Shown here one piece after another: positions 1 to 64,000 of a stretch of 64,000 nucleotides of DNA (position 1 is the first letter of the stretch; every line of letters begins with the position of its first letter). The translations under genes were made by a program, and so were the position numbers. The notes under the pieces are model-generated. The model searched no databases. It worked only from the letters and a program-made list of their open reading frames with translations, and was not told where the DNA came from. This stretch comes from Enterococcus dispar ATCC 51266 (GTDB lineage: Bacteria; Bacillota; Bacilli; Lactobacillales; Enterococcaceae), in assembly GCF_000406945.1 (NCBI RefSeq), contig NZ_KE136354.1:301607-365606 (forward strand), in the 5' to 3' direction.

Positions 1-1
1 A

Positions 2-1006
2 GCGGCTCAAAATGGATTGTTGCTAAAAAATCGTAATGCAATTGAAAATACTTATGATTTAGATACGATACTCTTAGATAAAACCGGCACGTTAACTGAA
101 GGCACTTTTGCGGTTACTGGTGTTGAAATGTTGGCAACAGACTGGCAAAAAGATGCAGCCTTACAATATATTGGTGCTTTGGAAAAAAATGCAAATCATC
201 CAATTGCTACAGGGATTATGAAATATATCAATGCTGAAAAAATTGAAGTACCAAATAGTCATGACCTGAAAAATATAGCAGGTGTGGGCTTGTCTGGAAT
301 GGTAGCAGATCATCATCTTTTGATTGCAAACGATAAAGAACTAACCAAGCGTAGTCTATCTGTTCCAAAAGAAACACTAGCACCGTATTTAGCACAGGGA
401 AATACAATCAGCTATTTATTTGTCGATGATAAATTAATCGCGCTAATCGCTTTAGGTGATAAGGTAAAACCTGAAGCAAAACAATTTATCCAAGCTTTAA
501 AAGATCGAGGAGTAGAACCTGTGATGTTAACCGGTGACAATCAAGAAGCTGCCTCGGCCGTAGCCAATTATTTGGGTATTGATAATTTTCATGCAGGTTT
601 GTTACCAGATGGTAAAGAAAAAATTGTCAGTGAAATGACAAAATCTGGTAAAAAAGTGGCCATGGTTGGGGATGGTATTAACGATGCACCCGCCCTTGCC
701 CGTGCTACAGTGGGGATTGCCATTGGTGCCGGGACAGATGTTGCTATTGATTCAGCCGATGTGGTGTTAACCAATAGTAACCCGGAAGATATTTTACATT
801 TCTTGGATTTATCCAAACAAACGCGCAATAAAATGATTCAAAATCTATGGTGGGGAGCGGGATATAATATTATCGCAATTCCTTTGGCTGCTGGAATTTT
901 GGCTCCAGTTGGCATTATTTTAAGTCCAGCTGTAGGGGCGATACTAATGTCGCTTAGTACCGTGATTGTAGCTATTAATGCGATGACTTTAAAAATAAAA
1001 AAATAG
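2..1006 (+). CDS. Copper-type P-type ATPase, C-terminal part (5' end outside window)
   Basis: The reading frame is already open at base 2, giving about 334 residues of the C-terminal half of a heavy-metal translocating P1B ATPase. Visible are the phosphorylation motif DKTGTLTEG, the nucleotide-binding domain, TGDN, the hinge GDGINDAPALA and two final membrane segments. The family pumps Cu or similar metals across the membrane using ATP. The LLLKNRNAIE stretch and the MMSLSTVIVAINA-like end resemble enterococcal CopB more than CopA, but the metal-binding N-terminus and the CPx motif are not in the window, so the metal is not proven. A hairpin terminator follows directly. Confidence 0.9.
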   Translation, partial: AAQNGLLLKNRNAIENTYDLDTILLDKTGTLTEGTFAVTGVEMLATDWQKDAALQYIGALEKNANHPIATGIMKYINAEKIEVPNSHDLKNIAGVGLSGMVADHHLLIANDKELTKRSLSVPKETLAPYLAQGNTISYLFVDDKLIALIALGDKVKPEAKQFIQALKDRGVEPVMLTGDNQEAASAVANYLGIDNFHAGLLPDGKEKIVSEMTKSGKKVAMVGDGINDAPALARATVGIAIGAGTDVAIDSADVVLTNSNPEDILHFLDLSKQTRNKMIQNLWWGAGYNIIAIPLAAGILAPVGIILSPAVGAILMSLSTVIVAINAMTLKIKK

Positions 1007-1019
1007 AATAACAAGAAAG

Positions 1020-1056
1020 CTGCACATCATTTTTTTCGTGATGTTGCAGTTTTTTT
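1020..1056 (+). terminator. Intrinsic terminator of the P-type ATPase gene
   Basis: A CTGCA-c-ATCA arm pairs with TGATGTTGCAG, with one bulge, followed by seven T. It lies 14 nt after the stop codon. Confidence 0.75.
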
Positions 1057-1134
1057 GTACGTTTTTTGAATTTGTAAGTTCAATTAAGCAGTGGTACGCA
1101 AAAAAATGAAGATTAAAAAAAGAGAGGAAAAATC

Positions 1135-1163
1135 GTGACAGTATATACTTTGTAGTATATACT
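1135..1163 (+). promoter_or_regulatory. Promoter with two GntR/HutC-type operators before the YitT gene
   Basis: GTGACA (1135-1140) and TATACT (1158-1163) are spaced by 17 nt and form a good -35/-10 pair. The palindrome AGTATATACT occurs twice, at 1140-1149 and 1154-1163, filling the spacer and the -10 box. Its GTATATAC core fits the HutC-subfamily consensus GTMTAKAC, and the two cores are exactly 14 bp apart. Binding here would block RNA polymerase, so repression by the regulator encoded at 2054 is the simplest reading. Confidence 0.75.
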
Positions 1164-1192
1164 AAATGTCGAGAGGAATCTGGAGGTGTTTT

Positions 1193-2038
1193 ATGCAACA
1201 GCAACGAATAAAAAAAGGACTAATCGCCATTTTATACGCTTTTTTATCAACTATTGCATTAAATATGTTTTGGATACCAGGCAAAATATATGCGAGTGGT
1301 ATCACGGGCACAGCGCAGCTTTTATCACAAGTGTTGGCAGATAAGTTACACTTTGATTTTTCTATTCCGTTACTGGTCTTATTTTTTAATATCCCATTGT
1401 TAGCGGTTGCAGCTAAAGCGATTGATCGTGAATTTACTTTGTTTACAATTTTTGCTGTTGTTTTAACCTCTATTATGATGAAAATAATACCGGTCGTCAA
1501 CTTATCAACAGATCCGGTGATTTGTGCGGTTTTTGGTGGTGTTCTTCATGGTTTCTCCGTGGGTCTCACGCTAAATAGCGATTTTTCGACGGGAGGATTA
1601 GATATTCTCGGCATTTTAGTTAAAAAAGCAACCGGTCGCAGTATTGGTTCGTTTTTTATTTTTTATAATGTGACGTTGCAAATCTTTGCTGGTTTAATAT
1701 ATGGTTTCCCCTATGCTTTTTATAGTGCTGTTTCCTTTTTTATTAGTGGGCGTATGGTCGATTATGTGAATGCCAAACAAAAACGAGTGCAAGTGATGAT
1801 AGTAACTGAAAAAGCATCCTTGTTAACAGGTGTTTTGCAAAGTTATTTTCAACGAGGGATTACAGTAATTAATAATGTTGAAGGTGGATTTGACCACCAG
1901 CAAAGAAAATTATTATTATTAGTTATCTCTAAGCGGGAACTAAAAGCAGTAGAAAAAGTGATTGCTGATTTTGATCAGCACGCTTTTATTAGTGTAGCAT
2001 CAGGGGTAAGCGCCAACCGCACCTTTTATGAGTGGTAA
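1193..2038 (+). CDS. YitT family membrane protein (DUF2179)
   Basis: A 281-residue protein with about five N-terminal membrane segments (residues 10-180) and a C-terminal soluble DUF2179-type domain (YVNAKQKRVQVMIVTEK onward, about residue 195 to the end). This is the layout of the YitT/YpjC family, whose substrate is unknown. I chose ATG 1193 because GGAGGT lies at 1182-1187; the longer frame from 1166 has no ribosome site. It is the first gene of an apparent operon with the GntR regulator (15 nt gap) and the M20 peptidase, so it may serve in transport for the same pathway; that link is inference. Confidence 0.85.
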   Translation: MQQQRIKKGLIAILYAFLSTIALNMFWIPGKIYASGITGTAQLLSQVLADKLHFDFSIPLLVLFFNIPLLAVAAKAIDREFTLFTIFAVVLTSIMMKIIPVVNLSTDPVICAVFGGVLHGFSVGLTLNSDFSTGGLDILGILVKKATGRSIGSFFIFYNVTLQIFAGLIYGFPYAFYSAVSFFISGRMVDYVNAKQKRVQVMIVTEKASLLTGVLQSYFQRGITVINNVEGGFDHQQRKLLLLVISKRELKAVEKVIADFDQHAFISVASGVSANRTFYEW

Positions 2039-2053
2039 GAAAGTAGGGAAAAG

Positions 2054-2770
2054 ATGAAAAAACAAGCAGTATTTGAAGAGATTGCCGCAGAAATTGCGCA
2101 ACGTGTCGGAAATGGAATCTATGTTACGAGTCAAAAACTACCTTCTGAGTATGATTTAGCAGAAGAATTTCAATGTAGCCGTCTAACTGTCCGAAAAGCA
2201 GTAGATTTATTGATTAAACAAAACATTTTGATGAAAGAAAAAGGCAAAGGTACATATGTCATGAAACAACCCAAAATTCAAAGTGGTTCCGGCGGTTTAC
2301 AAAGTTTTACCGAGACTGCTAAAGCACAAGGGAAAACGACGCGTACTGAAATCTTACATTTTGAAACGGTTACCCACTTACCCGAGAAAATTTATCAGGC
2401 TTTTGGCGCCTATGCAAATGAAGAAATTGTTTATTTGGTAAGACGACGCTATTTTGATGAAGAGCCTATGACAATTGAAAATTTATATATCTTAAAGCGC
2501 TATCTAGGGGATTGTACAAAAGAACAATTACGCGCTTCTTTGTATCAAGTGATTGAACAACATATCGAAATTGGCTATTCTCATCAAGAAGTCGAAGCGG
2601 TAAAAGTCACACCGGATTTAGCAAAATTATTGGAAGTGGCAACAGATGAACCTTTACTGCTCGTTCATTCGATGACATATTCTCCTTCTGCAAAGCCAAT
2701 CTTGTATGATACTTCTTTTTATCGTGCCGATAAATATACTTTTAAGAATACTTTAGTAAGACAAAAATAG
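2054..2770 (+). CDS. GntR family regulator, HutC subfamily (HTH plus UTRA domain)
   Basis: A 238-residue regulator. Residues 1-70 form the GntR winged helix (KLPSEYDLAEEFQCSRLTVRKAVDLL...GKGTYV). Residues 85-235 match the UTRA effector domain (TRTEI.., YLVRRRYFDEEPMTIENLYI). HutC-type members bind sugars or small acids and release GTMTAKAC-like operators. Such sites occur in front of this operon (1140-1163) and the next one (4230-4265), so this protein probably controls both. The effector may be an amino-sugar or sugar-amino acid, judged from the neighbouring genes. Confidence 0.9.
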   Translation: MKKQAVFEEIAAEIAQRVGNGIYVTSQKLPSEYDLAEEFQCSRLTVRKAVDLLIKQNILMKEKGKGTYVMKQPKIQSGSGGLQSFTETAKAQGKTTRTEILHFETVTHLPEKIYQAFGAYANEEIVYLVRRRYFDEEPMTIENLYILKRYLGDCTKEQLRASLYQVIEQHIEIGYSHQEVEAVKVTPDLAKLLEVATDEPLLLVHSMTYSPSAKPILYDTSFYRADKYTFKNTLVRQK

Positions 2771-2804
2771 TATTTAAATAATTTTGAAAAAGGAGATTAA
2801 AAAG

Positions 2805-4106
2805 ATGGATGAAGTTAATAAACTCATTGAGGAAAACTGGCCTGATTTGTTAAAAGTTTTGCAACAAGTCATGCAAGTTCCCAGTGTTAAAGGAAAACCT
2901 GAATTAAATGCACCTTATGGGATTGAACCGCGGCGTGTCGTTGATTTGGTTTTGGATTTAGGCAAATCATATGGGTTTAAAACAGGTATAGTAAATAATG
3001 CTGTGGGGTATGTTCAGTGGGGAGAAGATGAAGACTATATCGGAGTGTTAGGACATCTAGATGTCGTTCCAGCTGGAAATGGTTGGGACTTTCCACCTTT
3101 TGATTTAAGTGAAAAAGACGGACGCTTTTATGGTCGCGGTATTTTGGATAATAAGGGGCCTATCATGAGTTGTTTTTATGCGCTAAAACTGCTAAAAGAT
3201 GCCGGTTTTAAACCACAAAAAACGATTCGAATTATGTTTGGAACCGATGAAGAAAGTGGGATGTCTGATATTCCCCAATACTTAGCCAAAGAAAAACCAC
3301 CTGTTTTTGGTTTTACTCCCGATTGTAAATATCCGGTGGTTTACGGCGAGCGTGGAATTGTAAATATCCAAATAGCAACAAATTTTAAAGCTGAAGAATT
3401 AAAGGTATTAGGGGAGTTTAAAGGCGATCAAGCCAGAGATCACGTTCCAGATGAATTGAGCGTTACTGTAAACCAAAATGAAGTGACTGTAAAAGGAAAA
3501 CGTGCGCCTTCAAATGCGCCTGAATTAGGCGTGAATGCCATTGTTTTATTAGCAGAAAAACTCACAAAAGAAAATGACTTAAGTGTCGCGTTAAAGCAAT
3601 ACTTTACTTGGTTAACCAAGGTATTAAAAGACCAACATTATGGTGAAGGTCTTGGTTTAGCACTGTCCGATGAAGATTCGGGAAAATTAATTTTAACCCC
3701 AGTTATTTTACAAAAAAATAGCGAAGGTTTGTCATTGGAAATTGCTTTTCGCTATCCTGTTTCGTCTACTCAAGAAGAAGTCGTAGCCGGTGTGTTAAAA
3801 CAAGTACCAAAAAATTCCACTGTAAATATTGTTCGCAGTTTACCCGGAATTCGTCACAAAAAAGATTCACCTGAAATTGAAAAGTTATCCGCTATTTATG
3901 CGAAAGTAACCGGTAATGATAGCCGTCCTGTAACGACTACCGGGGCTACTTATGCGCGGAAAATGCCTAATATCTTAGCTTTTGGTCCTTCATTTCCCGG
4001 GCAAAAAGGAATCGCCCATAATGCCAATGAGTACATGGATGTCAGTGATTTAAAAATGAACTTGGAAATTTATCTTCGCAGTATTCAAGCGCTGTTAAGC
4101 AAATAG
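2805..4106 (+). CDS. M20 family dipeptidase (PepV/Sapep-like)
   Basis: A 433-residue zinc peptidase. Metal and catalytic motifs are GHLDVVPAG, GRGILDNKGP and GTDEESGM, with a late GIAHNANEYM motif, as in PepV-type dipeptidases. ATG 2805 follows AAGGAG; the in-frame TTG 2784 upstream lacks a ribosome site. The family removes N-terminal residues from dipeptides in the cytoplasm. It ends the first unit of the GntR-linked locus and is followed by a terminator. Its position suggests that it trims peptide-linked substrates before or after the asparaginase encoded next, which is inference. Confidence 0.9.
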   Translation: MDEVNKLIEENWPDLLKVLQQVMQVPSVKGKPELNAPYGIEPRRVVDLVLDLGKSYGFKTGIVNNAVGYVQWGEDEDYIGVLGHLDVVPAGNGWDFPPFDLSEKDGRFYGRGILDNKGPIMSCFYALKLLKDAGFKPQKTIRIMFGTDEESGMSDIPQYLAKEKPPVFGFTPDCKYPVVYGERGIVNIQIATNFKAEELKVLGEFKGDQARDHVPDELSVTVNQNEVTVKGKRAPSNAPELGVNAIVLLAEKLTKENDLSVALKQYFTWLTKVLKDQHYGEGLGLALSDEDSGKLILTPVILQKNSEGLSLEIAFRYPVSSTQEEVVAGVLKQVPKNSTVNIVRSLPGIRHKKDSPEIEKLSAIYAKVTGNDSRPVTTTGATYARKMPNILAFGPSFPGQKGIAHNANEYMDVSDLKMNLEIYLRSIQALLSK

Positions 4107-4117
4107 GTAAAGAAAAG

Positions 4118-4147
4118 ACTAGGGAGGATTTTTTCCTAGTTTTTTTT
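4118..4147 (+). terminator. Intrinsic terminator after the dipeptidase gene
   Basis: ACTAGG and CCTAGT form the stem around an 11-nt loop, followed by seven T. Confidence 0.75.
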
Positions 4148-4171
4148 GGGGAAAAATAAGCAGCAAGAAAT

Positions 4172-4185
4172 TGAAAACGCTTTTA
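4172..4185 (+). promoter_or_regulatory. cre-like site (CcpA)
   Basis: TGAAAACGCTTTTA differs at one position from the consensus TGAAARCGYTTTCA. It lies about 130 nt before the asparaginase-PTS operon. A weaker relative, AAGAAAACGCTATAC, sits at 4272-4286. This suggests carbon catabolite repression of the operon. Confidence 0.55.
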
Positions 4186-4228
4186 AAAAATGATAAAAGG
4201 ATAAAAAAATTGAGATAAATTAAAAAAC

Positions 4229-4266
4229 AGTATAGACATACTGGTATATACTATATAGAATATACA
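4229..4266 (+). promoter_or_regulatory. Three-site HutC-type operator array before the asparaginase-PTS operon
   Basis: GTATAGAC (4230-4237), GTATATAC (4244-4251) and GAATATAC (4258-4265) follow each other with exact 14-bp spacing. The first two fit GTMTAKAC fully and the third has one mismatch. The same 14-bp phase is seen at 1141/1155. A TATACT -10 box (4247-4252) overlaps the middle site. Confidence 0.7.
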
Positions 4267-4309
4267 CAAGTAAGAAAACGCTATACTGATTATATAGGAG
4301 GAAAAGAGT

Positions 4310-5257
4310 ATGTGGGGAATTATCGCAACATGGCGAATGGCGCATGATGGAATTGTGGCAGCAAAAGAAATGTTAACAAAAAAAGCCACTGCCGGTGACG
4401 CTTTAGAAACAACAATTAAAACCGTAGAAAATTATCCGTTTTATAAATCTGTTGGCTATGGTGGCTTGCCAAACGAACAAGGAATTTTAGAAATGGATGC
4501 AGCCTTTATGGACGGCGATACATACAAAATTGGTGCAGTGGCTGGAATTGTAGATGTGGCAAATCCGATTTCCGTTGCTCGTAAATTGAGTGAGGAAAAA
4601 TTTAACAGTTTTCGAATTGGTCAAGGTGCCACAGAGTATGCCATGTTAAATGGTTTTGAAATCAAGAATATGCTGACACCACGCGCACGAAAAATCTGGG
4701 AAAAACGAGTAGAAGAAATTGCCAAGTCAAATTTGAGTCCTTATGATGGTCACGATACAGTGGGGGTTGTGGCTTTAGATGAACACAACAGCATGGCGGC
4801 TGGCACATCAAGTTCGGGTTTATTCATGAAAAAAAGAGGTCGTGTTGGCGATTCACCATTATCAGGTTCTGGCTTTTATGTAGATAGTGAAATTGGTGGT
4901 GCTGCGGCTACGGGACTAGGGGAAGATTTAATGAAAGGCTGTCTTTCTTATGAAATCGTCCGTTTGATGAAAGAAGGAATGTCCCCGCAAGCTGCTTGTG
5001 ATTATGCAGTCTATGAATTTAGTGATCGTCTGACAAAACGCTATGGTAAAGCAGGGGCTTTTTCACTTGTCGCTCTTGATAAAAAAGGACGTTGGGGCGT
5101 TGCGACAAATGTAGAATTTACCTTCAGTGTTGCAACAAAAGATGAAGAGCCAGCGATTTATATTGCCAACCCTGGCCCAAATCAAACAACGGTAATCGAA
5201 CCTATCACACAAGAATGGTTAGATGCATACGAAAAACGGATTAAAGCACCGGTATAA
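4310..5257 (+). CDS. N4-(beta-N-acetylglucosaminyl)-L-asparaginase family (glycosylasparaginase)
   Basis: A 315-residue Ntn hydrolase of the type-2 asparaginase family. The self-cleavage site is GHDTVG, with Thr150 as the expected nucleophile after cleavage of Asp149-Thr150. GTSSSGL and the GAAATGLGED glycine-rich segment are also typical. The family hydrolyses the GlcNAc-Asn bond or related beta-aspartyl amides. No signal peptide is seen, so it should act on imported substrate. The ribosome site is AGGAGG 12 nt upstream. It leads an operon with PTS IIB and IIC. An isoaspartyl peptidase role cannot be excluded. Confidence 0.87.
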   Translation: MWGIIATWRMAHDGIVAAKEMLTKKATAGDALETTIKTVENYPFYKSVGYGGLPNEQGILEMDAAFMDGDTYKIGAVAGIVDVANPISVARKLSEEKFNSFRIGQGATEYAMLNGFEIKNMLTPRARKIWEKRVEEIAKSNLSPYDGHDTVGVVALDEHNSMAAGTSSSGLFMKKRGRVGDSPLSGSGFYVDSEIGGAAATGLGEDLMKGCLSYEIVRLMKEGMSPQAACDYAVYEFSDRLTKRYGKAGAFSLVALDKKGRWGVATNVEFTFSVATKDEEPAIYIANPGPNQTTVIEPITQEWLDAYEKRIKAPV

Positions 5258-5319
5258 ACAACGTGTTTTTTTAACAGGTTGCTGTAAATAAAAATAGGTA
5301 AAAATTAGGAGGAAATAAC

Positions 5320-5652
5320 ATGTCAACAAAGAAAATTTATTTATTCTGTGAAGCAGGAATGTCAACAAGTATTATGGTGAATAAAATGATGACAGTGGCA
5401 AAAGAACACAATATGCCAATTGAAATTGAAGCTTTTCCAGCAATTCGAGCAGAAGAAAAAGTGGCTGAAGAAAAACCAATTGCTATTTTATTAGGCCCAC
5501 AAGTACGCCATTTGGACGACAAAATGAAATCCACTTTTGAACCACAAGGAATCCCTGTGGGCACGATTGCCACTGAAGCTTATGGCATGATGGATGGTGA
5601 GCGTGCGCTAAAAGATGCGTTGAAGTTAATCAAAGAAAATAAAAATAAATAA
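5320..5652 (+). CDS. PTS lactose/cellobiose-family IIB component
   Basis: A 110-residue cytoplasmic IIB protein. The phospho-acceptor is Cys10 in LFCEAGMSTS, the normal P-loop of the cellobiose/chitobiose IIB family. A 22-nt gap leads to the IIC gene. No IIA gene is present in the window, so phosphate must come from a IIA encoded elsewhere. Confidence 0.92.
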   Translation: MSTKKIYLFCEAGMSTSIMVNKMMTVAKEHNMPIEIEAFPAIRAEEKVAEEKPIAILLGPQVRHLDDKMKSTFEPQGIPVGTIATEAYGMMDGERALKDALKLIKENKNK

Positions 5653-5674
5653 AAACTAAACAGGAGGCGTTAAA

Positions 5675-7033
5675 ATGCAAAAGTTTCTGAACTGGTTGGA
5701 AAAAGTTTTGACACCAATGGCAAAAGCAATCGGGGAAAATAAATATTTAATTGCTATTCGAGATGGTTTCTTGCTTTCTACTCCTTTGTTAATTGTTGGT
5801 TCACTATTCTTAGTTTTAACTAATTTCCCAATTCCAAACTGGAATGAAATGATGAGTTCTTTCTTGGGGGATAACTGGGCTTCAATGTTAAATATGCCGG
5901 CAACTGCCAGCTTTGATATTATGACAATCTTAGCTGTAGCCGGTATTGGGTATAGCTTAGGTAGACAGTTCCATGTGGATGCGATGCAATCAGCTATTAT
6001 TTCATTGGTTTCTTTTTTCATCGTAACGCCATTTTCCACTCCTTTTACTCCAGAAGGTGCGACAGAAGTTTATGATGTTGCCAGCTTACCTTTACGTTGG
6101 ATGGGATCAAGTGGTTTGTTCTTAGGCATGGTTGTGGCATTGGTTGCAACGCGGATGTTTGTAGCCCTGTTAAATAAAGGCTGGACGATTAAAATGCCAG
6201 ATGGCGTGCCGCCAACTGTTGTTAAATCTTTTGAAGCATTAATTCCAAGTTTTGTAATCGTAACAGTTATGATGATTGCTAATTGGATTGCACATGCAAC
6301 ACCTTATGGGAACTTACAAGAAATTCTATTTAAATTTTTACAAACACCATTGTTAAGTTTAGGAAATACATTAGGTGCAATGATTATTGCTTATTTGTTC
6401 TTACATTTCTTCTGGTTTTTTGGTATCAACGGTTCTTCTGTTGTGGGTGCAGTTTTTAACCCAGTGTTGCGCGCATTATCTGTAGAAAACATGGATGCCT
6501 TTAAAGCTGGAAAAGAAATTCCTAATATCATTACCGGTCAGTTTCAGGATATGTTTGCAACCTTTGGTGGCGGTGGATCGACGTTGTCCTTGATTATCGT
6601 AATGATTATCTTTTGTAAGAGTCAACGTATTAAGAAATTATCCCAGTTATCATTAGTACCAAGTATCTTTGGGATTAATGAACCGATCATCTTTGGTTTA
6701 CCAATTGTGTTAAATCCGATTATTTTAGTACCGTTTGTGTTGGTACCAACGATTAATATCATTATTTCTTATTTTTGTATGGATTTAGGCTTAGTAAATT
6801 ATACCAATGGGATTCAATTGCCATGGACTACACCACCGATTATTTCCGGATTTTTAGTGAGTGGCTGGCAAGCTGCAATTTTACAGGCTATTTTAATCGT
6901 GTTGGGAATGTTCATTTATTACCCGTTTATTAAAGTAATGGATGATCAATATCTAAGAGAAGAAAAAGAAGCTGGCGAGAAAAAAGAAGACGATGACATC
7001 AGTTTTGATGATTTTGACTTCGACGACTTATAA
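5675..7033 (+). CDS. PTS lactose/cellobiose-family IIC permease
   Basis: A 452-residue membrane permease. It starts with the typical MQKFLNWLEKVLTPMAKAIGENKYL segment, has about ten hydrophobic segments, and carries the conserved GINEPIIFGLPIVLNP loop near residues 330-350. The C-terminus is acidic (EKKEDDDISFDDFDF). The family takes up beta-linked disaccharides such as cellobiose or chitobiose with phosphorylation. Given the partner genes, a GlcNAc-containing conjugate is a reasonable guess. Confidence 0.92.
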   Translation: MQKFLNWLEKVLTPMAKAIGENKYLIAIRDGFLLSTPLLIVGSLFLVLTNFPIPNWNEMMSSFLGDNWASMLNMPATASFDIMTILAVAGIGYSLGRQFHVDAMQSAIISLVSFFIVTPFSTPFTPEGATEVYDVASLPLRWMGSSGLFLGMVVALVATRMFVALLNKGWTIKMPDGVPPTVVKSFEALIPSFVIVTVMMIANWIAHATPYGNLQEILFKFLQTPLLSLGNTLGAMIIAYLFLHFFWFFGINGSSVVGAVFNPVLRALSVENMDAFKAGKEIPNIITGQFQDMFATFGGGGSTLSLIIVMIIFCKSQRIKKLSQLSLVPSIFGINEPIIFGLPIVLNPIILVPFVLVPTINIIISYFCMDLGLVNYTNGIQLPWTTPPIISGFLVSGWQAAILQAILIVLGMFIYYPFIKVMDDQYLREEKEAGEKKEDDDISFDDFDFDDL

Positions 7034-7049
7034 GAATCAGGTGATGTAA

Positions 7050-7565
7050 TTGAAAAAAATTATTTTAATTTTAAATCATGTGCAAGCAGGCATGGGTAGT
7101 GATGAAAATGCACAATTGGCACCCAGTGGAAAAAAAACTGCTTTAGGTCCGGGACAAACCTTGAATCCACTCTTTAAAGAACATGACGCAGAGATTATTG
7201 CGACGCTGTTTTGCGGGGATCAATATTATGAAGGACATCAAGCGGAAGTGCAGAAGAAATTTATTGGATTTGCTAAAAAATTCGGGGCTGATGCTGTTTT
7301 ATGCGGGCCTGCAATGCACTATCCTTATTTTGGCGAAATGGCAGCCAGCCTTGCAGAAGCTTTGAATAAACATGGTATTCCTGCAGCAGCTGCAATGTCA
7401 GAAGAGAATCCAGCAGTTGAAAAGTATGAAAAACGAGTGGCAATTATAAAAATGCCTAAAAAGGGCGGAATTGGGTTAAATGATTCCTTCAAAAATATGG
7501 CGGCCTACGTTTCAGCTTTGGCTAATGGAAAAGAGACTCAAGAAATGCAAAAAATGCTGTTTTAA
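7050..7565 (+). CDS. GrdB-like protein (glycine/sarcosine/betaine reductase B family)
   Basis: A 171-residue protein resembling the glycine/betaine reductase component B family (ILNHVQAGMGSDENA, TLFCGDQYYEG, GADAVLCGPAMHYPYFGEMAASLAEAL, IPAAAAMSEENPAV). It starts at TTG 7050 behind AGGTGATG. True GrdB is longer, carries selenocysteine and needs GrdA, GrdC and GrdD, none of which is here. No in-frame TGA is seen. It is the last gene of the asparaginase-PTS operon, so it probably acts on the product of that pathway. Function unknown. Confidence 0.7.
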   Translation: MKKIILILNHVQAGMGSDENAQLAPSGKKTALGPGQTLNPLFKEHDAEIIATLFCGDQYYEGHQAEVQKKFIGFAKKFGADAVLCGPAMHYPYFGEMAASLAEALNKHGIPAAAAMSEENPAVEKYEKRVAIIKMPKKGGIGLNDSFKNMAAYVSALANGKETQEMQKMLF

Positions 7566-7577
7566 ATCACGAATACG

Positions 7578-7610
7578 AGCGCACCACGACAAGAGCCGTG
7601 GTGCGCTTTG
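7578..7610 (+). terminator. Strong hairpin after the PTS operon
   Basis: AGCGCACCACG pairs with CGTGGTGCGCT across a short loop. Only three T follow, so termination strength is uncertain. Confidence 0.6.
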
Positions 7611-7748
7611 TCACGAATTGTGTAAAGGAAAAGTTGGCATGGAAAATGGTTAAGTACGACAAAAGCAAGTGGTAAATAGAGAAACAGTTTCAAGAAAAAC
7701 GCGATTTTGTGATATTTCCCGCAACTTTAACGTATTTGACAGCATTTG

Positions 7749-7822
7749 TGCTATAATGTGTTCGTTGAACTACTTTGCTATGGAATTGATAAATAAAAAA
7801 AGCAGTGCTTCTTGATTACTGC
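7749..7822 (+). promoter_or_regulatory. Extended -10 promoter and short leader hairpin
   Basis: TGcTATAAT (7749-7757) is an extended -10 element. The leader holds a small hairpin, GCAGT (7802-7806) with ACTGC (7818-7822), followed by CTTTTCT, about 40 nt before the start codon at 7860. It could be a weak attenuator. Confidence 0.45.
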
Positions 7823-7859
7823 CTTTTCTATAGTGGGAATTTTTCAAGGAGGAAGCAAT

Positions 7860-8375
7860 ATGGAACTGAAAAAGTTAGAGGTGCCGACGACTTCTATTAC
7901 CGAAGTGAAAAAATCTCCAATGGATGTTTTTAATCAGGCCCGAGAAGCAGGGACAGCTGTTTACGTTTTTAATCGTGAAAAAGTGGCAGGTGTGATGCTG
8001 ACTCAAGAACAATATGAAAATTTACTAATGGAACTTCATAATCGCCCTGAAGTAGAAGAAGATGCTTTACAAACAGCTGACGGATTAGAAGAATTTCTAG
8101 GTAAAATGCGCAGTGCCTTGATTACCGGAGCTACTATTTCAGCTAAAAATTTAGATGAGCGGATGGTAGCATTAGGCTTTATCACGCGTAAAACCGGGTT
8201 TGGTGGTGTAGTTGATATGATTTCTGAACTCAAAGAGAGTGGAAAAATTGTCTATCAATTACGGAAAAAACATGAAGGCAAAACAATTGTTGCTGAAGTT
8301 ATTGGGGAGCAAGATAGTACTTCTAGTTTATTTGACAAATTGATTATAAAAAAAATTCATTTAAAAGAATTATAA
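7860..8375 (+). CDS. Protein with Phd/YefM-like N-terminal domain, function unknown
   Basis: A 171-residue protein. Residues 1-60 (TTSITEVKKSPMDVFNQAREAGTAVYVFNREKVAGVMLTQEQYENLL) look like the DNA-binding fold of Phd/YefM antitoxins. The rest is helical and ends in a basic segment, and I do not recognise it. The start ATG 7860 follows CAAGGAGG. No toxin gene is adjacent, so this is more likely a regulator derived from an antitoxin than half of a toxin-antitoxin pair. Confidence 0.65.
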   Translation: MELKKLEVPTTSITEVKKSPMDVFNQAREAGTAVYVFNREKVAGVMLTQEQYENLLMELHNRPEVEEDALQTADGLEEFLGKMRSALITGATISAKNLDERMVALGFITRKTGFGGVVDMISELKESGKIVYQLRKKHEGKTIVAEVIGEQDSTSSLFDKLIIKKIHLKEL

Positions 8376-8414
8376 AAAACTTCGCGATCTTAAAAAAGAT
8401 CGCGAAGTTTTTTT
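8374..8414. terminator. Bidirectional terminator
   Basis: AACTTCGCGATCTT pairs perfectly with AAGATCGCGAAGTT around AAAA, flanked by A and T runs on both sides. It serves the two convergent genes. Confidence 0.85.
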
Positions 8415-8769
8415 ATTTGGAAAGATGAATTTGTAAACTCGTAGCCCAAATAATGCCAATCACTTGAGGAATCAAATACAATAAAGATAAAAATAAGACC
8501 AAAAATGCAGGATTAAAAGGTTGATAAAAGAAATGCCACTCAGGATGCTGCGCTTGTAAAATAACGGAAATTACTGTAGAAAGAATATTGCCTAATAACC
8601 ATAAAATTAAATGATCGCACGCTTTGAAATAAAACCCCACAGCCAAAGAAAAAAGTAAGGTAAATAAAAAACCAAACATGGAATGAAAATATGTATCAAG
8701 AAGCAAGGATAAATAAACAAAAGGAATTGCAAAAAACATTACGGGGAGTTTTAAAAATGTTTTTGACAT
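8413..8769 (-). CDS. Small membrane protein, unknown
   Basis: About 118 residues with three or four hydrophobic segments and few charged residues. The start is set at the second of two adjacent ATG codons because AGGAGGT is then about 7 nt away. No family is recognised. Convergent with the Phd-like gene; the upstream 330 bp hold no gene. Confidence 0.6.
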   Translation of the reverse strand: MSKTFLKLPVMFFAIPFVYLSLLLDTYFHSMFGFLFTLLFSLAVGFYFKACDHLILWLLGNILSTVISVILQAQHPEWHFFYQPFNPAFLVLFLSLLYLIPQVIGIIWATSLQIHLSK

Positions 8770-9100
8770 CATGTACCTCCTGATTTAATATGAATGAGCA
8801 GTCATGCTGGAAGATGACTACTTTAGTCAATCTATAAATTCATTCTAGGCACTAAAAATGATAAAAACAACGTTATTTAATAGGATTGTTCTAAAATTAA
8901 TAAAATTCTTATTCATTTCTTTTATAAATGAAATACAACGCTTTTTATTTTTTCGATATTTTGGTGCGGATAAGATTAAATTAAGGTTGTTGGGGTAATT
9001 AATTATGATCCGATTACATTCGCTATAAAAAAGAGTAGTTGGTATAAAACCTGCAGCCTTTTTGAAATATCTGTTATTTAGAGAGTAAGGAGATAAGTTG
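8770..9100. other. Intergenic region without a gene
   Basis: AT-rich spacer between the minus-strand membrane gene and queH. I see a TTCATTT/AAATGAA hairpin near 8912-8932 and small inverted repeats around TCAT/ATGA at 8791-8828. A TATAAA element near 9030 may be part of a queH promoter. I looked for a preQ1 riboswitch and did not find a convincing one. Confidence 0.4.
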
Positions 9101-9832
9101 ATGATTGAAGCAGATCAAATTTTAGATAAAATGAAAAATCAAAAAATTAATTATGATTATGTTTTACGAAAAATGATTACAGTGTGGGAAAAAGAAGAAA
9201 AACGCCCTAATATTTTAATTCATAGTTGTTGTGCTCCTTGTAGTACGTATACATTAGAGTTTTTAACGCAATATGCCGATGTGACCATCTATTTTGCTAA
9301 TTCAAATATTCATCCCAAAAGTGAATATGAGCGTCGTTTAATCGTTCAAAAGAAATTTGTGCAAGATTTTAACGAAAAAACAGGTGCCGCTGTGGGGTTT
9401 ATTGCAGCAGAATACAAGCCTAATGAATTTTTGGCAATTATTAAAGAAAATCACTTGCAAGATGAACCTGAAGGTGGCAAAAGATGTACTGCTTGTTTCC
9501 AGATGCGCTTAGATTTAGTTGCTGAAGAAGCGTTAAAAAGAGGATATGATTATTTTGGCAGTGCATTGACGATTTCACCAAAGAAAAATGCGCAATTAAT
9601 TAATCAAATTGGCATGGATATTCAAAAAATCTACAGCGTCAATTACTTGCCCAGTGACTTTAAAAAGAACAAAGGCTACGAGCGTTCCATTCAAATGTGC
9701 AAAGAATATGATGTTTATCGCCAGTGTTACTGTGGTTGTGTTTTTGCAGCAAAGCAACAAGGGGTAGATTTGAAAGCTGTAAATAAAGAAGCGAAAGCTT
9801 TCTTAGCTAAAGAATCAGAATTAACAAAGTAA
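9101..9832 (+). CDS. queH: Epoxyqueuosine reductase QueH
   Basis: A 243-residue DUF208/QueH protein that reduces epoxyqueuosine to queuosine in tRNA, a non-homologous replacement for QueG. Cysteine motifs are HSCCAPCS near residue 45, CTACFQMRL near 128 and CYCGC near 207. These are the iron-sulfur and metal ligands of the family. ATG 9101 follows AAGGAG; the TTG just before it is in frame but less well placed. Confidence 0.93.
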   Translation: MIEADQILDKMKNQKINYDYVLRKMITVWEKEEKRPNILIHSCCAPCSTYTLEFLTQYADVTIYFANSNIHPKSEYERRLIVQKKFVQDFNEKTGAAVGFIAAEYKPNEFLAIIKENHLQDEPEGGKRCTACFQMRLDLVAEEALKRGYDYFGSALTISPKKNAQLINQIGMDIQKIYSVNYLPSDFKKNKGYERSIQMCKEYDVYRQCYCGCVFAAKQQGVDLKAVNKEAKAFLAKESELTK

Positions 9833-10051
9833 TGTCGCAATCGATTTTTACGTTTATTTTACTTAAAATGAAGAAGTTGTTCTAAAAAGCTAGGCCAAGA
9901 CCCCGCTTTAAAGGCAACTTTTTTCTTTTTGTGTGACACGCGGGCAGCAGATAAATGAAAATTTCATTGCCGCTTCTTTTTATTTTGTGGTAGGATAAAA
10001 CATAAAATGTAAAACATCGTCAAAAGCTACTATCTAAAAGGAGTGAAGCAG

Positions 10052-11218
10052 ATGGATTTAACCCAGCGTTTTAATAAACAAGTTTATCAAATTGCAGTAT
10101 CTTTAATTCGTCAATTTGATGAAAAAGTTTCGGGCATCGAAGATATTTTAAAATTGACTTTGGGAGAACCGGATTTTAATACACCGGATCATGTAAAAAA
10201 AGCTGGTAAAGATGCGATTGAGCAAAACTATAGTCACTATACAGGGATGTCTGGTTTAGCAGATGTTAGAGAAGCCGCTGCCCTTTTTTTAAAACAAAAG
10301 TATCAACTTTCATATGATTATACTAGCGAAGTTTTAGTCACTATTGGCGCAACTGAAGCCATTTCTGCTTCATTATTGGCTATTTTAAATCCGGGGGATA
10401 AAGTTCTATTACCAGCGCCCATTTACCCTGGTTATGAACCTGTAATCACTTTAGCGGATGCGCAACCAATTTATATGGATACTACTGCTGATGATTTTGT
10501 CCTTACGCCGACAGTGTTGGAAAAACATTTACGTGAACACAAAGACGCAGTTAAAGCGGTAATTTTAAACTACCCAAGTAATCCAACCGGCGTCACTTAT
10601 TCCAAAGAGCAAGTCAAAGCATTAGCAACTGTTTTAAAAAAATATCCTGTCTTTGTGATTAGCGATGAAATTTATAGTGAGCTTTCCTATGATGAAGAAC
10701 ATGTCTCCATTGCTGAATTTTTACGGGAGCAAACAATTCTAATTAATGGTTTATCAAAATCACATGCGATGACGGGTTGGCGAGTAGGGTTTATTTTTGC
10801 TCCCCAAGAGCTGACACGTGAAATTATTAAAGTCCATCAGTATTTGGTGACAGCAGCATCGACAATTTCACAAAGAGCGGCAGTCCACGCCTTAATTGAA
10901 GGTATCGATGATGGCTTGATTATGAAAGAAGAATATCGCGTACGGCGGGATTTCTTATATGAAAAAATGACAGAATTAGGGTTTAAGGTGGCAAAACCAG
11001 CGGGAGCCTTTTATCTGTTTGCGAAAATTCCCGAGCAAATGGAACAAGATTCGATGAAGTTTTGTGTAGATTTAGCACAAAAAGCGAAACTGGCAGTTAT
11101 TCCGGGGATTGCTTTTGGTAAAGAAGCAGAAGGGTATATTCGCTTAAGCTATGCTGCAAGCATGGAACAACTCGAAGAAGCTATGAAACGTCTAACAAAA
11201 TATTTTTCACAAAAATAA
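10052..11218 (+). CDS. PLP-dependent class I/II aminotransferase (PatA/AraT-like)
   Basis: A 388-residue fold-type I aminotransferase. YPSNPTGVTY, SDEIYSELSY and the PLP lysine in NGLSKSHAMTGWRVGF are all present. It is similar to the lactic acid bacterial enzymes named PatA or AraT, which act on N-acetyl-diaminopimelate, aromatic or other amino acids; the substrate cannot be told from sequence. ATG 10052 lies behind AAAAGGAG, and GTG 10043 is too close to it. Confidence 0.88.
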   Translation: MDLTQRFNKQVYQIAVSLIRQFDEKVSGIEDILKLTLGEPDFNTPDHVKKAGKDAIEQNYSHYTGMSGLADVREAAALFLKQKYQLSYDYTSEVLVTIGATEAISASLLAILNPGDKVLLPAPIYPGYEPVITLADAQPIYMDTTADDFVLTPTVLEKHLREHKDAVKAVILNYPSNPTGVTYSKEQVKALATVLKKYPVFVISDEIYSELSYDEEHVSIAEFLREQTILINGLSKSHAMTGWRVGFIFAPQELTREIIKVHQYLVTAASTISQRAAVHALIEGIDDGLIMKEEYRVRRDFLYEKMTELGFKVAKPAGAFYLFAKIPEQMEQDSMKFCVDLAQKAKLAVIPGIAFGKEAEGYIRLSYAASMEQLEEAMKRLTKYFSQK

Positions 11219-11222
11219 TGAA

Positions 11223-11292
11223 AATGATGGTAGCCCTGTTTTACATTTCAATTTCCAGACTGAGATGTAAAAAGCTACCATCATTTTTTTAT
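11223..11292. terminator. Long two-part terminator hairpin
   Basis: AATGATGGTAGC pairs with GCTACCATCATT (12 bp) and an inner TTTTACAT/ATGTAAAA stem extends it. Seven T follow. It lies between convergent genes. Confidence 0.8.
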
Positions 11293-11339
11293 TTGCTTAT
11301 GGAGATAAAAAAGTACGGTATTTAAGCGAAAGTGTCGTT

Positions 11340-12191
11340 TTATAATTCCACTTTTTTTGCCAGGCGGCGTGTAGCCCAATACTCCAAATCATTTAACAAA
11401 GTACTGATTTTCAATAAGATTTCTTCTGTTAATTCTTGCCGGATACTAATGCTTGATAAAAAGCGGCTGTGATAATTTTGATCGCCATTTAAAAAAGAGG
11501 TCACAAAAGCATTCAGTTCTTCTTCTAAATCAACACTTGTATCTTCACCAGAATAGTGAAGCCAAAAATCGACGGCATAACCATAATTTGTCAGTTCATA
11601 ATCAGGACTTAAGTAGCAGACAGGATGATTTTCAACTAATAATACGAGCTGATTATAATAATCTGCAATCTCAAAGTGGTGAACACAAAAGTTCTCAAAC
11701 TGCGTATTCTTTAATTGCATGAGTTCTCTTAAAATAGGTGAGCTGTGTCTTTTCTTATCTTGGAGGTCGTGGGCTCTTTTTTCAGCCCATAATTCTAAAT
11801 CCCGCAGTAGTGGTTCTAGTAAAAAGAAACGATACTTTGCGCCCAATTCTATGTCTTTTACCAACGCATCATAATTTTTGGAAAGATGACTATTTTGATC
11901 AAAAAAAGCTTTTACGTGGCGTGCGACAAAATCTTCTTTGTCAACGGGTGCAAATTGTTCCCATAATGTACTTGCATAGCCCATGACATAACGTTTACCA
12001 ATTCCTTCGTTTGTTTCCAAATAAGCAGATTTCGGAGTGGTAGCTAAAACAGAACCATTTTTACGATTTTTAATGTAATAGACGTTAAAATCTACTTCTT
12101 CCCCATCAAAATATTCTATTACTTTTTCCTGAAAAGTAATGAAATCCATTTGTTCTAACAGGCGGGTTGTTTGCTCTTTACTTAATTGCAT
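11340..12191 (-). CDS. Hypothetical protein
   Basis: About 283 residues, acidic and largely helical, with no signal peptide or membrane segment. It has aromatic-rich stretches such as FNVYYIKNRKNGS and DYYNQLVLLVENHPVCYLSPDYELTNYG. Two similar helical segments (LRDLELWAEKRA and LNDLEYWATRRLAKK) suggest an internal duplication. I know no family for it. The ATG at 12191 is chosen because TAGGTG is then 6 nt away; the frame extends upstream to GTG 12200. Confidence 0.65.
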   Translation of the reverse strand: MQLSKEQTTRLLEQMDFITFQEKVIEYFDGEEVDFNVYYIKNRKNGSVLATTPKSAYLETNEGIGKRYVMGYASTLWEQFAPVDKEDFVARHVKAFFDQNSHLSKNYDALVKDIELGAKYRFFLLEPLLRDLELWAEKRAHDLQDKKRHSSPILRELMQLKNTQFENFCVHHFEIADYYNQLVLLVENHPVCYLSPDYELTNYGYAVDFWLHYSGEDTSVDLEEELNAFVTSFLNGDQNYHSRFLSSISIRQELTEEILLKISTLLNDLEYWATRRLAKKVEL

Positions 12192-12337
12192 GGCCAGCAC
12201 CTACTTTTCAACGTAATTGTAGTCTCATTTTAAATTAATTATAATTTAATTATACCGAGAAACCTAAAGGATGTAAACTACGGTAAAATAGAGGAGAAAG
12301 AGACTATAGGCTTATTGATAAAGGAGGAGAGAAATCG

Positions 12338-12652
12338 ATGAAATACACAGTGCTGGAAATTTTTCGTCGTTATCGGCAGGGTATCATCTTTTTTGAACAA
12401 TTACTCTTTATTCCTACTATGGTAATGATCTTGGCAACGAGGTTGCAACATTTTGTGTGCTTTTTTGTGGTGTTTGTTGTTGCAGGCATCTTTTATACCT
12501 TCATTCACTTTTTAAGACATAAAGACCAAAGTCGAGAAGAACGCTTGTATGCTTTGATTCATCCTAACCATGATCAGCGAGAAACAGTTTTATTTTTAGG
12601 ATTAACTGCTTTTTTACTCTATGCTTTTGTGCTTTTTAATTTTAGAGCGTAA
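12338..12652 (+). CDS. Small membrane protein, unknown
   Basis: 104 residues with two central hydrophobic segments (about 25-60) and one at the end (85-102). Between them is a charged loop with HKDQSREERLYALIHPNHDQRE. AAAGGAGGAG precedes the ATG. No family is recognised. Confidence 0.6.
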   Translation: MKYTVLEIFRRYRQGIIFFEQLLFIPTMVMILATRLQHFVCFFVVFVVAGIFYTFIHFLRHKDQSREERLYALIHPNHDQRETVLFLGLTAFLLYAFVLFNFRA

Positions 12653-12686
12653 AACACGCATGAAACATTTGTTTCATGCGTGTTTT
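12651..12686. terminator. Bidirectional terminator
   Basis: AAAACACGCATGAAAC pairs perfectly with GTTTCATGCGTGTTTT (16 bp, loop ATTT), between convergent genes. It overlaps the stop codon of the plus-strand gene. Confidence 0.8.
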
Positions 12687-12709
12687 AAACTATTCAAAAT
12701 GCACAGTTC

Positions 12710-12913
12710 CTACTTGTTTAAGTAATTGAATAAGCCGCCAATAGTTTTGTCGTCTAACTCAATTTCTTTGCCATCTAACAATACTTTTGTTACTTGATAG
12801 TTATCTTGTAAATCCGGTACTTCTTTATATTGAGCGCCGACGAAGTCACTGGCTTTATCATATTTTTTTACTTCTTCTGCACCGGCTACACTGTAATGAA
12901 TTTCTAACATCAT
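12710..12913 (-). CDS. Small protein, possibly DUF4649
   Basis: About 67 residues, ending in VTKVLLDGKEIELDDKTIGGLFNYLNK. This pattern and size resemble the DUF4649 family of streptococci and enterococci, whose function is unknown. AAAGGA precedes the paired ATG codons. The family assignment is tentative. Confidence 0.55.
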   Translation of the reverse strand: MMLEIHYSVAGAEEVKKYDKASDFVGAQYKEVPDLQDNYQVTKVLLDGKEIELDDKTIGGLFNYLNK

Positions 12914-13007
12914 AATCAATTCCTTTCTAATTGGAACACTTTTTTACTGACTTTAGTATAGTCCTTTTTTTCATATTCAGGGTGAGATAAGCTCACGTAT
13001 TTTTGCA

Positions 13008-13067
13008 TTTACATAATCTTTACATAATTTGATAGAATCTTTACAAGCTCCTTAAGGCAAGTTTACA
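13008..13067 (+). promoter_or_regulatory. Pho box (PhoP binding repeats) before pstS
   Basis: TTTACA occurs at 13008, 13019, 13040 and 13062. The spacings of 11, 21 and 22 bp keep the repeats on one helix face, as in Gram-positive PhoP boxes (TTNACA repeats, about 11 bp period). phoPR lie right beside pstS, so induction by phosphate starvation is likely. Confidence 0.7.
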
Positions 13068-13113
13068 AAGCTTGTGTAAACTAAAATTGTACTAAAGAAA
13101 AGGAGTGACAAAT

Positions 13114-14001
13114 GTGAAAAAAGTTTATTTAGTGGCTACGGCTGCTGTCGCAACGCTTTTGTTAGCGGCGTGTGGAAATGGAAATACAGGAAGTGCAAAG
13201 GAAGCAGACAAAGATAGTGGTGCAAAGATAACAGCAGTAGGTTCGACTGCCTTACAACCACTGGTAGATGCCGCTAAAGAAAGTTTTGAAAGTCAAAATC
13301 CCACTTATCAAATTACAGTCCAAGGGGGCGGTAGTGGAACTGGTTTAAGCCAAGTATCTGCCGGAGCAGTAACAATTGGAAATTCAGATGTTTTTGCCGA
13401 AGAAAAAGAGGGTGTTGATGCCAAAGCATTAGTTGATCATAAAGTCGCAGTCGTTGGAATGGCACCGGTTGTGAATAAAGAAGTTGGCGTAAAAAATATT
13501 TCCAAAGAACAGTTAATTGCGATCTTTACTGGTAAAGTAACCAATTGGAAGGAAATTGGCGGAAAAGATGAAAAAATTGCCGTTGTTAATCGCGCTTCTG
13601 GTAGTGGTACAAGAGCAACTTTTGAAAAATGGGGGCTGGAGGGTGCAACCGCTATCCAATCTCAAGAACAAGACTCATCTGGTACCGTAAAGAAAATTGT
13701 CGCCCAAACACCAGGAGCAATCAGTTATTTGGCACTTTCTTATATTGATGAAAGTTTGCAGGAACTTTCACTTGATAATATTGCACCCACAGCTGAAAAT
13801 ATTGCCACCAACAAATGGCCAATCTGGTCTTATGAACATATGTATACTAAAGGTGAACCGGATAAAGAGGTGAAAAAATTTTTAGATTATCTTTTAACCG
13901 CGGATATTCAAGATGGGCCAGTGAAAGAATTAGGTTATTTACCAATTACATCAATGAAAATTGAGCGTTCTGTTGACGGAAAAGTCACACAAAATAAATA
14001 G
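13114..14001 (+). CDS. pstS: Phosphate-binding lipoprotein PstS
   Basis: A 295-residue substrate-binding protein of the phosphate ABC transporter. It has a lipoprotein signal with the lipobox LLAAC, then the PstS signature ITAVGSTALQPLVDAA, GGGSGTGLSQV and NRASGSGTRATFEKW for phosphate contact. GTG 13114 is chosen (AAGGAG, 8 nt); the frame also runs back to GTG 13105. No pstCAB genes follow, so the transporter must be encoded elsewhere. Confidence 0.92.
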   Translation: MKKVYLVATAAVATLLLAACGNGNTGSAKEADKDSGAKITAVGSTALQPLVDAAKESFESQNPTYQITVQGGGSGTGLSQVSAGAVTIGNSDVFAEEKEGVDAKALVDHKVAVVGMAPVVNKEVGVKNISKEQLIAIFTGKVTNWKEIGGKDEKIAVVNRASGSGTRATFEKWGLEGATAIQSQEQDSSGTVKKIVAQTPGAISYLALSYIDESLQELSLDNIAPTAENIATNKWPIWSYEHMYTKGEPDKEVKKFLDYLLTADIQDGPVKELGYLPITSMKIERSVDGKVTQNK

Positions 14002-14028
14002 CAATTAAAACTTTCCCCAATGTAGAGT

Positions 14029-14068
14029 AAAATCCCCGCAGCAAATGAAATTTTGCTGCGGGGATTTT
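14029..14068. terminator. Bidirectional terminator between pstS and phoR
   Basis: AAAATCCCCGCAGCAAA pairs with TTTGCTGCGGGGATTTT. It lies between the convergent pstS and phoR genes. Confidence 0.8.
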
Positions 14069-14100
14069 AATTTATCAGTTATTACTCTTGAAAAATATTT

Positions 14101-15837
14101 TTAGAGGGCGGGTAAGGTAACGGTGAAAGTTGAACCCACACCGGGGTGACTTTGTACTTCAATTTTTCCCCCCAATTTTTCCACCGATTCTTTCACGATA
14201 GCAAGTCCTAAACCTGTGCCGCCTGATTGACGATCCCGTGCTTTGTCGACGCGATAAAAACGTTCAAAAATGCGTTGTTGGTCATCACTGTCAATGCCAA
14301 CACCTTCATCGGAGACGACTAAAGTCAAAACGTCTGTGGCAGCATAATGAATGGTAATTTTTTTACCTTCTGGCGAATATTTGATGGCATTTTCAATTAG
14401 ATTTTTGGCAATCGGATAAAAGAGAGCCACTTTGGTAGACCAAGTAGAGTCCACATCTCCTATTAGCTCTAACGTTAAATCTTTTGCCTTGGATTGGGCA
14501 GCGTAATTTTCTGTAATTTGATTTAAAATTTCGAAAATCGCAACCGGTTGAACAGGATAATCTAATGCTTGTTGGCCTTTTGAAAGTTGGATAATATCTT
14601 GAATCAAAGCTTGTAATCGTTTTGCATCTTTTTCCATAATTTGTAAAAAAGCGGTGGTAGTATCAGGATCTTCTTTGGCTCCATCTAGCAGAGTTTCAGT
14701 AAAACCAATGAGGGAAGTAACCGGAGTCTTCAACTCATGAGAAACATTGCTGACAAAATCCTGCTGCATTTTTTCTAATTGCCGAACTTGGGTCATGTCA
14801 TAAGACATAACTAAAATTTGACGTTCGTCATTAAAAAGTCTGGCGTCAATGTCTAAAACACGATCACTTTCTCCATGCAAGCGAATTTCTTCATGCAAAA
14901 AAGGATTTTTTAAAGAAATGCGATAAACCAGCTGAATTAATTGGGGTTCTTTAATGACTTCAGCAAAGTTCACATTTGCAGGTAAATGATGAAATAAATT
15001 CAATTGACGCTTCATTTCGGGATTTATCATCACCAATTTGTTTTCACTATCTACAATAAAGATACCAATCATTAAATCGTTTAAAAGAGTATGGAGTTGT
15101 TGCTCGGTAGCCGAATAGGCGTTATACGTATCTGCCATCTGTTCACTTAATTGATTTAAAGCTTGATACAATTCTTCCCATTGCGGTGTGGTTTGCATAA
15201 TAATTTCCGTCCGACTAGGATCTGCCACCATTTTTTTTATTGCCGGCAGGAGCGTTTCAAGTGGACGATTTTTTTGACGCAAAAAATAGAAAACTACTAC
15301 TGCAATCAAGCCACATAAAACGAGATATACAGTTAAAATTGAGTTTCGTACACTTCTTGCTTGGACCATAAAATTATGGGTACTTTCCGCGATTCGTAAG
15401 ATGCCAACTAAGTGATTTTCGGCTTTAACGGGGATTGCAACATACAGTAATTCTTTTTTTAATGTGGCGCTTTTTCGTAATGCCGTGCCAATTTTACCAC
15501 CAGCTAAAACTGTTTTTACCTCAGGACGGTTAGAACGTGTGCCAGAAAGGGTATTATCAAAAGTATCAAAAATAATTTCTCCAGTGGGAGATAAAAAAGT
15601 GATTCGTTCATCTGCATGCTCAATATAATGCTGACTTAATATCCGTAACTTTTTTTCATCATAGTCATCTTCAGAGGCAATGCGTAAAAGTAAATTTCCT
15701 TTTTTTTCTAAATAGGTTTGCTGTTGGCTCAAGACTTGATGCTCAAAAAAGCCGCTAATGAGTTGCCAAGCGCTAAAAAAGACAATCAATAGGAGAAAAA
15801 ACCAAAGAAAGTATTCCAGTAAACGCTTTTTCTTCAT
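14101..15837 (-). CDS. phoR: Phosphate sensor histidine kinase PhoR
   Basis: A 578-residue sensor kinase. There is an N-terminal membrane segment, an extracellular domain (about 32-160), a second membrane segment near 165-187, a PAS-like domain (about 245-350), the H box SNVSHELKTPVTSL, the N box NLIENAIKYSPEG, and the G boxes DEGVGID and GGTGLGLAIV. It overlaps the response regulator gene by 4 nt (ATGA). Adjacent pstS and its Pho box support the phosphate assignment. Confidence 0.88.
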   Translation of the reverse strand: MKKKRLLEYFLWFFLLLIVFFSAWQLISGFFEHQVLSQQQTYLEKKGNLLLRIASEDDYDEKKLRILSQHYIEHADERITFLSPTGEIIFDTFDNTLSGTRSNRPEVKTVLAGGKIGTALRKSATLKKELLYVAIPVKAENHLVGILRIAESTHNFMVQARSVRNSILTVYLVLCGLIAVVVFYFLRQKNRPLETLLPAIKKMVADPSRTEIIMQTTPQWEELYQALNQLSEQMADTYNAYSATEQQLHTLLNDLMIGIFIVDSENKLVMINPEMKRQLNLFHHLPANVNFAEVIKEPQLIQLVYRISLKNPFLHEEIRLHGESDRVLDIDARLFNDERQILVMSYDMTQVRQLEKMQQDFVSNVSHELKTPVTSLIGFTETLLDGAKEDPDTTTAFLQIMEKDAKRLQALIQDIIQLSKGQQALDYPVQPVAIFEILNQITENYAAQSKAKDLTLELIGDVDSTWSTKVALFYPIAKNLIENAIKYSPEGKKITIHYAATDVLTLVVSDEGVGIDSDDQQRIFERFYRVDKARDRQSGGTGLGLAIVKESVEKLGGKIEVQSHPGVGSTFTVTLPAL

Positions 15838-16562
15838 AGTTTCGGTTCCTGAAATTTATAACCAAAGCCACGAACAGTCAGTAAATAACGAGGATTTTTA
15901 GGATCTTCTTCAATTTTTTCACGTAAATGGGAAACATGTACGTCGACAATGCGACTTTGACCAGCAAAGTCAAAATTCCAAATACGATCTAATAGTGTAT
16001 CACGATCAATAACCCGATCCTTTCTTTTCATAAAGTACACCAATAATTCAAATTCTTTGGGGGTTAAAAATATTTTTTCATCATTAACAGTCACTTCATA
16101 ATTATCAAGGTCAGCTTTAATAGTGCCAATCTGTAAGGTTTCACCTGTTAATTCATCATCGGTATTTTCAATTTCTGAATTTTTCTGTTTTTCTGCCGGA
16201 CGCATACGTCTGAAAATGGCTTTCATGCGTGCTAAGACTTCTCTTGGACTAAAGGGTTTTGTTAAATAATCATCAGCACCAATTTCCAGTCCTAAGATGC
16301 GGTCGATAGTGTCGTCTTTTGCAGTTAATAATAAGATGGGCGTTTCTTTTTTTTCTTGCCGTAATCTTTTGGTAATTTCAATGCCATCAATACCTGGTAA
16401 CATAATATCTAAAATAATAAAGTCAAAATCTTTGGTTAAGGCTAGCTCTAACCCCGTATTTCCATCTGTTGCGGCGGTCACGACATAACCTTCTTTTTCT
16501 AAGTTAAAAGCTAGCAGCGTAACGATAGAAGGTTCATCGTCCACGATTAACACTTTTTTCAT
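15834..16562 (-). CDS. phoP: OmpR-type response regulator PhoP
   Basis: A 242-residue response regulator. The receiver domain has DD at 8-9, the phospho-acceptor Asp52 in LDIMLPG and Lys in LLTAKDD. A winged-helix domain (about 140-240) ends with RGFGYKF. An acidic linker rich in E and D joins them (residues 130-140). It is co-transcribed with phoR and is the likely activator at the Pho box before pstS. Confidence 0.88.
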   Translation of the reverse strand: MKKVLIVDDEPSIVTLLAFNLEKEGYVVTAATDGNTGLELALTKDFDFIILDIMLPGIDGIEITKRLRQEKKETPILLLTAKDDTIDRILGLEIGADDYLTKPFSPREVLARMKAIFRRMRPAEKQKNSEIENTDDELTGETLQIGTIKADLDNYEVTVNDEKIFLTPKEFELLVYFMKRKDRVIDRDTLLDRIWNFDFAGQSRIVDVHVSHLREKIEEDPKNPRYLLTVRGFGYKFQEPKL

Positions 16563-16664
16563 AGTAAACTCCTTTATGCTCTGTTTTACCTTTTAAGTAA
16601 AATTTTCAGGTAATTTTATTTTAGCATAGAAACGGGGTGGGGACTATTTTAGGGACAGAAATAA

Positions 16665-16760
16665 TGCTATAATAAAGGGCGTTAAATCAACTTTTAGTAC
16701 AACTCTACTTTCTTTTAAGAATAAGTAAAAAAGAGGAAACGAAAACTAATGACTCGTTTC
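16665..16760 (+). promoter_or_regulatory. Extended -10 promoter and leader of the DUF523 gene
   Basis: TGcTATAAT lies at 16665-16673 with no clear -35. The leader of about 120 nt contains the inverted repeat GAAACGA/TCGTTTC (about 16735-16759), whose role is unknown. Confidence 0.45.
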
Positions 16761-16798
16761 GGGTTAAAATGATAAATTTTACAAACAAGGAGAAGTGT

Positions 16799-17269
16799 AT
16801 GCTGGGGATTAGCGCCTGCTTAGGTGGCATCTTTTGCCGCTACGATGGAAAGACACAAAAAATTGCCGAATTGGCCAAGCTAGTATCAGAAAATAAAGCA
16901 GTGCTGGTCTGCCCAGAAGTAATGGGAGGTTTAAGTACGCCTAGAGATCCTGCTGAAATTATCGGTGGCGATGGTTTTGATGTTTGGAATGGAAAAGCAC
17001 GAGTTGTTTCTTGTCAGCAAGTAGACGTGACGACTGCTTATAAGACAGGAGCGATTGTGGCTTATGAGAAATTAAAAGCTGCTGGAATTAGCCGATTAAT
17101 CTTAAAAGAGCGTAGCCCATCTTGTGGGAGTAGACAAATTTATGATGGAACTTTTAGCGGCAATCAGCAAAAGGGTGTAGGTGTTGCAACCGCCTATTTT
17201 ATTAATCAGGGGTTAGAAGTTTATTCAGAAAATAATTATCACCTGCTATCAATTATAGCGGCAGATTAA
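16799..17269 (+). CDS. DUF523 family protein
   Basis: A 156-residue DUF523 protein with cysteine motifs ISACLGG, VCPEVMGGL and ERSPSCGS, plus RDPAEI. The conserved cysteines suggest metal or iron-sulfur binding; function is not established. ATG 16799 follows AAGGAG by 6 nt, which removes ten residues from the longest frame. The next gene, ylxM, starts 25 nt after the stop. Confidence 0.85.
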   Translation: MLGISACLGGIFCRYDGKTQKIAELAKLVSENKAVLVCPEVMGGLSTPRDPAEIIGGDGFDVWNGKARVVSCQQVDVTTAYKTGAIVAYEKLKAAGISRLILKERSPSCGSRQIYDGTFSGNQQKGVGVATAYFINQGLEVYSENNYHLLSIIAAD

Positions 17270-17293
17270 ATTTTTCATGATAGGAGGGATTTC

Positions 17294-17632
17294 ATGGAAA
17301 TTGAAAAAACGAATCGGATGAATGCACTATTTGAATTTTATTCCACACTTTTGACCGAAAAACAAATGAATTACATGGAGCTATACTATGCAGATGATTT
17401 TTCACTAGGGGAAATTGCCGAAGAATTTCAGGTGAGTCGTCAAGCAGTTTATGATAATATAAAACGGACAGAAAAAATTTTGGAAGATTATGAGCGCAAA
17501 TTACATCTATTTTCCGATTATATTGTGCGCGGCGAAGTTTTGGACCGGGCCGAGAGTTATATTAAAGCCCACTATCCTAAAGATGAAGAGCTGCCGAAAT
17601 TTTTGCAGGAACTTCAAGAAATCGATGAATAG
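17294..17632 (+). CDS. ylxM: YlxM family HTH protein (UPF0122)
   Basis: A 112-residue protein with a sigma-70 region-4-like helix-turn-helix ([39 protein letters not shown]). YlxM is always found before ffh in Firmicutes and in streptococci modulates the SRP GTPase cycle. Here ffh starts 26 nt downstream. Confidence 0.92.
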
Positions 17633-17657
17633 TTTTTAGTTGAAAGGAACGAAGACA

Positions 17658-19070
17658 ATGGCATTTGAAAATCTAACAGAACGCCTGCAACAAGCCATGA
17701 GCAAGTTGCGTAAAAAAGGGAAAATCACAGAGGCTGATGTCACGGAAATGATGCGGGAAATTCGTCTAGCATTATTAGAAGCCGATGTAAATTTAAAAGT
17801 AGTAAAAGAGTTTGTTAAAAATGTACGCGAAAGAGCGATTGGAACAGAAGTCTTAGACAGCCTATCGCCAGCCCAACAAATCGTTAAAATTGTTGACGAA
17901 GAATTGACCAAAACTTTGGGAAGTGAAACAGCCACTTTAATTAAATCCCCAAAAATCCCAACAGTTATTATGATGGTTGGTTTGCAAGGTGCGGGTAAAA
18001 CGACCTTCGCCGGTAAACTAGCAAATCATTTAATTAAGACGGAAAAAGCACGTCCATTGATGATTGCCGGAGACGTTTATCGACCAGCGGCGATTGATCA
18101 ATTAAAAGTCTTAGGCCAACAATTAAGTGTACCTGTATTTGATATGGGGACTGATGTTAGTCCGGTAGAAATTGTGCGTCAAGGGATGGAATTAGCCCGG
18201 GAAAAGAAAAATGATTATGTTTTAATCGATACGGCGGGTCGTCTGCATATTGATGAAAAGCTGATGGACGAGTTAAAACAAATCAAAGAAATTGCGCAAC
18301 CAAATGAAATTCTGTTAGTTGTCGATGCTATGACCGGTCAAGATGCAGTTACGGTAGCAGATAGTTTTAATCAACAACTGGGTATTACTGGGGTCGTAAT
18401 TACCAAATTAGATGGTGATACTCGTGGTGGTGCGGCGCTATCTATTCGTCAAGTGACAGGAGCACCGATTAAATTTACCGGTACTGGTGAAAAATTAACC
18501 GATTTAGAAGTTTTCCATCCAGATCGTATGGCAAGCCGTATTTTAGGTATGGGGGATATGCTGACGTTAATTGAAAAAGCGCAGCAAGATTACGACGAGA
18601 AAAAAGCTGAAGAATTAGCGAAAAAAATGAAGGAAAATACCTTTGACTTTAATGATTTTATTGAGCAAATGGATCAAGTCATGGGAATGGGACCACTAGA
18701 AGATTTACTAAAAATGATTCCTGGAATGAATCAAGTGCCCGGAATTGAAAATGTCAAAGTTGATCCAAAACAAATAGCACGTCAAAAAGCGATGGTCATG
18801 TCGATGACACCGGCAGAACGGGAAAATCCCGATTTGCTAAATCCTAGCCGACGTCGGCGGATTGCAGCGGGTTCTGGCAATTCAGTCGTTGAAGTAAACC
18901 GGATGATTAAACAGTTTAAAGAAGCGCGTAAAATGATGCAGCAGATGACAAAAGGTCAAATGCCAGCTGGGATGGATCAAATGTTTGGTTCTGGTATCAA
19001 AGGGAAAATGGGTAAAATGGCCATGAATCGGATGATGAAAAAACAAAAGAAAAAGAAAAAGCGTAAATAA
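17658..19070 (+). CDS. ffh: Signal recognition particle GTPase Ffh
   Basis: A 470-residue SRP54 protein. The N domain (1-85) is followed by the G domain with GLQGAGKTT, DTAGR, TKLDGDTRGG and GTGEK. The Met-rich M domain (about 300-445) is followed by a tail of lysines. It binds 4.5S RNA and targets nascent membrane proteins. ATG 17658 follows AAAGGA; TTG 17640 is in frame but lies before the ribosome site. Confidence 0.97.
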   Translation: MAFENLTERLQQAMSKLRKKGKITEADVTEMMREIRLALLEADVNLKVVKEFVKNVRERAIGTEVLDSLSPAQQIVKIVDEELTKTLGSETATLIKSPKIPTVIMMVGLQGAGKTTFAGKLANHLIKTEKARPLMIAGDVYRPAAIDQLKVLGQQLSVPVFDMGTDVSPVEIVRQGMELAREKKNDYVLIDTAGRLHIDEKLMDELKQIKEIAQPNEILLVVDAMTGQDAVTVADSFNQQLGITGVVITKLDGDTRGGAALSIRQVTGAPIKFTGTGEKLTDLEVFHPDRMASRILGMGDMLTLIEKAQQDYDEKKAEELAKKMKENTFDFNDFIEQMDQVMGMGPLEDLLKMIPGMNQVPGIENVKVDPKQIARQKAMVMSMTPAERENPDLLNPSRRRRIAAGSGNSVVEVNRMIKQFKEARKMMQQMTKGQMPAGMDQMFGSGIKGKMGKMAMNRMMKKQKKKKKRK

Positions 19071-19103
19071 GACGAAGCGCTCCGTAAAAAATTAGCATGA
19101 AAC

Positions 19104-19190
19104 CCGAATAAATATATACAGTTTTGTTTATCAAAATGATGAGCAACAGAGCAAGGCTTTTGCTGGTATATAGTCTATTCGGATTTTTAT
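19104..19190 (+). terminator. Terminator-like long hairpin after ffh
   Basis: CCGAATA (19104-19110) and TATATAC (19113-19119) pair with GTATATA (19166-19172) and TATTCGG (19176-19182), followed by ATTTTTAT. The loop of about 45 nt is large. Confidence 0.55.
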
Positions 19191-19224
19191 TGCTGCTAAA
19201 TTTTAAAAGAATAGGAGAAAGAAG

Positions 19225-19752
19225 ATGGAAATTGAAACAAAGCGCCTGATTTTACGGCCGTGGCAAGCTGGAGAAGAAGCATTTTTAGCGCAATTTTTGC
19301 AAGATGAACGCGTGATGTATGCCTATGAGGGGGCTTTTTCAAATGAAGAGGTAACCAATTGGCTGCAGTGGAACTTGCGTTTATACCAAGAAAAAGGATA
19401 CGGCCTTTTGGCTATCGTGCGGAAATATGACAATAAAATAATTGGTGAATGTGGTTTAACCGATCAAATGGTACAAGATAAAATGTATCTGGAAATCGGC
19501 TATCATTTAATTTATGATGTATGGAAAAAAGGCTATGCCATAGAAGCCGCTAAGGCGGTAAAAGAATATGCCTTTATGCAGTTAGGTGCTAAGGAGGTTG
19601 TGTCAACGATACGAGACACTAATTTGGCCTCCATGAATGTGGCCATTCGTAATGGCATGTTCGTAAAAGAACGATTTATAAAAAATTATCGCAATGTGGT
19701 GATGCCCCACTACCTATTTTCTACCTGTGCATCCGAAATAAGACAGAAGTAA
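19225..19752 (+). CDS. GNAT acetyltransferase (RimJ/RimL type)
   Basis: A 175-residue N-acetyltransferase. It starts METKRLILRPW-like, has the acetyl-CoA region EIGYHLIYDVWKKGYAIEAAKAVKEYAF and the ...NLASMNVAIRNGM motif typical of the RimJ/RimL subgroup. The substrate (protein N-terminus or small molecule) is unknown. It is a single gene between two terminators. Confidence 0.85.
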   Translation: MEIETKRLILRPWQAGEEAFLAQFLQDERVMYAYEGAFSNEEVTNWLQWNLRLYQEKGYGLLAIVRKYDNKIIGECGLTDQMVQDKMYLEIGYHLIYDVWKKGYAIEAAKAVKEYAFMQLGAKEVVSTIRDTNLASMNVAIRNGMFVKERFIKNYRNVVMPHYLFSTCASEIRQK

Positions 19753-19784
19753 AAGGTGCTACACCTTTTACTTCTGTCTTATTT
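19740..19784. terminator. Long perfect terminator hairpin
   Basis: A 19-bp perfect stem (19740-19758 with 19762-19780, loop CTA) that includes the stop codon of the acetyltransferase gene, followed by ATTTT. Confidence 0.85.
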
Positions 19785-19875
19785 TGCTAAGAAAAATTTA
19801 TAAAAGCAAGAAGATAACAAGTTTGTCGCCTGAGACTTCATTGTATTATTTGCCGCAAGTAACATTTTAAATAAA

Positions 19876-20685
19876 TTATTCTTTTGCTTGCAGTGGGAGT
19901 AATTGCTTTATCGTCAATAAAACCCCATTTTCATCATTACTGCCACAAATATATTTGGCAGCCGCTTTTGTTGGTTCAAAAGCATTTCCCATGGCAAAGC
20001 TAAAGGAACCGGCTTGCATCAATTCTAAATCGTTATGACCATCACCAAAGACCATGGTTTCTTCTGGTGTGATGTTTAAAATCTGTTGTAATTGGGCCAC
20101 GGTGTGACGTTTGTGTACGCCAAAATTGGTAATATCAATCCAAGCAGCTTCAGAAGCCACAATGTAGGCTTGTTTTTCAAATTCGGCTAGTTGCGGTGCG
20201 ACTTCATAACTTCTTAATTTGTCATCATAAACTGTAATTTTTACAAAATCTGCTGTAAGACTTTGATAATCTGCTGTTTTTTCTACAACTTCATAAGACC
20301 CCCGCACCATTCTTTCGTTTTGATCAGATGTATCTTCATGAATGATTGCGGCTTGCTGGGTGCAAGCGATAATCGTCATATCATCATGAATACTTTGCAG
20401 TTTCGCAATGATTTCTTTGCCCACTTTGTTTGGCAGTAAAGATTCGTAAATATATTGGCCATCATGTTTAATTCGAGTAGCGCTATCGCCTAAAATCCAC
20501 AAATCTTTTGTTCCAACGTTTTGAAATAAGGCTTCTACGCGTTCACATTGTTTACCAGTGCAAGGAGCAAATACCACATTTTGTTGGTCCATGTGTTGGC
20601 GAACTTCTTGATACAATTTTTCATCAAAGGTACTCTGACTGTTCAAAAAGGTACCATCTAAATCGCTGATAATTAGTTTAATCAT
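19876..20685 (-). CDS. HAD superfamily hydrolase, Cof type
   Basis: A 269-residue phosphatase. Motif I is DLDGTFLNS (Asp9 nucleophile, Asp11), and the late motif GDGHNDLELMQAG supplies the Mg ligands. The central C2 cap (about 85-185) marks the Cof/YidA subgroup, acting on sugar phosphates, FMN or PLP; substrate unknown. GGAGGAAG lies before the ATG. Confidence 0.9.
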   Translation of the reverse strand: MIKLIISDLDGTFLNSQSTFDEKLYQEVRQHMDQQNVVFAPCTGKQCERVEALFQNVGTKDLWILGDSATRIKHDGQYIYESLLPNKVGKEIIAKLQSIHDDMTIIACTQQAAIIHEDTSDQNERMVRGSYEVVEKTADYQSLTADFVKITVYDDKLRSYEVAPQLAEFEKQAYIVASEAAWIDITNFGVHKRHTVAQLQQILNITPEETMVFGDGHNDLELMQAGSFSFAMGNAFEPTKAAAKYICGSNDENGVLLTIKQLLPLQAKE

Positions 20686-20739
20686 TGCTTCCTCCTGTAA
20701 TCGTTTTTTTTAGTATAACAAGAAATTGCGGCAAAAAAT

Positions 20740-20769
20740 AAAACGCCAGGAAAGATTCCATGACGTTTT
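20740..20769 (-). terminator. Terminator of the ABC transporter operon (minus strand)
   Basis: On the minus strand AAAACGTCATGGAA pairs with TTCCTGGCGTTTT (with G.T pairs), followed by ATTTTTT. Confidence 0.6.
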
Positions 20770-20806
20770 ACAATTTATAATCTAAATTCTTTATTTTTTG
20801 TAAATT

Positions 20807-22027
20807 TTAATGCGAAAAATCATTCATTCTTAAGTCCTGCTTTTTCGTCCGATATATTTCCCACTTCGTTTTGATAGAAGAAAAGAAGACTAAAAGAAAG
20901 AGCAGAATTCCTATTATTGCGATCGTAACCAGTGTACTTAAGATTGTTTGGGTAAAAGATACTGCTTCTTGGCTATCTTTTAAGATGAAATAAAGTTGCC
21001 AAGTATTTGTAAAAGCATTTAGGATAATAAAACTCATAAATACCCACATCAAGCTCCAAATAGGCCAGCGAGCATTTTGATGTAAGAGATAATCGCCATC
21101 ATTTTCTAGCGAGAGGGTAAGATATTTGCGGGCAGTCCAGCCCAAAAATAAAAAGATCAGCACAAGAAAAATCGGTATCATCCACCAATAACCACCAGTT
21201 TTTCCTAAGGTGTAAATAAATAGATTTTCTGGATTGAAAGAAAATGGGTTAGCATTCTGGCGATTAAAGAGATTTAAAAAACTATTCCACGCAGAAGGTA
21301 AAAAGCTGGCAAAAAAGACAAACCCTACCCAAGTCAGCGGACCAAAAACCAAATTACCTACCATTGAGCCAATGAACATGCTGCAAGTAAATAAAAGAAC
21401 ATTTAATGTAAAACTACTTGCCGCTGATTGGAGTAACTGTCCCCACGTAACATTCAAATAAGGAGCGGGAATACCCATTTTTAAATAGCAAATATAAAAA
21501 AGTTGGCTCAACAGTAGACTTCCTAAAATGGGGAGTGCCACATAGACTAATTTTTCCGAGAAAAGCTGGCTCCGCTTTTGTGGCAATGAAAATAAGAAAC
21601 GATTAAAAGCTGTTTTTTCGTCAATGAAAAAGATGAGAAAACCTGATAGCCCCACTAATAATAAGCTCAATAAAGCATAGCCTTGTCCAGTCTGGCCAAA
21701 ATAAGTGGCGTTGGGATTATAGCTTTGATATCTTTTATTTGAAATTTGTTGGGCTTGATAGTTGTCCCGATAAAAGTAAAGTTGATCAGTAATATAATCT
21801 TGTCGTGAAGCGTAAGGAATATCTTGATTTTTCTCACTATTCCAATAAGTAAAACCTTCCGAGTGATTGTCATATTCTGCTTTAAATTCTTTTGAGTGAA
21901 GATAATTGTTCTGGGATTGCCAACTTGAAACAGCGCTAAAAGCATTCAAAAAGTGAATACCAAAAATTACTAAAGCAAAGGCAATGAGTGCTTTTCCGTA
22001 ACGTTTTAAATAGATTTGTTTTAACAT
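20807..22027 (-). CDS. ABC transporter permease (YtrC/ABC-2 like)
   Basis: A 406-residue membrane protein. One membrane segment lies at 13-35 and a hydrophilic outer loop runs from about 36 to 120. At least five further segments follow, and it ends in a short basic tail. It follows the ATP-binding gene by 14 nt and the YtrA-type regulator, the usual order of the ytr-like exporters induced by cell-wall stress in Bacillus. Substrate unknown. Confidence 0.8.
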   Translation of the reverse strand: MLKQIYLKRYGKALIAFALVIFGIHFLNAFSAVSSWQSQNNYLHSKEFKAEYDNHSEGFTYWNSEKNQDIPYASRQDYITDQLYFYRDNYQAQQISNKRYQSYNPNATYFGQTGQGYALLSLLLVGLSGFLIFFIDEKTAFNRFLFSLPQKRSQLFSEKLVYVALPILGSLLLSQLFYICYLKMGIPAPYLNVTWGQLLQSAASSFTLNVLLFTCSMFIGSMVGNLVFGPLTWVGFVFFASFLPSAWNSFLNLFNRQNANPFSFNPENLFIYTLGKTGGYWWMIPIFLVLIFLFLGWTARKYLTLSLENDGDYLLHQNARWPIWSLMWVFMSFIILNAFTNTWQLYFILKDSQEAVSFTQTILSTLVTIAIIGILLFLLVFFSSIKTKWEIYRTKKQDLRMNDFSH

Positions 22028-22041
22028 AGTAAACTCCTTTC

Positions 22042-22920
22042 CTAAGCCAGCAACTGCTCATTTTTTAAGTTTGCTTCAAAAAGATCTTCAAGCGATAATG
22101 GCAGTTCTTCAAAGACTAAAGGATCATAGCTTTTAATGATAGCTGCTAATTCAGCTGTATAATTTTCAAATACAGCTACAATAACTCGCCCTTGAATGGT
22201 AATAAGTTTTGAATTTTCTTTAATAATCGGTGGTACTTGTTTTGCACGAAAGACCAATTGAATTTTACGGGCATTTTCCCGCATGTTTTCTAACGTATAG
22301 TCTTTGGTAATCGTTTGTCCCTTTAGTAATAAGGCACGATCAATCAATCCTTCTAATTCCTGTAAATTATGGGATGCAATGAGTGCGCAACGCTTATTTG
22401 TCGTTAAATGGGTTAACAAAAGTCCGATAACTTTTTTACGGACGATGATATCCAAGCCGTCAAATGGTTCATCTAATAATAAATATTTTGCATTTGAGGC
22501 AATCGCTAAGATCATTTGATATAAACCTTGTATTCCTTTAGAAGCTTTCCGATAAAGCATTTTAGAATTTAATCCATGTTCTTTTAACAATTGTAAATAA
22601 AGGTCTTGATCAAATTTAGGATAAGCGGCGCGATAAAATTCATTAATGGCTTGAAATGAATAGTATTTTAAAAAATTGTCTAATTCATCAATATAAAAAA
22701 TTTCACTTTTTAACTGACTATTTCGCGCAATGTTTTGCCCATTAATGGTAATTTCACCTGCATCTGGTAGATAATTACCCGCAATAGTACGAAATAAAGT
22801 GGTCTTACCTGATCCATTGCGACCAATCAAACCAATAATTTCATTTTCATTCAAGCTAAAATCAATATCAGTTAATACTGTTTTCGTTCCAATAATTTTT
22901 TTTAATTGCGAGATTTTCAT
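22042..22920 (-). CDS. ABC transporter ATP-binding protein (Ytr type)
   Basis: A 292-residue ATPase with Walker A GRNGSGKTT, a signature-like SKGIQGL in place of LSGGQ, Walker B YLLLDEPFDGLD and the switch ASHNLQE. The degenerate signature is common in the YtrB branch. Its ATG overlaps the regulator stop by 4 nt (ATGA). Confidence 0.9.
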   Translation of the reverse strand: MKISQLKKIIGTKTVLTDIDFSLNENEIIGLIGRNGSGKTTLFRTIAGNYLPDAGEITINGQNIARNSQLKSEIFYIDELDNFLKYYSFQAINEFYRAAYPKFDQDLYLQLLKEHGLNSKMLYRKASKGIQGLYQMILAIASNAKYLLLDEPFDGLDIIVRKKVIGLLLTHLTTNKRCALIASHNLQELEGLIDRALLLKGQTITKDYTLENMRENARKIQLVFRAKQVPPIIKENSKLITIQGRVIVAVFENYTAELAAIIKSYDPLVFEELPLSLEDLFEANLKNEQLLA

Positions 22921-23300
22921 TGTGAATCTTCTCCTTTAAATTGAGGATCTTGAAGCCAGCTAAACAGTTCATCTTTTGAAACTTGTAGTTGCAATGCTTC
23001 AATCACGAGTTCTTGGAAATGTTGCTTTAATTGGCTAATGCGCATTTCGTCACGGGGGATATTTTCCTGACTTTTTACAAAAGTTCCTTTACCTTTTACT
23101 GTAATTAAAACATTTTCAGTTTCTAAAACTTTATACGCCTTGCTGATAGTATTCGGATTCATTAAAAGGTCTTTGGCCAATTCACGGACAGAAGGTAATC
23201 GATCCCCGGGTTGTAATAAACCTGTGACCACCTGATGTTTAATATTTAAAATCAGTTGTTCGTAATAAGGCTTGCTACTATTTTTATCAATCGTAAACAT
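22917..23300 (-). CDS. GntR family regulator, YtrA subfamily
   Basis: A 127-residue regulator: an N-terminal winged helix (PYYEQLILNIKHQVVTGLLQPGDRLPSVRELAKDLLMNPNTISKAYKVLE) and a short helical tail of about 50 residues, the YtrA layout. It heads the ABC operon and probably represses it by binding the dyad at 23353-23375. Confidence 0.9.
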   Translation of the reverse strand: MFTIDKNSSKPYYEQLILNIKHQVVTGLLQPGDRLPSVRELAKDLLMNPNTISKAYKVLETENVLITVKGKGTFVKSQENIPRDEMRISQLKQHFQELVIEALQLQVSKDELFSWLQDPQFKGEDSQ

Positions 23301-23352
23301 GAGGCACTCCTTTCTGGATAAGAATTTTTATACAGAGCAGCATTATGTCTAT

Positions 23353-23375
23353 GTGTACTAATATACGTAGTACAC
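23353..23375 (-). promoter_or_regulatory. Dyad operator before the ytr-like operon
   Basis: GTGTACTA and TAGTACAC form a perfect 8-bp inverted repeat with a 7-bp centre, about 50 bp before the regulator start codon. YtrA-type repressors bind such GTGTA/TACAC dyads, so autoregulation is likely. Confidence 0.65.
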
Positions 23376-23558
23376 TTTGAAAATGCAATAGTTTTTCTTA
23401 AAAATTTGGTGAAATACCTTTTTTTTGCAAGACAGCTATTAAGAATAAGCACTATCAACTATTTTTAGGAGTATCCTTTCGTTATTGACGCAGCAGGATT
23501 TCCTTCGATTTTTTTTATCTGGTAAAATGAAAAGAAAAGATAAACAGGGGAGAAAAAA

Positions 23559-24146
23559 ATGCAGCGATGTGAATGGGCACAACAAGGAAACGCAGCGATG
23601 AAAAACTATCACGATACAGTTTGGGGAGTTCCAGAATATCGGGATCAATATTTATTTCGCAAATTAATTTTAGATATTAATCAGGCCGGACTGAGTTGGC
23701 AGACAATTTTAAATAAAAGTGAGGCTTTTGATAAAGCCTATGATAATTTTGTGATTGAAAAAGTTGCCGCTTTTGATGATAAAAAAGTGACAGAATTAAT
23801 GGAAGATGCCGGTATTGTAAGAAATCGCAGGAAAATTGAAGCGGCTATTCACAATGCAAAATGTGTGTTAGCCATTCAACAAGAATGGGGGAGCTTTGCC
23901 AATTACTTATGGCATTTTGTGGCGGGAAAACCCATTATTTCAGAATTTCAAAAAGCAAGAGAAGTTCCTGCGACAACAGCGCTCTCTGATGAAATTACAA
24001 AAGATTTAAAAAAGCGCGGTTTTAAATTTATTGGCAGCACGATTATTTATGCCTTTTTACAAGCAATAGGAATTGTAAATGATCATCTGACGACTTGTTT
24101 TCGTTATCAAGAAATTATAGAAAAAGGTAAGCATAAAAAAAGCTGA
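23559..24146 (+). CDS. tag: DNA-3-methyladenine glycosylase I
   Basis: A 195-residue Tag protein that removes 3-methyladenine from alkylated DNA. Recognisable are RCEWAQ near the start, YHDTVWGVPEYRDQYLFRKLILDINQAGLSW and VNDHLTTCFRY near the end, with the zinc ligands Cys and His of the family. GGGGAG precedes the ATG. Confidence 0.95.
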   Translation: MQRCEWAQQGNAAMKNYHDTVWGVPEYRDQYLFRKLILDINQAGLSWQTILNKSEAFDKAYDNFVIEKVAAFDDKKVTELMEDAGIVRNRRKIEAAIHNAKCVLAIQQEWGSFANYLWHFVAGKPIISEFQKAREVPATTALSDEITKDLKKRGFKFIGSTIIYAFLQAIGIVNDHLTTCFRYQEIIEKGKHKKS

Positions 24147-24263
24147 ACGGACTTCACTCAGCTATCAAGATTATAGTTTATTGCCATAGAGAGTTTTTTT
24201 ATGAAGCTAGACAGCGACAGCTTTGGTATACCGTCTTTATTTTTTGTGGAAATTTGCCTATAA

Positions 24264-24301
24264 AAAATACCAAAACGACCGTACGGTCGTTTTGGTATTT
24301 T
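24264..24301. terminator. Perfect palindromic bidirectional terminator
   Basis: A 38-nt perfect palindrome centred on CCGTACGG, with flanking A and T runs, between convergent genes. A second weak hairpin AGCTGA/TCAGCT follows the tag stop codon. Confidence 0.8.
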
Positions 24302-24311
24302 AACTGTCCCA

Positions 24312-24860
24312 TTAAGCAGTTAATTTATTGAAAAATGTTATATATTTGTCAACGATCAATTGGAAGAATTTCGCTGTATCTTCAACAATTGTGCCATCTT
24401 CTTTAACTAAGTTATGAATGCCGCCAATATATGCTTCTGGTTGTTGCAAGGTTGGCATATCTAAAAAGACTAATGATTGACGTAGATGATGGTTGGCACC
24501 AAAACCGCCAATACCACCAGGAGACGCCGTAACAACAAGTGCTGGTTTACCTCCCCAAACACTTGCCCCCATTGGACGTGAGCCAACATCTAAGGCGTTT
24601 TTTAATGCGGCCGGTACAGAGCGATTATATTCTGGGGAGAAGAAGAAGACGCCATCTATGCCTGAAACTTCGGAACGAAATCTTTTCCAAGCTGCTGGCA
24701 TGTTGTCATTTTCTAAATCTTCGTTGTAAAATGGTAAATCGGCAATCTCGATGAATTTGGCCTCAAAGCCAGCCGGTAATAATTTTGCAAATTCTTTGGC
24801 GACAGCTAAGTTGTATGAATCTTTGCGTAAACTTCCTACGATAAAACCAATAGTTTTCAT
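24312..24860 (-). CDS. NADPH-dependent FMN reductase family protein
   Basis: A 182-residue flavodoxin-like reductase. GSLRKDSYNLAVAKEF is the FMN phosphate loop and SPEYNRSVPAALKNALD is the family signature; GGFGANHHLRQSLVF follows. Such enzymes reduce flavins, quinones or azo dyes with NADPH. The internal ATG at 24860 has AGGAGG 10 nt upstream; the longer frame to 24896 lacks one. Confidence 0.88.
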   Translation of the reverse strand: MKTIGFIVGSLRKDSYNLAVAKEFAKLLPAGFEAKFIEIADLPFYNEDLENDNMPAAWKRFRSEVSGIDGVFFFSPEYNRSVPAALKNALDVGSRPMGASVWGGKPALVVTASPGGIGGFGANHHLRQSLVFLDMPTLQQPEAYIGGIHNLVKEDGTIVEDTAKFFQLIVDKYITFFNKLTA

Positions 24861-25048
24861 AAGTACAATTCCTCCTAAAATTTTATAAGTTACCAACTTT
24901 CGTTACCATAATCATAACAAGAAAAGTATGCAGAAAACAAAAGATATGTCTTGTTAAAAAACGAGCGATATTTTTTACGGGAAATACTGGTTCATGCTCA
25001 CAAAAATAAGAGCGCAAAAAAATTATTTTGCCTGTAAAGAAAAAACTC

Positions 25049-25077
25049 TTTACACCAAAGAAAAAACCTGTTAAACT
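25049..25077 (+). promoter_or_regulatory. Promoter of rpsP
   Basis: TTTACA (25049-25054), a 17-nt spacer and TAAACT (25072-25077). It lies 37 nt before the start codon. Confidence 0.65.
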
Positions 25078-25114
25078 ACCTCTTGTGATTAAATTATATG
25101 GAGGTGGAATTGTA

Positions 25115-25387
25115 ATGGCAGTAAAAATCCGTTTAAAACGTATGGGTTCTAAAAAGAAACCTTTTTATCGTATCGTAGTAGCAGACTCTCGTTCTCCTCG
25201 TGATGGACGTTTCATCGAAACTGTAGGTACTTACAATCCTTTGATTGACCCTGCAGAAGTAACAATCAAAGAAGACTTAGTACTTGATTGGTTGCAAAAA
25301 GGTGCACAACCTTCTGATACTGTTCGTAACATCCTTTCAAAACAAGGCGTTATGAAAAAACACCACGAAGCAAAATATACGAAATAA
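25115..25387 (+). CDS. rpsP: Ribosomal protein S16
   Basis: A 90-residue bS16: [39 protein letters not shown] start, TVGTYNPL, and a basic end. ATG 25115 has GGAGGTGG upstream; the frame upstream of it overlaps the promoter and is not coding. Confidence 0.98.
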
Positions 25388-25398
25388 GGTGACTGATG

Positions 25399-25644
25399 AT
25401 GACTGATTTAACTGATTTAGTCTTGACGATTGTTCGTCCGTTAGTTACTCAGCCTGATCTTGTGAAACTTGATGTTGAAGAGTCAGCTGACTTTTATGAG
25501 TATAATTTGAGCGTGGCACCAGAAGATATCGGTCGTATTATCGGCAAACAAGGTCGGGTTGCAAAAGCAATTCGCACAATTGTTTACGGGGTACGAACTG
25601 AAGGTACCAAAAAAATCCGGCTAAATATTTTAGACGGCAAATAG
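25399..25644 (+). CDS. khpA: KH-domain RNA-binding protein KhpA (YlqC)
   Basis: About 81 residues with one KH domain and the GRIIGKQGR loop. KhpA binds RNA together with KhpB/EloR and affects division and cell-wall growth in streptococci. AAGGTGA precedes a double ATG; the second is better spaced. It is linked to rpsP as usual. Confidence 0.93.
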   Translation: MTDLTDLVLTIVRPLVTQPDLVKLDVEESADFYEYNLSVAPEDIGRIIGKQGRVAKAIRTIVYGVRTEGTKKIRLNILDGK

Positions 25645-25653
25645 CCAAAGATT

Positions 25654-25685
25654 AAGACAGTTCCTTTTAAGGAGCTGTCTTTTTT
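25654..25685 (+). terminator. Terminator of rpsP-khpA
   Basis: AGACAGTTCCT pairs with AGGAGCTGTCT (one G.T) around TTTA, with six T after it. Confidence 0.85.
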
Positions 25686-25753
25686 CATACTTCAGACTGA
25701 GGAAAAATTTACTGCTATAGGCGATAATAAAAGAAAAAGAGGAGGAAAAAAAG

Positions 25754-26017
25754 ATGACAGAATGGCTCGTAATTTTAGTAATTATCCTTATCTTGTTTAT
25801 TATTTTTAAACTTGGTTCTTTTTTATGGCGCTTTTTAGGTTTAGCAATGGCAATCTTTTTGATTTGGGTTTTTAAAGACGATATTAGTAATTGGTTTAAT
25901 CAAACGGTGACACAAATTAATGCTGACGGCGTTGAATCTGTTTTAAATAGCAGCGTCGACTTTGTTAAAGAATCGTTTACCAGCATTAGTACTTGGGTTT
26001 CAGATAAGATTGGCTAG
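25754..26017 (+). CDS. Small membrane protein, unknown
   Basis: 87 residues with a continuous hydrophobic N-terminal half (residues 3-42) and an amphipathic C-terminal half containing VTQINADGVESVLNSSVDFVKESF. AGAGGAGG precedes the ATG. No family is recognised. Confidence 0.65.
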   Translation: MTEWLVILVIILILFIIFKLGSFLWRFLGLAMAIFLIWVFKDDISNWFNQTVTQINADGVESVLNSSVDFVKESFTSISTWVSDKIG

Positions 26018-26138
26018 CCATATAAGTCGTATTAATTGTCAACTGCCTTCAAATTGAGTACGCTTAATTTTAATCAATAAGTCTTTTTTTATTGATGCAA
26101 AAAGATAAAATTTTAGGTCATATATTTGGAGGGTAAAG

Positions 26139-26912
26139 ATGAAAAAGATAATCGTAATGAGCGTGTTGCTTTTAACACTGGTCGGTTGTGGACAAAAAGC
26201 AGCAGATACAAAAACGAAAACAACAGACAATCCAAAAACTACAGCGACAACCTCAAATAAGCAGTCTGCTAACACCAGTACAACTACCAAAAGTAGTGCT
26301 AAAACAACCCAAACGGACGCATTAGCTGAATTAAAAAAAGAAAATTCTAAGACATTATTACCTACCAATATCCCCCGCGATGAAAATCGTGCTTTAAATA
26401 TTGCAATGGATAAACAAAGTGACAGTTTAGCGGTGTTGTACTACATCATGGATACACCACTTGTTTTAAATGATCAAAGCTTAAATCATCAAGCAGCTTT
26501 TGCTCGCTATAAAATGGAACAATTTGACACAAAAGCAGCCGCTCAAAAAGCGGTCGCTTATCAGTTTGATGATGGCGGCAAAAAAGTTGATTTAGGCCAT
26601 GATATTTCCGCTTATAGTCAAGGTGCTGCTGGTTCCACTTATTTAAATTGGCAAGAAGGCAACTGGTCAATTTTACTGCGTGCCAGCAATGTGACCGGCC
26701 AGGATGGAACGGAGTTGGCAAAAGAAGTCGTAAATTATTTAGAAGAAGCGGCATTGCCGGCACCAAAAGATGTGGGACAAATTACAATTGATATGTCTCA
26801 AAGCGGCTATGAAGGCAATCAGGTAGTTTGGCAAGAGGGCACAACAGTTTACACTGTGGCACATGAAGATACCATTCCAGCGTTAGAGATGGCCGTCTCT
26901 ATGAACAAATAG
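26139..26912 (+). CDS. Putative lipoprotein, unknown
   Basis: A 257-residue exported protein. The signal ends in the lipobox LTLVGCG (Cys18), followed by a low-complexity Thr/Lys/Ser linker (about 20-65) that probably spans the wall. The folded part (about 70-257) has no family I can name. TGGAGG precedes the ATG. Confidence 0.75.
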   Translation: MKKIIVMSVLLLTLVGCGQKAADTKTKTTDNPKTTATTSNKQSANTSTTTKSSAKTTQTDALAELKKENSKTLLPTNIPRDENRALNIAMDKQSDSLAVLYYIMDTPLVLNDQSLNHQAAFARYKMEQFDTKAAAQKAVAYQFDDGGKKVDLGHDISAYSQGAAGSTYLNWQEGNWSILLRASNVTGQDGTELAKEVVNYLEEAALPAPKDVGQITIDMSQSGYEGNQVVWQEGTTVYTVAHEDTIPALEMAVSMNK

Positions 26913-26946
26913 GCAGAAAATATCCGCCCGAAAATTAAATTGAGTG

Positions 26947-27020
26947 CTTCACAAACAAATGCCTAACCTTTAATTATCAATTAAAAGGCTAAAGTACAAA
27001 ATGTTTGTGAAGTTTTTTTT
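26947..27020 (+). terminator. Branched terminator hairpin
   Basis: CTTCACAAACA (26947-26957) pairs with TGTTTGTGAAG (27002-27012), enclosing a second CCTTTAATT/AATTAAAAGG hairpin. Eight T follow. Confidence 0.8.
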
Positions 27021-27084
27021 ATGGAAACATTAACTTATCATCCATAATCTTGGAAAATGTTATAATAAAAACTACACTAAAAAA

Positions 27085-27651
27085 GTGAAAAGCAAAATGG
27101 TGAGAAAAGTGGTGCTGTCGGTGAAGATTTATCGCAAATTGAATTTACTAGAAGATAAAAAAGTTATTCAAAATTTGAATATTGCTGCTATAGTGGTCAT
27201 GGTTTTTTGTTATATTTTACTACTTCCATTATTTAACCACGATTCTGTTAAAACGCTGCCTCTTTTAGGAGAATTGGGTGCACTTATTGTCAGTTTAGTA
27301 GTGGTAGTGATAATTCATGAAGGTATACATGGCGTCTTTTTCAAAATTTTTAATTTCAAAGGAAAAGTAAAATTTGGCTTTAAAAATGGCATGGCATATG
27401 CAACTAGCCCTGGATCCATGTATCGAAAATGGCAGTTTTTTATCATCAGTATCGCACCCTTTATAATTATAACTATACTATTGCTAGTCATAATGAATGG
27501 GTGGCCCTATGCTTGGTTGCGGTTACTAATTGCCGCTCATAGTGGCGCTTGTGCGGGGGATTTTTATTGGTGCTATTTACTTTTGACAACGCCTAAAAAC
27601 TTGTTGGTCGAAGATACTGAGGTTGGCTTAACCTTTCATGAAGTAGACTAG
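27085..27651 (+). CDS. DUF3267 membrane protein with HExxH motif
   Basis: About 188 residues with four hydrophobic segments. The second ends in HEGIHGVFF (HExxH, zinc-peptidase-like) and a late segment carries GACAGDFYWCY, the pattern of DUF3267, which may be membrane metalloproteases; activity is unproven. The start is uncertain: GTG 27085 lies only about 12 nt past the extended -10 TGtTATAAT (27058-27066), and ATG 27097 is an alternative. No clear ribosome site is seen. Confidence 0.75.
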   Translation: MKSKMVRKVVLSVKIYRKLNLLEDKKVIQNLNIAAIVVMVFCYILLLPLFNHDSVKTLPLLGELGALIVSLVVVVIIHEGIHGVFFKIFNFKGKVKFGFKNGMAYATSPGSMYRKWQFFIISIAPFIIITILLLVIMNGWPYAWLRLLIAAHSGACAGDFYWCYLLLTTPKNLLVEDTEVGLTFHEVD

Positions 27652-27723
27652 AAAATAGCTGTTTTGCATGATAAAATGAATCAGAAAATTTACATGAGTT
27701 TAAGAAAAGAAAGAGGCTATTAA

Positions 27724-28245
27724 ATGGACTATTTAAATGTAGGAAAAATTGTTAATACCCATGGCATTCGTGGAGAAGTTCGGGTTGTTTCACAAACGGA
27801 TTTTCCGGAAGAACGGTATCAAAAAGGGGCAACCTTAATCTTATTTCGGGAGGGGATGCCTCCTTTAGAATTAACTGTGGCAAGCCACCGTCAGCACAAA
27901 AATTTTGATTTATTAACATTTGAAGGGTATCCCAATATCAATGATGTTGAAAAATTTCGTGATGGTATTTTAAAGGTAGCAAAAGACAACTTGGCTGCCT
28001 TAGGAGAAGACGAATATTACTATCACCAAATTATTGGTTTAACTGTTTTAGACGAAAACAAACACGAAATTGGTAAGATCAAAGAAATTTTATCGCCTGG
28101 TGCAAATGATGTCTGGGTTGTCCAACGAAAAGGCAAAAAGGATGCTTTGATCCCTTATATTGCTTCGGTGGTTAAAGCGATTGATTTAACCGCTGGTGTG
28201 GTAGAAGTTGAATTACCAGAAGGGTTGATTGACGATGAGAATTGA
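27724..28245 (+). CDS. rimM: Ribosome maturation factor RimM
   Basis: A 173-residue protein with an N-terminal barrel ([18 protein letters not shown]) and a PRC-barrel (residues 95-170, [10 protein letters not shown]... GANDVWVV... LIPYIASVV). It assists 30S head maturation by binding S19. It overlaps trmD by 11 nt. Confidence 0.97.
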
Positions 28246-28981
28246 TGTTTTAACGCTATTTCCCCGTATGTTTGAAGGTCCAATGGGAGAATCGATTATC
28301 GGTAAAGCACGGGACAAAGCGTTATTAGAAATTAATGTCTCAAATTTTCGGGACTTTGCCAATAATAAACACAAGACAGTCGATGATTATCCTTATGGTG
28401 GCGGCGCAGGGATGCTTTTAAAAGTGCAGCCGATTTACGATAATTTAAAAGCAATTGAAGAGGCAACACCAACAGTAAAAAAGAGAGTCATTTTATTAGA
28501 TCCAGCTGGGAAAAAATTTGATCAAAAAGTTGCCGAAGAATTTTCTAAAGAAGACCATTTGATTTTTATTTGTGGGCACTATGAAGGCTATGATGAACGA
28601 ATTCGTACTCTTGTAACCGATGAAGTTTCCTTGGGGGATTATGTTTTAACTGGCGGTGAATTAGGCGCGATGGTGATGATTGACGCAACAGTTCGCCTTT
28701 TACCAGACGTTTTAGGCAATGAAACTTCAGCTATGACCGATTCGCATTCCACTGGTTTGCTCGAACACCCCCAATATACCCGTCCAGCAGAGTTTGAGGG
28801 GATGAAAGTACCAGAAGTTTTAATGAATGGCAATCATAAATTAATTGAGGCTTGGCAGTTAAAAGAATCTTTACGGCGTACTTATTTACGGCGTCCTGAC
28901 ATGCTTGCTTCTTATCCTTTAACCAAAGAAATGGAAAAAATGTTAATCGAAATTAAAAATGAAGAAAAATCAACAAAATAA
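28235..28981 (+). CDS. trmD: tRNA (guanine37-N1) methyltransferase TrmD
   Basis: A 248-residue SPOUT methyltransferase. Motifs are [55 protein letters not shown] and the PQYTRP loop. ATG 28235 is preferred over TTG 28229. It overlaps the rimM stop, so the two are translationally coupled. Confidence 0.97.
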
Positions 28982-29013
28982 TTATCTATTTTTTTATAAG
29001 TCAAATAAGATCG

Positions 29014-29070
29014 CGACAATAACTTGTTTTTCTACTTTTATAGTAGTTACAGTTATTGTCGTGTTTTTTT
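29014..29070 (+). terminator. Terminator after trmD
   Basis: CGACAATAACT (29014-29024) pairs with AGTTATTGTCG (29051-29061), enclosing a CTACT/AGTAG stem. Seven T follow. Confidence 0.85.
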
Positions 29071-29202
29071 CTATATTCAACGTATTTAAGTTTGAACGGG
29101 AAAGAAAGCAGATGATAGGGGGAGATTTAGTCAGTTTAAATTTCATAAAAATCTTTTCTCTTGTTACAATTAAAGGAGACACTTTTACAGGAGGACCTTT
29201 TT

Positions 29203-30453
29203 ATGGCTAGTGGGACATTAACAAATGAAGAACTTTATAAAAAAATTTCTGCCAGTATTAATATTAAAAAAGAAAACTTTGTCATTTTAATTTGCGCCAT
29301 TTTTATTGCCTCAATTGGTTTAAATATGAATTCGCAACCGATTTTAATTGGAGCAATGCTTATCTCACCATTAATGGCACCAGTTCAAGGATTGGGGCTT
29401 GGTTTAGGCGTTTTTGATAGTCGCTTAACCATGCGTGCGTTACGTTTATTAGTTTTAGAAGCCCTTTTTGCGGTAGTAAGCGCATTGCTTTATTTTTGGC
29501 TATCACCTTTGACATATGCGAGTAGTGAAATTTTAGCTCGGACTGAACCGACAGTTTGGGATGCAATTATTGCAATCTTAGGGGGAACAGCGGGGATGAT
29601 TGGTGCTAGGCAAAAAGAAGCTAATAATATTGTACCCGGGGTGGCAATTGCCACAGCTTTAATGCCACCGTTGTGTGTGATGGGATACGCTATTTATACC
29701 CAGGATTGGGGAATGTTTTTTGGATCTGGGTATTTATTTTTAGTCAATGTTGCCTTTATCACAATTACAACATTTATTGTGGTACGGCTATTACATTTAA
29801 ACTACCGCATTTCGGTTGATAATAAAATGGAAAAGCGTCGTCACTATCTTATGATTGTCATGGCAGTTTTGATTGCGATTCCCAGTTTTATTTCAGCCGG
29901 AAATTTGATTCAAACGGAGATGTCCCAACAAAGAGCAAAAGGGTTTGTAGCCAATGTCATGGCTGATTATTATATTTTAAATCAAAAGATTGATGAAAAA
30001 CAGCAGACATTGACGCTAGACTTATTAGGAAGAAAACCAGACGAAACGGAGTTGAAAAATTTAGCCCAAAAATTAAATGAATATCATCTTGGGGATTATC
30101 AATTAGTCATTAATCAAGTAGCCAATAATGAAACGATGAATATGCAAGATATTGATCACTATATTGATCAAAAAATGCAAAATCAAACGGTACCAAATCT
30201 TGTCACCACCAAAACCCAAGCATCTTTATCCGAATCGATGCGTGAAATAAAGCGGCAATTATTCCTTGATCACTCTAATCAAATTAAAAAAGTCAGCAAT
30301 GATATCCTGACAACAAATGGGGATGAAACTGGAAAGATGACAGTTACCCTGGCTTCAGACGTTACAAAGACACAACAAGAGGAAATAGAAGAATCATTAG
30401 AAAAACTAATTTCTAAAGCGGATTACACAATTACAAGTGAACTTAAAAAATAA
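29203..30453 (+). CDS. DUF389 (TIGR00341-type) membrane protein
   Basis: A 416-residue protein. Residues 20-235 hold about six membrane segments with the DUF389 pattern (SIGLNMNSQPILIGAMLISPLMAPVQGLGLGLG... VPGVAIATALMPPLCVMGYA). Residues 240-416 form a soluble domain with repeated helical segments. Function unknown; in some species the family is linked to osmotic or ion stress. ATG 29203 has AGGAGG upstream, unlike the longer frame. Confidence 0.88.
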   Translation: MASGTLTNEELYKKISASINIKKENFVILICAIFIASIGLNMNSQPILIGAMLISPLMAPVQGLGLGLGVFDSRLTMRALRLLVLEALFAVVSALLYFWLSPLTYASSEILARTEPTVWDAIIAILGGTAGMIGARQKEANNIVPGVAIATALMPPLCVMGYAIYTQDWGMFFGSGYLFLVNVAFITITTFIVVRLLHLNYRISVDNKMEKRRHYLMIVMAVLIAIPSFISAGNLIQTEMSQQRAKGFVANVMADYYILNQKIDEKQQTLTLDLLGRKPDETELKNLAQKLNEYHLGDYQLVINQVANNETMNMQDIDHYIDQKMQNQTVPNLVTTKTQASLSESMREIKRQLFLDHSNQIKKVSNDILTTNGDETGKMTVTLASDVTKTQQEEIEESLEKLISKADYTITSELKK

Positions 30454-30472
30454 GTTTGACAAGAATTTCTTC

Positions 30473-30590
30473 TTTACATCCGGATTTGATGTATGGTAGT
30501 ATGTTTTAGTGAGTGTTTCACTCAACTATTACGATAATCCGCTAAGGTGATGCATCTTAAGATTGTTTGGAAATAAGGAGAATGATAAAA
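30473..30590 (+). promoter_or_regulatory. rplS promoter and probable L19 leader RNA
   Basis: TTTACA (30473-30478) and TAGTAT (30497-30502) are spaced 18 nt. The leader has a GAGTG-TTT-CACTC hairpin (30511-30523) and a second stem AATC..TAAG with CTTA..GATT (30536-30564), resembling the L19 leader of Firmicutes that allows autoregulation by L19. The match to that RNA family is from memory. Confidence 0.5.
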
Positions 30591-30938
30591 ATGAATCCAT
30601 TGATTCAAGAACTAACTCAAGAACAATTACGTACTGACATTCCTGCTTTTCGTCCTGGTGACACTGTTCGCGTTCATGCGAAAGTTGTCGAAGGTACAAG
30701 AGAACGTATCCAGTTATTTGAAGGTGTTGTAATCAAACGCCGCGGTGCTGGAATCAGCGAAACTTACACTGTTCGTAAAGTATCAAACGGTGTTGGTGTT
30801 GAACGTACTTTCCCATTGCACACACCACGTGTTGCGCAAATTGAAGTCGTTCGTTACGGTAAAGTTCGTCGTGCAAAATTGTACTACTTACGCGCTTTAC
30901 ACGGCAAAGCTGCTCGTATCAAAGAAATCCGTCGTTAA
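30591..30938 (+). CDS. rplS: Ribosomal protein L19
   Basis: A 115-residue bL19 ([32 protein letters not shown] start, [22 protein letters not shown]). ATG 30591 follows AAGGAG. It is the last host gene before the prophage. Confidence 0.98.
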
Positions 30939-30957
30939 TAATAGCTTATCGAATGGT

Positions 30958-30991
30958 AAAAGAACCCTTAACTGTAAAGGGTTCTTTTTTT
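30958..30991 (+). terminator. rplS terminator, at the prophage border
   Basis: AAAAGAACCCTT pairs with AAGGGTTCTTTT; seven T follow. The prophage starts just beyond it. Confidence 0.85.
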
Positions 30992-31049
30992 GCTTGCTGT
31001 TATTTATATAGGTGAGATAGGATGAAAAAATATAGCTGATAAAACAGCA

Positions 31050-31069
31050 AGGGGCAGAAAAGGGGCAGA
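31050..31069. repeat. Direct repeats near attL, likely integrase arm sites
   Basis: AGGGGCAGA occurs at 31050-31058 and 31061-31069, 11 bp apart (one helix turn), just past the 3' end of the integrase gene. Tyrosine integrases bind such short direct repeats in attP arms. Confidence 0.5.
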
Positions 31070-31072
31070 CAA

Positions 31073-32191
31073 TTACAATTTTTCCAAATCTGATTTTAGC
31101 TTTTCTTTCGTTTTCTTCGTTACGTGCAGATAAATTTGTTGTGTGATTTTGCTATCTTCGTGACCAACGCGGTCTTGGATAACGTACATCGGCGTCCCTA
31201 TTTCTGCTAATTTGGAGATGTGCGTGTGGCGGAATATATGAGAGCTGAGTGGTTTATCAGGAGGTAACCCCATCTTAACTTTATGATTGCGAAGATAGGT
31301 ATTGATTGCATTTAAAGATAATGGCGTGCCATTCGAAGTTTGAAAAAGAAAATCGCCTTTAGGGCTAAGCTTAAGCAATTCCTCAACAATTACTAAAGCT
31401 TTTGGAGGGAGATCGATTTCACGCATGCCGGCAGCGGTTTTAGTTCTTTCTGATTTAACCATCTCGCTAACTTTTCGTTCGCGGTAGAGAAGGGTACCGT
31501 TTATTGTTACTTTATCGTCGTGAATATCAGATTTTTGTAATGCTAACGCCTCACCAGGTCGCATACCTGTTAGGTATAGCCATTGAAACAGTAACGAATA
31601 GCGCTCATTATGCTTCTCTGTATAATCGATAATCTTCTTGTATTCGTCATCTTCAAGAAATTTATCTTTTATCTTTTCAGTTTTAAATTCTCTTTTAAAA
31701 TTCAGTTCAACTTTATCAACAGGGTTATCTTTAATATATCCCTTTCGAATAGCGTACTTCATAATCAAGTTTATTTTTGTTTTTAAGATCGTGACATATT
31801 TGTTTGATAAATTATCTTTATAGATGTATCGATCCAAAATTTCATTTAGGAGCAAGGTGTTGATGTTCGAGACGAGTGTATCTTCCCCAATATCTCTAAT
31901 CACGCGTTTTAATGCGTTTTTTGTGGGTAGATAAGTACCTTCTGCTACTTGTTTTTGATAAACCTCATACCACTCATCGTATAATTCTTTAAATGTTAAA
32001 TTTTGATTCTTTACATCACCTTTATTTAATGCATCAGCTATTTTATTATTTAAAATAATTTGTGCTTCTTTTTGTGTTTGTCTAGACTTGTTTGGTAATG
32101 TAATAGTCACTTTCTTTAATTTATTAGAGTAGGGATGCTTGTATCTTTCAGAATATTTGTATTTTCCATTCGATAATTGTTCAATCCACAT
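31073..32191 (-). CDS. int: Phage tyrosine integrase
   Basis: A 372-residue tyrosine recombinase. An N-terminal arm-binding region (about 1-60) is followed by a SAM-like core-binding domain (about 65-160) and the catalytic domain with Arg211 in TGMRPGE, His318 and Arg321 in HIFRHTH, His344 in GHEDS and Tyr354 as nucleophile. It inserts and excises the phage DNA. CAGGAGT precedes the ATG. Transcribed away from the repressor. Confidence 0.95.
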   Translation of the reverse strand: MWIEQLSNGKYKYSERYKHPYSNKLKKVTITLPNKSRQTQKEAQIILNNKIADALNKGDVKNQNLTFKELYDEWYEVYQKQVAEGTYLPTKNALKRVIRDIGEDTLVSNINTLLLNEILDRYIYKDNLSNKYVTILKTKINLIMKYAIRKGYIKDNPVDKVELNFKREFKTEKIKDKFLEDDEYKKIIDYTEKHNERYSLLFQWLYLTGMRPGEALALQKSDIHDDKVTINGTLLYRERKVSEMVKSERTKTAAGMREIDLPPKALVIVEELLKLSPKGDFLFQTSNGTPLSLNAINTYLRNHKVKMGLPPDKPLSSHIFRHTHISKLAEIGTPMYVIQDRVGHEDSKITQQIYLHVTKKTKEKLKSDLEKL

Positions 32192-32297
32192 TGTCTATCA
32201 CTCCTGTTCTTTGTTATAATAGACAAAGTTAAATAAGCCTATTTGGTTTTATTGCTGGCACGCCTGTCTGTGGAGGAGGGGCGTGTTTTTTTACTTG
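32191..32297 (+). ncRNA. Candidate small antisense RNA upstream of int
   Basis: On the plus strand TTGTCT (32191-32196), an 18-nt spacer and TATAAT (32215-32220) form a promoter. A hairpin CACGCC/GGCGTG with seven T ends near 32291. This predicts an RNA of about 65 nt without an ORF, antisense to the spacer between the lipoprotein gene and int. TTGTCTAT/ATAGACAA also forms an 8-bp inverted repeat at 32191-32226. Prediction only. Confidence 0.35.
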
Positions 32298-32986
32298 ACT
32301 TTCGCTATATCCGCAAATAACTCATTTCCGTTTTTTTCAAAGGTGAATTTGAATCCGTTAGATTCGAATGATGTTTTCTTTTTACTATCCAAAGCATTGT
32401 TATATGCGTCTGAAACACCTTCATTGTTAGCGTGATAACTTTCTTGGAAAGCGACTATGATAGTAGCCATTTCTTTATCCACGTCGCTCTCACTAGTCAT
32501 ATTAATTCCTAAAATCTTACCATCTTGTACATTGATATTTGTTTTAACACCATTTACGTCTGAAACGGTAGTAATACCATCTTCAACAGTAAAAGGAAAT
32601 TCCGTCTTAGCTTTGTCGTTCGTTTGAACAATACGGTCATTCATTAGAGCAACAAAGTTTGGATATTCGTCTATTGCTAATCTACCTTTTAATTTGATTT
32701 TTTGATTTGATTCATTTCCATTAGAGTATTCGATTTTTAAGTCCAAGCTTTGATCGTTTAAAAGAGCAGGTACAGCAGCTTGAAATTCTTTTCCGGCTAC
32801 ATCTACGTTCAATGTGTTTCCTGCTTGGTCCTCGCCCGAAACACTTTTTATTGTTTCGTCCGATTTCCCATATATATAATCATAAATGCCTTCATCTTGG
32901 TTCTTTGTAATATCGATAGAAGCTTCTTTAGAAGTGCAACCTGTTAAAGCTAATAAGAAAGCTATCCCTAAAATCACTTTTTTCAT
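32291..32986 (-). CDS. Prophage lipoprotein, possible superinfection exclusion
   Basis: A 231-residue protein with a lipoprotein signal and the lipobox LALTGC (Cys17). The mature part is acidic, without a family I can name. It lies between the repressor and integrase, transcribed with both in the lysogen. In streptococcal and lactococcal phages this slot holds superinfection-exclusion lipoproteins such as Ltp, so a similar role is plausible by position only. Confidence 0.6.
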   Translation of the reverse strand: MKKVILGIAFLLALTGCTSKEASIDITKNQDEGIYDYIYGKSDETIKSVSGEDQAGNTLNVDVAGKEFQAAVPALLNDQSLDLKIEYSNGNESNQKIKLKGRLAIDEYPNFVALMNDRIVQTNDKAKTEFPFTVEDGITTVSDVNGVKTNINVQDGKILGINMTSESDVDKEMATIIVAFQESYHANNEGVSDAYNNALDSKKKTSFESNGFKFTFEKNGNELFADIAKVK

Positions 32987-32998
32987 TTTCTTTCCTCC

Positions 32999-33613
32999 TT
33001 AAAATTTTCTTTTCAATTCTTTCAATACTCCAACGATACGAACTTCATCAAGCTGATGCCCAGAAAAAAATTGCGGTGGATAAATTGGATTACTTGCAAT
33101 TAAACTCATCACGCCATCCTTAAAATGTACGTGTTTTAAAGTCCCTTCATCTCCGTTGACAATAACCACCGCTATTTGACCATCATACTCAACTTCAGGA
33201 GAGACTTTGATTAAAGCCTCATCACCATCGTAAATGCCATCGCCCGTCATAGAATCTCCATCGATAGTTAGTACAAAGTAATCCTCGGGATTACATATAT
33301 CTTCGAAATATTCATACCCCAAAAATTCTTGGTAAGCAATACCGTTCGGACCGGCTTTCACACTACCGAATTTTTTAATAGGAACTCGGTTTTCTGTCGA
33401 AGGTGCTTGCGCACCAATTAAGTACCAGTAATCAATATTTAAAATATTTGCAATTTGATTCAAGCGATCTGCCGGAACTGGTCTTGTACCGTTTTCCCAA
33501 CGTGCAATGTTTGCACGATCAATATGAAGCTGTTTAGCCATTTCTGACTGAGACATACTTTTTTTTAATCTATATTCTTTTATCAATTTTACAATATCAT
33601 CATTCGATCTCAT
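32999..33613 (-). CDS. CI-like repressor with S24 peptidase domain
   Basis: A 204-residue repressor. A Cro/CI helix-turn-helix (residues 7-62, MSQSEMAKQLHIDRANIARWENG) is followed by a LexA-like domain with the self-cleavage site VKAGPNG (Ala87-Gly88), Ser121 in GDSMTGDGI and Lys160 in EGTLKHVHF. It should maintain lysogeny and be cleaved on RecA activation. It is divergent from the Cro-like gene. Confidence 0.93.
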   Translation of the reverse strand: MRSNDDIVKLIKEYRLKKSMSQSEMAKQLHIDRANIARWENGTRPVPADRLNQIANILNIDYWYLIGAQAPSTENRVPIKKFGSVKAGPNGIAYQEFLGYEYFEDICNPEDYFVLTIDGDSMTGDGIYDGDEALIKVSPEVEYDGQIAVVIVNGDEGTLKHVHFKDGVMSLIASNPIYPPQFFSGHQLDEVRIVGVLKELKRKF

Positions 33614-33627
33614 TTTGATTTCCTCCG

Positions 33628-33728
33628 TGACTAGAAGTCATCTAAATAATAACATTTTGGACAAATAGTCACAACTTGTACATAAAACCAAAAACATTGT
33701 TGACTTAAAGTCACGCACACGTTATTAT
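33628..33728. promoter_or_regulatory. Lysogeny switch: divergent promoters and operators
   Basis: TGACTagaAGTCA (33628-33640) and TGACTtaaAGTCA (33701-33713) are identical half-sites around a 3-nt centre. The second overlaps the -35 TTGACT (33700-33705) of the rightward promoter, whose -10 is TATTAT (33723-33728) at 17 nt. TGGACAAATA near 33658 and TATTTGTCCA near 33725 form a wider inverted repeat. These are the expected binding sites of the CI-like and Cro-like proteins. Confidence 0.7.
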
Positions 33729-33768
33729 TTGTCCATAAGCTTTATAAAAACAGAAAGGAGGGAAATAT

Positions 33769-33987
33769 GTGTTGGTTATTAATTTAAATAGATTAAAAGC
33801 TGAGAGAATTGCTAATGATATGTCTGAGGCGGATTTAGCAGAAAAACTCGGAATTAGCGCGAGTATAATTTATAAATATGAGAATGGAAGCCGTAGAATT
33901 TCAGTAGATACATTTTGCAAAATCGCTGATGTATTAGGCTTTGATGAATCAAATATCAATATTTTTTTTACAACTAAACGTGACTAA
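33769..33987 (+). CDS. Cro-like HTH protein
   Basis: A 72-residue Cro/CI-family helix-turn-helix protein (MSEADLAEKLGISASIIYKYENGSRRISVDTFCKIADVL). It starts at GTG behind AAGGAGGG and is divergent from the repressor. Expected to turn off the repressor promoter during lytic growth. Confidence 0.85.
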   Translation: MLVINLNRLKAERIANDMSEADLAEKLGISASIIYKYENGSRRISVDTFCKIADVLGFDESNINIFFTTKRD

Positions 33988-33998
33988 AAGGCACGTTT
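33976..33998. promoter_or_regulatory. Third operator-like site at the end of the Cro-like gene
   Basis: TGACTaaaAGGCA differs by one base from the two operators at 33628 and 33701 and is embedded in the inverted repeat AAACGTG/CACGTTT. Confidence 0.5.
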
Positions 33999-34020
33999 AA
34001 AGAGTTTAAGATGATTTTAA

Positions 34021-34059
34021 GTAACCATATGTCTTTGAGAGCCTGTGACATTTGGTTAC
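34021..34059. promoter_or_regulatory. Dyad in the gap after the Cro-like gene
   Basis: GTAACCAtATGTC pairs with GACATttGGTTAC around a 13-nt loop, with no T run after it. The 224-nt gap (33988-34211) has no ORF. This may be a protein-binding site or an RNA structure; role unknown. Confidence 0.45.
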
Positions 34060-34211
34060 ACAATATAAGAATTTCATGAGACCACTTTTATTGTGAAACA
34101 TTACAAGAACTATGAATGAAATATTATTTCATTTTGACTCAATAATTTGGAAAATATCTGTGAAACAATTTTTTAGCCAACATTAAATAACACAAAAAGG
34201 AGGCAATTAAA

Positions 34212-34433
34212 ATGGATAACCTACTAACAAAAGCTGAATTTTTAGAAAAAATGGGTTACTCCGAATCAACATACCAAAGACGTATGAAGAAATTTAAGGT
34301 TCCGAAATATCGAAATGGATATCTTGCTGTAACTTCGAATGAAGTTTACATCGATGAAAAAATATATGAACAATTTATGCGCGATGAATCAGCTAAGAAG
34401 TTTCATTATGAAAGATTTGAGGTGAAAACATGA
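34212..34433 (+). CDS. Small phage protein, possibly excisionase-like
   Basis: 73 residues with an N-terminal segment LLTKAEFLEKMGYSESTYQRRMKKFKVPKYRNGY that resembles a MerR/excisionase-type helix-turn-helix. AAAGGAGG precedes the ATG. First gene of the rightward early operon after the Cro-like gene. Confidence 0.6.
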   Translation: MDNLLTKAEFLEKMGYSESTYQRRMKKFKVPKYRNGYLAVTSNEVYIDEKIYEQFMRDESAKKFHYERFEVKT

Positions 34434-34624
34434 CAAAACATAAATGCTCAATGCTAATGCTGTTCACCGTGATTGTAGCAACCGTTATAGCGCTGTTCGC
34501 TTGGATGGGAAGTATCAGTTTAAGCGTAACACTAAGTGTGATTGCAGTTATCGCGGCTTTAATTGTATCTGCATTAATTGGCTATCGCATGCATATTGTT
34601 GATGTAGAAAAAGGAATTTATTGA
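34430..34624 (+). CDS. Small two-segment membrane protein
   Basis: 64 residues with two hydrophobic segments (about 8-27 and 30-52). It overlaps the previous gene by 4 nt (ATGA). No family is recognised. Confidence 0.55.
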   Translation: MTKHKCSMLMLFTVIVATVIALFAWMGSISLSVTLSVIAVIAALIVSALIGYRMHIVDVEKGIY

Positions 34625-34685
34625 ATACGGAGATAAAATATCGTAGCCATTTTTTAATCACATATATCAAATGAGGAGGATGAAA

Positions 34686-35393
34686 ATGAAAGTTTTAGAA
34701 AAAACAATTACAAGCATGGAAGTCGCTGAAATGGTCGGGCGACGACATGATCAAGTTTTAAGAGATATTACTAAAATTAAGGAACATCTCACTGACCACA
34801 AAAGTGTGGTGAGTGAATTATTTATTGATTCGACTTATGAAGATACTTCTGGTCGAGAATTACCTTGTTATTTGCTAACAAAAAGAGGTTGTGAATTATA
34901 TTCAACACGAATGACAGGAGCCAAGGGTACACAATTCGCTTTAGCTTACATCGAACGATTTAATGAGATGGAAACGGCTATCAAAGAGCAATCGTTGAAA
35001 ATTCCACAATCGCCGCAAGAAGCATTGCGCTTAATGTTTCAATATCAAGAAAACACCAGTGAAAAAGTAGAAAAAGTCGAAGAACGAGTAACAGATTTAG
35101 AAGAAAATATCGTTTTGAGTGCTGGAGACTACGGATATGTTACCCGTCGGATTAATCAACGTGTCGCAGAAGTTGGACGTAGTTTCGGAAAATTAACTAA
35201 CAAACAACGTGGGGAGCTTCATAGAGACATTAATAGTGGCGTCAAAAAGATTACTGGGGTTAGCACTCGAACACAACTAAGACAAAAACATTTTCAAACA
35301 GTATTAGACTATATCACCGACTGGGAACCATCAACAGCCACTAAAACCGTTGTACGTCAAATGAGTTTAGAACTAGGTGAAGATAATGAATAG
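34686..35393 (+). CDS. Phage antirepressor: Rha domain plus ORF6C domain
   Basis: About 235 residues. Residues 1-95 form a Rha-type domain (TSMEVAEMVGRRHDQVLRDITKI... YLLTKRGCELYSTRMTGAKGTQFALAYIERFNEME). Residues 130-230 form an ORF6C-type domain (YVTRRINQRVAEVGRSFGKLTNKQRGELHRDINS). Such proteins act in the lysis-lysogeny decision. ATG 34686 is used because GAGGAGG lies just before it. Confidence 0.85.
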   Translation: MKVLEKTITSMEVAEMVGRRHDQVLRDITKIKEHLTDHKSVVSELFIDSTYEDTSGRELPCYLLTKRGCELYSTRMTGAKGTQFALAYIERFNEMETAIKEQSLKIPQSPQEALRLMFQYQENTSEKVEKVEERVTDLEENIVLSAGDYGYVTRRINQRVAEVGRSFGKLTNKQRGELHRDINSGVKKITGVSTRTQLRQKHFQTVLDYITDWEPSTATKTVVRQMSLELGEDNE

Positions 35394-35550
35394 AGCCGAA
35401 GCTTTAAAAATCGGAAAAATTATCGCAGATCGATGGTGGCGAGCAAACTACTTAACGATTAAAACGCGTCAAAATATCGAGCGCATGAAAAAAGCGACTC
35501 CGCCGGGAAGCAATGAGTCGCAAACAAAAATACCTATAAGGAGATTATAG
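35386..35550 (+). CDS. Small basic phage protein
   Basis: 54 residues, rich in Arg and Lys, with a WW pair (ADRWWRANYLTIKTRQNIERM). It overlaps the stop of the antirepressor gene and ends 1 nt before the Erf start, within whose ribosome site its last codons lie. Unknown function. Confidence 0.55.
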   Translation: MNRAEALKIGKIIADRWWRANYLTIKTRQNIERMKKATPPGSNESQTKIPIRRL

Positions 35551-35551
35551 C

Positions 35552-36286
35552 ATGGATGATGTCAAAAACGAAGTAAGTAAAAATAGCGTCACGAAAAATC
35601 TAATACAAAAGTTAGCAGAAATTACAAATGAAATTGAAAGAATTCCCAAAAATGGGCATAACGATTTCCATAATTATGACTACGCTTTGGAAAGTGATAT
35701 TAAGGATGTTGTTCGACCTTTACTAGTTGCGCAGAATCTTTTTATGTTGTCTGATGAAAAATCGCGATCTGTAACAGAAATCAAGACACAAAAAGGTACA
35801 CAGCAATTAGTAACACTTGAAATCGAATATACGATATTTGATGGTGACACTGGGGAGACAATAAAATTTACTGGATTTGGCGATGGTCAAGATGCTGGCG
35901 ATAAAGCAGTTTACAAAGCTAAAACTGGTGCACTTAAGTACGCATTGACTTCTCTGTTTCTAATTCCGACGGGAGATGATCCAGAAACCGGAGGAAAGAA
36001 ACCATTACAACCGCCTAAAACTATTAATGAAGAACAAGTAAAAACATTGGAAGATTTAATTCATACAGTAGCATCAATGTCTAATTCAAATCCAGCGCAA
36101 GTTTTAGGTCAATTAAAAACTGAATCTGGATTTAATAAGACTATTAACAAAATGACGGAAGCTGATTTTGGGATAGCATTACAAATTTTACAAAAATGGA
36201 AAAAGGCTTATGCCAAACATCTTCAAAATAAAACTCAACCAAAACAAGAAAATATAAACTCAATTCCATGGGGGCAAAAACAATGA
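35552..36286 (+). CDS. ERF family single-strand annealing recombinase
   Basis: A 244-residue ERF protein. The core (about 18-145) includes GHNDFHNYDYALESDI, VTLEIEYTIFDGDTGETI, GDGQDAGDKAVYKAKTGALKYAL and LIPTGDDPE. It pairs single strands in phage recombination and replication. Its stop overlaps the next start (ATGA). Confidence 0.92.
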   Translation: MDDVKNEVSKNSVTKNLIQKLAEITNEIERIPKNGHNDFHNYDYALESDIKDVVRPLLVAQNLFMLSDEKSRSVTEIKTQKGTQQLVTLEIEYTIFDGDTGETIKFTGFGDGQDAGDKAVYKAKTGALKYALTSLFLIPTGDDPETGGKKPLQPPKTINEEQVKTLEDLIHTVASMSNSNPAQVLGQLKTESGFNKTINKMTEADFGIALQILQKWKKAYAKHLQNKTQPKQENINSIPWGQKQ

Positions 36287-37272
36287 CAGAAAATCCATTA
36301 ACGGTACCAGATATGCAATTTGAGGTAAGTTACACACCATCAACTATCAAGATAGAAAATGAAGAACTACTAGAAAGTTTAATTGAACAGACGACAGAAC
36401 ACTATAGCAATCAAGTCTTTAAATTTGATGCAGAAAATGTTGCAGAGGCAAAACAAGCCAAAATAGATTTGAATAAAATTGCCAAAATGATTGATGATCG
36501 CAGAAAAGAAATTAAAGCTGATTATTCTCAACCGTTGAATACTTTTGAAGAGAAAATGAAGCGATATGTTGAACGTATCAAGAAGGTATCTGACGATATT
36601 AATTCTGGAATTAAGCTTTTTGATGAATCAGAAAAAGCCATTCGTATAGAAAAAATAAAAATTGAGATGGAAAAAATTGCTGAACCTTTAAATATTGAAC
36701 CGGAAGCTATTGAAATTAGTACTAGTTGGATAAATAAAACGGCTTTTACGACAAAAGGTGAAGTTAAAGGGAAAATACTTGATGAAATTCACGACAAAAT
36801 GAAAATTGTAGCAATGCAAAAAAGTCAGATAGCGGCTGATAAGGCGACTATTACGGATTATGCAGAAATCGCTGGACTAGATCCATATGCATGGTCAGGT
36901 TTAATTGATCAAGGGTGGTCGGTGGCCGATATCCGGGAAAAAATTAAACAGGCAGTGGAAGATAAACGCCGTCGAGAACAGGCAGAAAAAGAAGCGGAGG
37001 CTGAACGGCAGCGGAAAAAAGCTGAATATGATGCAGCTATCGCCGAAATGGAAAGAGAAAAAGCAGTTGAGACGAATCAAGGAACTTTGGTTGACCCTGA
37101 AACTGGTGAATTAATCCAAGCAGCAAACAATGAACCGTCGGTACCGATAACAGAAGTGGATGATAATCCGACGATGACGGTAACTCTACAATTAACCGCA
37201 AGCCGCCAAAAATTGGCAAACTTAAATGAGTACCTCGTAGAAAATGGTATTAGTGTGGTGCCGGTGCAATGA
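36283..37272 (+). CDS. DUF1351 family phage protein
   Basis: About 329 residues, helical and rich in Lys/Glu, with long coiled-coil stretches (about 65-150 and 225-280). DUF1351 proteins accompany ERF or RecT genes in low-GC phages; function unknown. Starts inside the ATGA overlap with erf; the longer frame from 36268 is less likely. Confidence 0.8.
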   Translation: MTENPLTVPDMQFEVSYTPSTIKIENEELLESLIEQTTEHYSNQVFKFDAENVAEAKQAKIDLNKIAKMIDDRRKEIKADYSQPLNTFEEKMKRYVERIKKVSDDINSGIKLFDESEKAIRIEKIKIEMEKIAEPLNIEPEAIEISTSWINKTAFTTKGEVKGKILDEIHDKMKIVAMQKSQIAADKATITDYAEIAGLDPYAWSGLIDQGWSVADIREKIKQAVEDKRRREQAEKEAEAERQRKKAEYDAAIAEMEREKAVETNQGTLVDPETGELIQAANNEPSVPITEVDDNPTMTVTLQLTASRQKLANLNEYLVENGISVVPVQ

Positions 37273-37910
37273 TGGGGAAATTGCTATCCACGGATGGCAG
37301 AAAAATAACAATTGAACTTGAAGAAGCATTCAATCAAGAATACTTACATCTACTAGCCAACGGAGAGGATAACTATTTGGAAGTAGCTGCATTAGATAAT
37401 CGAGGAATCTCCGCTAAACAAAATGCGCTATCCCACGCCTTAATCGCTGATGTGGCGCGTTGGCAAGGTGAGTATCCTTATTGGTCGAAGATAGATTTGA
37501 AATACTACTATGAGGCATTAAGCGGCGTATGGTTTGAACATCATAAAGCAACTAAATCTGATGCAAAAAAATGGATTGATTTTCTAATCGAGTTTGTTAT
37601 TTCAAATAACGTTCCACTTCCTAAAGTATATAACTATTTACTGGATGAAAATTCATGGTTTTATCAATGCTTAAAATATCGACGTTGCTGCATTTGTATG
37701 GAACAAGCAGATATAGCACATGTTGATGCAGTCGGTATGGGTAGAAACAGGAGAAAAATTAACCATTCTGATTTTAGATTTATGGCGTTATGCCGATTTC
37801 ATCATACAGAACAGCACACCGTAGGGCTAACTGAATTCTTTAAAAAATATCGAATTATTCTCGTGAAATTGAATGATGAAGAACGAAGAAAACTAAGGAT
37901 AGGAGGGTAG
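37269..37910 (+). CDS. Putative HNHc nuclease (phage recombination module)
   Basis: A 213-residue protein of the phage HNHc group found beside ERF/RecT. The C-terminal half has CCICMEQADIAHVDAVGMGRNRRKINHSDFRFMALCRFHHTEQH, a zinc finger plus HNH-type histidines. It may process DNA during recombination. Overlaps the gene before it by 4 nt. Confidence 0.8.
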   Translation: MMGKLLSTDGRKITIELEEAFNQEYLHLLANGEDNYLEVAALDNRGISAKQNALSHALIADVARWQGEYPYWSKIDLKYYYEALSGVWFEHHKATKSDAKKWIDFLIEFVISNNVPLPKVYNYLLDENSWFYQCLKYRRCCICMEQADIAHVDAVGMGRNRRKINHSDFRFMALCRFHHTEQHTVGLTEFFKKYRIILVKLNDEERRKLRIGG

Positions 37911-37913
37911 AAA

Positions 37914-38735
37914 TTGGCAGAACGTAGAATGTTCGCAAAAACAATAATAGATAGTGACGCTTTTCTGGATATGCCACTATCTTCGCAAGCCTTATACTTT
38001 CATCTTTCGATGAGAGCTGATGATGAAGGATTTATTAATAATCCCAAAAAAATACAGCGCATGATTGGTTCGTCAGATGACGATTTGCGAATTTTGATGG
38101 CAAAAAATTTTATTTTAGCGTTCGAGAGTGGCGTGATTGTGATAAAGCATTGGAAAATACACAACTATATTCGTAATGACAGATTTAAACCAACGATGTA
38201 TCAAGATGAAAAGGCGCTGTTAAGCGAAAAAGATAACAAATCATATTCACTAGATGATGTTGGTATACCAAGTGACAACCAACTGTCATACCGATTGGAT
38301 ACACAGGTTAGGTTAGGTAAGGATAGGTTAGGTAAGGATAGAGATAGAAAAGATATTACGCCTTCGGAGGAACCTCCGAAAGCTAAACCTGTTCGTCACA
38401 AATATGGCGAATATAAAAATGTCCTTTTAACAGATCAAGACATGGAGAAACTGCAAACTGAGTTCCCAAGCGACTGGCAAGACCGTATTGAACGACTGTC
38501 GAGTTATATCGCATCAACTGGCAAGACCTATAAAAATCATCTTGCAACAATTAGAAATTGGGCGAGAAAAGATAAGGCGCAGCCTAAGCCGCAGCAAGCC
38601 TATGGACAACCAGTCAAACGTGAGGAAATGCCGAATTGGGACGCGCAAACGACCGCAAGTAGTCCATCTCGAAAAGCGGAAATAGAAAAAATGATGGAAG
38701 AATTATTCATAGATAACGAGGAGGAAAACAGATGA
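37914..38735 (+). CDS. Phage replisome organiser (DnaD-like)
   Basis: A 273-residue protein with the typical N-terminus [40 protein letters not shown] (winged helix). A variable middle with an [15 protein letters not shown] repeat follows, then a C-terminal DnaD-related segment with [15 protein letters not shown]. It starts at TTG behind GGAGGG. Such proteins bind the phage origin and load helicase. Confidence 0.85.
38307..38341 (+). repeat. 15-bp tandem repeats inside the replisome organiser gene
   Basis: GGTTAGGTAAGGATA occurs twice in tandem, with a partial copy before and GATAGAGATAG after. It encodes RLGKD repeats. Phage origins often lie as iterons within this gene, so it is a candidate origin. 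Confidence 0.45.
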
Positions 38736-39217
38736 TTAACAACGTAGTTCTAGTCGGGCGTCTAACTAAAGACCCTGACCTCAAATATACAGGAAACGGT
38801 CAAGCAGTCGCGACCTTTACTTTAGCAGTAAATCGTAATTTCACGAACCAAAGCGGTGAGCGTGAAGCAGATTTTATCAATTGTGTGATTTGGCGTAAAC
38901 CAGCAGAAACCTTAGCAAATTATGCCCGTAAAGGCACTCTGCTAGGTGTTACCGGCCGTATTCAAACGCGAAATTATGAAAATCAACAAGGACAGCGAGT
39001 GTACGTGACAGAAGTAGTAGTTGAAAATTTTCAACTGCTGGAGAGCAAGAATAGCAATTCTAGCCAAAATACGAGCACTGCAAGCGTTCCGAACGCGCAA
39101 ACGAATAATTACGCTCCTGACAATCAAAACGCAACACAGACGAATTTAGGCGTGAACCCGATAAATGACTTTGAAGCTACGACAATCGATATTAATGATG
39201 ACGATTTGCCGTTTTGA
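38732..39217 (+). CDS. ssb: Single-stranded DNA-binding protein
   Basis: A 161-residue SSB: OB fold (1-105, [35 protein letters not shown]), Gln/Asn-rich linker, and the acidic tip DINDDDLPF that recruits partner proteins. ATGA overlap with the gene before it. Confidence 0.96.
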
Positions 39218-39228
39218 GGTGAATGAAT

Positions 39229-39717
39229 ATGACAATTAAGGAACAGAAACATCAAATCGTTTTGAGGCAATGTGAAATCTTAGATAGCGATTTATCAGAA
39301 GAGGAAAGAAACGAAAAGCTTAAGCCGCTGTTTAAAGAATTTCAACGCTTAAAGCGGTTGGAAATGAAACAGAATAAGCCTAAAACGAAGAAGACAATAG
39401 ATATGTCTGTACGTCTAACGGATATCGATACAGGAGAAGAACGATTCTTTGAATCAATGATTGCGGCAGCTATGTTTTTGGATAAAAGTGCCAGTGTTTT
39501 TAATAAAGAAGTACGAAAAAGTAATGGAATTGTACAAGGATACAAATACGAACGCAGGAACAAGAAATATCGCTACCAAAAAGGCAACCGCAGAATTGAA
39601 GGCTCTATACTTGAAATTGCTAGACGTTTAGAAGTCGGAGAAGTGTATATACGTGCTTTGAATACACAACCAACTAAAAATATATCTGTCGTCGAAATTG
39701 ATAGGTGGAAGGATTAG
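39229..39717 (+). CDS. Phage protein with NUMOD-like segment, unknown
   Basis: About 162 residues, basic. The middle (MSVRLTDIDTGEERFFESMIAAAMFLDKSASVFNKEVRKS) resembles NUMOD1-type DNA-binding segments, and a helix-turn-helix-like stretch follows. No nuclease motif is seen. ATG 39229 is better spaced from GAGGTG than ATG 39223. Confidence 0.6.
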   Translation: MTIKEQKHQIVLRQCEILDSDLSEEERNEKLKPLFKEFQRLKRLEMKQNKPKTKKTIDMSVRLTDIDTGEERFFESMIAAAMFLDKSASVFNKEVRKSNGIVQGYKYERRNKKYRYQKGNRRIEGSILEIARRLEVGEVYIRALNTQPTKNISVVEIDRWKD

Positions 39718-39726
39718 GGAGGTCGA

Positions 39727-39939
39727 GTGATGTATTCACGTCAATTGTGGGGCGCGCAAGTTAGATCCAAAATTTTGAACTATGTACGCGAAAACGGAGA
39801 AACAACTAGAAAAGAAATAATTCTGCACTGTGGAAAAGAAGCATCAGGTCAGCTTAATAAGCTGGTACAACAAGGGGGACTGGTGCGCGTGGAAAAAGGC
39901 GTGTATCGGTGGCAAGAGATTAAAGTGGAGGTATTTTAA
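39727..39939 (+). CDS. Small winged-helix-like phage protein
   Basis: 70 residues (RSKILNYVRENGETTRKEIILHCGKEASGQLNKLVQQGGLVRVEKGVYRW), the pattern of a winged-helix DNA-binding domain. Its last base overlaps the dUTPase start. Role unknown. Confidence 0.6.
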   Translation: MMYSRQLWGAQVRSKILNYVRENGETTRKEIILHCGKEASGQLNKLVQQGGLVRVEKGVYRWQEIKVEVF

Positions 39940-40397
39940 TGCAACTAAAAGTAAAACGACTAACAGAAACAGCTATATTGCCAATTAGAGCGCATCAATC
40001 GGATGCAGGGTTAGATATTTGTGCGGATGAAGACGTCACGATTAACGTTGGAGAAACAGTTACGGTGTCAACTGGATTGTCTATCGCTATCCCAGAAGGC
40101 TACTACGGGCGATTGAAAGGAAGAAGTGGACTGACCGCTAAAACCTTGCTAAGAGTACAAGAAGGCACAATAGACGCTAACTATCGTGGTGAGATTAAGG
40201 TAATCTGTGATATTAAAACGAAGGTTTTAGATCGAGTGATAGATGGAATGATTTATGCGCATAATATATCACTAAAACGCGGCGAACGCATAGCTCAATT
40301 AATTATCCAACCTCTCCCAACTGTGGAAGTGGTAGAGGTAGACGAGCTAGACGATACAGACCGTGGCGAGGGCGGCTTTGGGAGTACGGGGGTATGA
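39939..40397 (+). CDS. dut: dUTP diphosphatase
   Basis: A 152-residue trimeric dUTPase with its five motifs: SDAGLDI, GRLKGRSGL, GTIDANYRGEI, RGERIAQLII and the C-terminal GEGGFGSTG arm. It keeps uracil out of phage DNA. GGAGGT precedes the ATG. Confidence 0.95.
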   Translation: MQLKVKRLTETAILPIRAHQSDAGLDICADEDVTINVGETVTVSTGLSIAIPEGYYGRLKGRSGLTAKTLLRVQEGTIDANYRGEIKVICDIKTKVLDRVIDGMIYAHNISLKRGERIAQLIIQPLPTVEVVEVDELDDTDRGEGGFGSTGV

Positions 40398-40438
40398 GGA
40401 TGAAAGTCGTGATGGCGTATGACTAAGGAGGAACAAAA

Positions 40439-40987
40439 ATGAAAGTAAGCGAAGCAATCGAGATTTTAGAAAGCAAAGTATTGAGATCAGAAGAAAACTT
40501 AAAACATTTCCCCAAAGAAAGCCAAGGTTACGCTGCTAACGAGGCGAGAATTATCGCATACAACATCGCCATCAACACACTACAGCAATTAGACGAACCA
40601 CAAGCCGAGAAGGTGGAAGTGCCTGATTATGTGGCGGAGTGGTATGAAGTAAACAAAGGTAACTTAGAGTTTAACATTGCATCAGCATTTCATCGCATTG
40701 GTCGCAACACACATAACCCACAACATTCAATTTATGAATGGTTGAACGACAGTAATAACGAGCCAATGCAAACATTATTCAAAATGAAAGACGGCTACAC
40801 CGTCAAGCCTAAGCGGTGGGTGGTAGTTAACAAGAAGGGGCGATATTTTATGCACTTTAATTCTGATGCAGAACATCCATTTGAGAAAGTATTTGGCTTT
40901 GATGCATCAGATGGATATCCATTTACCAATCGCGCCAAAGCCGAGGCAGTCGCTACGTTGGTTGATGGGAGTGTGGAGGAAGTATGA
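40439..40987 (+). CDS. DUF1642 family phage protein
   Basis: 182 residues with a conserved central PDYVAEWYEVNK segment and a C-terminal YPFTNRAKAEAVATLVDGSVEEV, as in DUF1642 proteins of lactococcal and enterococcal phages. Function unknown. AGGAGG precedes the ATG; the 3' end carries the ribosome site of the next gene. Confidence 0.75.
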   Translation: MKVSEAIEILESKVLRSEENLKHFPKESQGYAANEARIIAYNIAINTLQQLDEPQAEKVEVPDYVAEWYEVNKGNLEFNIASAFHRIGRNTHNPQHSIYEWLNDSNNEPMQTLFKMKDGYTVKPKRWVVVNKKGRYFMHFNSDAEHPFEKVFGFDASDGYPFTNRAKAEAVATLVDGSVEEV

Positions 40988-41220
40988 GAAAGAAAATTGT
41001 AGCAGTAGTAAATGACCAAACAGAAAGTATAGTTGCTGTACTTGAAGGGCATCATTATTATTTTCCTTTTTCGGGAGTACCATCTAAGTACATTGAAGAG
41101 ACCAACCGCTACGGCGAGATTGGTGAGTGCTCAATGATTAAGATTGACTACTTTGGTTTTGCACGATATATATCAACTGAAAATTATTCATTGGTTTATG
41201 AGGAGGTAGCGGAGGCATGA
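40984..41220 (+). CDS. Small phage protein, unknown
   Basis: 78 residues, no motif recognised. Starts in an ATGA overlap with the DUF1642 gene and ends YEEVAEA, encoded by a junction repeat (GAGGAGGTAGCGGA) that serves as the next ribosome site. Confidence 0.55.
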   Translation: MRKKIVAVVNDQTESIVAVLEGHHYYFPFSGVPSKYIEETNRYGEIGECSMIKIDYFGFARYISTENYSLVYEEVAEA

Positions 41221-41420
41221 TCGAGAAAGCAGATTACGTCATTTGCTCTACTCCAAGCTACATCTCCCTTGATTGTCCAAAATGTGACGATCATATTGAA
41301 ATTGATTGGAAGAAAGTTGAAGGGGCGTTCGGTGTCAATCTTTACTACGGAAATTGTGGAGCAATAGTGTGCCAGAACTGTGGGCATGATATTGAATTAG
41401 GCGATGCGGAATATGATTGA
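41217..41420 (+). CDS. Small zinc-ribbon protein
   Basis: 67 residues with two Cys pairs, CPKC and CQNC, about 35 residues apart, likely one zinc ribbon. ATGA overlap at the start. Unknown role. Confidence 0.6.
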   Translation: MIEKADYVICSTPSYISLDCPKCDDHIEIDWKKVEGAFGVNLYYGNCGAIVCQNCGHDIELGDAEYD

Positions 41421-41432
41421 GGAGGTAGCGGA

Positions 41433-41615
41433 ATGAAAACACCACTCGAAATCATCGAATACGAACTGGCAGGCGTGGAGAAAAATATCAAAAAGCTAGG
41501 CAAGCCAAGGTTCTACCAGTTTAAAAATAAGTGGTGGTTGAACTATTGGAAGGGCGTTAGATTTGGCATGTTACGAATTAGGGAAATGATACAGATTGAG
41601 GAGGTAGCGGAATGA
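41433..41615 (+). CDS. Small phage protein, unknown
   Basis: 60 residues, basic and aromatic (RFYQFKNKWWLNYWKGVRFGMLRIREM), ending IEEVAE from the junction repeat. The same repeat provides its own ribosome site at 41419. Confidence 0.55.
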   Translation: MKTPLEIIEYELAGVEKNIKKLGKPRFYQFKNKWWLNYWKGVRFGMLRIREMIQIEEVAE

Positions 41616-41812
41616 ATATAAAAGCGACAGTTTGGTTAAAAGACGGGAACAATGCAGAAATCATGCTTCACAATACAACATTACAGGCAGAATCCAGACA
41701 ATATTCGGAAGCTATGAAATATCAAGTTATTTCTCACGATGGTCCGACCAGCATACAACTGATTCCAGTTGAGCATATAGCGATGATTAATTTGGAGGAG
41801 GTAGCGGAATGA
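41612..41812 (+). CDS. Small phage protein, unknown
   Basis: 66 residues, ending NLEEVAE from the junction repeat. ATGA overlaps at both ends. The middle resembles a small beta-rich fold (ATVWLKDGNNAEIMLHN). Unknown role. Confidence 0.55.
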   Translation: MNIKATVWLKDGNNAEIMLHNTTLQAESRQYSEAMKYQVISHDGPTSIQLIPVEHIAMINLEEVAE

Positions 41813-42228
41813 AATATAAAGGGAAATCTATGATGAGCTTGAATCAAATGGCAGAAATTGGAATTAAATACCAAGGTGATGGGTATGTTACTGGGTTTCC
41901 AATCATTTCTGACAATGATGCTTATATTTTAAATGGCGTGATTGAAGCCAACGAGGAGTATATCGCTATTGAACAGTGGATACCGGTATTTCCAGAATCA
42001 TTACAGCCTGTCTCTCCCTCTCTCACCGACGATCAGCAGGTCGTGTTGGAGTGGTTGAAGGAAGAAACGCAGCGGCGCAGAAATATCCATGCAGCATTAT
42101 ATTGGTTTTATGAAACTAATGTTGAATTAGACCTGATTCCATCTAGCTTATCAGATGTGGAATGGTGCCAAGTCCTCGCTGCGTTTGCGGAATGGGGCTT
42201 GAACTCTTGCCAAAATGGAAACAGTTGA
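41809..42228 (+). CDS. Phage protein, unknown
   Basis: 139 residues. The central part (LTDDQQVVLEWLKEETQRRRNIHAALYWFYE) and a C-terminal WCQVLAAFAEWGL stretch are helical. Last member of the junction-repeat series. No family is recognised. Confidence 0.55.
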   Translation: MKYKGKSMMSLNQMAEIGIKYQGDGYVTGFPIISDNDAYILNGVIEANEEYIAIEQWIPVFPESLQPVSPSLTDDQQVVLEWLKEETQRRRNIHAALYWFYETNVELDLIPSSLSDVEWCQVLAAFAEWGLNSCQNGNS

Positions 42229-42359
42229 ACTGTTAAGCAATCCTTAACGGTTCCACCGGTTGCAAACTGACAAACGGCATTGCATCAACGTTTAGAGTAA
42301 CTTAAAATCGTCCGTTCTACCGTTCGATAGGCGGGCGATTCGAGTGAGGGAGGAAGGAA

Positions 42360-42722
42360 ATGGACGAATTGAAAGATTTAGAAAGAGAAAACGAACAACT
42401 AAAAAAAGAAACGGTTGACCTAGCGAAAGAAGCCGCCGTTAAATCGTGGGGCTGTCTATGGAGTTTAGCACTTATGGTGTTTTCTATCGCATTAGGCGGA
42501 TTTGTGGCGATGAAACTGTGGAATGGATTGATTGTACCAACGTTTGGCCTTGCGACGTTGAGTTACTGGCAAGCGTTTGGCTTAGATGTATTCGTTAGCT
42601 TTCTGACCGCCAAAATTGGAAATAAGAATGATGGGTACGAGAATAATCAAAAAGCGTATGTATCTATCATAGCCACATTGCTATTTTGGGGAATTGGGTC
42701 GATCGCAATGATGTTTATTTAG
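42360..42722 (+). CDS. Phage membrane protein, unknown
   Basis: 120 residues: an N-terminal charged helix (ELKDLERENEQLKKE), then three hydrophobic segments (about 34-55, 65-80, 100-120). GGGAGG precedes the ATG. The 130 nt before it hold no gene. Confidence 0.6.
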   Translation: MDELKDLERENEQLKKETVDLAKEAAVKSWGCLWSLALMVFSIALGGFVAMKLWNGLIVPTFGLATLSYWQAFGLDVFVSFLTAKIGNKNDGYENNQKAYVSIIATLLFWGIGSIAMMFI

Positions 42723-42732
42723 GAGGCAGAAC

Positions 42733-42879
42733 ATGACAGTCCAAGAATTAATTAATGAATTAATGAAAATTGAAGATAAGTCCATGATTGTGGAAGTCAC
42801 ACAAATGATGGTTGGTGAATACTTCACACACGAATCAGAACGAGTAGAAATTGAAGGGAACACAGTCTATATCTGGTAG
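42733..42879 (+). CDS. Small acidic phage protein
   Basis: 48 residues, MTVQELINELMKIEDK... to ...EIEGNTVYIW. TTAGGAGG precedes the ATG, and the stop overlaps the next ribosome site. Confidence 0.55.
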   Translation: MTVQELINELMKIEDKSMIVEVTQMMVGEYFTHESERVEIEGNTVYIW

Positions 42880-42888
42880 GAGGAAATT

Positions 42889-42972
42889 ATGATTATCAAA
42901 ATGATTGTAGGAGCGTTGTTCTTTCTGATGACCTTGTTGTTGGGTTACTCACGCAGGAAAAGACTAGTCTAA
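42889..42972 (+). CDS. Very small membrane peptide
   Basis: 27 residues: one hydrophobic segment (IVGALFFLMTLLLGY) then SRRKRLV. TAGGAGG precedes the ATG. The last codons form part of the terminator at 42951. Confidence 0.5.
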   Translation: MIIKMIVGALFFLMTLLLGYSRRKRLV

Positions 42973-42990
42973 CTAGTCTTTTTTCCTGCG
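42951..42990. terminator. Bidirectional terminator
   Basis: CGCAGGAAAAGACTAG pairs with CTAGTCTTTTTTCCTGCG around TCTAA. It separates the early operon from the minus-strand cassette. Confidence 0.85.
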
Positions 42991-43544
42991 AAGGTTGCAT
43001 TATGAGCGCCAATTAAAAAGTTTTGAATAAAAGGCACGCTGTTTTTTGGAGTTAATGCTGTCATCTCGCCAAAAGCTTTTATGTTATACGCGATACAAAG
43101 TTTAAAGTAATCTTCTAAGAAGTCATCAAGTGAATCACCTTCCTGCTTTGGACTATCTCTTAATAGTTTTTGAAGATGGATTTTACTGTTTTTGCGATCG
43201 CCGCCGGCAGATAGTGCTTTTCCAAATTTGTAACCTGCATCTAAAAATGATTTTAATTTAACACTTTCTTCTTTATCAATCATATGTTCCCCTTCTTTCG
43301 TTTGATTTAATTTAGCTAACTCATTTTCAAGTTCGTATTGTGCTAATTTATTACGAATGTCAGACATTGACATTTCAGCAAAGTAAGAAAATTCATCAAG
43401 AATTTGGATTGGCAGGGAAGCAACGGGCTTATCACGCTGCTTCCATGTCGACAGGGTTTGCTGACTGATTGAACTTTGTTTTGCGAATGCATAAACCGAC
43501 ATTTTTAAATCAGTTTCAATAAATTCAGTTACAGGGTAAGTCAT
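42969..43544 (-). CDS. HTH-containing protein of the reverse cassette
   Basis: 191 residues. The N-terminal part (SVYAFAKQSSISQQTLSTWKQRDKPVASLPIQIL) looks like a helix-turn-helix; a coiled linker (about 60-90) and a helical C-terminal part follow. It may bind DNA and regulate its own cassette. Last gene of three on the minus strand. Confidence 0.65.
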   Translation of the reverse strand: MTYPVTEFIETDLKMSVYAFAKQSSISQQTLSTWKQRDKPVASLPIQILDEFSYFAEMSMSDIRNKLAQYELENELAKLNQTKEGEHMIDKEESVKLKSFLDAGYKFGKALSAGGDRKNSKIHLQKLLRDSPKQEGDSLDDFLEDYFKLCIAYNIKAFGEMTALTPKNSVPFIQNFLIGAHNATFAGKKTS

Positions 43545-43559
43545 ATTATCGCTCCTTTT

Positions 43560-43877
43560 CTAAGCAAGATTTTTTAATTCTTCAATAATTTGCGAATCAA
43601 CAGAAAATTTAATGTTTTTAGATTTTAAGTCATCTATCAGTGCTTTTGTTTCCAAATCATTCATATTTGCATATCCTGTATAGATATCAAACTTGCGACC
43701 AGCAGGGGCCCAAAAACCGCCGTTTTCCCACGGATTGTCCCAAGAGTAATATTCTGTAAGAACCACCGCATGATTGTGATACTCGCTAAGTTCAAAACCA
43801 ACTTGATTTTCTCCCACGTTTTGATAAAAAGAGGATTGCTTAGTGATTAGAATAGTTTCTACTTTTTTTGTTTTCAT
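43560..43877 (-). CDS. Unknown protein of the reverse cassette
   Basis: 105 residues, cytoplasmic, with an aromatic central part (EYYSWDNPWENGGFWAPAG). No family is recognised. AGGAGAG precedes the ATG; 28 nt separate it from the gene upstream. Confidence 0.55.
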   Translation of the reverse strand: MKTKKVETILITKQSSFYQNVGENQVGFELSEYHNHAVVLTEYYSWDNPWENGGFWAPAGRKFDIYTGYANMNDLETKALIDDLKSKNIKFSVDSQIIEELKNLA

Positions 43878-43905
43878 GATGATCTCTCCTTATTATTAAT
43901 ATTTT

Positions 43906-44403
43906 TTAACCAATTTTTCTATATGTTTCTTTCAATTGATTCAACTTATCGTTTTCTTTTCTAATGAAAAAATCTGCAATAATAAAAGATTCTGAATCAT
44001 AATTACTAAATAATTGTTCAGCGCGTTTGATATTTTTTTTAGTTTTTATGAATGTTACATCGTCAACAACAACTGCTTTGTCTTCTTTAACAGAAACAAG
44101 TGAATAGAATTCTGTGTTTTCAACATAACCTTCAAATTCGCCAATTTCGTGAGTGTCAATGATTAATTCATAAACATCGTCGTCAGTAAGTTCGTCGTAG
44201 CATAATTGTAAGTCGATGTAGTGACTGTTAATTCGTTTTCCTTCTACATAATATTCAGTATCATTTTTTGTAATTTCAAACTGACTATTTTTTTCAGTTG
44301 AGTAACGGTCGTGTTTCACAACGTATTTAGCAACAACTGCTTCGATAACTTTTTCGATTTCTTTAACTTCAGTATTTTTGTTGAATTTAATAATTGTTCT
44401 CAT
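43906..44403 (-). CDS. Unknown protein of the reverse cassette
   Basis: 165 residues, acidic, mixed alpha-beta, no signal peptide. First gene of the cassette, read from a near-consensus promoter. AAAGGAG precedes the ATG. No family is recognised. Confidence 0.55.
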   Translation of the reverse strand: MRTIIKFNKNTEVKEIEKVIEAVVAKYVVKHDRYSTEKNSQFEITKNDTEYYVEGKRINSHYIDLQLCYDELTDDDVYELIIDTHEIGEFEGYVENTEFYSLVSVKEDKAVVVDDVTFIKTKKNIKRAEQLFSNYDSESFIIADFFIRKENDKLNQLKETYRKIG

Positions 44404-44446
44404 ATTAATCGTCTCCTTTTTTTATATCTCTCTCATCTACATTTAT

Positions 44447-44491
44447 ATTATACAACGTATGAGTAGTAATTGTCAACAATAAATGAGTAGT
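44447..44491 (-). promoter_or_regulatory. Strong promoter of the reverse cassette with repeat operator
   Basis: On the minus strand TTGACA (44476-44471), an 18-nt spacer and TATAAT (44452-44447) are perfect hexamers. ACTACTCAT occurs twice, 24 bp apart (44491-44483 and 44467-44459), on either side of the -35, as expected for a repressor site. Confidence 0.75.
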
Positions 44492-44612
44492 ATTTTAAAT
44501 TTTTTTATATGTTTTATTTATTGGCGTTTTGGCATTTTTACAAATTATATTTTTTTAAAAGCAAAGATATAATTGAATTAGTTACAACGATTTCAAGTTG
44601 GGAGGCAGGCAG

Positions 44613-45026
44613 TTGAAAAAAGGCACATTCAAAATGCTAGAAGGTTTGATTGAAGATTATCCAACAATGGAAAGATATATTAAGCGAGTTGAATTAGAAA
44701 TAGAATATCCGTGGCAGCAATCAGATGATAATGTTGGAGGTTCTCGCTCTACTTCTGCTACTTCTGCCACGGAGCGTGCAGGGCTAAAGTTAGCGACTGA
44801 CAAACACTTGCGATTGCTTAGAGAACGCAAGAAAGCTTTAGATAAAACTGTACAGTCAGCTAAGCCAGAGACGATTAAAATCATCCGATTGTGGTATTGG
44901 ACTAAGCCTCGAACAAAAACGTGGGATGGCATAGCAGAAGAAGTAGGCTATTCAAAACGCATGTGTCATCTATTGCGGAATGAATTCATTGAAAGCCTAG
45001 GCAAAGAGCTAGGAGAAATTAATTAA
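44613..45026 (+). CDS. ArpU family late transcription regulator
   Basis: About 137 residues, ArpU/RinA-like, with a C-terminal sigma-like helix-turn-helix (IKIIRLWYWTKPRTKTWDGIAEEVGYSKRMCHLLRNEF). It probably activates the late operon promoter found directly downstream. TTG 44613 follows GGGAGG by 7 nt. Confidence 0.85.
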   Translation: MKKGTFKMLEGLIEDYPTMERYIKRVELEIEYPWQQSDDNVGGSRSTSATSATERAGLKLATDKHLRLLRERKKALDKTVQSAKPETIKIIRLWYWTKPRTKTWDGIAEEVGYSKRMCHLLRNEFIESLGKELGEIN

Positions 45027-45029
45027 TTA

Positions 45030-45078
45030 TTGCACTATCATTGCACTTTTGAGGTCTGTCAAGGTGTTAAACTAGTAT
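45030..45078 (+). promoter_or_regulatory. Probable late promoter
   Basis: TTGCACT occurs at 45030 and 45041, 11 bp apart, a likely activator site. TTGAGG (45049-45054), 18 nt and TAGTAT (45073-45078) follow as a weak -35/-10 pair. Confidence 0.55.
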
Positions 45079-45090
45079 TATCAAAAGAAG

Positions 45091-45167
45091 CGGGAAACAG
45101 ACAGAACAGCTATGACATGAGATTTCCTCCTGAAATCAAATTTAAAATGATGGTGTCTGGTTTCCCG
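45091..45167 (+). ncRNA. Structured leader RNA of the late operon (candidate)
   Basis: CGGGAAACAGACA (45091-45103) pairs with TGTCTgGTTTCCCG (45154-45167), one bulge. Inside, GATTTC and GAAATC (45121-45137) close a CTCCT loop complementary to ribosome sites. It lies directly after the late promoter, and no ORF is present in this gap. Confidence 0.5.
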
Positions 45168-45185
45168 TTTAAAATTAACTGTTTA

Positions 45186-45216
45186 GATCACTCATAACGA
45201 GTGGTCTTTTTATTTT
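45186..45216 (+). terminator. Terminator or attenuator in the late leader
   Basis: GATCACTC pairs with GAGTGGTC around ATAAC, followed by TTTTTATTTT. It lies between the late promoter and the first late gene, so read-through or antitermination would be needed. Confidence 0.6.
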
Positions 45217-45227
45217 GAGGTGATTAC

Positions 45228-45537
45228 ATGATTGATGTAACTACTAAAGAATCTAGAGCTAGGTTTTATGGTTCTTCTGAATGGCGGAAGCTAAGACGGT
45301 TTGTCTTGGAACGCGATCATTACGAGTGTCAATGGTGTAAGGCAGAAGGGCGAGTAACAACAGTCAATGATGCGATACTTGAGGTCGATCATATCAAAGA
45401 GTTAGAAACAAATCCAGAGCTGGCGTTTGATTCAGACAATCTAAGGGTTTTGTAAGGACTGCCACAATCGCCGACACGGAAGATTTAATTATCGTCCTAG
45501 CAAGAAAGAGAAGAAATGGGACGATGAGTGGTGGTAG
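45228..45537 (+). pseudogene. HNH endonuclease gene with frameshift
   Basis: The first frame stops at 45455 after 75 residues (SSEWRKLRRFVLERDHYECQWCKAEGR... EVDHIKELETNP... NLRVL). The remainder of the HNH domain, CKDCHNRRHGRFNYRP...WDDEWW, continues in the +1 frame to 45537. A TTGTGTAAG reduced to TTGTAAG (2 nt lost) explains it. The second zinc Cys pair is thereby lost. In HK97-like phages this nuclease beside the terminase is needed for packaging. Confidence 0.75.
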
Positions 45538-45632
45538 AGAATTGGCACGTTAAAGTCCATAAAAAACGACACAATCGCATGAACTATCGGGGAGAGCAAA
45601 AGAAAAAGAAGTGGAACGATGAGTGGTGGTAA
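45531..45632 (+). pseudogene. Partial duplicate of the HNH C-terminus
   Basis: A 33-codon frame starting GTG ends in HNRMNYRG...KKWNDEWW, repeating HGRFNYRP...KKWDDEWW of the gene before. At DNA level the segments at 45511-45536 and 45606-45631 match at nearly all positions. Likely a remnant of a tandem duplication. Confidence 0.55.
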
Positions 45633-45655
45633 AAAGCGTAAAGGAGTTGATTGAC

Positions 45656-45892
45656 TTGGAGAAGCTATTAGAAAAACAAGATGTAACCTTTGATTCAAAT
45701 GGTAAAGTTCCTAGGCTCTATATCAAAGGGCAGGAAGTAAATGTGGTTGCTATGACTAATTATTATGTTACTAGTCATGATCGATCGTCAGGTTTAAGTT
45801 CTGTCACCTTTGTGTATTTAGTGAGTAAAGATAATCCAGAAGAGAAAGTATTATCTATTGATAGAATTACCGGAGAGGTGTTGAATCAATGA
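45656..45892 (+). CDS. Small phage protein, unknown
   Basis: 78 residues from TTG 45656, 9 nt after AAAGGAG (the longer frame from 45623 begins inside the HNH repeat). No motif is recognised. ATGA overlap with the next gene. Confidence 0.55.
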   Translation: MEKLLEKQDVTFDSNGKVPRLYIKGQEVNVVAMTNYYVTSHDRSSGLSSVTFVYLVSKDNPEEKVLSIDRITGEVLNQ

Positions 45893-46095
45893 CTAAAGAA
45901 GTTAAGGCTTGGCTTCAAGAAACAATTAACAAATTAGAATCATTCAAACAGAAAGTTGAAGATGGCCAAGTGATTGTTAAAGATGGTGATTATTCAGTAA
46001 CAAGACCAGTGCCAGATAGAGAACAGGCGACGTACGATTACATCTCGTTGTCAATAGATTATGTGGAAATCAAAACTCAAACAAAGGGAAAATAA
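45889..46095 (+). CDS. Small phage protein, unknown
   Basis: 68 residues, one probable coiled helix (KAWLQETINKLESFKQKVEDGQ) followed by a beta-rich end. No family is recognised. Confidence 0.5.
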   Translation: MTKEVKAWLQETINKLESFKQKVEDGQVIVKDGDYSVTRPVPDREQATYDYISLSIDYVEIKTQTKGK

Positions 46096-46247
46096 TTTGT
46101 CGACCTTGAAAGTACCCCCCCATGAAAAGTTTTCATAAAAATTACAGAAAATCTAACCGGTGGATGGGGTCAACTACGCAGATGTTCTTACTAAAAGTGC
46201 GTAACCCCTACCCCTGCCGAAACTAATACAAAGAAGGTGAGATTATT
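46096..46247. other. Candidate cos region before terS
   Basis: A 152-nt gap with unusual base use: a run of seven C (46115-46121), GGATGGGGT (46162-46170) and TACGC (46175-46179) matched by GCGTA/ACCCC (46199-46208). The imperfect dyad and the place between HNH and terS are as in cos phages. The cut site cannot be fixed from sequence. Confidence 0.35.
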
Positions 46248-46604
46248 GTGGCGATTAGCGAACGAGATAAATTAGTGAACAAAGAAAAAAATAGATTAAC
46301 GCAACTATTCAAAGATATTCCTGACGGAAAGAAAAAAGTAGTTGAAGGTTTGATTGTTCAAGCGGCACGCTTGCGGGTATCATTGGATGAATTATGGCAA
46401 GATTTGACGAATAATGGTGATTATGAAGAGTTCACCCAATCAGAAAAAACACCGTCATATGAACGAGAGCGTCCAGCAGCTAAATTATACAATGCCCGTG
46501 ATCTTGCCTATCAGCGTATTATTAAGCAACTATCCGATCTGCTTCCTGAAGGTACTCCAAAACCAAATGATGGGCCTTCTGCTGATGGAAGTGATTTATT
46601 GTGA
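46248..46604 (+). CDS. terS: Terminase small subunit, P27 family
   Basis: A 118-residue P27-like TerS (VEGLIVQAARLRVSLDELWQDLTNNG... RPAAKLYNARDLAYQRIIKQLSDLLPE). It recognises phage DNA for packaging. GTG start behind AAGGTGAG; GTGA overlap with terL. Confidence 0.88.
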   Translation: MAISERDKLVNKEKNRLTQLFKDIPDGKKKVVEGLIVQAARLRVSLDELWQDLTNNGDYEEFTQSEKTPSYERERPAAKLYNARDLAYQRIIKQLSDLLPEGTPKPNDGPSADGSDLL

Positions 46605-48238
46605 TACCTTATTTTTTTGAAGAGTATGTGGATTTATATGAACGCGGAATTATTCCGTTTAATAAAGAACGTATTCAGCTTATTAACTATTTAAAAAATG
46701 AAGTCCTTGTTCGAGATGATATCTATTTTGATGAAGACATGATTCAAAACTTTATTAGATATGCCGAGAAGAATTTCTTCCCATTAGCCAAATATCAAAA
46801 ATTTATCACACCTTTCATATTTCTTTATCGCAAAGAAGATGACGAGGTGTTTTTTGATGAGTTTTTAAACTCGATAGCGCGCGGGGGCGGAAAGAACGGT
46901 TTTATGTCTGCTAGAGATTCTTTCTTTATCAGCCCATTGCATGGGATAGAAAATTATGACGTTACCATAACGGCTAATTCTGAAAAACAAGGAAAAGTGA
47001 GTTTTAAGGAAGTTTACGAAACAGTTCAACGAAAAAGGTTAGAGCAACAGTTTTACCTAACAAAAATGGCAATCACCAATCGTGTGACAAATTCAATATT
47101 TAGTTATCGCACTAATAACCCAAAAACAATGGATAGTGCCCGTGATGGCTGTTTGGAATTTGACGAAATCCACATGTTTGAGAATTCAGATATTGTCGAT
47201 ATTCAGCGGAGTGGGTTAGGCAAGATTAAACACCCCCGCACTTTTTACAACGGGACAAACGGTCATGTAAGGGAAGGTTTTTATGATCGTATTTTGGAAA
47301 GAGCACAAAAAATATTTTCTGGCGAAGCGAAGAACGATCGCTTGTTTCCCTTCATCTGTAAATTAGACACCATCGATGAAATGGATAATCCGAAAATGTG
47401 GTCTAAAGCTAATCCGATGTTTGAAGAAGATTCACCCTATGCTAAACGATTGTACAGCACAGTGATGAAAGAATACTTGAAATTAGAGGAAGAGCCGTCG
47501 GGACGCAAGGAATTTGTTGTAAAACGAATGAATTTTACTGAAGGCGATGCCGAACGTGATGTAGCTACGCATGAACAATTGTTAGCAACCAATCAAATGG
47601 TGAAAATTCCTTTGGGTTCGCATTGCGTTGCTGGATTTGACTATGCAAGTATCCGTGATTTTGTCAGCGTTGGATTGTTGTTTAAAGTCGAAGATAAATT
47701 CTATTGGTACCAACACAGCTTTGCTCGAAAAAAATTTCTAGATTCCTTTAAATTGAAAGCACCGATTCGAGAATGGGAAGAACAAGGAATTGTAACTATT
47801 GTGGATGAACCCTCAATTGACCCACAGCATTTAATCGACTGGTTGAATGAAAAGCGCAATGATTATTTTATTGATTTAGTTTGTGCTGATGGATTTCGAA
47901 TGGACCTTCTGAAACCTTTACTAGAAAAAGAAGGTTACACATACGAATTTTTAAGAAATCCACGTGGTGTACAAGCCAAAGTTGCACCAATTATCGAGGA
48001 TGGATTTGCCAATGAACGCTTTATCTTTGGGAATGATCCTATGATGCGCTGGTATGTTAATAATTCGTTCGTTAAGGAAGATTCATTGGGTAACAGAACA
48101 TTTTTGAAAAAAGAACCTGTCAGAAGAAAAACGGATGGTTTTCACGCTTTTTTAGCAGCTTTGTATAAACGTGAGTCTATTGAGGAAACTGCGAGTTTTG
48201 CTGAATTTATGGATTTGATGGATGATTTGGATTTTTAG
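46601..48238 (+). CDS. terL: Terminase large subunit
   Basis: A 545-residue packaging motor. The ATPase domain has a Walker A-like SIARGGGKNGF near residues 91-101 and Walker B CLEFDEIHMFEN. The nuclease domain begins with GFDYASIRDFVSVG and has an acidic CADGF motif. HK97/P27-linked type. Full length. Confidence 0.95.
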   Translation: MIPYFFEEYVDLYERGIIPFNKERIQLINYLKNEVLVRDDIYFDEDMIQNFIRYAEKNFFPLAKYQKFITPFIFLYRKEDDEVFFDEFLNSIARGGGKNGFMSARDSFFISPLHGIENYDVTITANSEKQGKVSFKEVYETVQRKRLEQQFYLTKMAITNRVTNSIFSYRTNNPKTMDSARDGCLEFDEIHMFENSDIVDIQRSGLGKIKHPRTFYNGTNGHVREGFYDRILERAQKIFSGEAKNDRLFPFICKLDTIDEMDNPKMWSKANPMFEEDSPYAKRLYSTVMKEYLKLEEEPSGRKEFVVKRMNFTEGDAERDVATHEQLLATNQMVKIPLGSHCVAGFDYASIRDFVSVGLLFKVEDKFYWYQHSFARKKFLDSFKLKAPIREWEEQGIVTIVDEPSIDPQHLIDWLNEKRNDYFIDLVCADGFRMDLLKPLLEKEGYTYEFLRNPRGVQAKVAPIIEDGFANERFIFGNDPMMRWYVNNSFVKEDSLGNRTFLKKEPVRRKTDGFHAFLAALYKRESIEETASFAEFMDLMDDLDF

Positions 48239-48249
48239 GAGGTAAGGCA

Positions 48250-48414
48250 ATGTATAAACCACAATATTTGAATGTCGAACGACAAGAAAAAATATTAATG
48301 GCAGGCGACAAAGTTTATTTTCGAAAAACTACCGCAGTGCCGTTGGGGTATCGCAAGAAACCTCCAGAAGAAAAAGTGAATAAATCCGGTAGGCGATTTA
48401 CATCAAGGAGTTAG
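48250..48414 (+). CDS. Small phage protein between terL and portal
   Basis: 54 residues, basic (MYKPQYLNVERQEKILMAGDKVYFRKTTAVP...). TAGGAGG precedes the ATG. Similar short genes occur at this place in related phages; role unknown. Confidence 0.6.
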   Translation: MYKPQYLNVERQEKILMAGDKVYFRKTTAVPLGYRKKPPEEKVNKSGRRFTSRS

Positions 48415-48443
48415 AACAAAAATAATTGAAAGGGGGTGGAGGT

Positions 48444-49607
48444 GTGTGGTTATGGGATTTGTTTAAAAGCTCCATAAGAAAAGAAGACCCATCAAATTGG
48501 ATTCCGGATCTAAACTATGAAGGAGATTCCGCTCAAAGGGCATATCTTAAAACAATGGCAAAGGATACAGTGATAAATTTTGTTGCCCGAACAATGTCGA
48601 CTTTAGAAGTTGATATACAGAACAAAGATGGAACGGACTGGGAATATATTCTAAATGTACGACCAAATAGCGATCAAACGGCTGCTGATTTTTGGCAAGC
48701 CTTTTTTTATCGATTAATTGATGAAAATGAAGTATTGGTTATCAAAACAGATGATGATCAATTACTAATTGCGGATGACTTCAATCGTACTGAATATGCT
48801 GTATTTGACGATAGATTCGATAGTGTTACTTATAAAAACTATACATTTAATCGAACGTTTGAAATGTCGGAAGTTATTTATATGAATTACAACAATGAAA
48901 AGCTTGATAGATGGACAAAGGGTCTGTTCGCTGATTATGCTGAACTGTTTGGAAGGATTCTTGAAGTTTCAATGAGAAATAATCAGATTCGCGGATCTGT
49001 GGCTATCGAAGCGACTGGTACTCTAGCCAATCAAAAAGATGATACTGGAAGGACTAAGGCTCAAAGACTTCAGGAATATATTGACAAAATTTATAATTCT
49101 TTCCGAACTAAATCGGTAGCTATTGTTCCAAAAATGAAGGGTTTTGAATACGAGGAATATACAAATAAACAGGGAGTATCAAATCAATCACTAGATGAAT
49201 TAAATAAATTAAAAGTGACATTGATTGATGATGTAGCAAATATGATTGGTGTTCCTACTGCTTTAATATATGGAGAAAAATCTGAATTGAAAGATAACAT
49301 GGATGCCATGCGTAAACTTTGTACGAATAGTTTGATAAAAAAAGTTAAAGATGAACTTACCGCAAAATTAATAGAAAAAAAAGACTATCAAAAGGGAGTA
49401 CGTATTGAAATTCGTGGTGTTATGCGTCGTGATCCTTTAGAGTTAGCAGACAATATTGACAAACTTATTTCATCAACAGTTTTTACTGGAAATATGGTGT
49501 TACAAGAATTGGGATATCCGAAATCCGATGATCCTGAAATGGATAAACGTTTGATGACCAAGAATTTAACAAAATTGAAAGGGGGTGGAGCAAGTGACGA
49601 AACTTAA
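48444..49607 (+). CDS. HK97-type portal protein
   Basis: About 387 residues with the portal fold pattern (DTVINFVARTMSTLEV... YILNVRPNSDQTAADFWQAFFYRL... IYGEKSELKDNMDA). It forms the ring for DNA passage. GTG 48444 follows a GGGGGTGG site; the ORF also runs back to TTG 48426. It overlaps the protease gene by 14 nt. Confidence 0.92.
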   Translation: MWLWDLFKSSIRKEDPSNWIPDLNYEGDSAQRAYLKTMAKDTVINFVARTMSTLEVDIQNKDGTDWEYILNVRPNSDQTAADFWQAFFYRLIDENEVLVIKTDDDQLLIADDFNRTEYAVFDDRFDSVTYKNYTFNRTFEMSEVIYMNYNNEKLDRWTKGLFADYAELFGRILEVSMRNNQIRGSVAIEATGTLANQKDDTGRTKAQRLQEYIDKIYNSFRTKSVAIVPKMKGFEYEEYTNKQGVSNQSLDELNKLKVTLIDDVANMIGVPTALIYGEKSELKDNMDAMRKLCTNSLIKKVKDELTAKLIEKKDYQKGVRIEIRGVMRRDPLELADNIDKLISSTVFTGNMVLQELGYPKSDDPEMDKRLMTKNLTKLKGGGASDET

Positions 49608-50322
49608 AAAAATACCATTTTTAGTAACAGCAGAAGCAGGAACGAAACAAACCGTGTTGACTTTGTCTGGAACGATTCGAAAACGTTACTGGTCAGATGA
49701 TGACTGTATAGACGCGAAGTTAGTGCGAGATCAACTGGATAATGTCAAAAATGATGTGACGATTCGTCTTAACTCGACTGGCGGTGACGTATTCCAAGGA
49801 GTTGAAATTTACAATTACCTAAAAAATCATCCGTCTAAAGTGACGGTCGAAGTGACAGGCACAGCAGCTAGCGCGGCAACATTTATTTGCGCTGGAGCTG
49901 ATAAAGTCATTATGAATACGGGAACTACTTTCATGATCCACCGAGGAGCTACTTATGCTTGGGGAAATAAAAATGATATTGAAGCGACATTAAAAATGCT
50001 GGAAACCATTGATGAGTCAATTATCAATATCTATACAGAATTAACTGGTCAAACTGCTGATCAGATTGAATCCTGGATGGATGAGGAAAAATGGTTTACA
50101 GCAAACGAAACTGTGGAATATGGTTTTGCAACTGAAGTGAAAAGCAAAACTGAACATAGTTCAGCCAATGAAGAACTCAAAGCAATGGTCGAAGACGCTG
50201 TATCAGCAGCATTCGCAGCAAGCCATACCATAGTAGCACAAGCAACAGAACCAAATTCTTTACCAGAAACAAAAACAAAAAAATCACTCTTAGCTCGGCT
50301 AAGTAAAAAGGAGAGTAAATAA
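49594..50322 (+). CDS. ClpP-like head maturation protease
   Basis: About 242 residues, S14/ClpP fold: STGGDVFQGVEIYNYL, the Ser motif GTAASAATFICAGADKV and His in FMIHRGA. It cleaves capsid scaffold regions. A Glu/Lys/Ala-rich C-terminus may act as scaffold. GTG 49594 follows GGGGGTGG. Confidence 0.92.
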   Translation: MTKLKKIPFLVTAEAGTKQTVLTLSGTIRKRYWSDDDCIDAKLVRDQLDNVKNDVTIRLNSTGGDVFQGVEIYNYLKNHPSKVTVEVTGTAASAATFICAGADKVIMNTGTTFMIHRGATYAWGNKNDIEATLKMLETIDESIINIYTELTGQTADQIESWMDEEKWFTANETVEYGFATEVKSKTEHSSANEELKAMVEDAVSAAFAASHTIVAQATEPNSLPETKTKKSLLARLSKKESK

Positions 50323-50324
50323 AT

Positions 50325-51506
50325 ATGATGAAATTAAACACTAAAGCAAAAGATGCTTTGGCCCAATTCAAGGCTGTAACTGGCTCTGAAAATTCTACAC
50401 CAGATCAAATTTCGGACGCTATGCAAGCAGCCGTGACTGCAATTGCTGAAGATGCAGGTGCAAAGGTTCGTGCAGAATACGAAGAGCTAAAAAATGTGAC
50501 AGATAATAACGTTTTGCAAGCTCGTGGCATTCAAACTCTGACAGCAGAGGAAACAAAATTTTACAATGAAGTACAAAAAAATGGTGGTTTTGATAATGAC
50601 TTAGTTTGGCCACAAACAATTTTTGAGCGCATCTTTGAAGATATTCAAAAAGATCATCCAATTTTACGTTTGGTAAAATTTTCGCCCACTGTTGGTCTAA
50701 CCAAAGTCATCCGTTCTCGTCGAAAAGGCGTGGCTGTTTTTGGCCCATTACACAAAGACATGGAAGGGCAACTAGACGCAGAATTTGGTGCTACTGAATA
50801 TACTCAACTGGCATTGACTGCGTTCTTTTTAATTTCAAAAGATACTTTAACTTTAGGACCGCGATGGATTAATCGATATGTACGTTTATGTTTATCCGAA
50901 GCCGTAAAAGATATTTGGGCGCAAAAGATTATCGTCGGAACTGGTAATAACGAACCAATTGGTTTGTTAAAAGATTTAGACGGTGCTGTAGTTGGTGGTA
51001 AATATCCAGATAAAGCTGTTGCTGGGACTTTAACATTTAAAGACGCTGCAACAATGGTCACTGAAATGGCGGGCGTGTTGAAAAAAGTTTCTAAATTCGA
51101 GCGTTCTATCGGTGATGATGATGAAAACCCGGAAGAAAAATACCGGAAAGTGCGTGGGAAAATTAGCCTATTGGTCAATCCTGCAAATTACTACGATATC
51201 GTTGCTCGTGTGACTACTCAAAACGCAAATGGTGTTTTTGTAACAAATCTACCATTTATTTCCGAAGACAAAATCGTGGAATCAGAAGACGTACCAGTTG
51301 ATAAGTTGATTGTCTTTGTCGATGGCGAATATGAAGCTACACAATCGCAGCCTGAAAAAGTTTATGAATACAAAGAAACATTCGCTATGAAACGTGCGGT
51401 GTTGTATGCGATTGATATGTTGGGTAATGGTCAGCCTGTCGATAATTTTGCAGCACAAGTCTATGATATAAATATTCCTGCTGAAGGCGAAACCGAAACA
51501 CCCTAA
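50325..51506 (+). CDS. Major capsid protein, HK97 fold
   Basis: A 393-residue precursor. The N-terminal about 90 residues (helical, up to the likely cleavage region near TLTAEETKFYNEVQKNGGF) form the delta domain; the HK97 core follows. The gene ends in ACA CCC TAA, a +1 shifty stop that opens a 45-residue extension (see 51505). Confidence 0.93.
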   Translation: MMKLNTKAKDALAQFKAVTGSENSTPDQISDAMQAAVTAIAEDAGAKVRAEYEELKNVTDNNVLQARGIQTLTAEETKFYNEVQKNGGFDNDLVWPQTIFERIFEDIQKDHPILRLVKFSPTVGLTKVIRSRRKGVAVFGPLHKDMEGQLDAEFGATEYTQLALTAFFLISKDTLTLGPRWINRYVRLCLSEAVKDIWAQKIIVGTGNNEPIGLLKDLDGAVVGGKYPDKAVAGTLTFKDAATMVTEMAGVLKKVSKFERSIGDDDENPEEKYRKVRGKISLLVNPANYYDIVARVTTQNANGVFVTNLPFISEDKIVESEDVPVDKLIVFVDGEYEATQSQPEKVYEYKETFAMKRAVLYAIDMLGNGQPVDNFAAQVYDINIPAEGETETP

Positions 51507-51642
51507 AACTGCCACATTAAAAGTGGCAATACCGGATGAAACGTGGACTATTCCAGAAATCAAGAAATATCTCGATACAAAGGGAATTGATTACAAGTCC
51601 TCTGATACGAAACCTGCATTATTAAGTAAAGTAGGTGATTAG
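51505..51642 (+). CDS. +1-frame extension of the capsid protein (HeH/LEM-like)
   Basis: At CCC TAA (51501-51506) a +1 slip from CCC to CCT restores an open frame of 45 residues: KTATLKVAIPDETWTIPEIKK then YLDTKGIDYKSSDTKPALLSKVGD-like residues, which fit a HeH/LEM helix-extension-helix. The long form would be 438 residues. A separate start (GTG 51523) has no ribosome site. Listeria phage PSA uses the same kind of overlapping proline codons at a stop for its capsid gene. Confidence 0.65.
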   Translation, partial: KTATLKVAIPDETWTIPEIKKYLDTKGIDYKSSDTKPALLSKVGD

Positions 51643-51921
51643 ATGGATGAACTTTTAAAGGAATTTAAGGCTAGAATGAAAATTTATCACTCTTCCGAAG
51701 ATGATAATTTGAAAATGATTTTAGCTGCTTCCAAGGAAGAAATCCAATCGCTGGTAGGAATGTTTGATTTAACAGAATATCCGCGAGGAAAAGAATTGAT
51801 TTTTGAAAGAGGACGTTATGCATATAATGACCAATTGGAATATTTTTACCCAAACTTTCAAGAATCGATTTTAAACATAAGTATAGATTTAATGTCTGCG
51901 GGTGAAGATAATGGCAATTAA
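51643..51921 (+). CDS. Head-tail connector protein (gp6-like)
   Basis: 92 residues, helical, with KEFKARMKIYHSSEDDNLKMILAASKEEIQSLVG, typical of the DNA-packaging/connector protein after the capsid gene. It starts directly after the stop of the capsid extension. Confidence 0.82.
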   Translation: MDELLKEFKARMKIYHSSEDDNLKMILAASKEEIQSLVGMFDLTEYPRGKELIFERGRYAYNDQLEYFYPNFQESILNISIDLMSAGEDNGN

Positions 51922-52315
51922 TCAAAATTACAAACGGCCTAAGACTGGTGGTGCAGAACTTCGCACGCCAGTCTTTTTCTATGCTTATGAACCGAACGAA
52001 GGACCATTTCCCGGAGAATCGGAAGAAAAGCTTATGCATAAAGCAATGGCTGAGGTTTACAATCCGTCAATGAAAGATTTGGAACTACTTAATAGTAAAA
52101 ATACAAAACGGGCAGTCACGATTAATATTCGTGATCCATTGGATGAATTTCAACCAACAAACAAACACATTGTTGAACTGCAAGATTATCATTTTTTGGA
52201 TGAGGCTGAAATTTTGAATGAAAACAAGAAATTTATCCGTTGGAACATTATTGATGTACAACCGAATCCTAAAGATAGCCGCTTTATTAAATTGATTCTT
52301 GGGGTGACGTCATGA
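51911..52315 (+). CDS. Head-tail adaptor (head closure) protein
   Basis: About 134 residues; MAINQNYKRPKTGGAELRTPVFFYAYEPNEGPFPGE start, then a beta-rich body. The size and position fit the head-closure protein. It overlaps the connector gene. Confidence 0.8.
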   Translation: MAINQNYKRPKTGGAELRTPVFFYAYEPNEGPFPGESEEKLMHKAMAEVYNPSMKDLELLNSKNTKRAVTINIRDPLDEFQPTNKHIVELQDYHFLDEAEILNENKKFIRWNIIDVQPNPKDSRFIKLILGVTS

Positions 52316-52707
52316 GTGTTAAAGTAACTGGCACCGAAGAAATCATTCGGAATATTGAAGCAAAGCTTGGTAAAAATAAAGCAAATCGCGTAATTAATAA
52401 GGCATTGAGAAAAGCTGGTGAAAAAAACAAGCAAATCGTGAAGCAACAAGTATCAAGTTACATTGATACAGGTAAAACGCATGACTTGGTTATTACTAGT
52501 AACGTTAAGAGTAATCCTAAACGTGTGGAAACAGGATGGGCAAGTAAAGAACGAGCTCCGCTTGTTCACTTGAGTGAATTTGGTTACACCCGCAATGGTC
52601 GTTATATTCGCCCGCGTGGTTTTGGCAAATTACAGGGTGCTGTAGATAAAATACAAGATTCTGCATTTAATGAAATGCGCGCAGAGTTAGAGGAGTTGGG
52701 TCGATGA
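52312..52707 (+). CDS. HK97 gp10-like tail-joining protein
   Basis: 131 residues. The GTEEIIRNIEAKLGKNKANRVINKALRKAG start and the APLVHLSEFGYTRNG motif are typical of the gp10-like family. ATGA overlaps at both ends. Confidence 0.87.
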   Translation: MSVKVTGTEEIIRNIEAKLGKNKANRVINKALRKAGEKNKQIVKQQVSSYIDTGKTHDLVITSNVKSNPKRVETGWASKERAPLVHLSEFGYTRNGRYIRPRGFGKLQGAVDKIQDSAFNEMRAELEELGR

Positions 52708-53099
52708 AATATATGATGATCGAAGTTTACGAAGCTATAAAAAATGATACTACTATAGCAAGTCTAGTGGATAGCGATAGGATTAAATTTTTTGAAGCGC
52801 CTGAAACGTTGGATACATCTAAACCGTTTATCATTATTGATTCGACTTTAGGTCCCTCTACTTCTGCTTACTTTGCGGCAAATAAGGAAATGTCGAAGCA
52901 ATTTAGTTATCAGATAAATGTAGAATCTACTAATTATTTAACGACTAAAAAAATTGCAAAGGCAGTACAAGATGTGATGCGAAAAATGGAATTTGGGCAG
53001 CTTACGGGCGGCTTAGATACGTATTTTGCAGAAACAAAACGATACGTTGATGCACGGCGATATCGAAAAAATACAAAAATACACGATACAGATTATTAG
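52704..53099 (+). CDS. Tail terminator/completion protein (DUF806-like)
   Basis: 131 residues. The order of genes and pattern (FIIIDSTLGPSTSAYFAANKEMSKQFSYQINVES) fit a DUF806-type tail component that ends the tail tube. Confidence 0.8.
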   Translation: MKYMMIEVYEAIKNDTTIASLVDSDRIKFFEAPETLDTSKPFIIIDSTLGPSTSAYFAANKEMSKQFSYQINVESTNYLTTKKIAKAVQDVMRKMEFGQLTGGLDTYFAETKRYVDARRYRKNTKIHDTDY

Positions 53100-53112
53100 G
53101 GGGAATAAATAA

Positions 53113-53718
53113 ATGGAAACTTATGGTTTTGATAAACTTTCAATTCGAGTTTTAAAAAATGACTTAACACCGGACACTACGAAAAAAATTCATGTGCTGG
53201 ACGGAACACCTAAAGAAGGTGGGCCAAAAGCAATGGAATTGACTGGACTTTCGAAAGAAGCTCAAAAAGTCTTTGCCGGTGACCGTGAATATTACATTGT
53301 ACGAAAAGGTACGGGTAATGTTGCGTCAAACTTCGGCTTACTGGACATTCCGTTTGCAATTGAACAAGAATTGTTAGGATTAGTAACGTTTGGAACGGAC
53401 GGTGGTATTGATGGATTTGGTAAAAATACTGAAGCGCCTTATTGTGCAGCAGTAGCTGAATCAGAAGACTTATATGGGGAACCTGTCGCATTTGCGTTTT
53501 TAGCAGGTTCTTTTAATCGCGATGGGTTTTCGCTTGCGACCAAGAATGATGAAGACTTTAATCCTGAAGCTGGTGAATATGTCTACAATGCGATGTCACG
53601 TGATATTACGATTGATACAAAAACCGAATCAATGACAGTAATGCGAGCTTTTGGGAAAGAAAACGTGGAATCGTTAAAAACAGCGGTTTTGGGAACTGAA
53701 ACACCAAGCGGAGAATAA
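53113..53718 (+). CDS. Major tail (tube) protein
   Basis: 201 residues, METYGFDKLSIRVLKNDLT start, with phi13-type major tail protein pattern. GGGGG ribosome site upstream. Followed by a hairpin terminator, as often seen where tube protein is needed in excess. Confidence 0.87.
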   Translation: METYGFDKLSIRVLKNDLTPDTTKKIHVLDGTPKEGGPKAMELTGLSKEAQKVFAGDREYYIVRKGTGNVASNFGLLDIPFAIEQELLGLVTFGTDGGIDGFGKNTEAPYCAAVAESEDLYGEPVAFAFLAGSFNRDGFSLATKNDEDFNPEAGEYVYNAMSRDITIDTKTESMTVMRAFGKENVESLKTAVLGTETPSGE

Positions 53719-53730
53719 TAAATTAGGAGG

Positions 53731-53762
53731 CTAATCAGAAATGATTAGTCTCTCTTTTTTTG
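53731..53762 (+). terminator. Partial terminator after the major tail gene
   Basis: CTAATCA-GAAA-TGATTAG followed by TCTC and eight T. It may lower transcription of later tail genes. Confidence 0.65.
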
Positions 53763-53773
53763 GAGGAAAGTAT

Positions 53774-54154
53774 ATGGATAAAACTATTAAATTGAGACTG
53801 CGTATGAAAAACGGTGTCGTTAAAACCTTTATGACAGATTTTGTTCCTTTTTCAAAACGGCAGGAATATATCCGAAAAGAAGCTGAATTAGAGGAGCGAA
53901 AAGACGAAGAAGGGAACCCAATCATTCCAACACAAAATGATTATTCGGAACTTCAAGCAGAATTTGTGGCTGGGTTATTTGATGATAAAGAAGTTACTGG
54001 AAAAACAATTTTAAATGGAATTGATACTTTGGAAAGCGATCAGATCATGGAAATTATTCGCTATAGAGTTCTTGGCTTCTCAAAAGAAGAGGAAGAAGCC
54101 GCAAAAAAAGCACTGGCGGAGGAACTCTTACTTGGCGAGAATTCTACGATCTAA
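53774..54154 (+). CDS. Tail assembly chaperone, short form (gpG-like)
   Basis: 126 residues (MDKTIKLRLRMKNGVVKTFMTDFVPFSKRQEYI...). ATG 53774 follows TGGAGG; the frame before it overlaps the terminator. The run A7 at 54103-54109 is in register for a -1 slip that yields the long form. Confidence 0.85.
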   Translation: MDKTIKLRLRMKNGVVKTFMTDFVPFSKRQEYIRKEAELEERKDEEGNPIIPTQNDYSELQAEFVAGLFDDKEVTGKTILNGIDTLESDQIMEIIRYRVLGFSKEEEEAAKKALAEELLLGENSTI

Positions 54155-54324
54155 ATCTGGAGTTTGTCCGCGAAGTAATTGGAAGTACGAATATGGGAAT
54201 TCGAGATTTGATGGAAACGGATTGTGTAGATGTGGATGAAATCTTACTTGCATCTTCCAATAAGAATAAAAAGAAGAAAAAAGATATTAAACCGTTAGCG
54301 GAACTTGTTAAAGGGGGTGCCTAA
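54109..54324 (+). CDS. Tail assembly chaperone, -1 frame part (gpT-like)
   Basis: After slipping on A-AAA-AAA the ribosome reads 71 more residues (STGGGTLTWREFYDLNLEF..., EVIGSTNMGIRDLMETD, ending LAELVKGGA). Fused to 112 residues of the first frame this gives 183 residues, the usual gpGT type. It ends 2 nt before the tape-measure start. Confidence 0.8.
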   Translation, partial: STGGGTLTWREFYDLNLEFVREVIGSTNMGIRDLMETDCVDVDEILLASSNKNKKKKKDIKPLAELVKGGA

Positions 54325-54326
54325 AT

Positions 54327-57300
54327 ATGTCTGGTGGGACACCGTTAGGAAATATGGTCATTAAATTAGGTTTAGACGATGCCGATTTTGGCAGAGGCGT
54401 TGCGAACTCGAAAAAGCAAGTAAGCTACTTTGCAAAAGAAATGCAAGCGAATATGAAGATAGCTGACATGGCTGGAAATTCACTTGGTAAATTGCAATCT
54501 AGATTTGGTTCTTTGACCAACATTGTTCAGGCGCAGGAAAAACAAGTTAATGCTTTAAAAACAGCATACGACAAGTCATTTGATGAGAATGGCAAAGCAA
54601 CAGAAGCGACAAAACGTTACGCAGCACAATTACAAGCCGCGAATGGGAAACTAGCGGATTACAAACAACAGCTAATTCAATCCGCTGGAGCCTTAGCAGA
54701 ATATAAGGTTAAAAATGAAGGTTTAACTGGGGCGATTTATAAAGGCTCTGAAAAAATGATTTCTGCTGGAAGCAAAATGGCTTCTGTGGGATCTAAGTTA
54801 ACAGCAGGTTTAACCTTGCCGATTGCTGGCGCAGCAGTAGCCGTTGGAAAAGCTGCTATCTCGTGGGAATCGGCGTTTGCGGGGGTGAATATTTTGCCCT
54901 CCCTTATAGCGATATAGGGGTAATTAAATCGAGCAAAAACGGTGAAGACTAAGGGTTTATGGTATAATAAGAAATGTAGGGGTTTTTATTATGCCTAAAT
55001 CTATGTTAATACCGTGCTAACTTACTAGATTTCGCAAGGCTAGTAAGCAGTGTAGAGCGTAGGAGCTGAATAAATATAATGCTCCCAAGAGTGTTCGAGG
55101 ACTATTTGATAGTCCAAAATGTACGCCGAGCTTACAGGAAACTGTAAGAAGTGAGGGATAAAAAGCCCACACGATAACAAAACTGGAAGAAAACCAATGA
55201 CGAGGTAGTTGATAGTACCGGTCAAGTCGTATATTCTTACAAAGATTTAGAAAATGGATTAAGAGGGTTGGCGAAAGAACTTCCAGCTAGTCATGCTGAA
55301 ATTGCAAATGTTGCGGAAGCTGCAGGGCAGCTCGGCATTCAAACTGAAAATGTCACTGCATTTACTAAAACGATGATTGATATGGGTGAATCTACAAATT
55401 TGTCTGCAGAAACAGCAGCGACAGAGCTGGCACGATTTGCCAATATCACACAGATGTCACAGAGCAAATTCAGCAATTTAGGATCAGCAATCGTTGATCT
55501 TGGTAATAACTTTGCGACGACAGAAGCGGAAATCTCAGCAATGGCTTTACGACTCGCGGGTGCTGGGTCACAGATTGGCATGAGTGAGGGTGATATCCTA
55601 GGCTTTGCGGCCGCACTATCATCAGTGGGTAAACATCAATGCCCAGTCGTTAAGAAATTAGCGGCTTAAAACATCAAGTGAATTCATGGAAAGCTAAGGT
55701 TATTTAAATATGGTATAATGGGAGTGTGGCTAGGGTAGCTCCCGAACGACAAGTACCCGCTTGTCTGCCACAAATTTTAATGGGTGGTTACTTGGGAGGT
55801 AATCGAATGACAAGAAGAAAATTTACTGATTCTTATTTTAAGAAATTAGTATTTGAACTGGTAGCAGATGAGTATACTTTTATAGAACCTTATAAAGGCA
55901 TTACGAAAAAACTAGCAGTTCGTCATGAAAAATGCGGGCATCGATATGAAACTACGCCTTACCATTTTCTGGACAGAGGGCAACGTTGCCCAAATTGTAA
56001 CTATATGCGCAAAAGAACACCGGAAGAATTCGAAAAAGAGTTTCATGAAGCTTTAGGTGACGATTATGAAATCTTGACACCTTATAAAGGTGCTAGAGAA
56101 AAGATAAAAGTTAGGCACAAAATTTGTGGATGTGAATACTTGCAAACAGCAAGTGAGGCAAAACAGGGAAAAGGATGCCGTAAATGTTCAATAGAGAAAT
56201 TCATAGGTAACCGCCTGAAGTCTGAAAAAAGGTTCATCCAAGATTTTGAAAGGGTGTCAAACAGCGAGTATCAGCTTCTGTCTAAATATGTTAATGATGG
56301 TGAGTATATAAATGTAAAACACAAAGATTGTGGTTTAGAATATTCAGTTGTAGCTGGAGCTTTCTTAAATGGGAGGCGATGCCCCAAGTGTGGAATAATA
56401 AATCGAGCAAACAAGCAACGTAGAACACATGAACAGTTCGAAAAACTTGTCTTGGAATTAGGGATAAACGAGTACGCTGTACTTGAAAATTATAAAAATT
56501 CTCAAATTCCGATAAAGCTTAAGCATCTATCTTGCGGGCATATTTACTCAGTAAGACCAAACGATTTTTTGCGAGGGAAACGATGTCCAAAATGCAATCA
56601 AAGTCATGGAGAAACAAAGATATACCAGCTACTATCGAACTACAACATAAAATTCACAACACAATACAGATTTAGCAATTGCAAAGCAAAACGATCGTTG
56701 CCTTTTGATTTTGCGATTTTAGATGCCAATGAAACTGTTGTTGCAGTAATCGAGTATCAAGGGATACAACATTATCAAGCAAATGATTTTTTTGGTGGCG
56801 AAGTTGCATTTAAAAAAAGACGAGAACACGATGCTATTAAAGAGAATTATTGTAAAGCTAACAATATTCGGTTTGTTGAAATCCCATATTCAATGACCGA
56901 TAAAGAAATAGAAAAAGCCATATTTGAATTAACTATGCCAATCATGAGCCAAGCCTGTCGGGAAACTGCAGGAAGGTGCAACGACTAGATAAATTAACCT
57001 AAGCAAAAGCAGTCATTTATTTGATTGCTTTTTTTGTATGGCGAAATATCCACGAGCGCTTGATACCTTAACGTTTAAGGCGAAGGTAATGATATAGTCT
57101 GAACTTATAGGAAACTATAAGAAGCAAAGGATAAAGAGCCTTTGCGATAACATAATTGGTTGAAGCGGAAGCGGGTAAACAGAACTGCCCGACTGTTTGG
57201 AAACAAGCAGCATAGAAATCGGCAAAATCGGTAGAACACTCACGTAGTCAATACCGAGGTAAGCAGAAACATCATCTGCCACCGTAGAGCATAGGAGATG

Positions 57301-60300
57301 AGCATTAAGAGAGCAATAATTCTTCCACGAGTGTCGATTGCCCTAACAAGTAAAGTTGAGGGTAAAAATATATGCCGAACTTACTGGTGACAGTAAGAAG
57401 TAGAGGATAAAAAGCCTTTACGATAACAATTGGGTTCTGCATTTTCAAAAGTAATGGTAAATATGCAGTTAGCTGTAGAAAACGGTGTAGGTGCATTTGA
57501 TGAATTATCCGCAATGGGGTCAAAAGCTGGTATCTCTTTATCTGATATTTCAAAAGCGGTTCAAGATGGCGGAAAAAATCTTAAGTCTACTGCTAGTCAA
57601 ATGGGATTGACAAATACACAACTTCGCTCGATGTACAAAGAAGCTGATAAGTCTGCAATTGCTTTAGAGAATTTTTCTAAAGTGGCGGGATTAACAAATG
57701 CGGAATTTGCAGACCTGTTTAAAAAGGACCCTTCAAAAGCAATTATGAAATTTGTTGAAGGTTTGTCCCACGCGGAAGAAAAAGGAACTTCTGCCATTAA
57801 AGTTTTAAATGACATGGATATTAAAGAAGTTCGTCTACGTGATAGCTTGCTTCGCGCTGCGAATGCGAGCGGTGTATTCGGTGATGCAATCGCTACTGGT
57901 AACAAAGCTTGGAAAGAAAATACTGCGTTGACAGAGGAAGCGAGCAAGCGTTACGAGACTACCGAATCAAAATTAAAAATGCTAAAAAACGAAGCTGTGG
58001 ATGCTGCGATTGAATTGGGTGGCCCACTTATCGATGCATTGCGTGATGGACTGCAAGCTAGCAAGCCTCTAATAAAAGGTCTGGGAGATTTAGCTAAATC
58101 ATTTAGCTCGTTAGATAAAGAGCAACAGCAAAATATTATTAAATGGGTAGGTATAGCTGCTGCAGCAGGTCCAGTTTTATCAATTGCTGGAAAATTAACT
58201 GGTGGTATCGGTAAGCTAGGTAAATCATTTATTGATTTAACAGCTAGTATGGCGAAGAAAAAAGCTATGACAGCTATGGCTGCTGAAATGGCTTCGGGTG
58301 CTGTATCTGCCACATCAATGGGTACTGCTGTAGCTGGCGCAGGAACGAAAGTTGGTTTATTCGGCAAATTAGCTGGCTTGGCTGGAGGCAAAGCCGGTGT
58401 GGGTGCTTTAACAGCTGGGTTATCTGGCGTTGCGGTTCCCGCAGCGATTGCTGTAGGCGGTGTAGCTGCTGTAGGTGTTGCCCTTTATGCAGCGAATAAA
58501 GCGTACGAATCAAATCAATTAGCTGGTGCACGTTGGGGTACGAAAGTCACTAAAGAGCAGGACAAAGTAATAAAAAAAGCTTACGAGTTAAACGAAAAGG
58601 CTTCTACGTATGTCAATGAATATGCAGATGGAATTGCTTCTTCTGCCGAAAAGGCGAAGAAAGCGAACCAAGAAATAGTTAATTCAATTCAAAAAGTTTT
58701 AGATAAAGAAATTGAACGCAAAAAAAAAGCTGCTGAAAAAATTACTGATGAAGATGAGAAGAAAAAAGCTGAAAATTATATTAAATGGCAAGAAACAGTT
58801 AATAAAGCAGAAGTACAGCAAGCAAAAAAGAAAGTTGATGCAATCAATCAGATACTAATAAATGCATCAAAAAATAATCGTAATCTATCAAATGAAGAGC
58901 GTCAATTTATTGCAAACAATTATAAGCTGTTAAGTCAGGATCAGTTAAAGGCTGCTGGATTTAGCAAAAAGCAACGTTTAGCAATTGAGACAGCATATCA
59001 AGCTGATGTGTCGAAATTAAATTATAAGGATTTATCAAAACGACAAGAAACTTTGCAAAATGCTTTGAAAGACGAAAAATCAGCCTATGAAAAACAAGTT
59101 GAAAGCCTAAAAACAATTTACGCTAAAAATCCACAAGCACTAAAAGCTTCAATGGATAAATTGAATAAAGAATACAAGCAATCTACTGATACTTTAGTGA
59201 CAGGATTAGCCAAAGTATTTCAAGCGCAAGGCAAAGATATTTCTCAACTGTCAGAAGTTTGGAAAGCGTATGGCTATACCACCGATGAAGTGTTATCTCT
59301 AGTCAATACGTCCGTTAAAGCATCGTCAGATAACTTAGATTTACTTGCTAAAGGTACCAGTGAAGCAGATATGGCATGGAATGCACTGGCGCTAGACCCC
59401 AAAACAGGCGAAGTCAAAACGAACATGGCTGAAACCTTAGTGGATATGGCAAAAACTGACGAAGGTTGGCAGCAACTGAAATTCATGTTAAAAAATGCCG
59501 ATATTGAATCTAATGCCAAAGAAGAAGTTGCGGTTGCAATGGGTCTTGCTGGCAAGTGGAACCTCATGTATATGTCAGACAAACTTTTAACAGTTAATGG
59601 AGACGAAGCAAAAGTAGCATTATACGACACTATTGATGAGTTAAAAGCTTGGAACGAGTATGAAGCTGATCGCAAAATTCTTGGTGCAGATAACGCGGAT
59701 GTCATATGGAAACTAATAGATTCAGAAGATAAGCTCAATGTTTGGAACACTATTCCAGCTTCTGATAAGAAATTACTTGCAGACAATACGGACTTTCTTT
59801 CTAAACTGCTCAATTCTGAAGAAGCTTTAAATCAATGGAAATCATTACCAGATTCTCAAAAGAAAATGCTTGCTGATAATTCTGATTTATTGGGCAAAGT
59901 ATTTGCTTCCACAGAATCCTTTAATGCGTGGGGGAAATTACCTGAGCCAATAAAACAAATGTTGGGGAATAACCAAGATATTTTGGCGAAAGTTAAAGAC
60001 GGAACTATATCTTTGCAAGATTACCAAAAAATAGAGCCAAACATTAAAAAACTTTTAGGTGATAGTAGTAGCGTTGTGAATGCTTCGAAATCTGGTGAAA
60101 AATCATTAAGGAGTTATCACGCGAATAACCCAGCAAAGAAAATCTTGCAAGGAACGTCTGCTAGTACACAAGCGGCCGCTAAGGCTGGTGAAGGGGCATT
60201 AAATCGATACCGTGGAAATAATCCTGCTCTAAAAAAATTACTAGGAAATTCAAGTAGTGTAGTTAGTGCATCGAATACGGGTGGGGTAGCTCTTAACCGC

Positions 60301-60939
60301 TTTAGAAATAACAATCCTGGTTCAAAAAATTTAAGAGCGATTGATAATGCTTCTGATCCCGCTAGATCAGCGATTGGCGCGGTTAATAACTTTAAGTCTG
60401 GTCCTTCTGTTATCACTAAAACACTAAATGTTGTTGCCAATTTAGGCAAAGGTGTAGCAAAGGTTTTAGGATTTGAAAAAGGTACTAATTACCATTTGGG
60501 CGGCCCAGCAATCGTAAATGACCAAAAAGGATTAACTTACAAAGAGTTAGTTTTGCCGAAAGGTGGCGTTCCATTCATTCCAGATGGACGGGATGTATTC
60601 CTTCCTAATCTACCGAAAGGCTCTAAAATCATTCCAGCTCGTCAAACTAAAAAATTAGTACCACATTATAAAGATGGAGTGGGTGTTCCTAAAAATTCTA
60701 CACTGGTTCGTAATTTGGAAAAGATTAACACTCAAAATAACTTATCGAAGACAGAAATAATAATTGAACCGGAGAATTACTCTGAACAGCTTAATCAGAT
60801 TATTAAATTGATGGGAAGATTTAGTTCGGATTTACAAAAACTTAAAATAGTAATGAATGAACGCGAAGTTGGCAGAATTATCACGAACGAACAAACAAAG
60901 AATAATAGAATGCAGTCAAGATTGGAGGGCTTAAGATGA
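54327..60939 (+). CDS. Tape-measure protein, four exons split by three group I introns
   Basis: Exons are 54327-54886, 55186-55630, 57159-57176 and 57433-60939. Joined they give 4530 nt and 1509 residues without a stop. The junctions restore conserved tape-measure motifs: WESAFAGV/KKTNDEV, then ALSSVG/VEAEAG/GSAFSKVM. Residues 1-150 are coiled coil; a hydrophobic segment lies near 160-180 and another in exon 4 (GLSGVAVPAAIAVGGVAAVGVAL). The C-terminal third has repeats of the NNPALKKLLGNSSSVVSAS type. It sets tail length and is ejected first. Unspliced RNA would give only 196 residues. Confidence 0.88.
54887..55185 (+). ncRNA. Group I intron 1 of the tape-measure gene (299 nt, no ORF)
   Basis: The 5' exon end GGGGGU pairs with the guide GCCCUC (P1) with a U.G at the splice site. 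Guide bases UUUU pair with exon start GAAG (P10). The intron ends in G (55185). Near the 3' end it has the hairpin CTTACAG-GAAA-CTGTAAG (55131-55148) and a second stem with loop ATAAAAAG. It also keeps TATGGTATAAT (54958-54968), as in intron 2. Confidence 0.85.
55807..56988 (+). CDS. Intron-encoded homing endonuclease, EDxHD type with zinc ribbons
   Basis: 393 residues. About four repeats of 65-70 residues, each with a CGH/CGL-x-Y...FL-x-G-xRCPxC zinc-ribbon pattern, are followed by a C-terminal nuclease domain. That domain has GETKIYQLL, LPFDFAILD, VIEYQGIQHYQ and RREHDAIKENYC...FVEIPY, which fit the Vsr-like EDxHD nucleases of phage introns such as I-Bth0305I. The zinc repeats probably read the long target site. 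ATG 55807 has GGGAGG 6 nt upstream; the longer frame has no site. Confidence 0.85.
   Translation: MTRRKFTDSYFKKLVFELVADEYTFIEPYKGITKKLAVRHEKCGHRYETTPYHFLDRGQRCPNCNYMRKRTPEEFEKEFHEALGDDYEILTPYKGAREKIKVRHKICGCEYLQTASEAKQGKGCRKCSIEKFIGNRLKSEKRFIQDFERVSNSEYQLLSKYVNDGEYINVKHKDCGLEYSVVAGAFLNGRRCPKCGIINRANKQRRTHEQFEKLVLELGINEYAVLENYKNSQIPIKLKHLSCGHIYSVRPNDFLRGKRCPKCNQSHGETKIYQLLSNYNIKFTTQYRFSNCKAKRSLPFDFAILDANETVVAVIEYQGIQHYQANDFFGGEVAFKKRREHDAIKENYCKANNIRFVEIPYSMTDKEIEKAIFELTMPIMSQACRETAGRCND
57006..57035 (+). terminator. Terminator of the homing endonuclease gene
   Basis: AAAGCAGTCA pairs with TGATTGCTTT (one G.T), loop of six, T run after. It lies inside intron 2, after the ORF. Confidence 0.65.
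57159..57176 (+). other. 18-nt micro-exon of the tape-measure gene
   Basis: GTTGAAGCGGAAGCGGGT encodes VEAEAG, exactly the residues missing between ALSSVG and GSAFSKVM in the tape-measure family. Its first bases pair with the intron 2 guide (P10) and its last bases CGGGT with the intron 3 guide (P1). Confidence 0.85.
57177..57432 (+). ncRNA. Group I intron 3 of the tape-measure gene (256 nt, no ORF)
   Basis: P1: exon CGGGU with guide GCCCG, U.G at the site. P10: guide CAGAACU pairs with exon start GGUUCUG over 7 bp. Terminal G at 57432. The 3' part has CTTACTG-GTGA-CAGTAAG (57380-57397) and GTAGAGG/CCTTTAC around ATAAAAAG, matching introns 1 and 2 in form with changed bases. Confidence 0.87.
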
Positions 60940-62426
60940 TTAGTGACTTAGTTATAACTTATGGAGGAGAAAATCTGACAAATTTCTTTGACTTGACTGC
61001 GGAACCTATTGGAAGAAACCTTCCAAATCGAGAAAATAGCACACAACAGATGGGGTTAACAAATGGTTCGCAATTTGTAGGAACGCGATACGCAGAACGG
61101 ATTATCACTCTTAATATATATTCTGATAAGTATTCTGTTGATTATGTTAAAAATAAAATTAATGGTTTATTGAACGTTAAAGAACCTCAACCCTTGATAT
61201 TTTCCGACAGGCCAAACGAAGTTTGGTATGCAATTCTGGATGGAGAATCAGTTATGACGAGGTCAATTGATTCTTTAACGGAGATTAACGGCGAACTTTC
61301 TTTCTTAGTTCCTTCGGGTTATTGTGAGGCTCTTAATCCATCAACATTTACCGCCACACCAAATGATGATGGAATTTTAGCAATGCAAATTGCGAATAAC
61401 GGAACCGAAACCGCTGAATTATCATTTGAAGCGACTATGACTGATGATAATGGTTTTCTCGGAGCAGTAGGACCACTAGGAGCAATGGAGTTTGGAAGTA
61501 TCACAGAAGTTGATGGCTATGTGGACATGGCTGAAACTGTGTATAACGATCAGATGGTTCCGTCTGACGCATCAAAATGGACTGCTAATGGAGGTTATAT
61601 TGAGTGGCCTAATTCAAATGCGGGACTTCCAAATAAAGTTCAAGGTTCATTTAGTTGGACCGGTGAGACAGCTAAAGCGACAAATTTTGGCACAGCCTAT
61701 AATGACAACCGTTGGTACGGTCCAACTATTGCAAAGGCAATACCTGCAAAAACAAGTGATGGTAAACGTGACGGGAATTTTGTTCATCGTTTTTGGTTAA
61801 ATCACAAGTCCAAGAAAAATGCACGTTGTGTGGGTCGCCAAGAAGTTAATTTATCAGATGGAGCTAATCCGATTGCGACGTTTGTCATCTACGATGATAG
61901 TTCAAATTCAGTTCGAACATGCCTTGAATTTACGTTATTTGGTATCAAACAAGCACGAATTGTGGCGGATAAAGATTTCCAGGAATTTTACGGAACTGTC
62001 GAAATCATGAAAATTGGTAATGAAATTACATTTAAAGTTTACAATATTGATACTAAAAAGACGATTACGAAAACGTATTATGATGATCGTTTAGGTGCTG
62101 CAAAAATCACGCATAAAACCTATTGGTGTTCGCGATTTATGAATTTGCCAATTTGCGATATGAGCTTAAATTATTCGTTCTTCCAGTGGATTGGTTCCCA
62201 AGAATTTGTTGACGTACCAAATCGATATAGTAGTAGCGACGTGCTTTCGTACGACGGTTCTACTGGCAAATTCTATGTTAATGATACTTTGGCAATGAAT
62301 GATATCATCGTTGGTTCAACAGATTTAAAAATTCCGCCGGGAAATTGGACTGTGGAATTTTATTACTCTGATTTCGGGAAAACTCCACCTCATATCGTAG
62401 GGACATTGAGAGAAAGGTGGCTGTAA
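60936..62426 (+). CDS. Distal tail protein (Dit), enlarged
   Basis: 496 residues. The N-terminal Sipho_tail/Dit domain (about 1-135: LVITYGGENLTNFF, ERIITLNIYSDKYSVDYVKNKINGLL, PLIFSDRPNEVWYAILDGE) is followed by a large beta-rich part (about 190-410), then the Dit galectin-like end. Classical Dit has about 250 residues, so the insert is probably a carbohydrate-binding module for host contact. ATGA overlap with the tape-measure stop. Confidence 0.82.
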   Translation: MISDLVITYGGENLTNFFDLTAEPIGRNLPNRENSTQQMGLTNGSQFVGTRYAERIITLNIYSDKYSVDYVKNKINGLLNVKEPQPLIFSDRPNEVWYAILDGESVMTRSIDSLTEINGELSFLVPSGYCEALNPSTFTATPNDDGILAMQIANNGTETAELSFEATMTDDNGFLGAVGPLGAMEFGSITEVDGYVDMAETVYNDQMVPSDASKWTANGGYIEWPNSNAGLPNKVQGSFSWTGETAKATNFGTAYNDNRWYGPTIAKAIPAKTSDGKRDGNFVHRFWLNHKSKKNARCVGRQEVNLSDGANPIATFVIYDDSSNSVRTCLEFTLFGIKQARIVADKDFQEFYGTVEIMKIGNEITFKVYNIDTKKTITKTYYDDRLGAAKITHKTYWCSRFMNLPICDMSLNYSFFQWIGSQEFVDVPNRYSSSDVLSYDGSTGKFYVNDTLAMNDIIVGSTDLKIPPGNWTVEFYYSDFGKTPPHIVGTLRERWL

Positions 62427-62429
62427 TTC

Positions 62430-64000
62430 TTGAAAATATATGTAATGACAAAAGCTGATGAGACGGTCGCTATTTTAGATAATTCACTTTCTGGTGCGAT
62501 GCATTATTTTGACGATGAATTCCACAGATACCTAGAAACAGGGGCAAGTACTTTTGACTTATCGATTGCTAAAAAGCATATGATGTATTCTAATTCTTCA
62601 AAAGGTACAGAAGATGATTTCCAATATTTGAAAGAAAACCATTTTTTAGTATTTAGGTATAAAAACAAAGATTACAAATTTACAATTCGGCGTGTCGAGG
62701 AGACGGAAACCTCGTTACGCCTTTTTTGTGAAGATTTGTCGTTTGACTTATTGAATGAATATCGTGGTCCGTATAAGGCCGACAAAGCATATTCAATCTC
62801 AAAATATGTCAATGATTGTCTTGTAGATTCAGGGTATGAGATTGGAATTAATGAGTTCGCTAAAAACGAGCGTACTCTTGAATGGGAAGGCGACCAAACT
62901 GTTTTAAAACGATTGCTATCAATTTGTAATAGCTTTAGCGCCGAAATTGAGTTTGAAACTGTATTGAATGACGATCGCACCGTTAACAAACAGCTTGTCC
63001 ATTTAAAAAAGAGTGTCGGTGTTAATCGAACAGATGTTGAGCTTAAATACGGTCGTGATGTCTCAAGTATTCGCCGTAATGTGGATGTTACAGAATTAAT
63101 CACAGCCATCAAACCACGCGGTCATGAAGAAGACGGCAAAGTTACAACAATCGCGAATGTAGAAAAAGAAATCAAAGATGAAAATGGTAACGTAGTTTTC
63201 TATACTAAAAAGGGTTCGGAATACATCTATGCGCCGATGGCTAATCAAGAGTATGGGAACCCAAAACGAAAAGGCGGAGGCTACATTGTTGGCCAATTTA
63301 GCTACGATACTAAATCAGATACAGAGCTTTTTAATCGTGCGCTAACGGAGTTAGAAAAGAAATGTGTGCCGGCTTACGAGTTCGAGATTGAAGGATTTTA
63401 TGACATCGATATTGGCGACACTATACGAGCAATTGATGAAGGATACAATCCAATTCTTTTGCTAGAAGCTCGAATTAGCGAACAGACAATCAGTTTTAGT
63501 GACCCAACGAAGAACAAGACAGTCTACTCAAATTATCGAATTTTACAAAACAAAGTCAGTCAGTCACTTTTAGATCGAATTGATGAAGTCAAAAAATACG
63601 CAGAACAAGTAGCTAAGACGTATATTTTTTCTATTAGCAATGTCGGTTCACCAATGTTTAAAAACGGTGAAGGCGAAGTAATCTTCACAGCCAAGATTGA
63701 AAAAAACAATCAAGACATCACGGCCGAATTCACGAAATTCAACTGGATTAAGCAAAACAAAGATGGCTCGCTGGATACAATCTGGAACGCAGCTCATCAA
63801 AGTATTGGAAAGTCAATTACCGTTAAACCGGAAGATTTTGAAGATACGGCTACGTTTAGTTATGAAGCATTGCAAGACGATTTGGTTGTTGGCGGTGCAA
63901 GTGGCGTTGTGACTAAAGTTTATGACGGTGAAAACGGTAAAACTCCAGTTAAGGGTATAGATTACTTTGATGGAGAACCAGGTACTAATGGTCTTTCTGC
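62430..64000 (+). CDS. Tail-associated protein (Tal/prophage tail endopeptidase-like), 3' end outside window
   Basis: The frame opens at TTG 62430 (AAAGGTGG upstream) and is still open at the end, at least 523 residues. The N-terminal part (VMTKADETVAILDNSLSGAMHYFDDEFHRYLETGASTFDLSIAKKHM... RTLEWEGDQTVLKRLLSICNSF) matches the phage minor structural/endopeptidase tail family. The visible end has KTPVKGIDYFDGEPGTNG, the start of a collagen-like or hinge region. Confidence 0.83.
   Translation, partial: MKIYVMTKADETVAILDNSLSGAMHYFDDEFHRYLETGASTFDLSIAKKHMMYSNSSKGTEDDFQYLKENHFLVFRYKNKDYKFTIRRVEETETSLRLFCEDLSFDLLNEYRGPYKADKAYSISKYVNDCLVDSGYEIGINEFAKNERTLEWEGDQTVLKRLLSICNSFSAEIEFETVLNDDRTVNKQLVHLKKSVGVNRTDVELKYGRDVSSIRRNVDVTELITAIKPRGHEEDGKVTTIANVEKEIKDENGNVVFYTKKGSEYIYAPMANQEYGNPKRKGGGYIVGQFSYDTKSDTELFNRALTELEKKCVPAYEFEIEGFYDIDIGDTIRAIDEGYNPILLLEARISEQTISFSDPTKNKTVYSNYRILQNKVSQSLLDRIDEVKKYAEQVAKTYIFSISNVGSPMFKNGEGEVIFTAKIEKNNQDITAEFTKFNWIKQNKDGSLDTIWNAAHQSIGKSITVKPEDFEDTATFSYEALQDDLVVGGASGVVTKVYDGENGKTPVKGIDYFDGEPGTNGLS

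Follow-up and report, generated by a model that had tools for sequence, protein, structure and literature searches.

A prophage tape-measure gene interrupted by three predicted group I introns in Enterococcus dispar

Layout of the tape-measure gene

A prophage tail-length (tape-measure) gene of Enterococcus dispar ATCC 51266 is, judged from its sequence, broken up by three introns of group I. The gene is on contig NZ_KE136354.1, within a stretch of 64,000 nt that was analysed as a whole (the window), and all coordinates are positions in this window. The exons, the introns and the features inside the introns are as follows.

54327..54886, + strand: tape-measure exon 1, 186 codons plus 2 nt, 3′ end GCGGGGGT
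54887..55185, + strand: group I intron 1, 299 nt, without an ORF; site 1, after FAGV
54960..54968, + strand: TGGTATAAT in intron 1, promoter-like as judged by eye, a putative relic of a lost ORF
55186..55630, + strand: tape-measure exon 2, 3′ end TCAGTGGGT, with a full-length tblastn match in relatives
55631..57158, + strand: group I intron 2, 1528 nt, with an endonuclease ORF in the P5 region; site 2, after SSVG
55711..55719, + strand: TGGTATAAT in intron 2, promoter-like by eye, upstream of the leader and the endonuclease ORF
55722..55787, + strand: int-alpA-like structured leader, RF02996 31.6 bits against a cutoff of 35.8
55807..56988, + strand: predicted EDxHD homing endonuclease, 393 aa, with a GGGAGG ribosome-binding site
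57159..57176, + strand: exon 3, an 18-nt microexon encoding VEAEAG, 3′ end GCGGGT
57177..57432, + strand: group I intron 3, 256 nt, without an ORF; site 3, after VEAEAG
57433..60939, + strand: tape-measure exon 4, phrog_1293 841 bits

The four exons (560, 445, 18 and 3507 nt) sum to 4530 nt, and the joined frame consists of 1509 codons plus a stop. An initial annotation had noticed three breaks of the frame and had restored 1509 residues by cutting out 54887–55185, 55631–57158 and 57177–57432, with which the exon sum agrees. The tape-measure family phrog_1293 was matched on both sides of the introns, by exon 1 (156 bits) and by exon 4; exon 1 also matches phrog_4704 at 163 bits. Introns 2 and 3 are separated by 18 bases only. 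Genes split by introns in this way get annotated as several fragments, which is of practical concern.

Splice-site pairings and intron cores

Each of the 5′ exons (1–3) ends in GGGT, and the last U can form a U.G pair with the guides GCCCUC, GCCCA and GCCCG of introns 1, 2 and 3. The P1 energies with the exon's own guide are −9.2, −7.4 and −8.4 kcal/mol, respectively, and by the duplex energies the best of the three guides for each exon is the cognate one. P10 has 4 pairs in intron 1 (+0.9 kcal/mol), 5 in intron 2 (−2.5) and 7 in intron 3 (−8.3). A terminal G is present in all three introns. The initial annotation's account of the splice sites, namely the U.G pairing of the exon-final T with these guides, the P10 lengths and the intron-final G, is thus borne out, though the P10 of intron 1 is weak, two of its four pairs being G.U.

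Introns 1 and 3, when aligned with six relatives, show a common group I core that covaries and contains the P3/P7 pseudoknot. Among these eight introns 98.7% of the cells are paired and both sides have changed in 31 of 50 pairs, a count made without P2, which is misaligned, and P5, which differs between introns. Covariation is found in P3, P4, P6, P7, P7.1, P8, P9 and P9.2. The extra helix P7.1 is a mark of subgroup IA. In introns 1 and 3 it lies between P7 and P3, with 5 pairs, 40 of 40 cells paired and both sides changed in 4 pairs, so that the alignment would place both introns in IA. The group I assignment of introns 1 and 3 is supported by this covariation and by homologous introns at the same sites.

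Intron 2 passed the Rfam model RF00028 (53.6 bits, cutoff 50), and group I is the sole Rfam match at the gathering threshold within the window. Intron 3 scored 25.3 bits, below the cutoff, and intron 1 gave no match at E≤10. The homologous introns of the relatives L174, L175 and L176 gave none at E≤0.5 either, which argues that RF00028 is insensitive to introns of this type. The match of intron 2 starts inside the ORF, at 56766, because the ORF sits within the intron. The strands of its core were placed at 55673–55680/57057–57064 for P3, 56983–56987/57095–57099 for P7 and 57065–57069/57083–57087 for P8; the stop codon of the endonuclease ORF overlaps P7. An Rfam search of the three segments had been proposed initially as a check, and it succeeded for intron 2 only; absence of a P3-P7-P8 core had been named as the computational part of what would speak against group I introns. 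The core is present, by covariation in introns 1 and 3 and by Rfam and the placed strands in intron 2, and the claim of three group I introns stands.

Mobile features and relatives of the gene

The ORF of intron 2 is predicted to encode an EDxHD (I-Bth0305I/Vsr-like) homing endonuclease. Residues E269, D301, H322 and D342 are invariant in 21 sequences, but the D301 and H322 regions were themselves part of the search patterns that had retrieved the relatives; in another alignment E269 is replaced by S in one of five sequences (L178). The protein matches the Vsr-like nuclease fold, and its structural alignment with I-Bth0305I (PDB 3r3p) has 18% identity. The DNA-binding part, in contrast to that of I-Bth0305I, is predicted to carry treble-clef-like repeats. 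A search of the PDB by sequence returned nothing useful, and NCBIfam holds no family for this protein. The best PHROG label is 'HNH endonuclease' (phrog_559), which was set aside in favour of EDxHD by motif and fold.

The leader upstream of the endonuclease is named int-alpA-like only, since RF02996 scores of 31.6 bits in intron 2, 33.8 in L172 and 28.6 in L171 all fall under the gathering cutoff of 35.8. A role as general companion of EDxHD endonucleases was rejected: at E≤1, none of 80 viral loci with relatives (kept from 566 relatives found) carries such a leader. A search of the genome itself with RF02996 gave nothing at E≤0.001, a result that is uninformative since none of 14 control genomes gave a signal.

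Intron 1 appears to derive from an intron with an HNH ORF that has since been lost. Its nt 1–84 and 89–299 match nt 1–84 and 979–1191 of the HNH intron of the relative L101.

Intact alleles occur naturally. In a genome of the same genus the gene is uninterrupted, with protein identity of 98% in exon 1 and 100% over the first 218 residues of exon 4. The intronless locus L180 shares 98% of amino acids in exon 1 and 84% in exon 2 with the window, and the first 300 nt of exon 4 are 100% identical. Such alleles match the exons and are without introns, which puts the intron boundaries beyond chance. In a comparison of 108 related loci, partly non-independent and including the window's own entries L004 and L024, 66 have no insert in either intron region, exact to the base, and in 80 the homologues of exon 2 and exon 4 lie exactly 18 nt apart, which argues that the microexon is real. 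Negative gaps in this comparison are overlapping alignments, not introns. Extra introns suspected in six loci of the L025 type (gap 294) and in L073, L081 and L099 (gap 318) were rejected, the gap being divergent exon 1 sequence: L025, the one locus of its six for which the reading was checked, is open across the region, as are L081 and L099, and L073 was rejected on the same numbers as L099.

Some relatives are partly occupied. Site 1 also holds an intron in L101, L176, L174 and L175, those of L174 and L175 being ORF-less too, and site 3 in L010, L101 and L172. The three-intron gene has just one further copy (L024/L308), which belongs to the same virus sequence and does not count as an independent case. 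The microexon pattern was found in the viral collection only in the window's own virus, a weak test of absence as the pattern allows no variation where the intron ends. Four insertion sites, after FAGV, VDLG, SSVG and VEAEAG, lie in the front half of this tape-measure family and show that introns have landed there repeatedly. Ahead of site 3 the exon sequence diverges, and past it the match to an intronless allele is 100%, a pattern that homing or recombination would produce. The introns look mobile, given this pattern, the likely homing endonuclease of intron 2 and the apparent loss of an HNH ORF from intron 1.

Splicing, its alternatives and known systems

We consider it highly probable (about 0.9) that the gene comprises four exons split by three self-splicing group I introns, whose removal would give an mRNA for a 1509-residue protein. 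Each guide would pair with the GGGU end of the preceding exon to form P1, a guanosine bound at P7 would cut after the U, and the freed exon end would attack behind the last G of the intron, assisted by P10, to join the exons. Removal of introns 2 and 3 would leave the 18-nt exon between them. The endonuclease of intron 2, likely an EDxHD homing enzyme, is encoded behind the promoter-like site and the structured leader. We infer that the introns splice, that the endonuclease cleaves and that the 18-nt exon is skipped to some extent.

It is improbable that the introns are group I by descent and at least one no longer splices, which would break the tape-measure gene and leave a prophage without tails. 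The weak P10 of intron 1 and the loss of its ORF are in keeping with such a decay; against it, introns 1 and 3 have kept almost all of their core pairs, the exons are open, the protein is conserved, and ORF-less introns at site 1 also occur in relatives. Slightly less probable again is that introns 2 and 3 are removed mainly as one unit, so that exon 2 is spliced directly to exon 4 and the short exon usually drops out. Exon 2 pairs with the guide of intron 3 at −6.9 kcal/mol, just 0.5 short of the value for its own guide, the strongest P10 is that of intron 3, and loss of 18 nt keeps the frame; exon-skipped transcripts were reportedly seen in Staphylococcus phage Twort by Landthaler and Shub in 1999. 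Cognate pairing is nevertheless the best for each exon, and in those 80 loci a stretch of 18 nt preserves VEAEAG-like residues, so that full splicing is probably what is chiefly required. Hardly any weight is due to inteins, group II introns or frameshift regions, each capable of breaking a phage reading frame, as inteins are excluded by insert lengths that are not multiples of 3 and by a stop that the first insert reaches within 11 codons (the ORF ends at 54917), frameshifting over such lengths is excluded by the empty sites of relatives, and all are contradicted by the covarying core and by group I as the only Rfam match at the gathering threshold.

Alongside full splicing, which we prefer as the main route, the 18-nt exon could also be skipped in frame, because exon 2 pairs almost as well with the intron 3 guide as with its own. 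Being in frame, this exon allows group I exon skipping to be tested without wrecking the protein. More speculatively, and with considerable doubt, the exon might serve as an RNA cassette giving two in-frame proteins with or without VEAEAG; sites 2 and 3, within one endonuclease-sized target, might shield each other's introns from homing; and at each site the guide domain (P1–P2) might be kept while core and endonuclease are swapped, of which the chimeric intron at site 3 in L172 would be an example.

A literature search at the level of titles found no publication describing this gene in Enterococcus. The initial annotation had called three introns in one phage structural gene unusual, which is fair; the case is not unique, being preceded by the tape-measure gene of Vibrio phage ICP1 and by orf142 of Twort. 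That annotation did not include the alleles without introns, the endonuclease type, the origin of intron 1 by ORF loss or the possible skipping of 18 nt.

Lactobacillus phage JCL1032 (EU409559) has a tape-measure CDS of two joined pieces, and the 3′ core of its intron is 77% identical to intron 2. In contrast to the window, it has one intron without an ORF, at another place in the gene, as the exon pieces around the intron do not align. A 2004 paper on JCL1032 is said to report self-splicing of this intron. The orf142 of Twort, a tail tube gene, is annotated as four joined pieces that 'contains group 1 introns' (AF132670, MT151386). Our comparison with phage P108 suggests exons of 345, 41, 23 and 20 nt, and thus a very short exon flanked by introns 2 and 3, as in the window; the gene differs, and 23 nt is not a multiple of 3 whereas 18 nt is. 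The ICP1 tape-measure transcript has four exons and three introns with splicing demonstrated by RNA-seq and RT-PCR, and homing-endonuclease genes of the HNH-3 type in some introns, their content varying among isolates (PMC10448857). The likeness is one of layout, the class of the introns aside; ICP1 infects a host of another phylum and carries HNH-3, whereas the window has EDxHD, an 18-nt exon and predicted splicing. Three-intron phage genes are already known, and the window is a good new example, not a new kind. As a case of three group I introns in a single phage gene it is clean, accompanied by intronless alleles from nature, a relic of ORF loss and partly occupied relatives.

Exon junctions and the group I core

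The window occupies G000:C1:301607–365606 of a 2.82-Mb genome. Its tape-measure gene consists of four exons of 560, 445, 18 and 3507 nt (4530 nt in total), divided by predicted introns of 299, 1528 and 256 nt. Exon 1 and exon 4 both take the PHROG family name tape-measure protein. In a genome of the same genus (G044, loci L003 and L180) and in the viral contig L023, the gene is uninterrupted, and in L003 its open frame spans 1514 aa. Protein identity to these alleles is 98% over exon 1 and 100% over residues 1–218 of exon 4. L180 joins GCTGGGGT directly to CAAAAAGACA at exons 1-2, and GTAGGT, ATTGAAGCAGAAGCGGGT and GGTTCTGC in succession at exons 2-3-4, the divisions being added in the analysis.

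The exon pieces were mapped onto 108 loci, a partly redundant set that includes the window's own phage (L004 and L024, the latter, IMGVR_UViG_2541047447, being identical to the window across 6800 nt). An exon 1-2 gap of 3 nt, a split codon, accompanies an exon 2-4 gap of 18 nt in 66 of the 108, and both intron regions are therefore empty there. In 80 of the 108 the exon 2 and exon 4 pieces lie precisely 18 nt apart. The remaining loci bear introns, lack one exon piece or give overlapping alignments.

For the core, eight ORF-less introns were aligned with MAFFT (window introns 1 and 3, L010, L101, L113, L112, L174 and L175); P3, P4, P6, P7, P7.1, P8, P9 and P9.2 were drawn on the alignment by eye and the pairs then counted. 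Over 50 pairs and 386 cells, 98.7% are paired vs 77.9% in shuffles, a control that favours a structure drawn from the same sequences, so that covariation is what counts. Both sides change at 31 of the 50 pairs vs 17.0 (SD 2.3) in shuffles, and the covariation score is 0.629 vs 0.208 (SD 0.021). None of 500 shuffles was as high on any of five measures, and sliding the partners along the alignment lowers pairing to 30–44%. Both-side changes occur at 4 of 7 pairs in P3 and at 1 of 5 in P7 (GCGUA/UACGC vs GCAUA/UAUGC).

Intron 2 scores 53.6 bits against the Rfam group I model RF00028. Its P3 strands are ATCAAGTG/CGCTTGAT; the counterparts are ATTAAGTG/CGCTTAAC in L172, where 7 of 8 positions pair, and, for JCL1032, GCTAGTG/TGCTAGC. 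The P7 strand of intron 2 is overlapped by the TAG stop of its ORF. Each of exons 1–3 pairs best with its own guide. Exon 2 reaches −6.9 kcal/mol with the intron 3 guide vs −7.4 with its own, a difference of 0.5, and exon 3 reaches −6.0 with the intron 2 guide vs −8.4. Possible skipping of the 18-nt exon would stay in frame.

Introns in other phages and genomes

Site 1 (after FAGV) is occupied by ORF-bearing introns of 1191 nt each in L101 and L176 (G069), and by ORF-less introns of 312 nt in L174 (G105) and 264 nt in L175/L104 (Listeria cornellensis). NUMOD3 exceeds its cutoff in the ORFs of both L101 and L176; HNH does so in L176 and reaches 19.5 bits in L101, under its cutoff of 21.4. Site 1b (after VDLG) is occupied in L171 (G039, with an HNH ORF) and in phage TPWB06 (L113), and site 3 (after VEAEAG) in L010/L176, L101/L018 and L172 (G134). 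The intron stretch of L018 (G034, same family as the window genome) is the same as that of L101, which is recorded as Enterococcus thailandicus; the host of the window is accordingly placed in the Enterococcus family. Among the loci examined, site 2 (after SSVG) is occupied only in the window's phage. The JCL1032 tape-measure intron lies at a different place in the gene. In Caldibacillus phage CBP1 (L112) a related intron adjoins a gene annotated as a TMP-repeat protein; the window exon pieces have no match in CBP1. Among 395 genomes of the order, matches, many of them partial and own genome included, were found for intron 1 DNA in 10, intron 3 DNA in 12 and the intron 2 endonuclease in 17.

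The site 3 intron of L172 (1621–2904) is a mosaic, its first 42 nt resembling window intron 3 and the remainder window intron 2, and it encodes an endonuclease related to that of intron 2. Such a layout may reflect modular swapping of guide and core.

The TPWB06 intron (L113:2420–2673, PQ358086) splits a tape-measure gene whose two parts each have their own CDS entry in the record. Although this phage bears the label Arcanobacterium, Staphylococcus phages such as DH5 and PG-2021_67 have almost the same intron. The window genome contains another, second intron of group I (L183, G000:C1:2619000–2624500, about 2297–2553; RF00028 30.9 bits, under cutoff), which carries a GIY-YIG ORF (PF01541) and splits a gene that, judged by eye, resembles one for a phage terminase large subunit. 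In L173 (G222) two long ORFs of one gene (185–1159 and 2574 onward) flank an EDxHD-type ORF (1204–2376) whose 3′ end is group I-like.

An int-alpA-like leader in intron 2

An int-alpA-like RNA (55722–55787; 31.6 bits, cutoff 35.8) lies between a TATAAT and the intron 2 ORF; it is a side lead, separate from the core intron claim. Similar leaders occupy the corresponding place, between TATAAT and ORF, in the introns of L172 (1708–1769, 33.8 bits) and L171 (3391–3461, 28.6 bits). A model built from 12 such elements, these three included, matches upstream of the ORF in L101 (E 0.0022) and weakly in L176 (E 0.12). At least 120 stretches in the viral collection contain the core GGCTAGGGTAGCTCCCGAA, and 6 of 12 loci selected from those pass the Rfam cutoff. 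Outside introns, the leader precedes genes of numerous viral contigs as well as of Acinetobacter and Psychrobacter phages (loci L184, L185, L186 and L188–L307).

A complement of at least 5 nt to the hairpin loop lies just downstream in 42 of 60 leaders with this core (identical hairpins removed, other related sequences kept), vs a mean of 11.0 and a maximum of 19 when the downstream parts were shuffled 200 times. This complementarity suggests that many phage genes are preceded by a pseudoknotted leader, which may control translation.

Precedents

Our literature search found no description of a tape-measure gene combining, as here, an in-frame 18-nt exon with a predicted EDxHD endonuclease. The ICP1 tape-measure transcript is reported, by RT-PCR, to have three introns and four exons (PMC10448857). 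For Twort orf142, the database record joins four pieces and states 'contains group 1 introns' (AF132670; also MT151386), the exons being inferred as 345, 41, 23 and 20 nt against an intronless homologue in P108. With ICP1 and Twort as precedents, three introns and a tiny exon are both already known.
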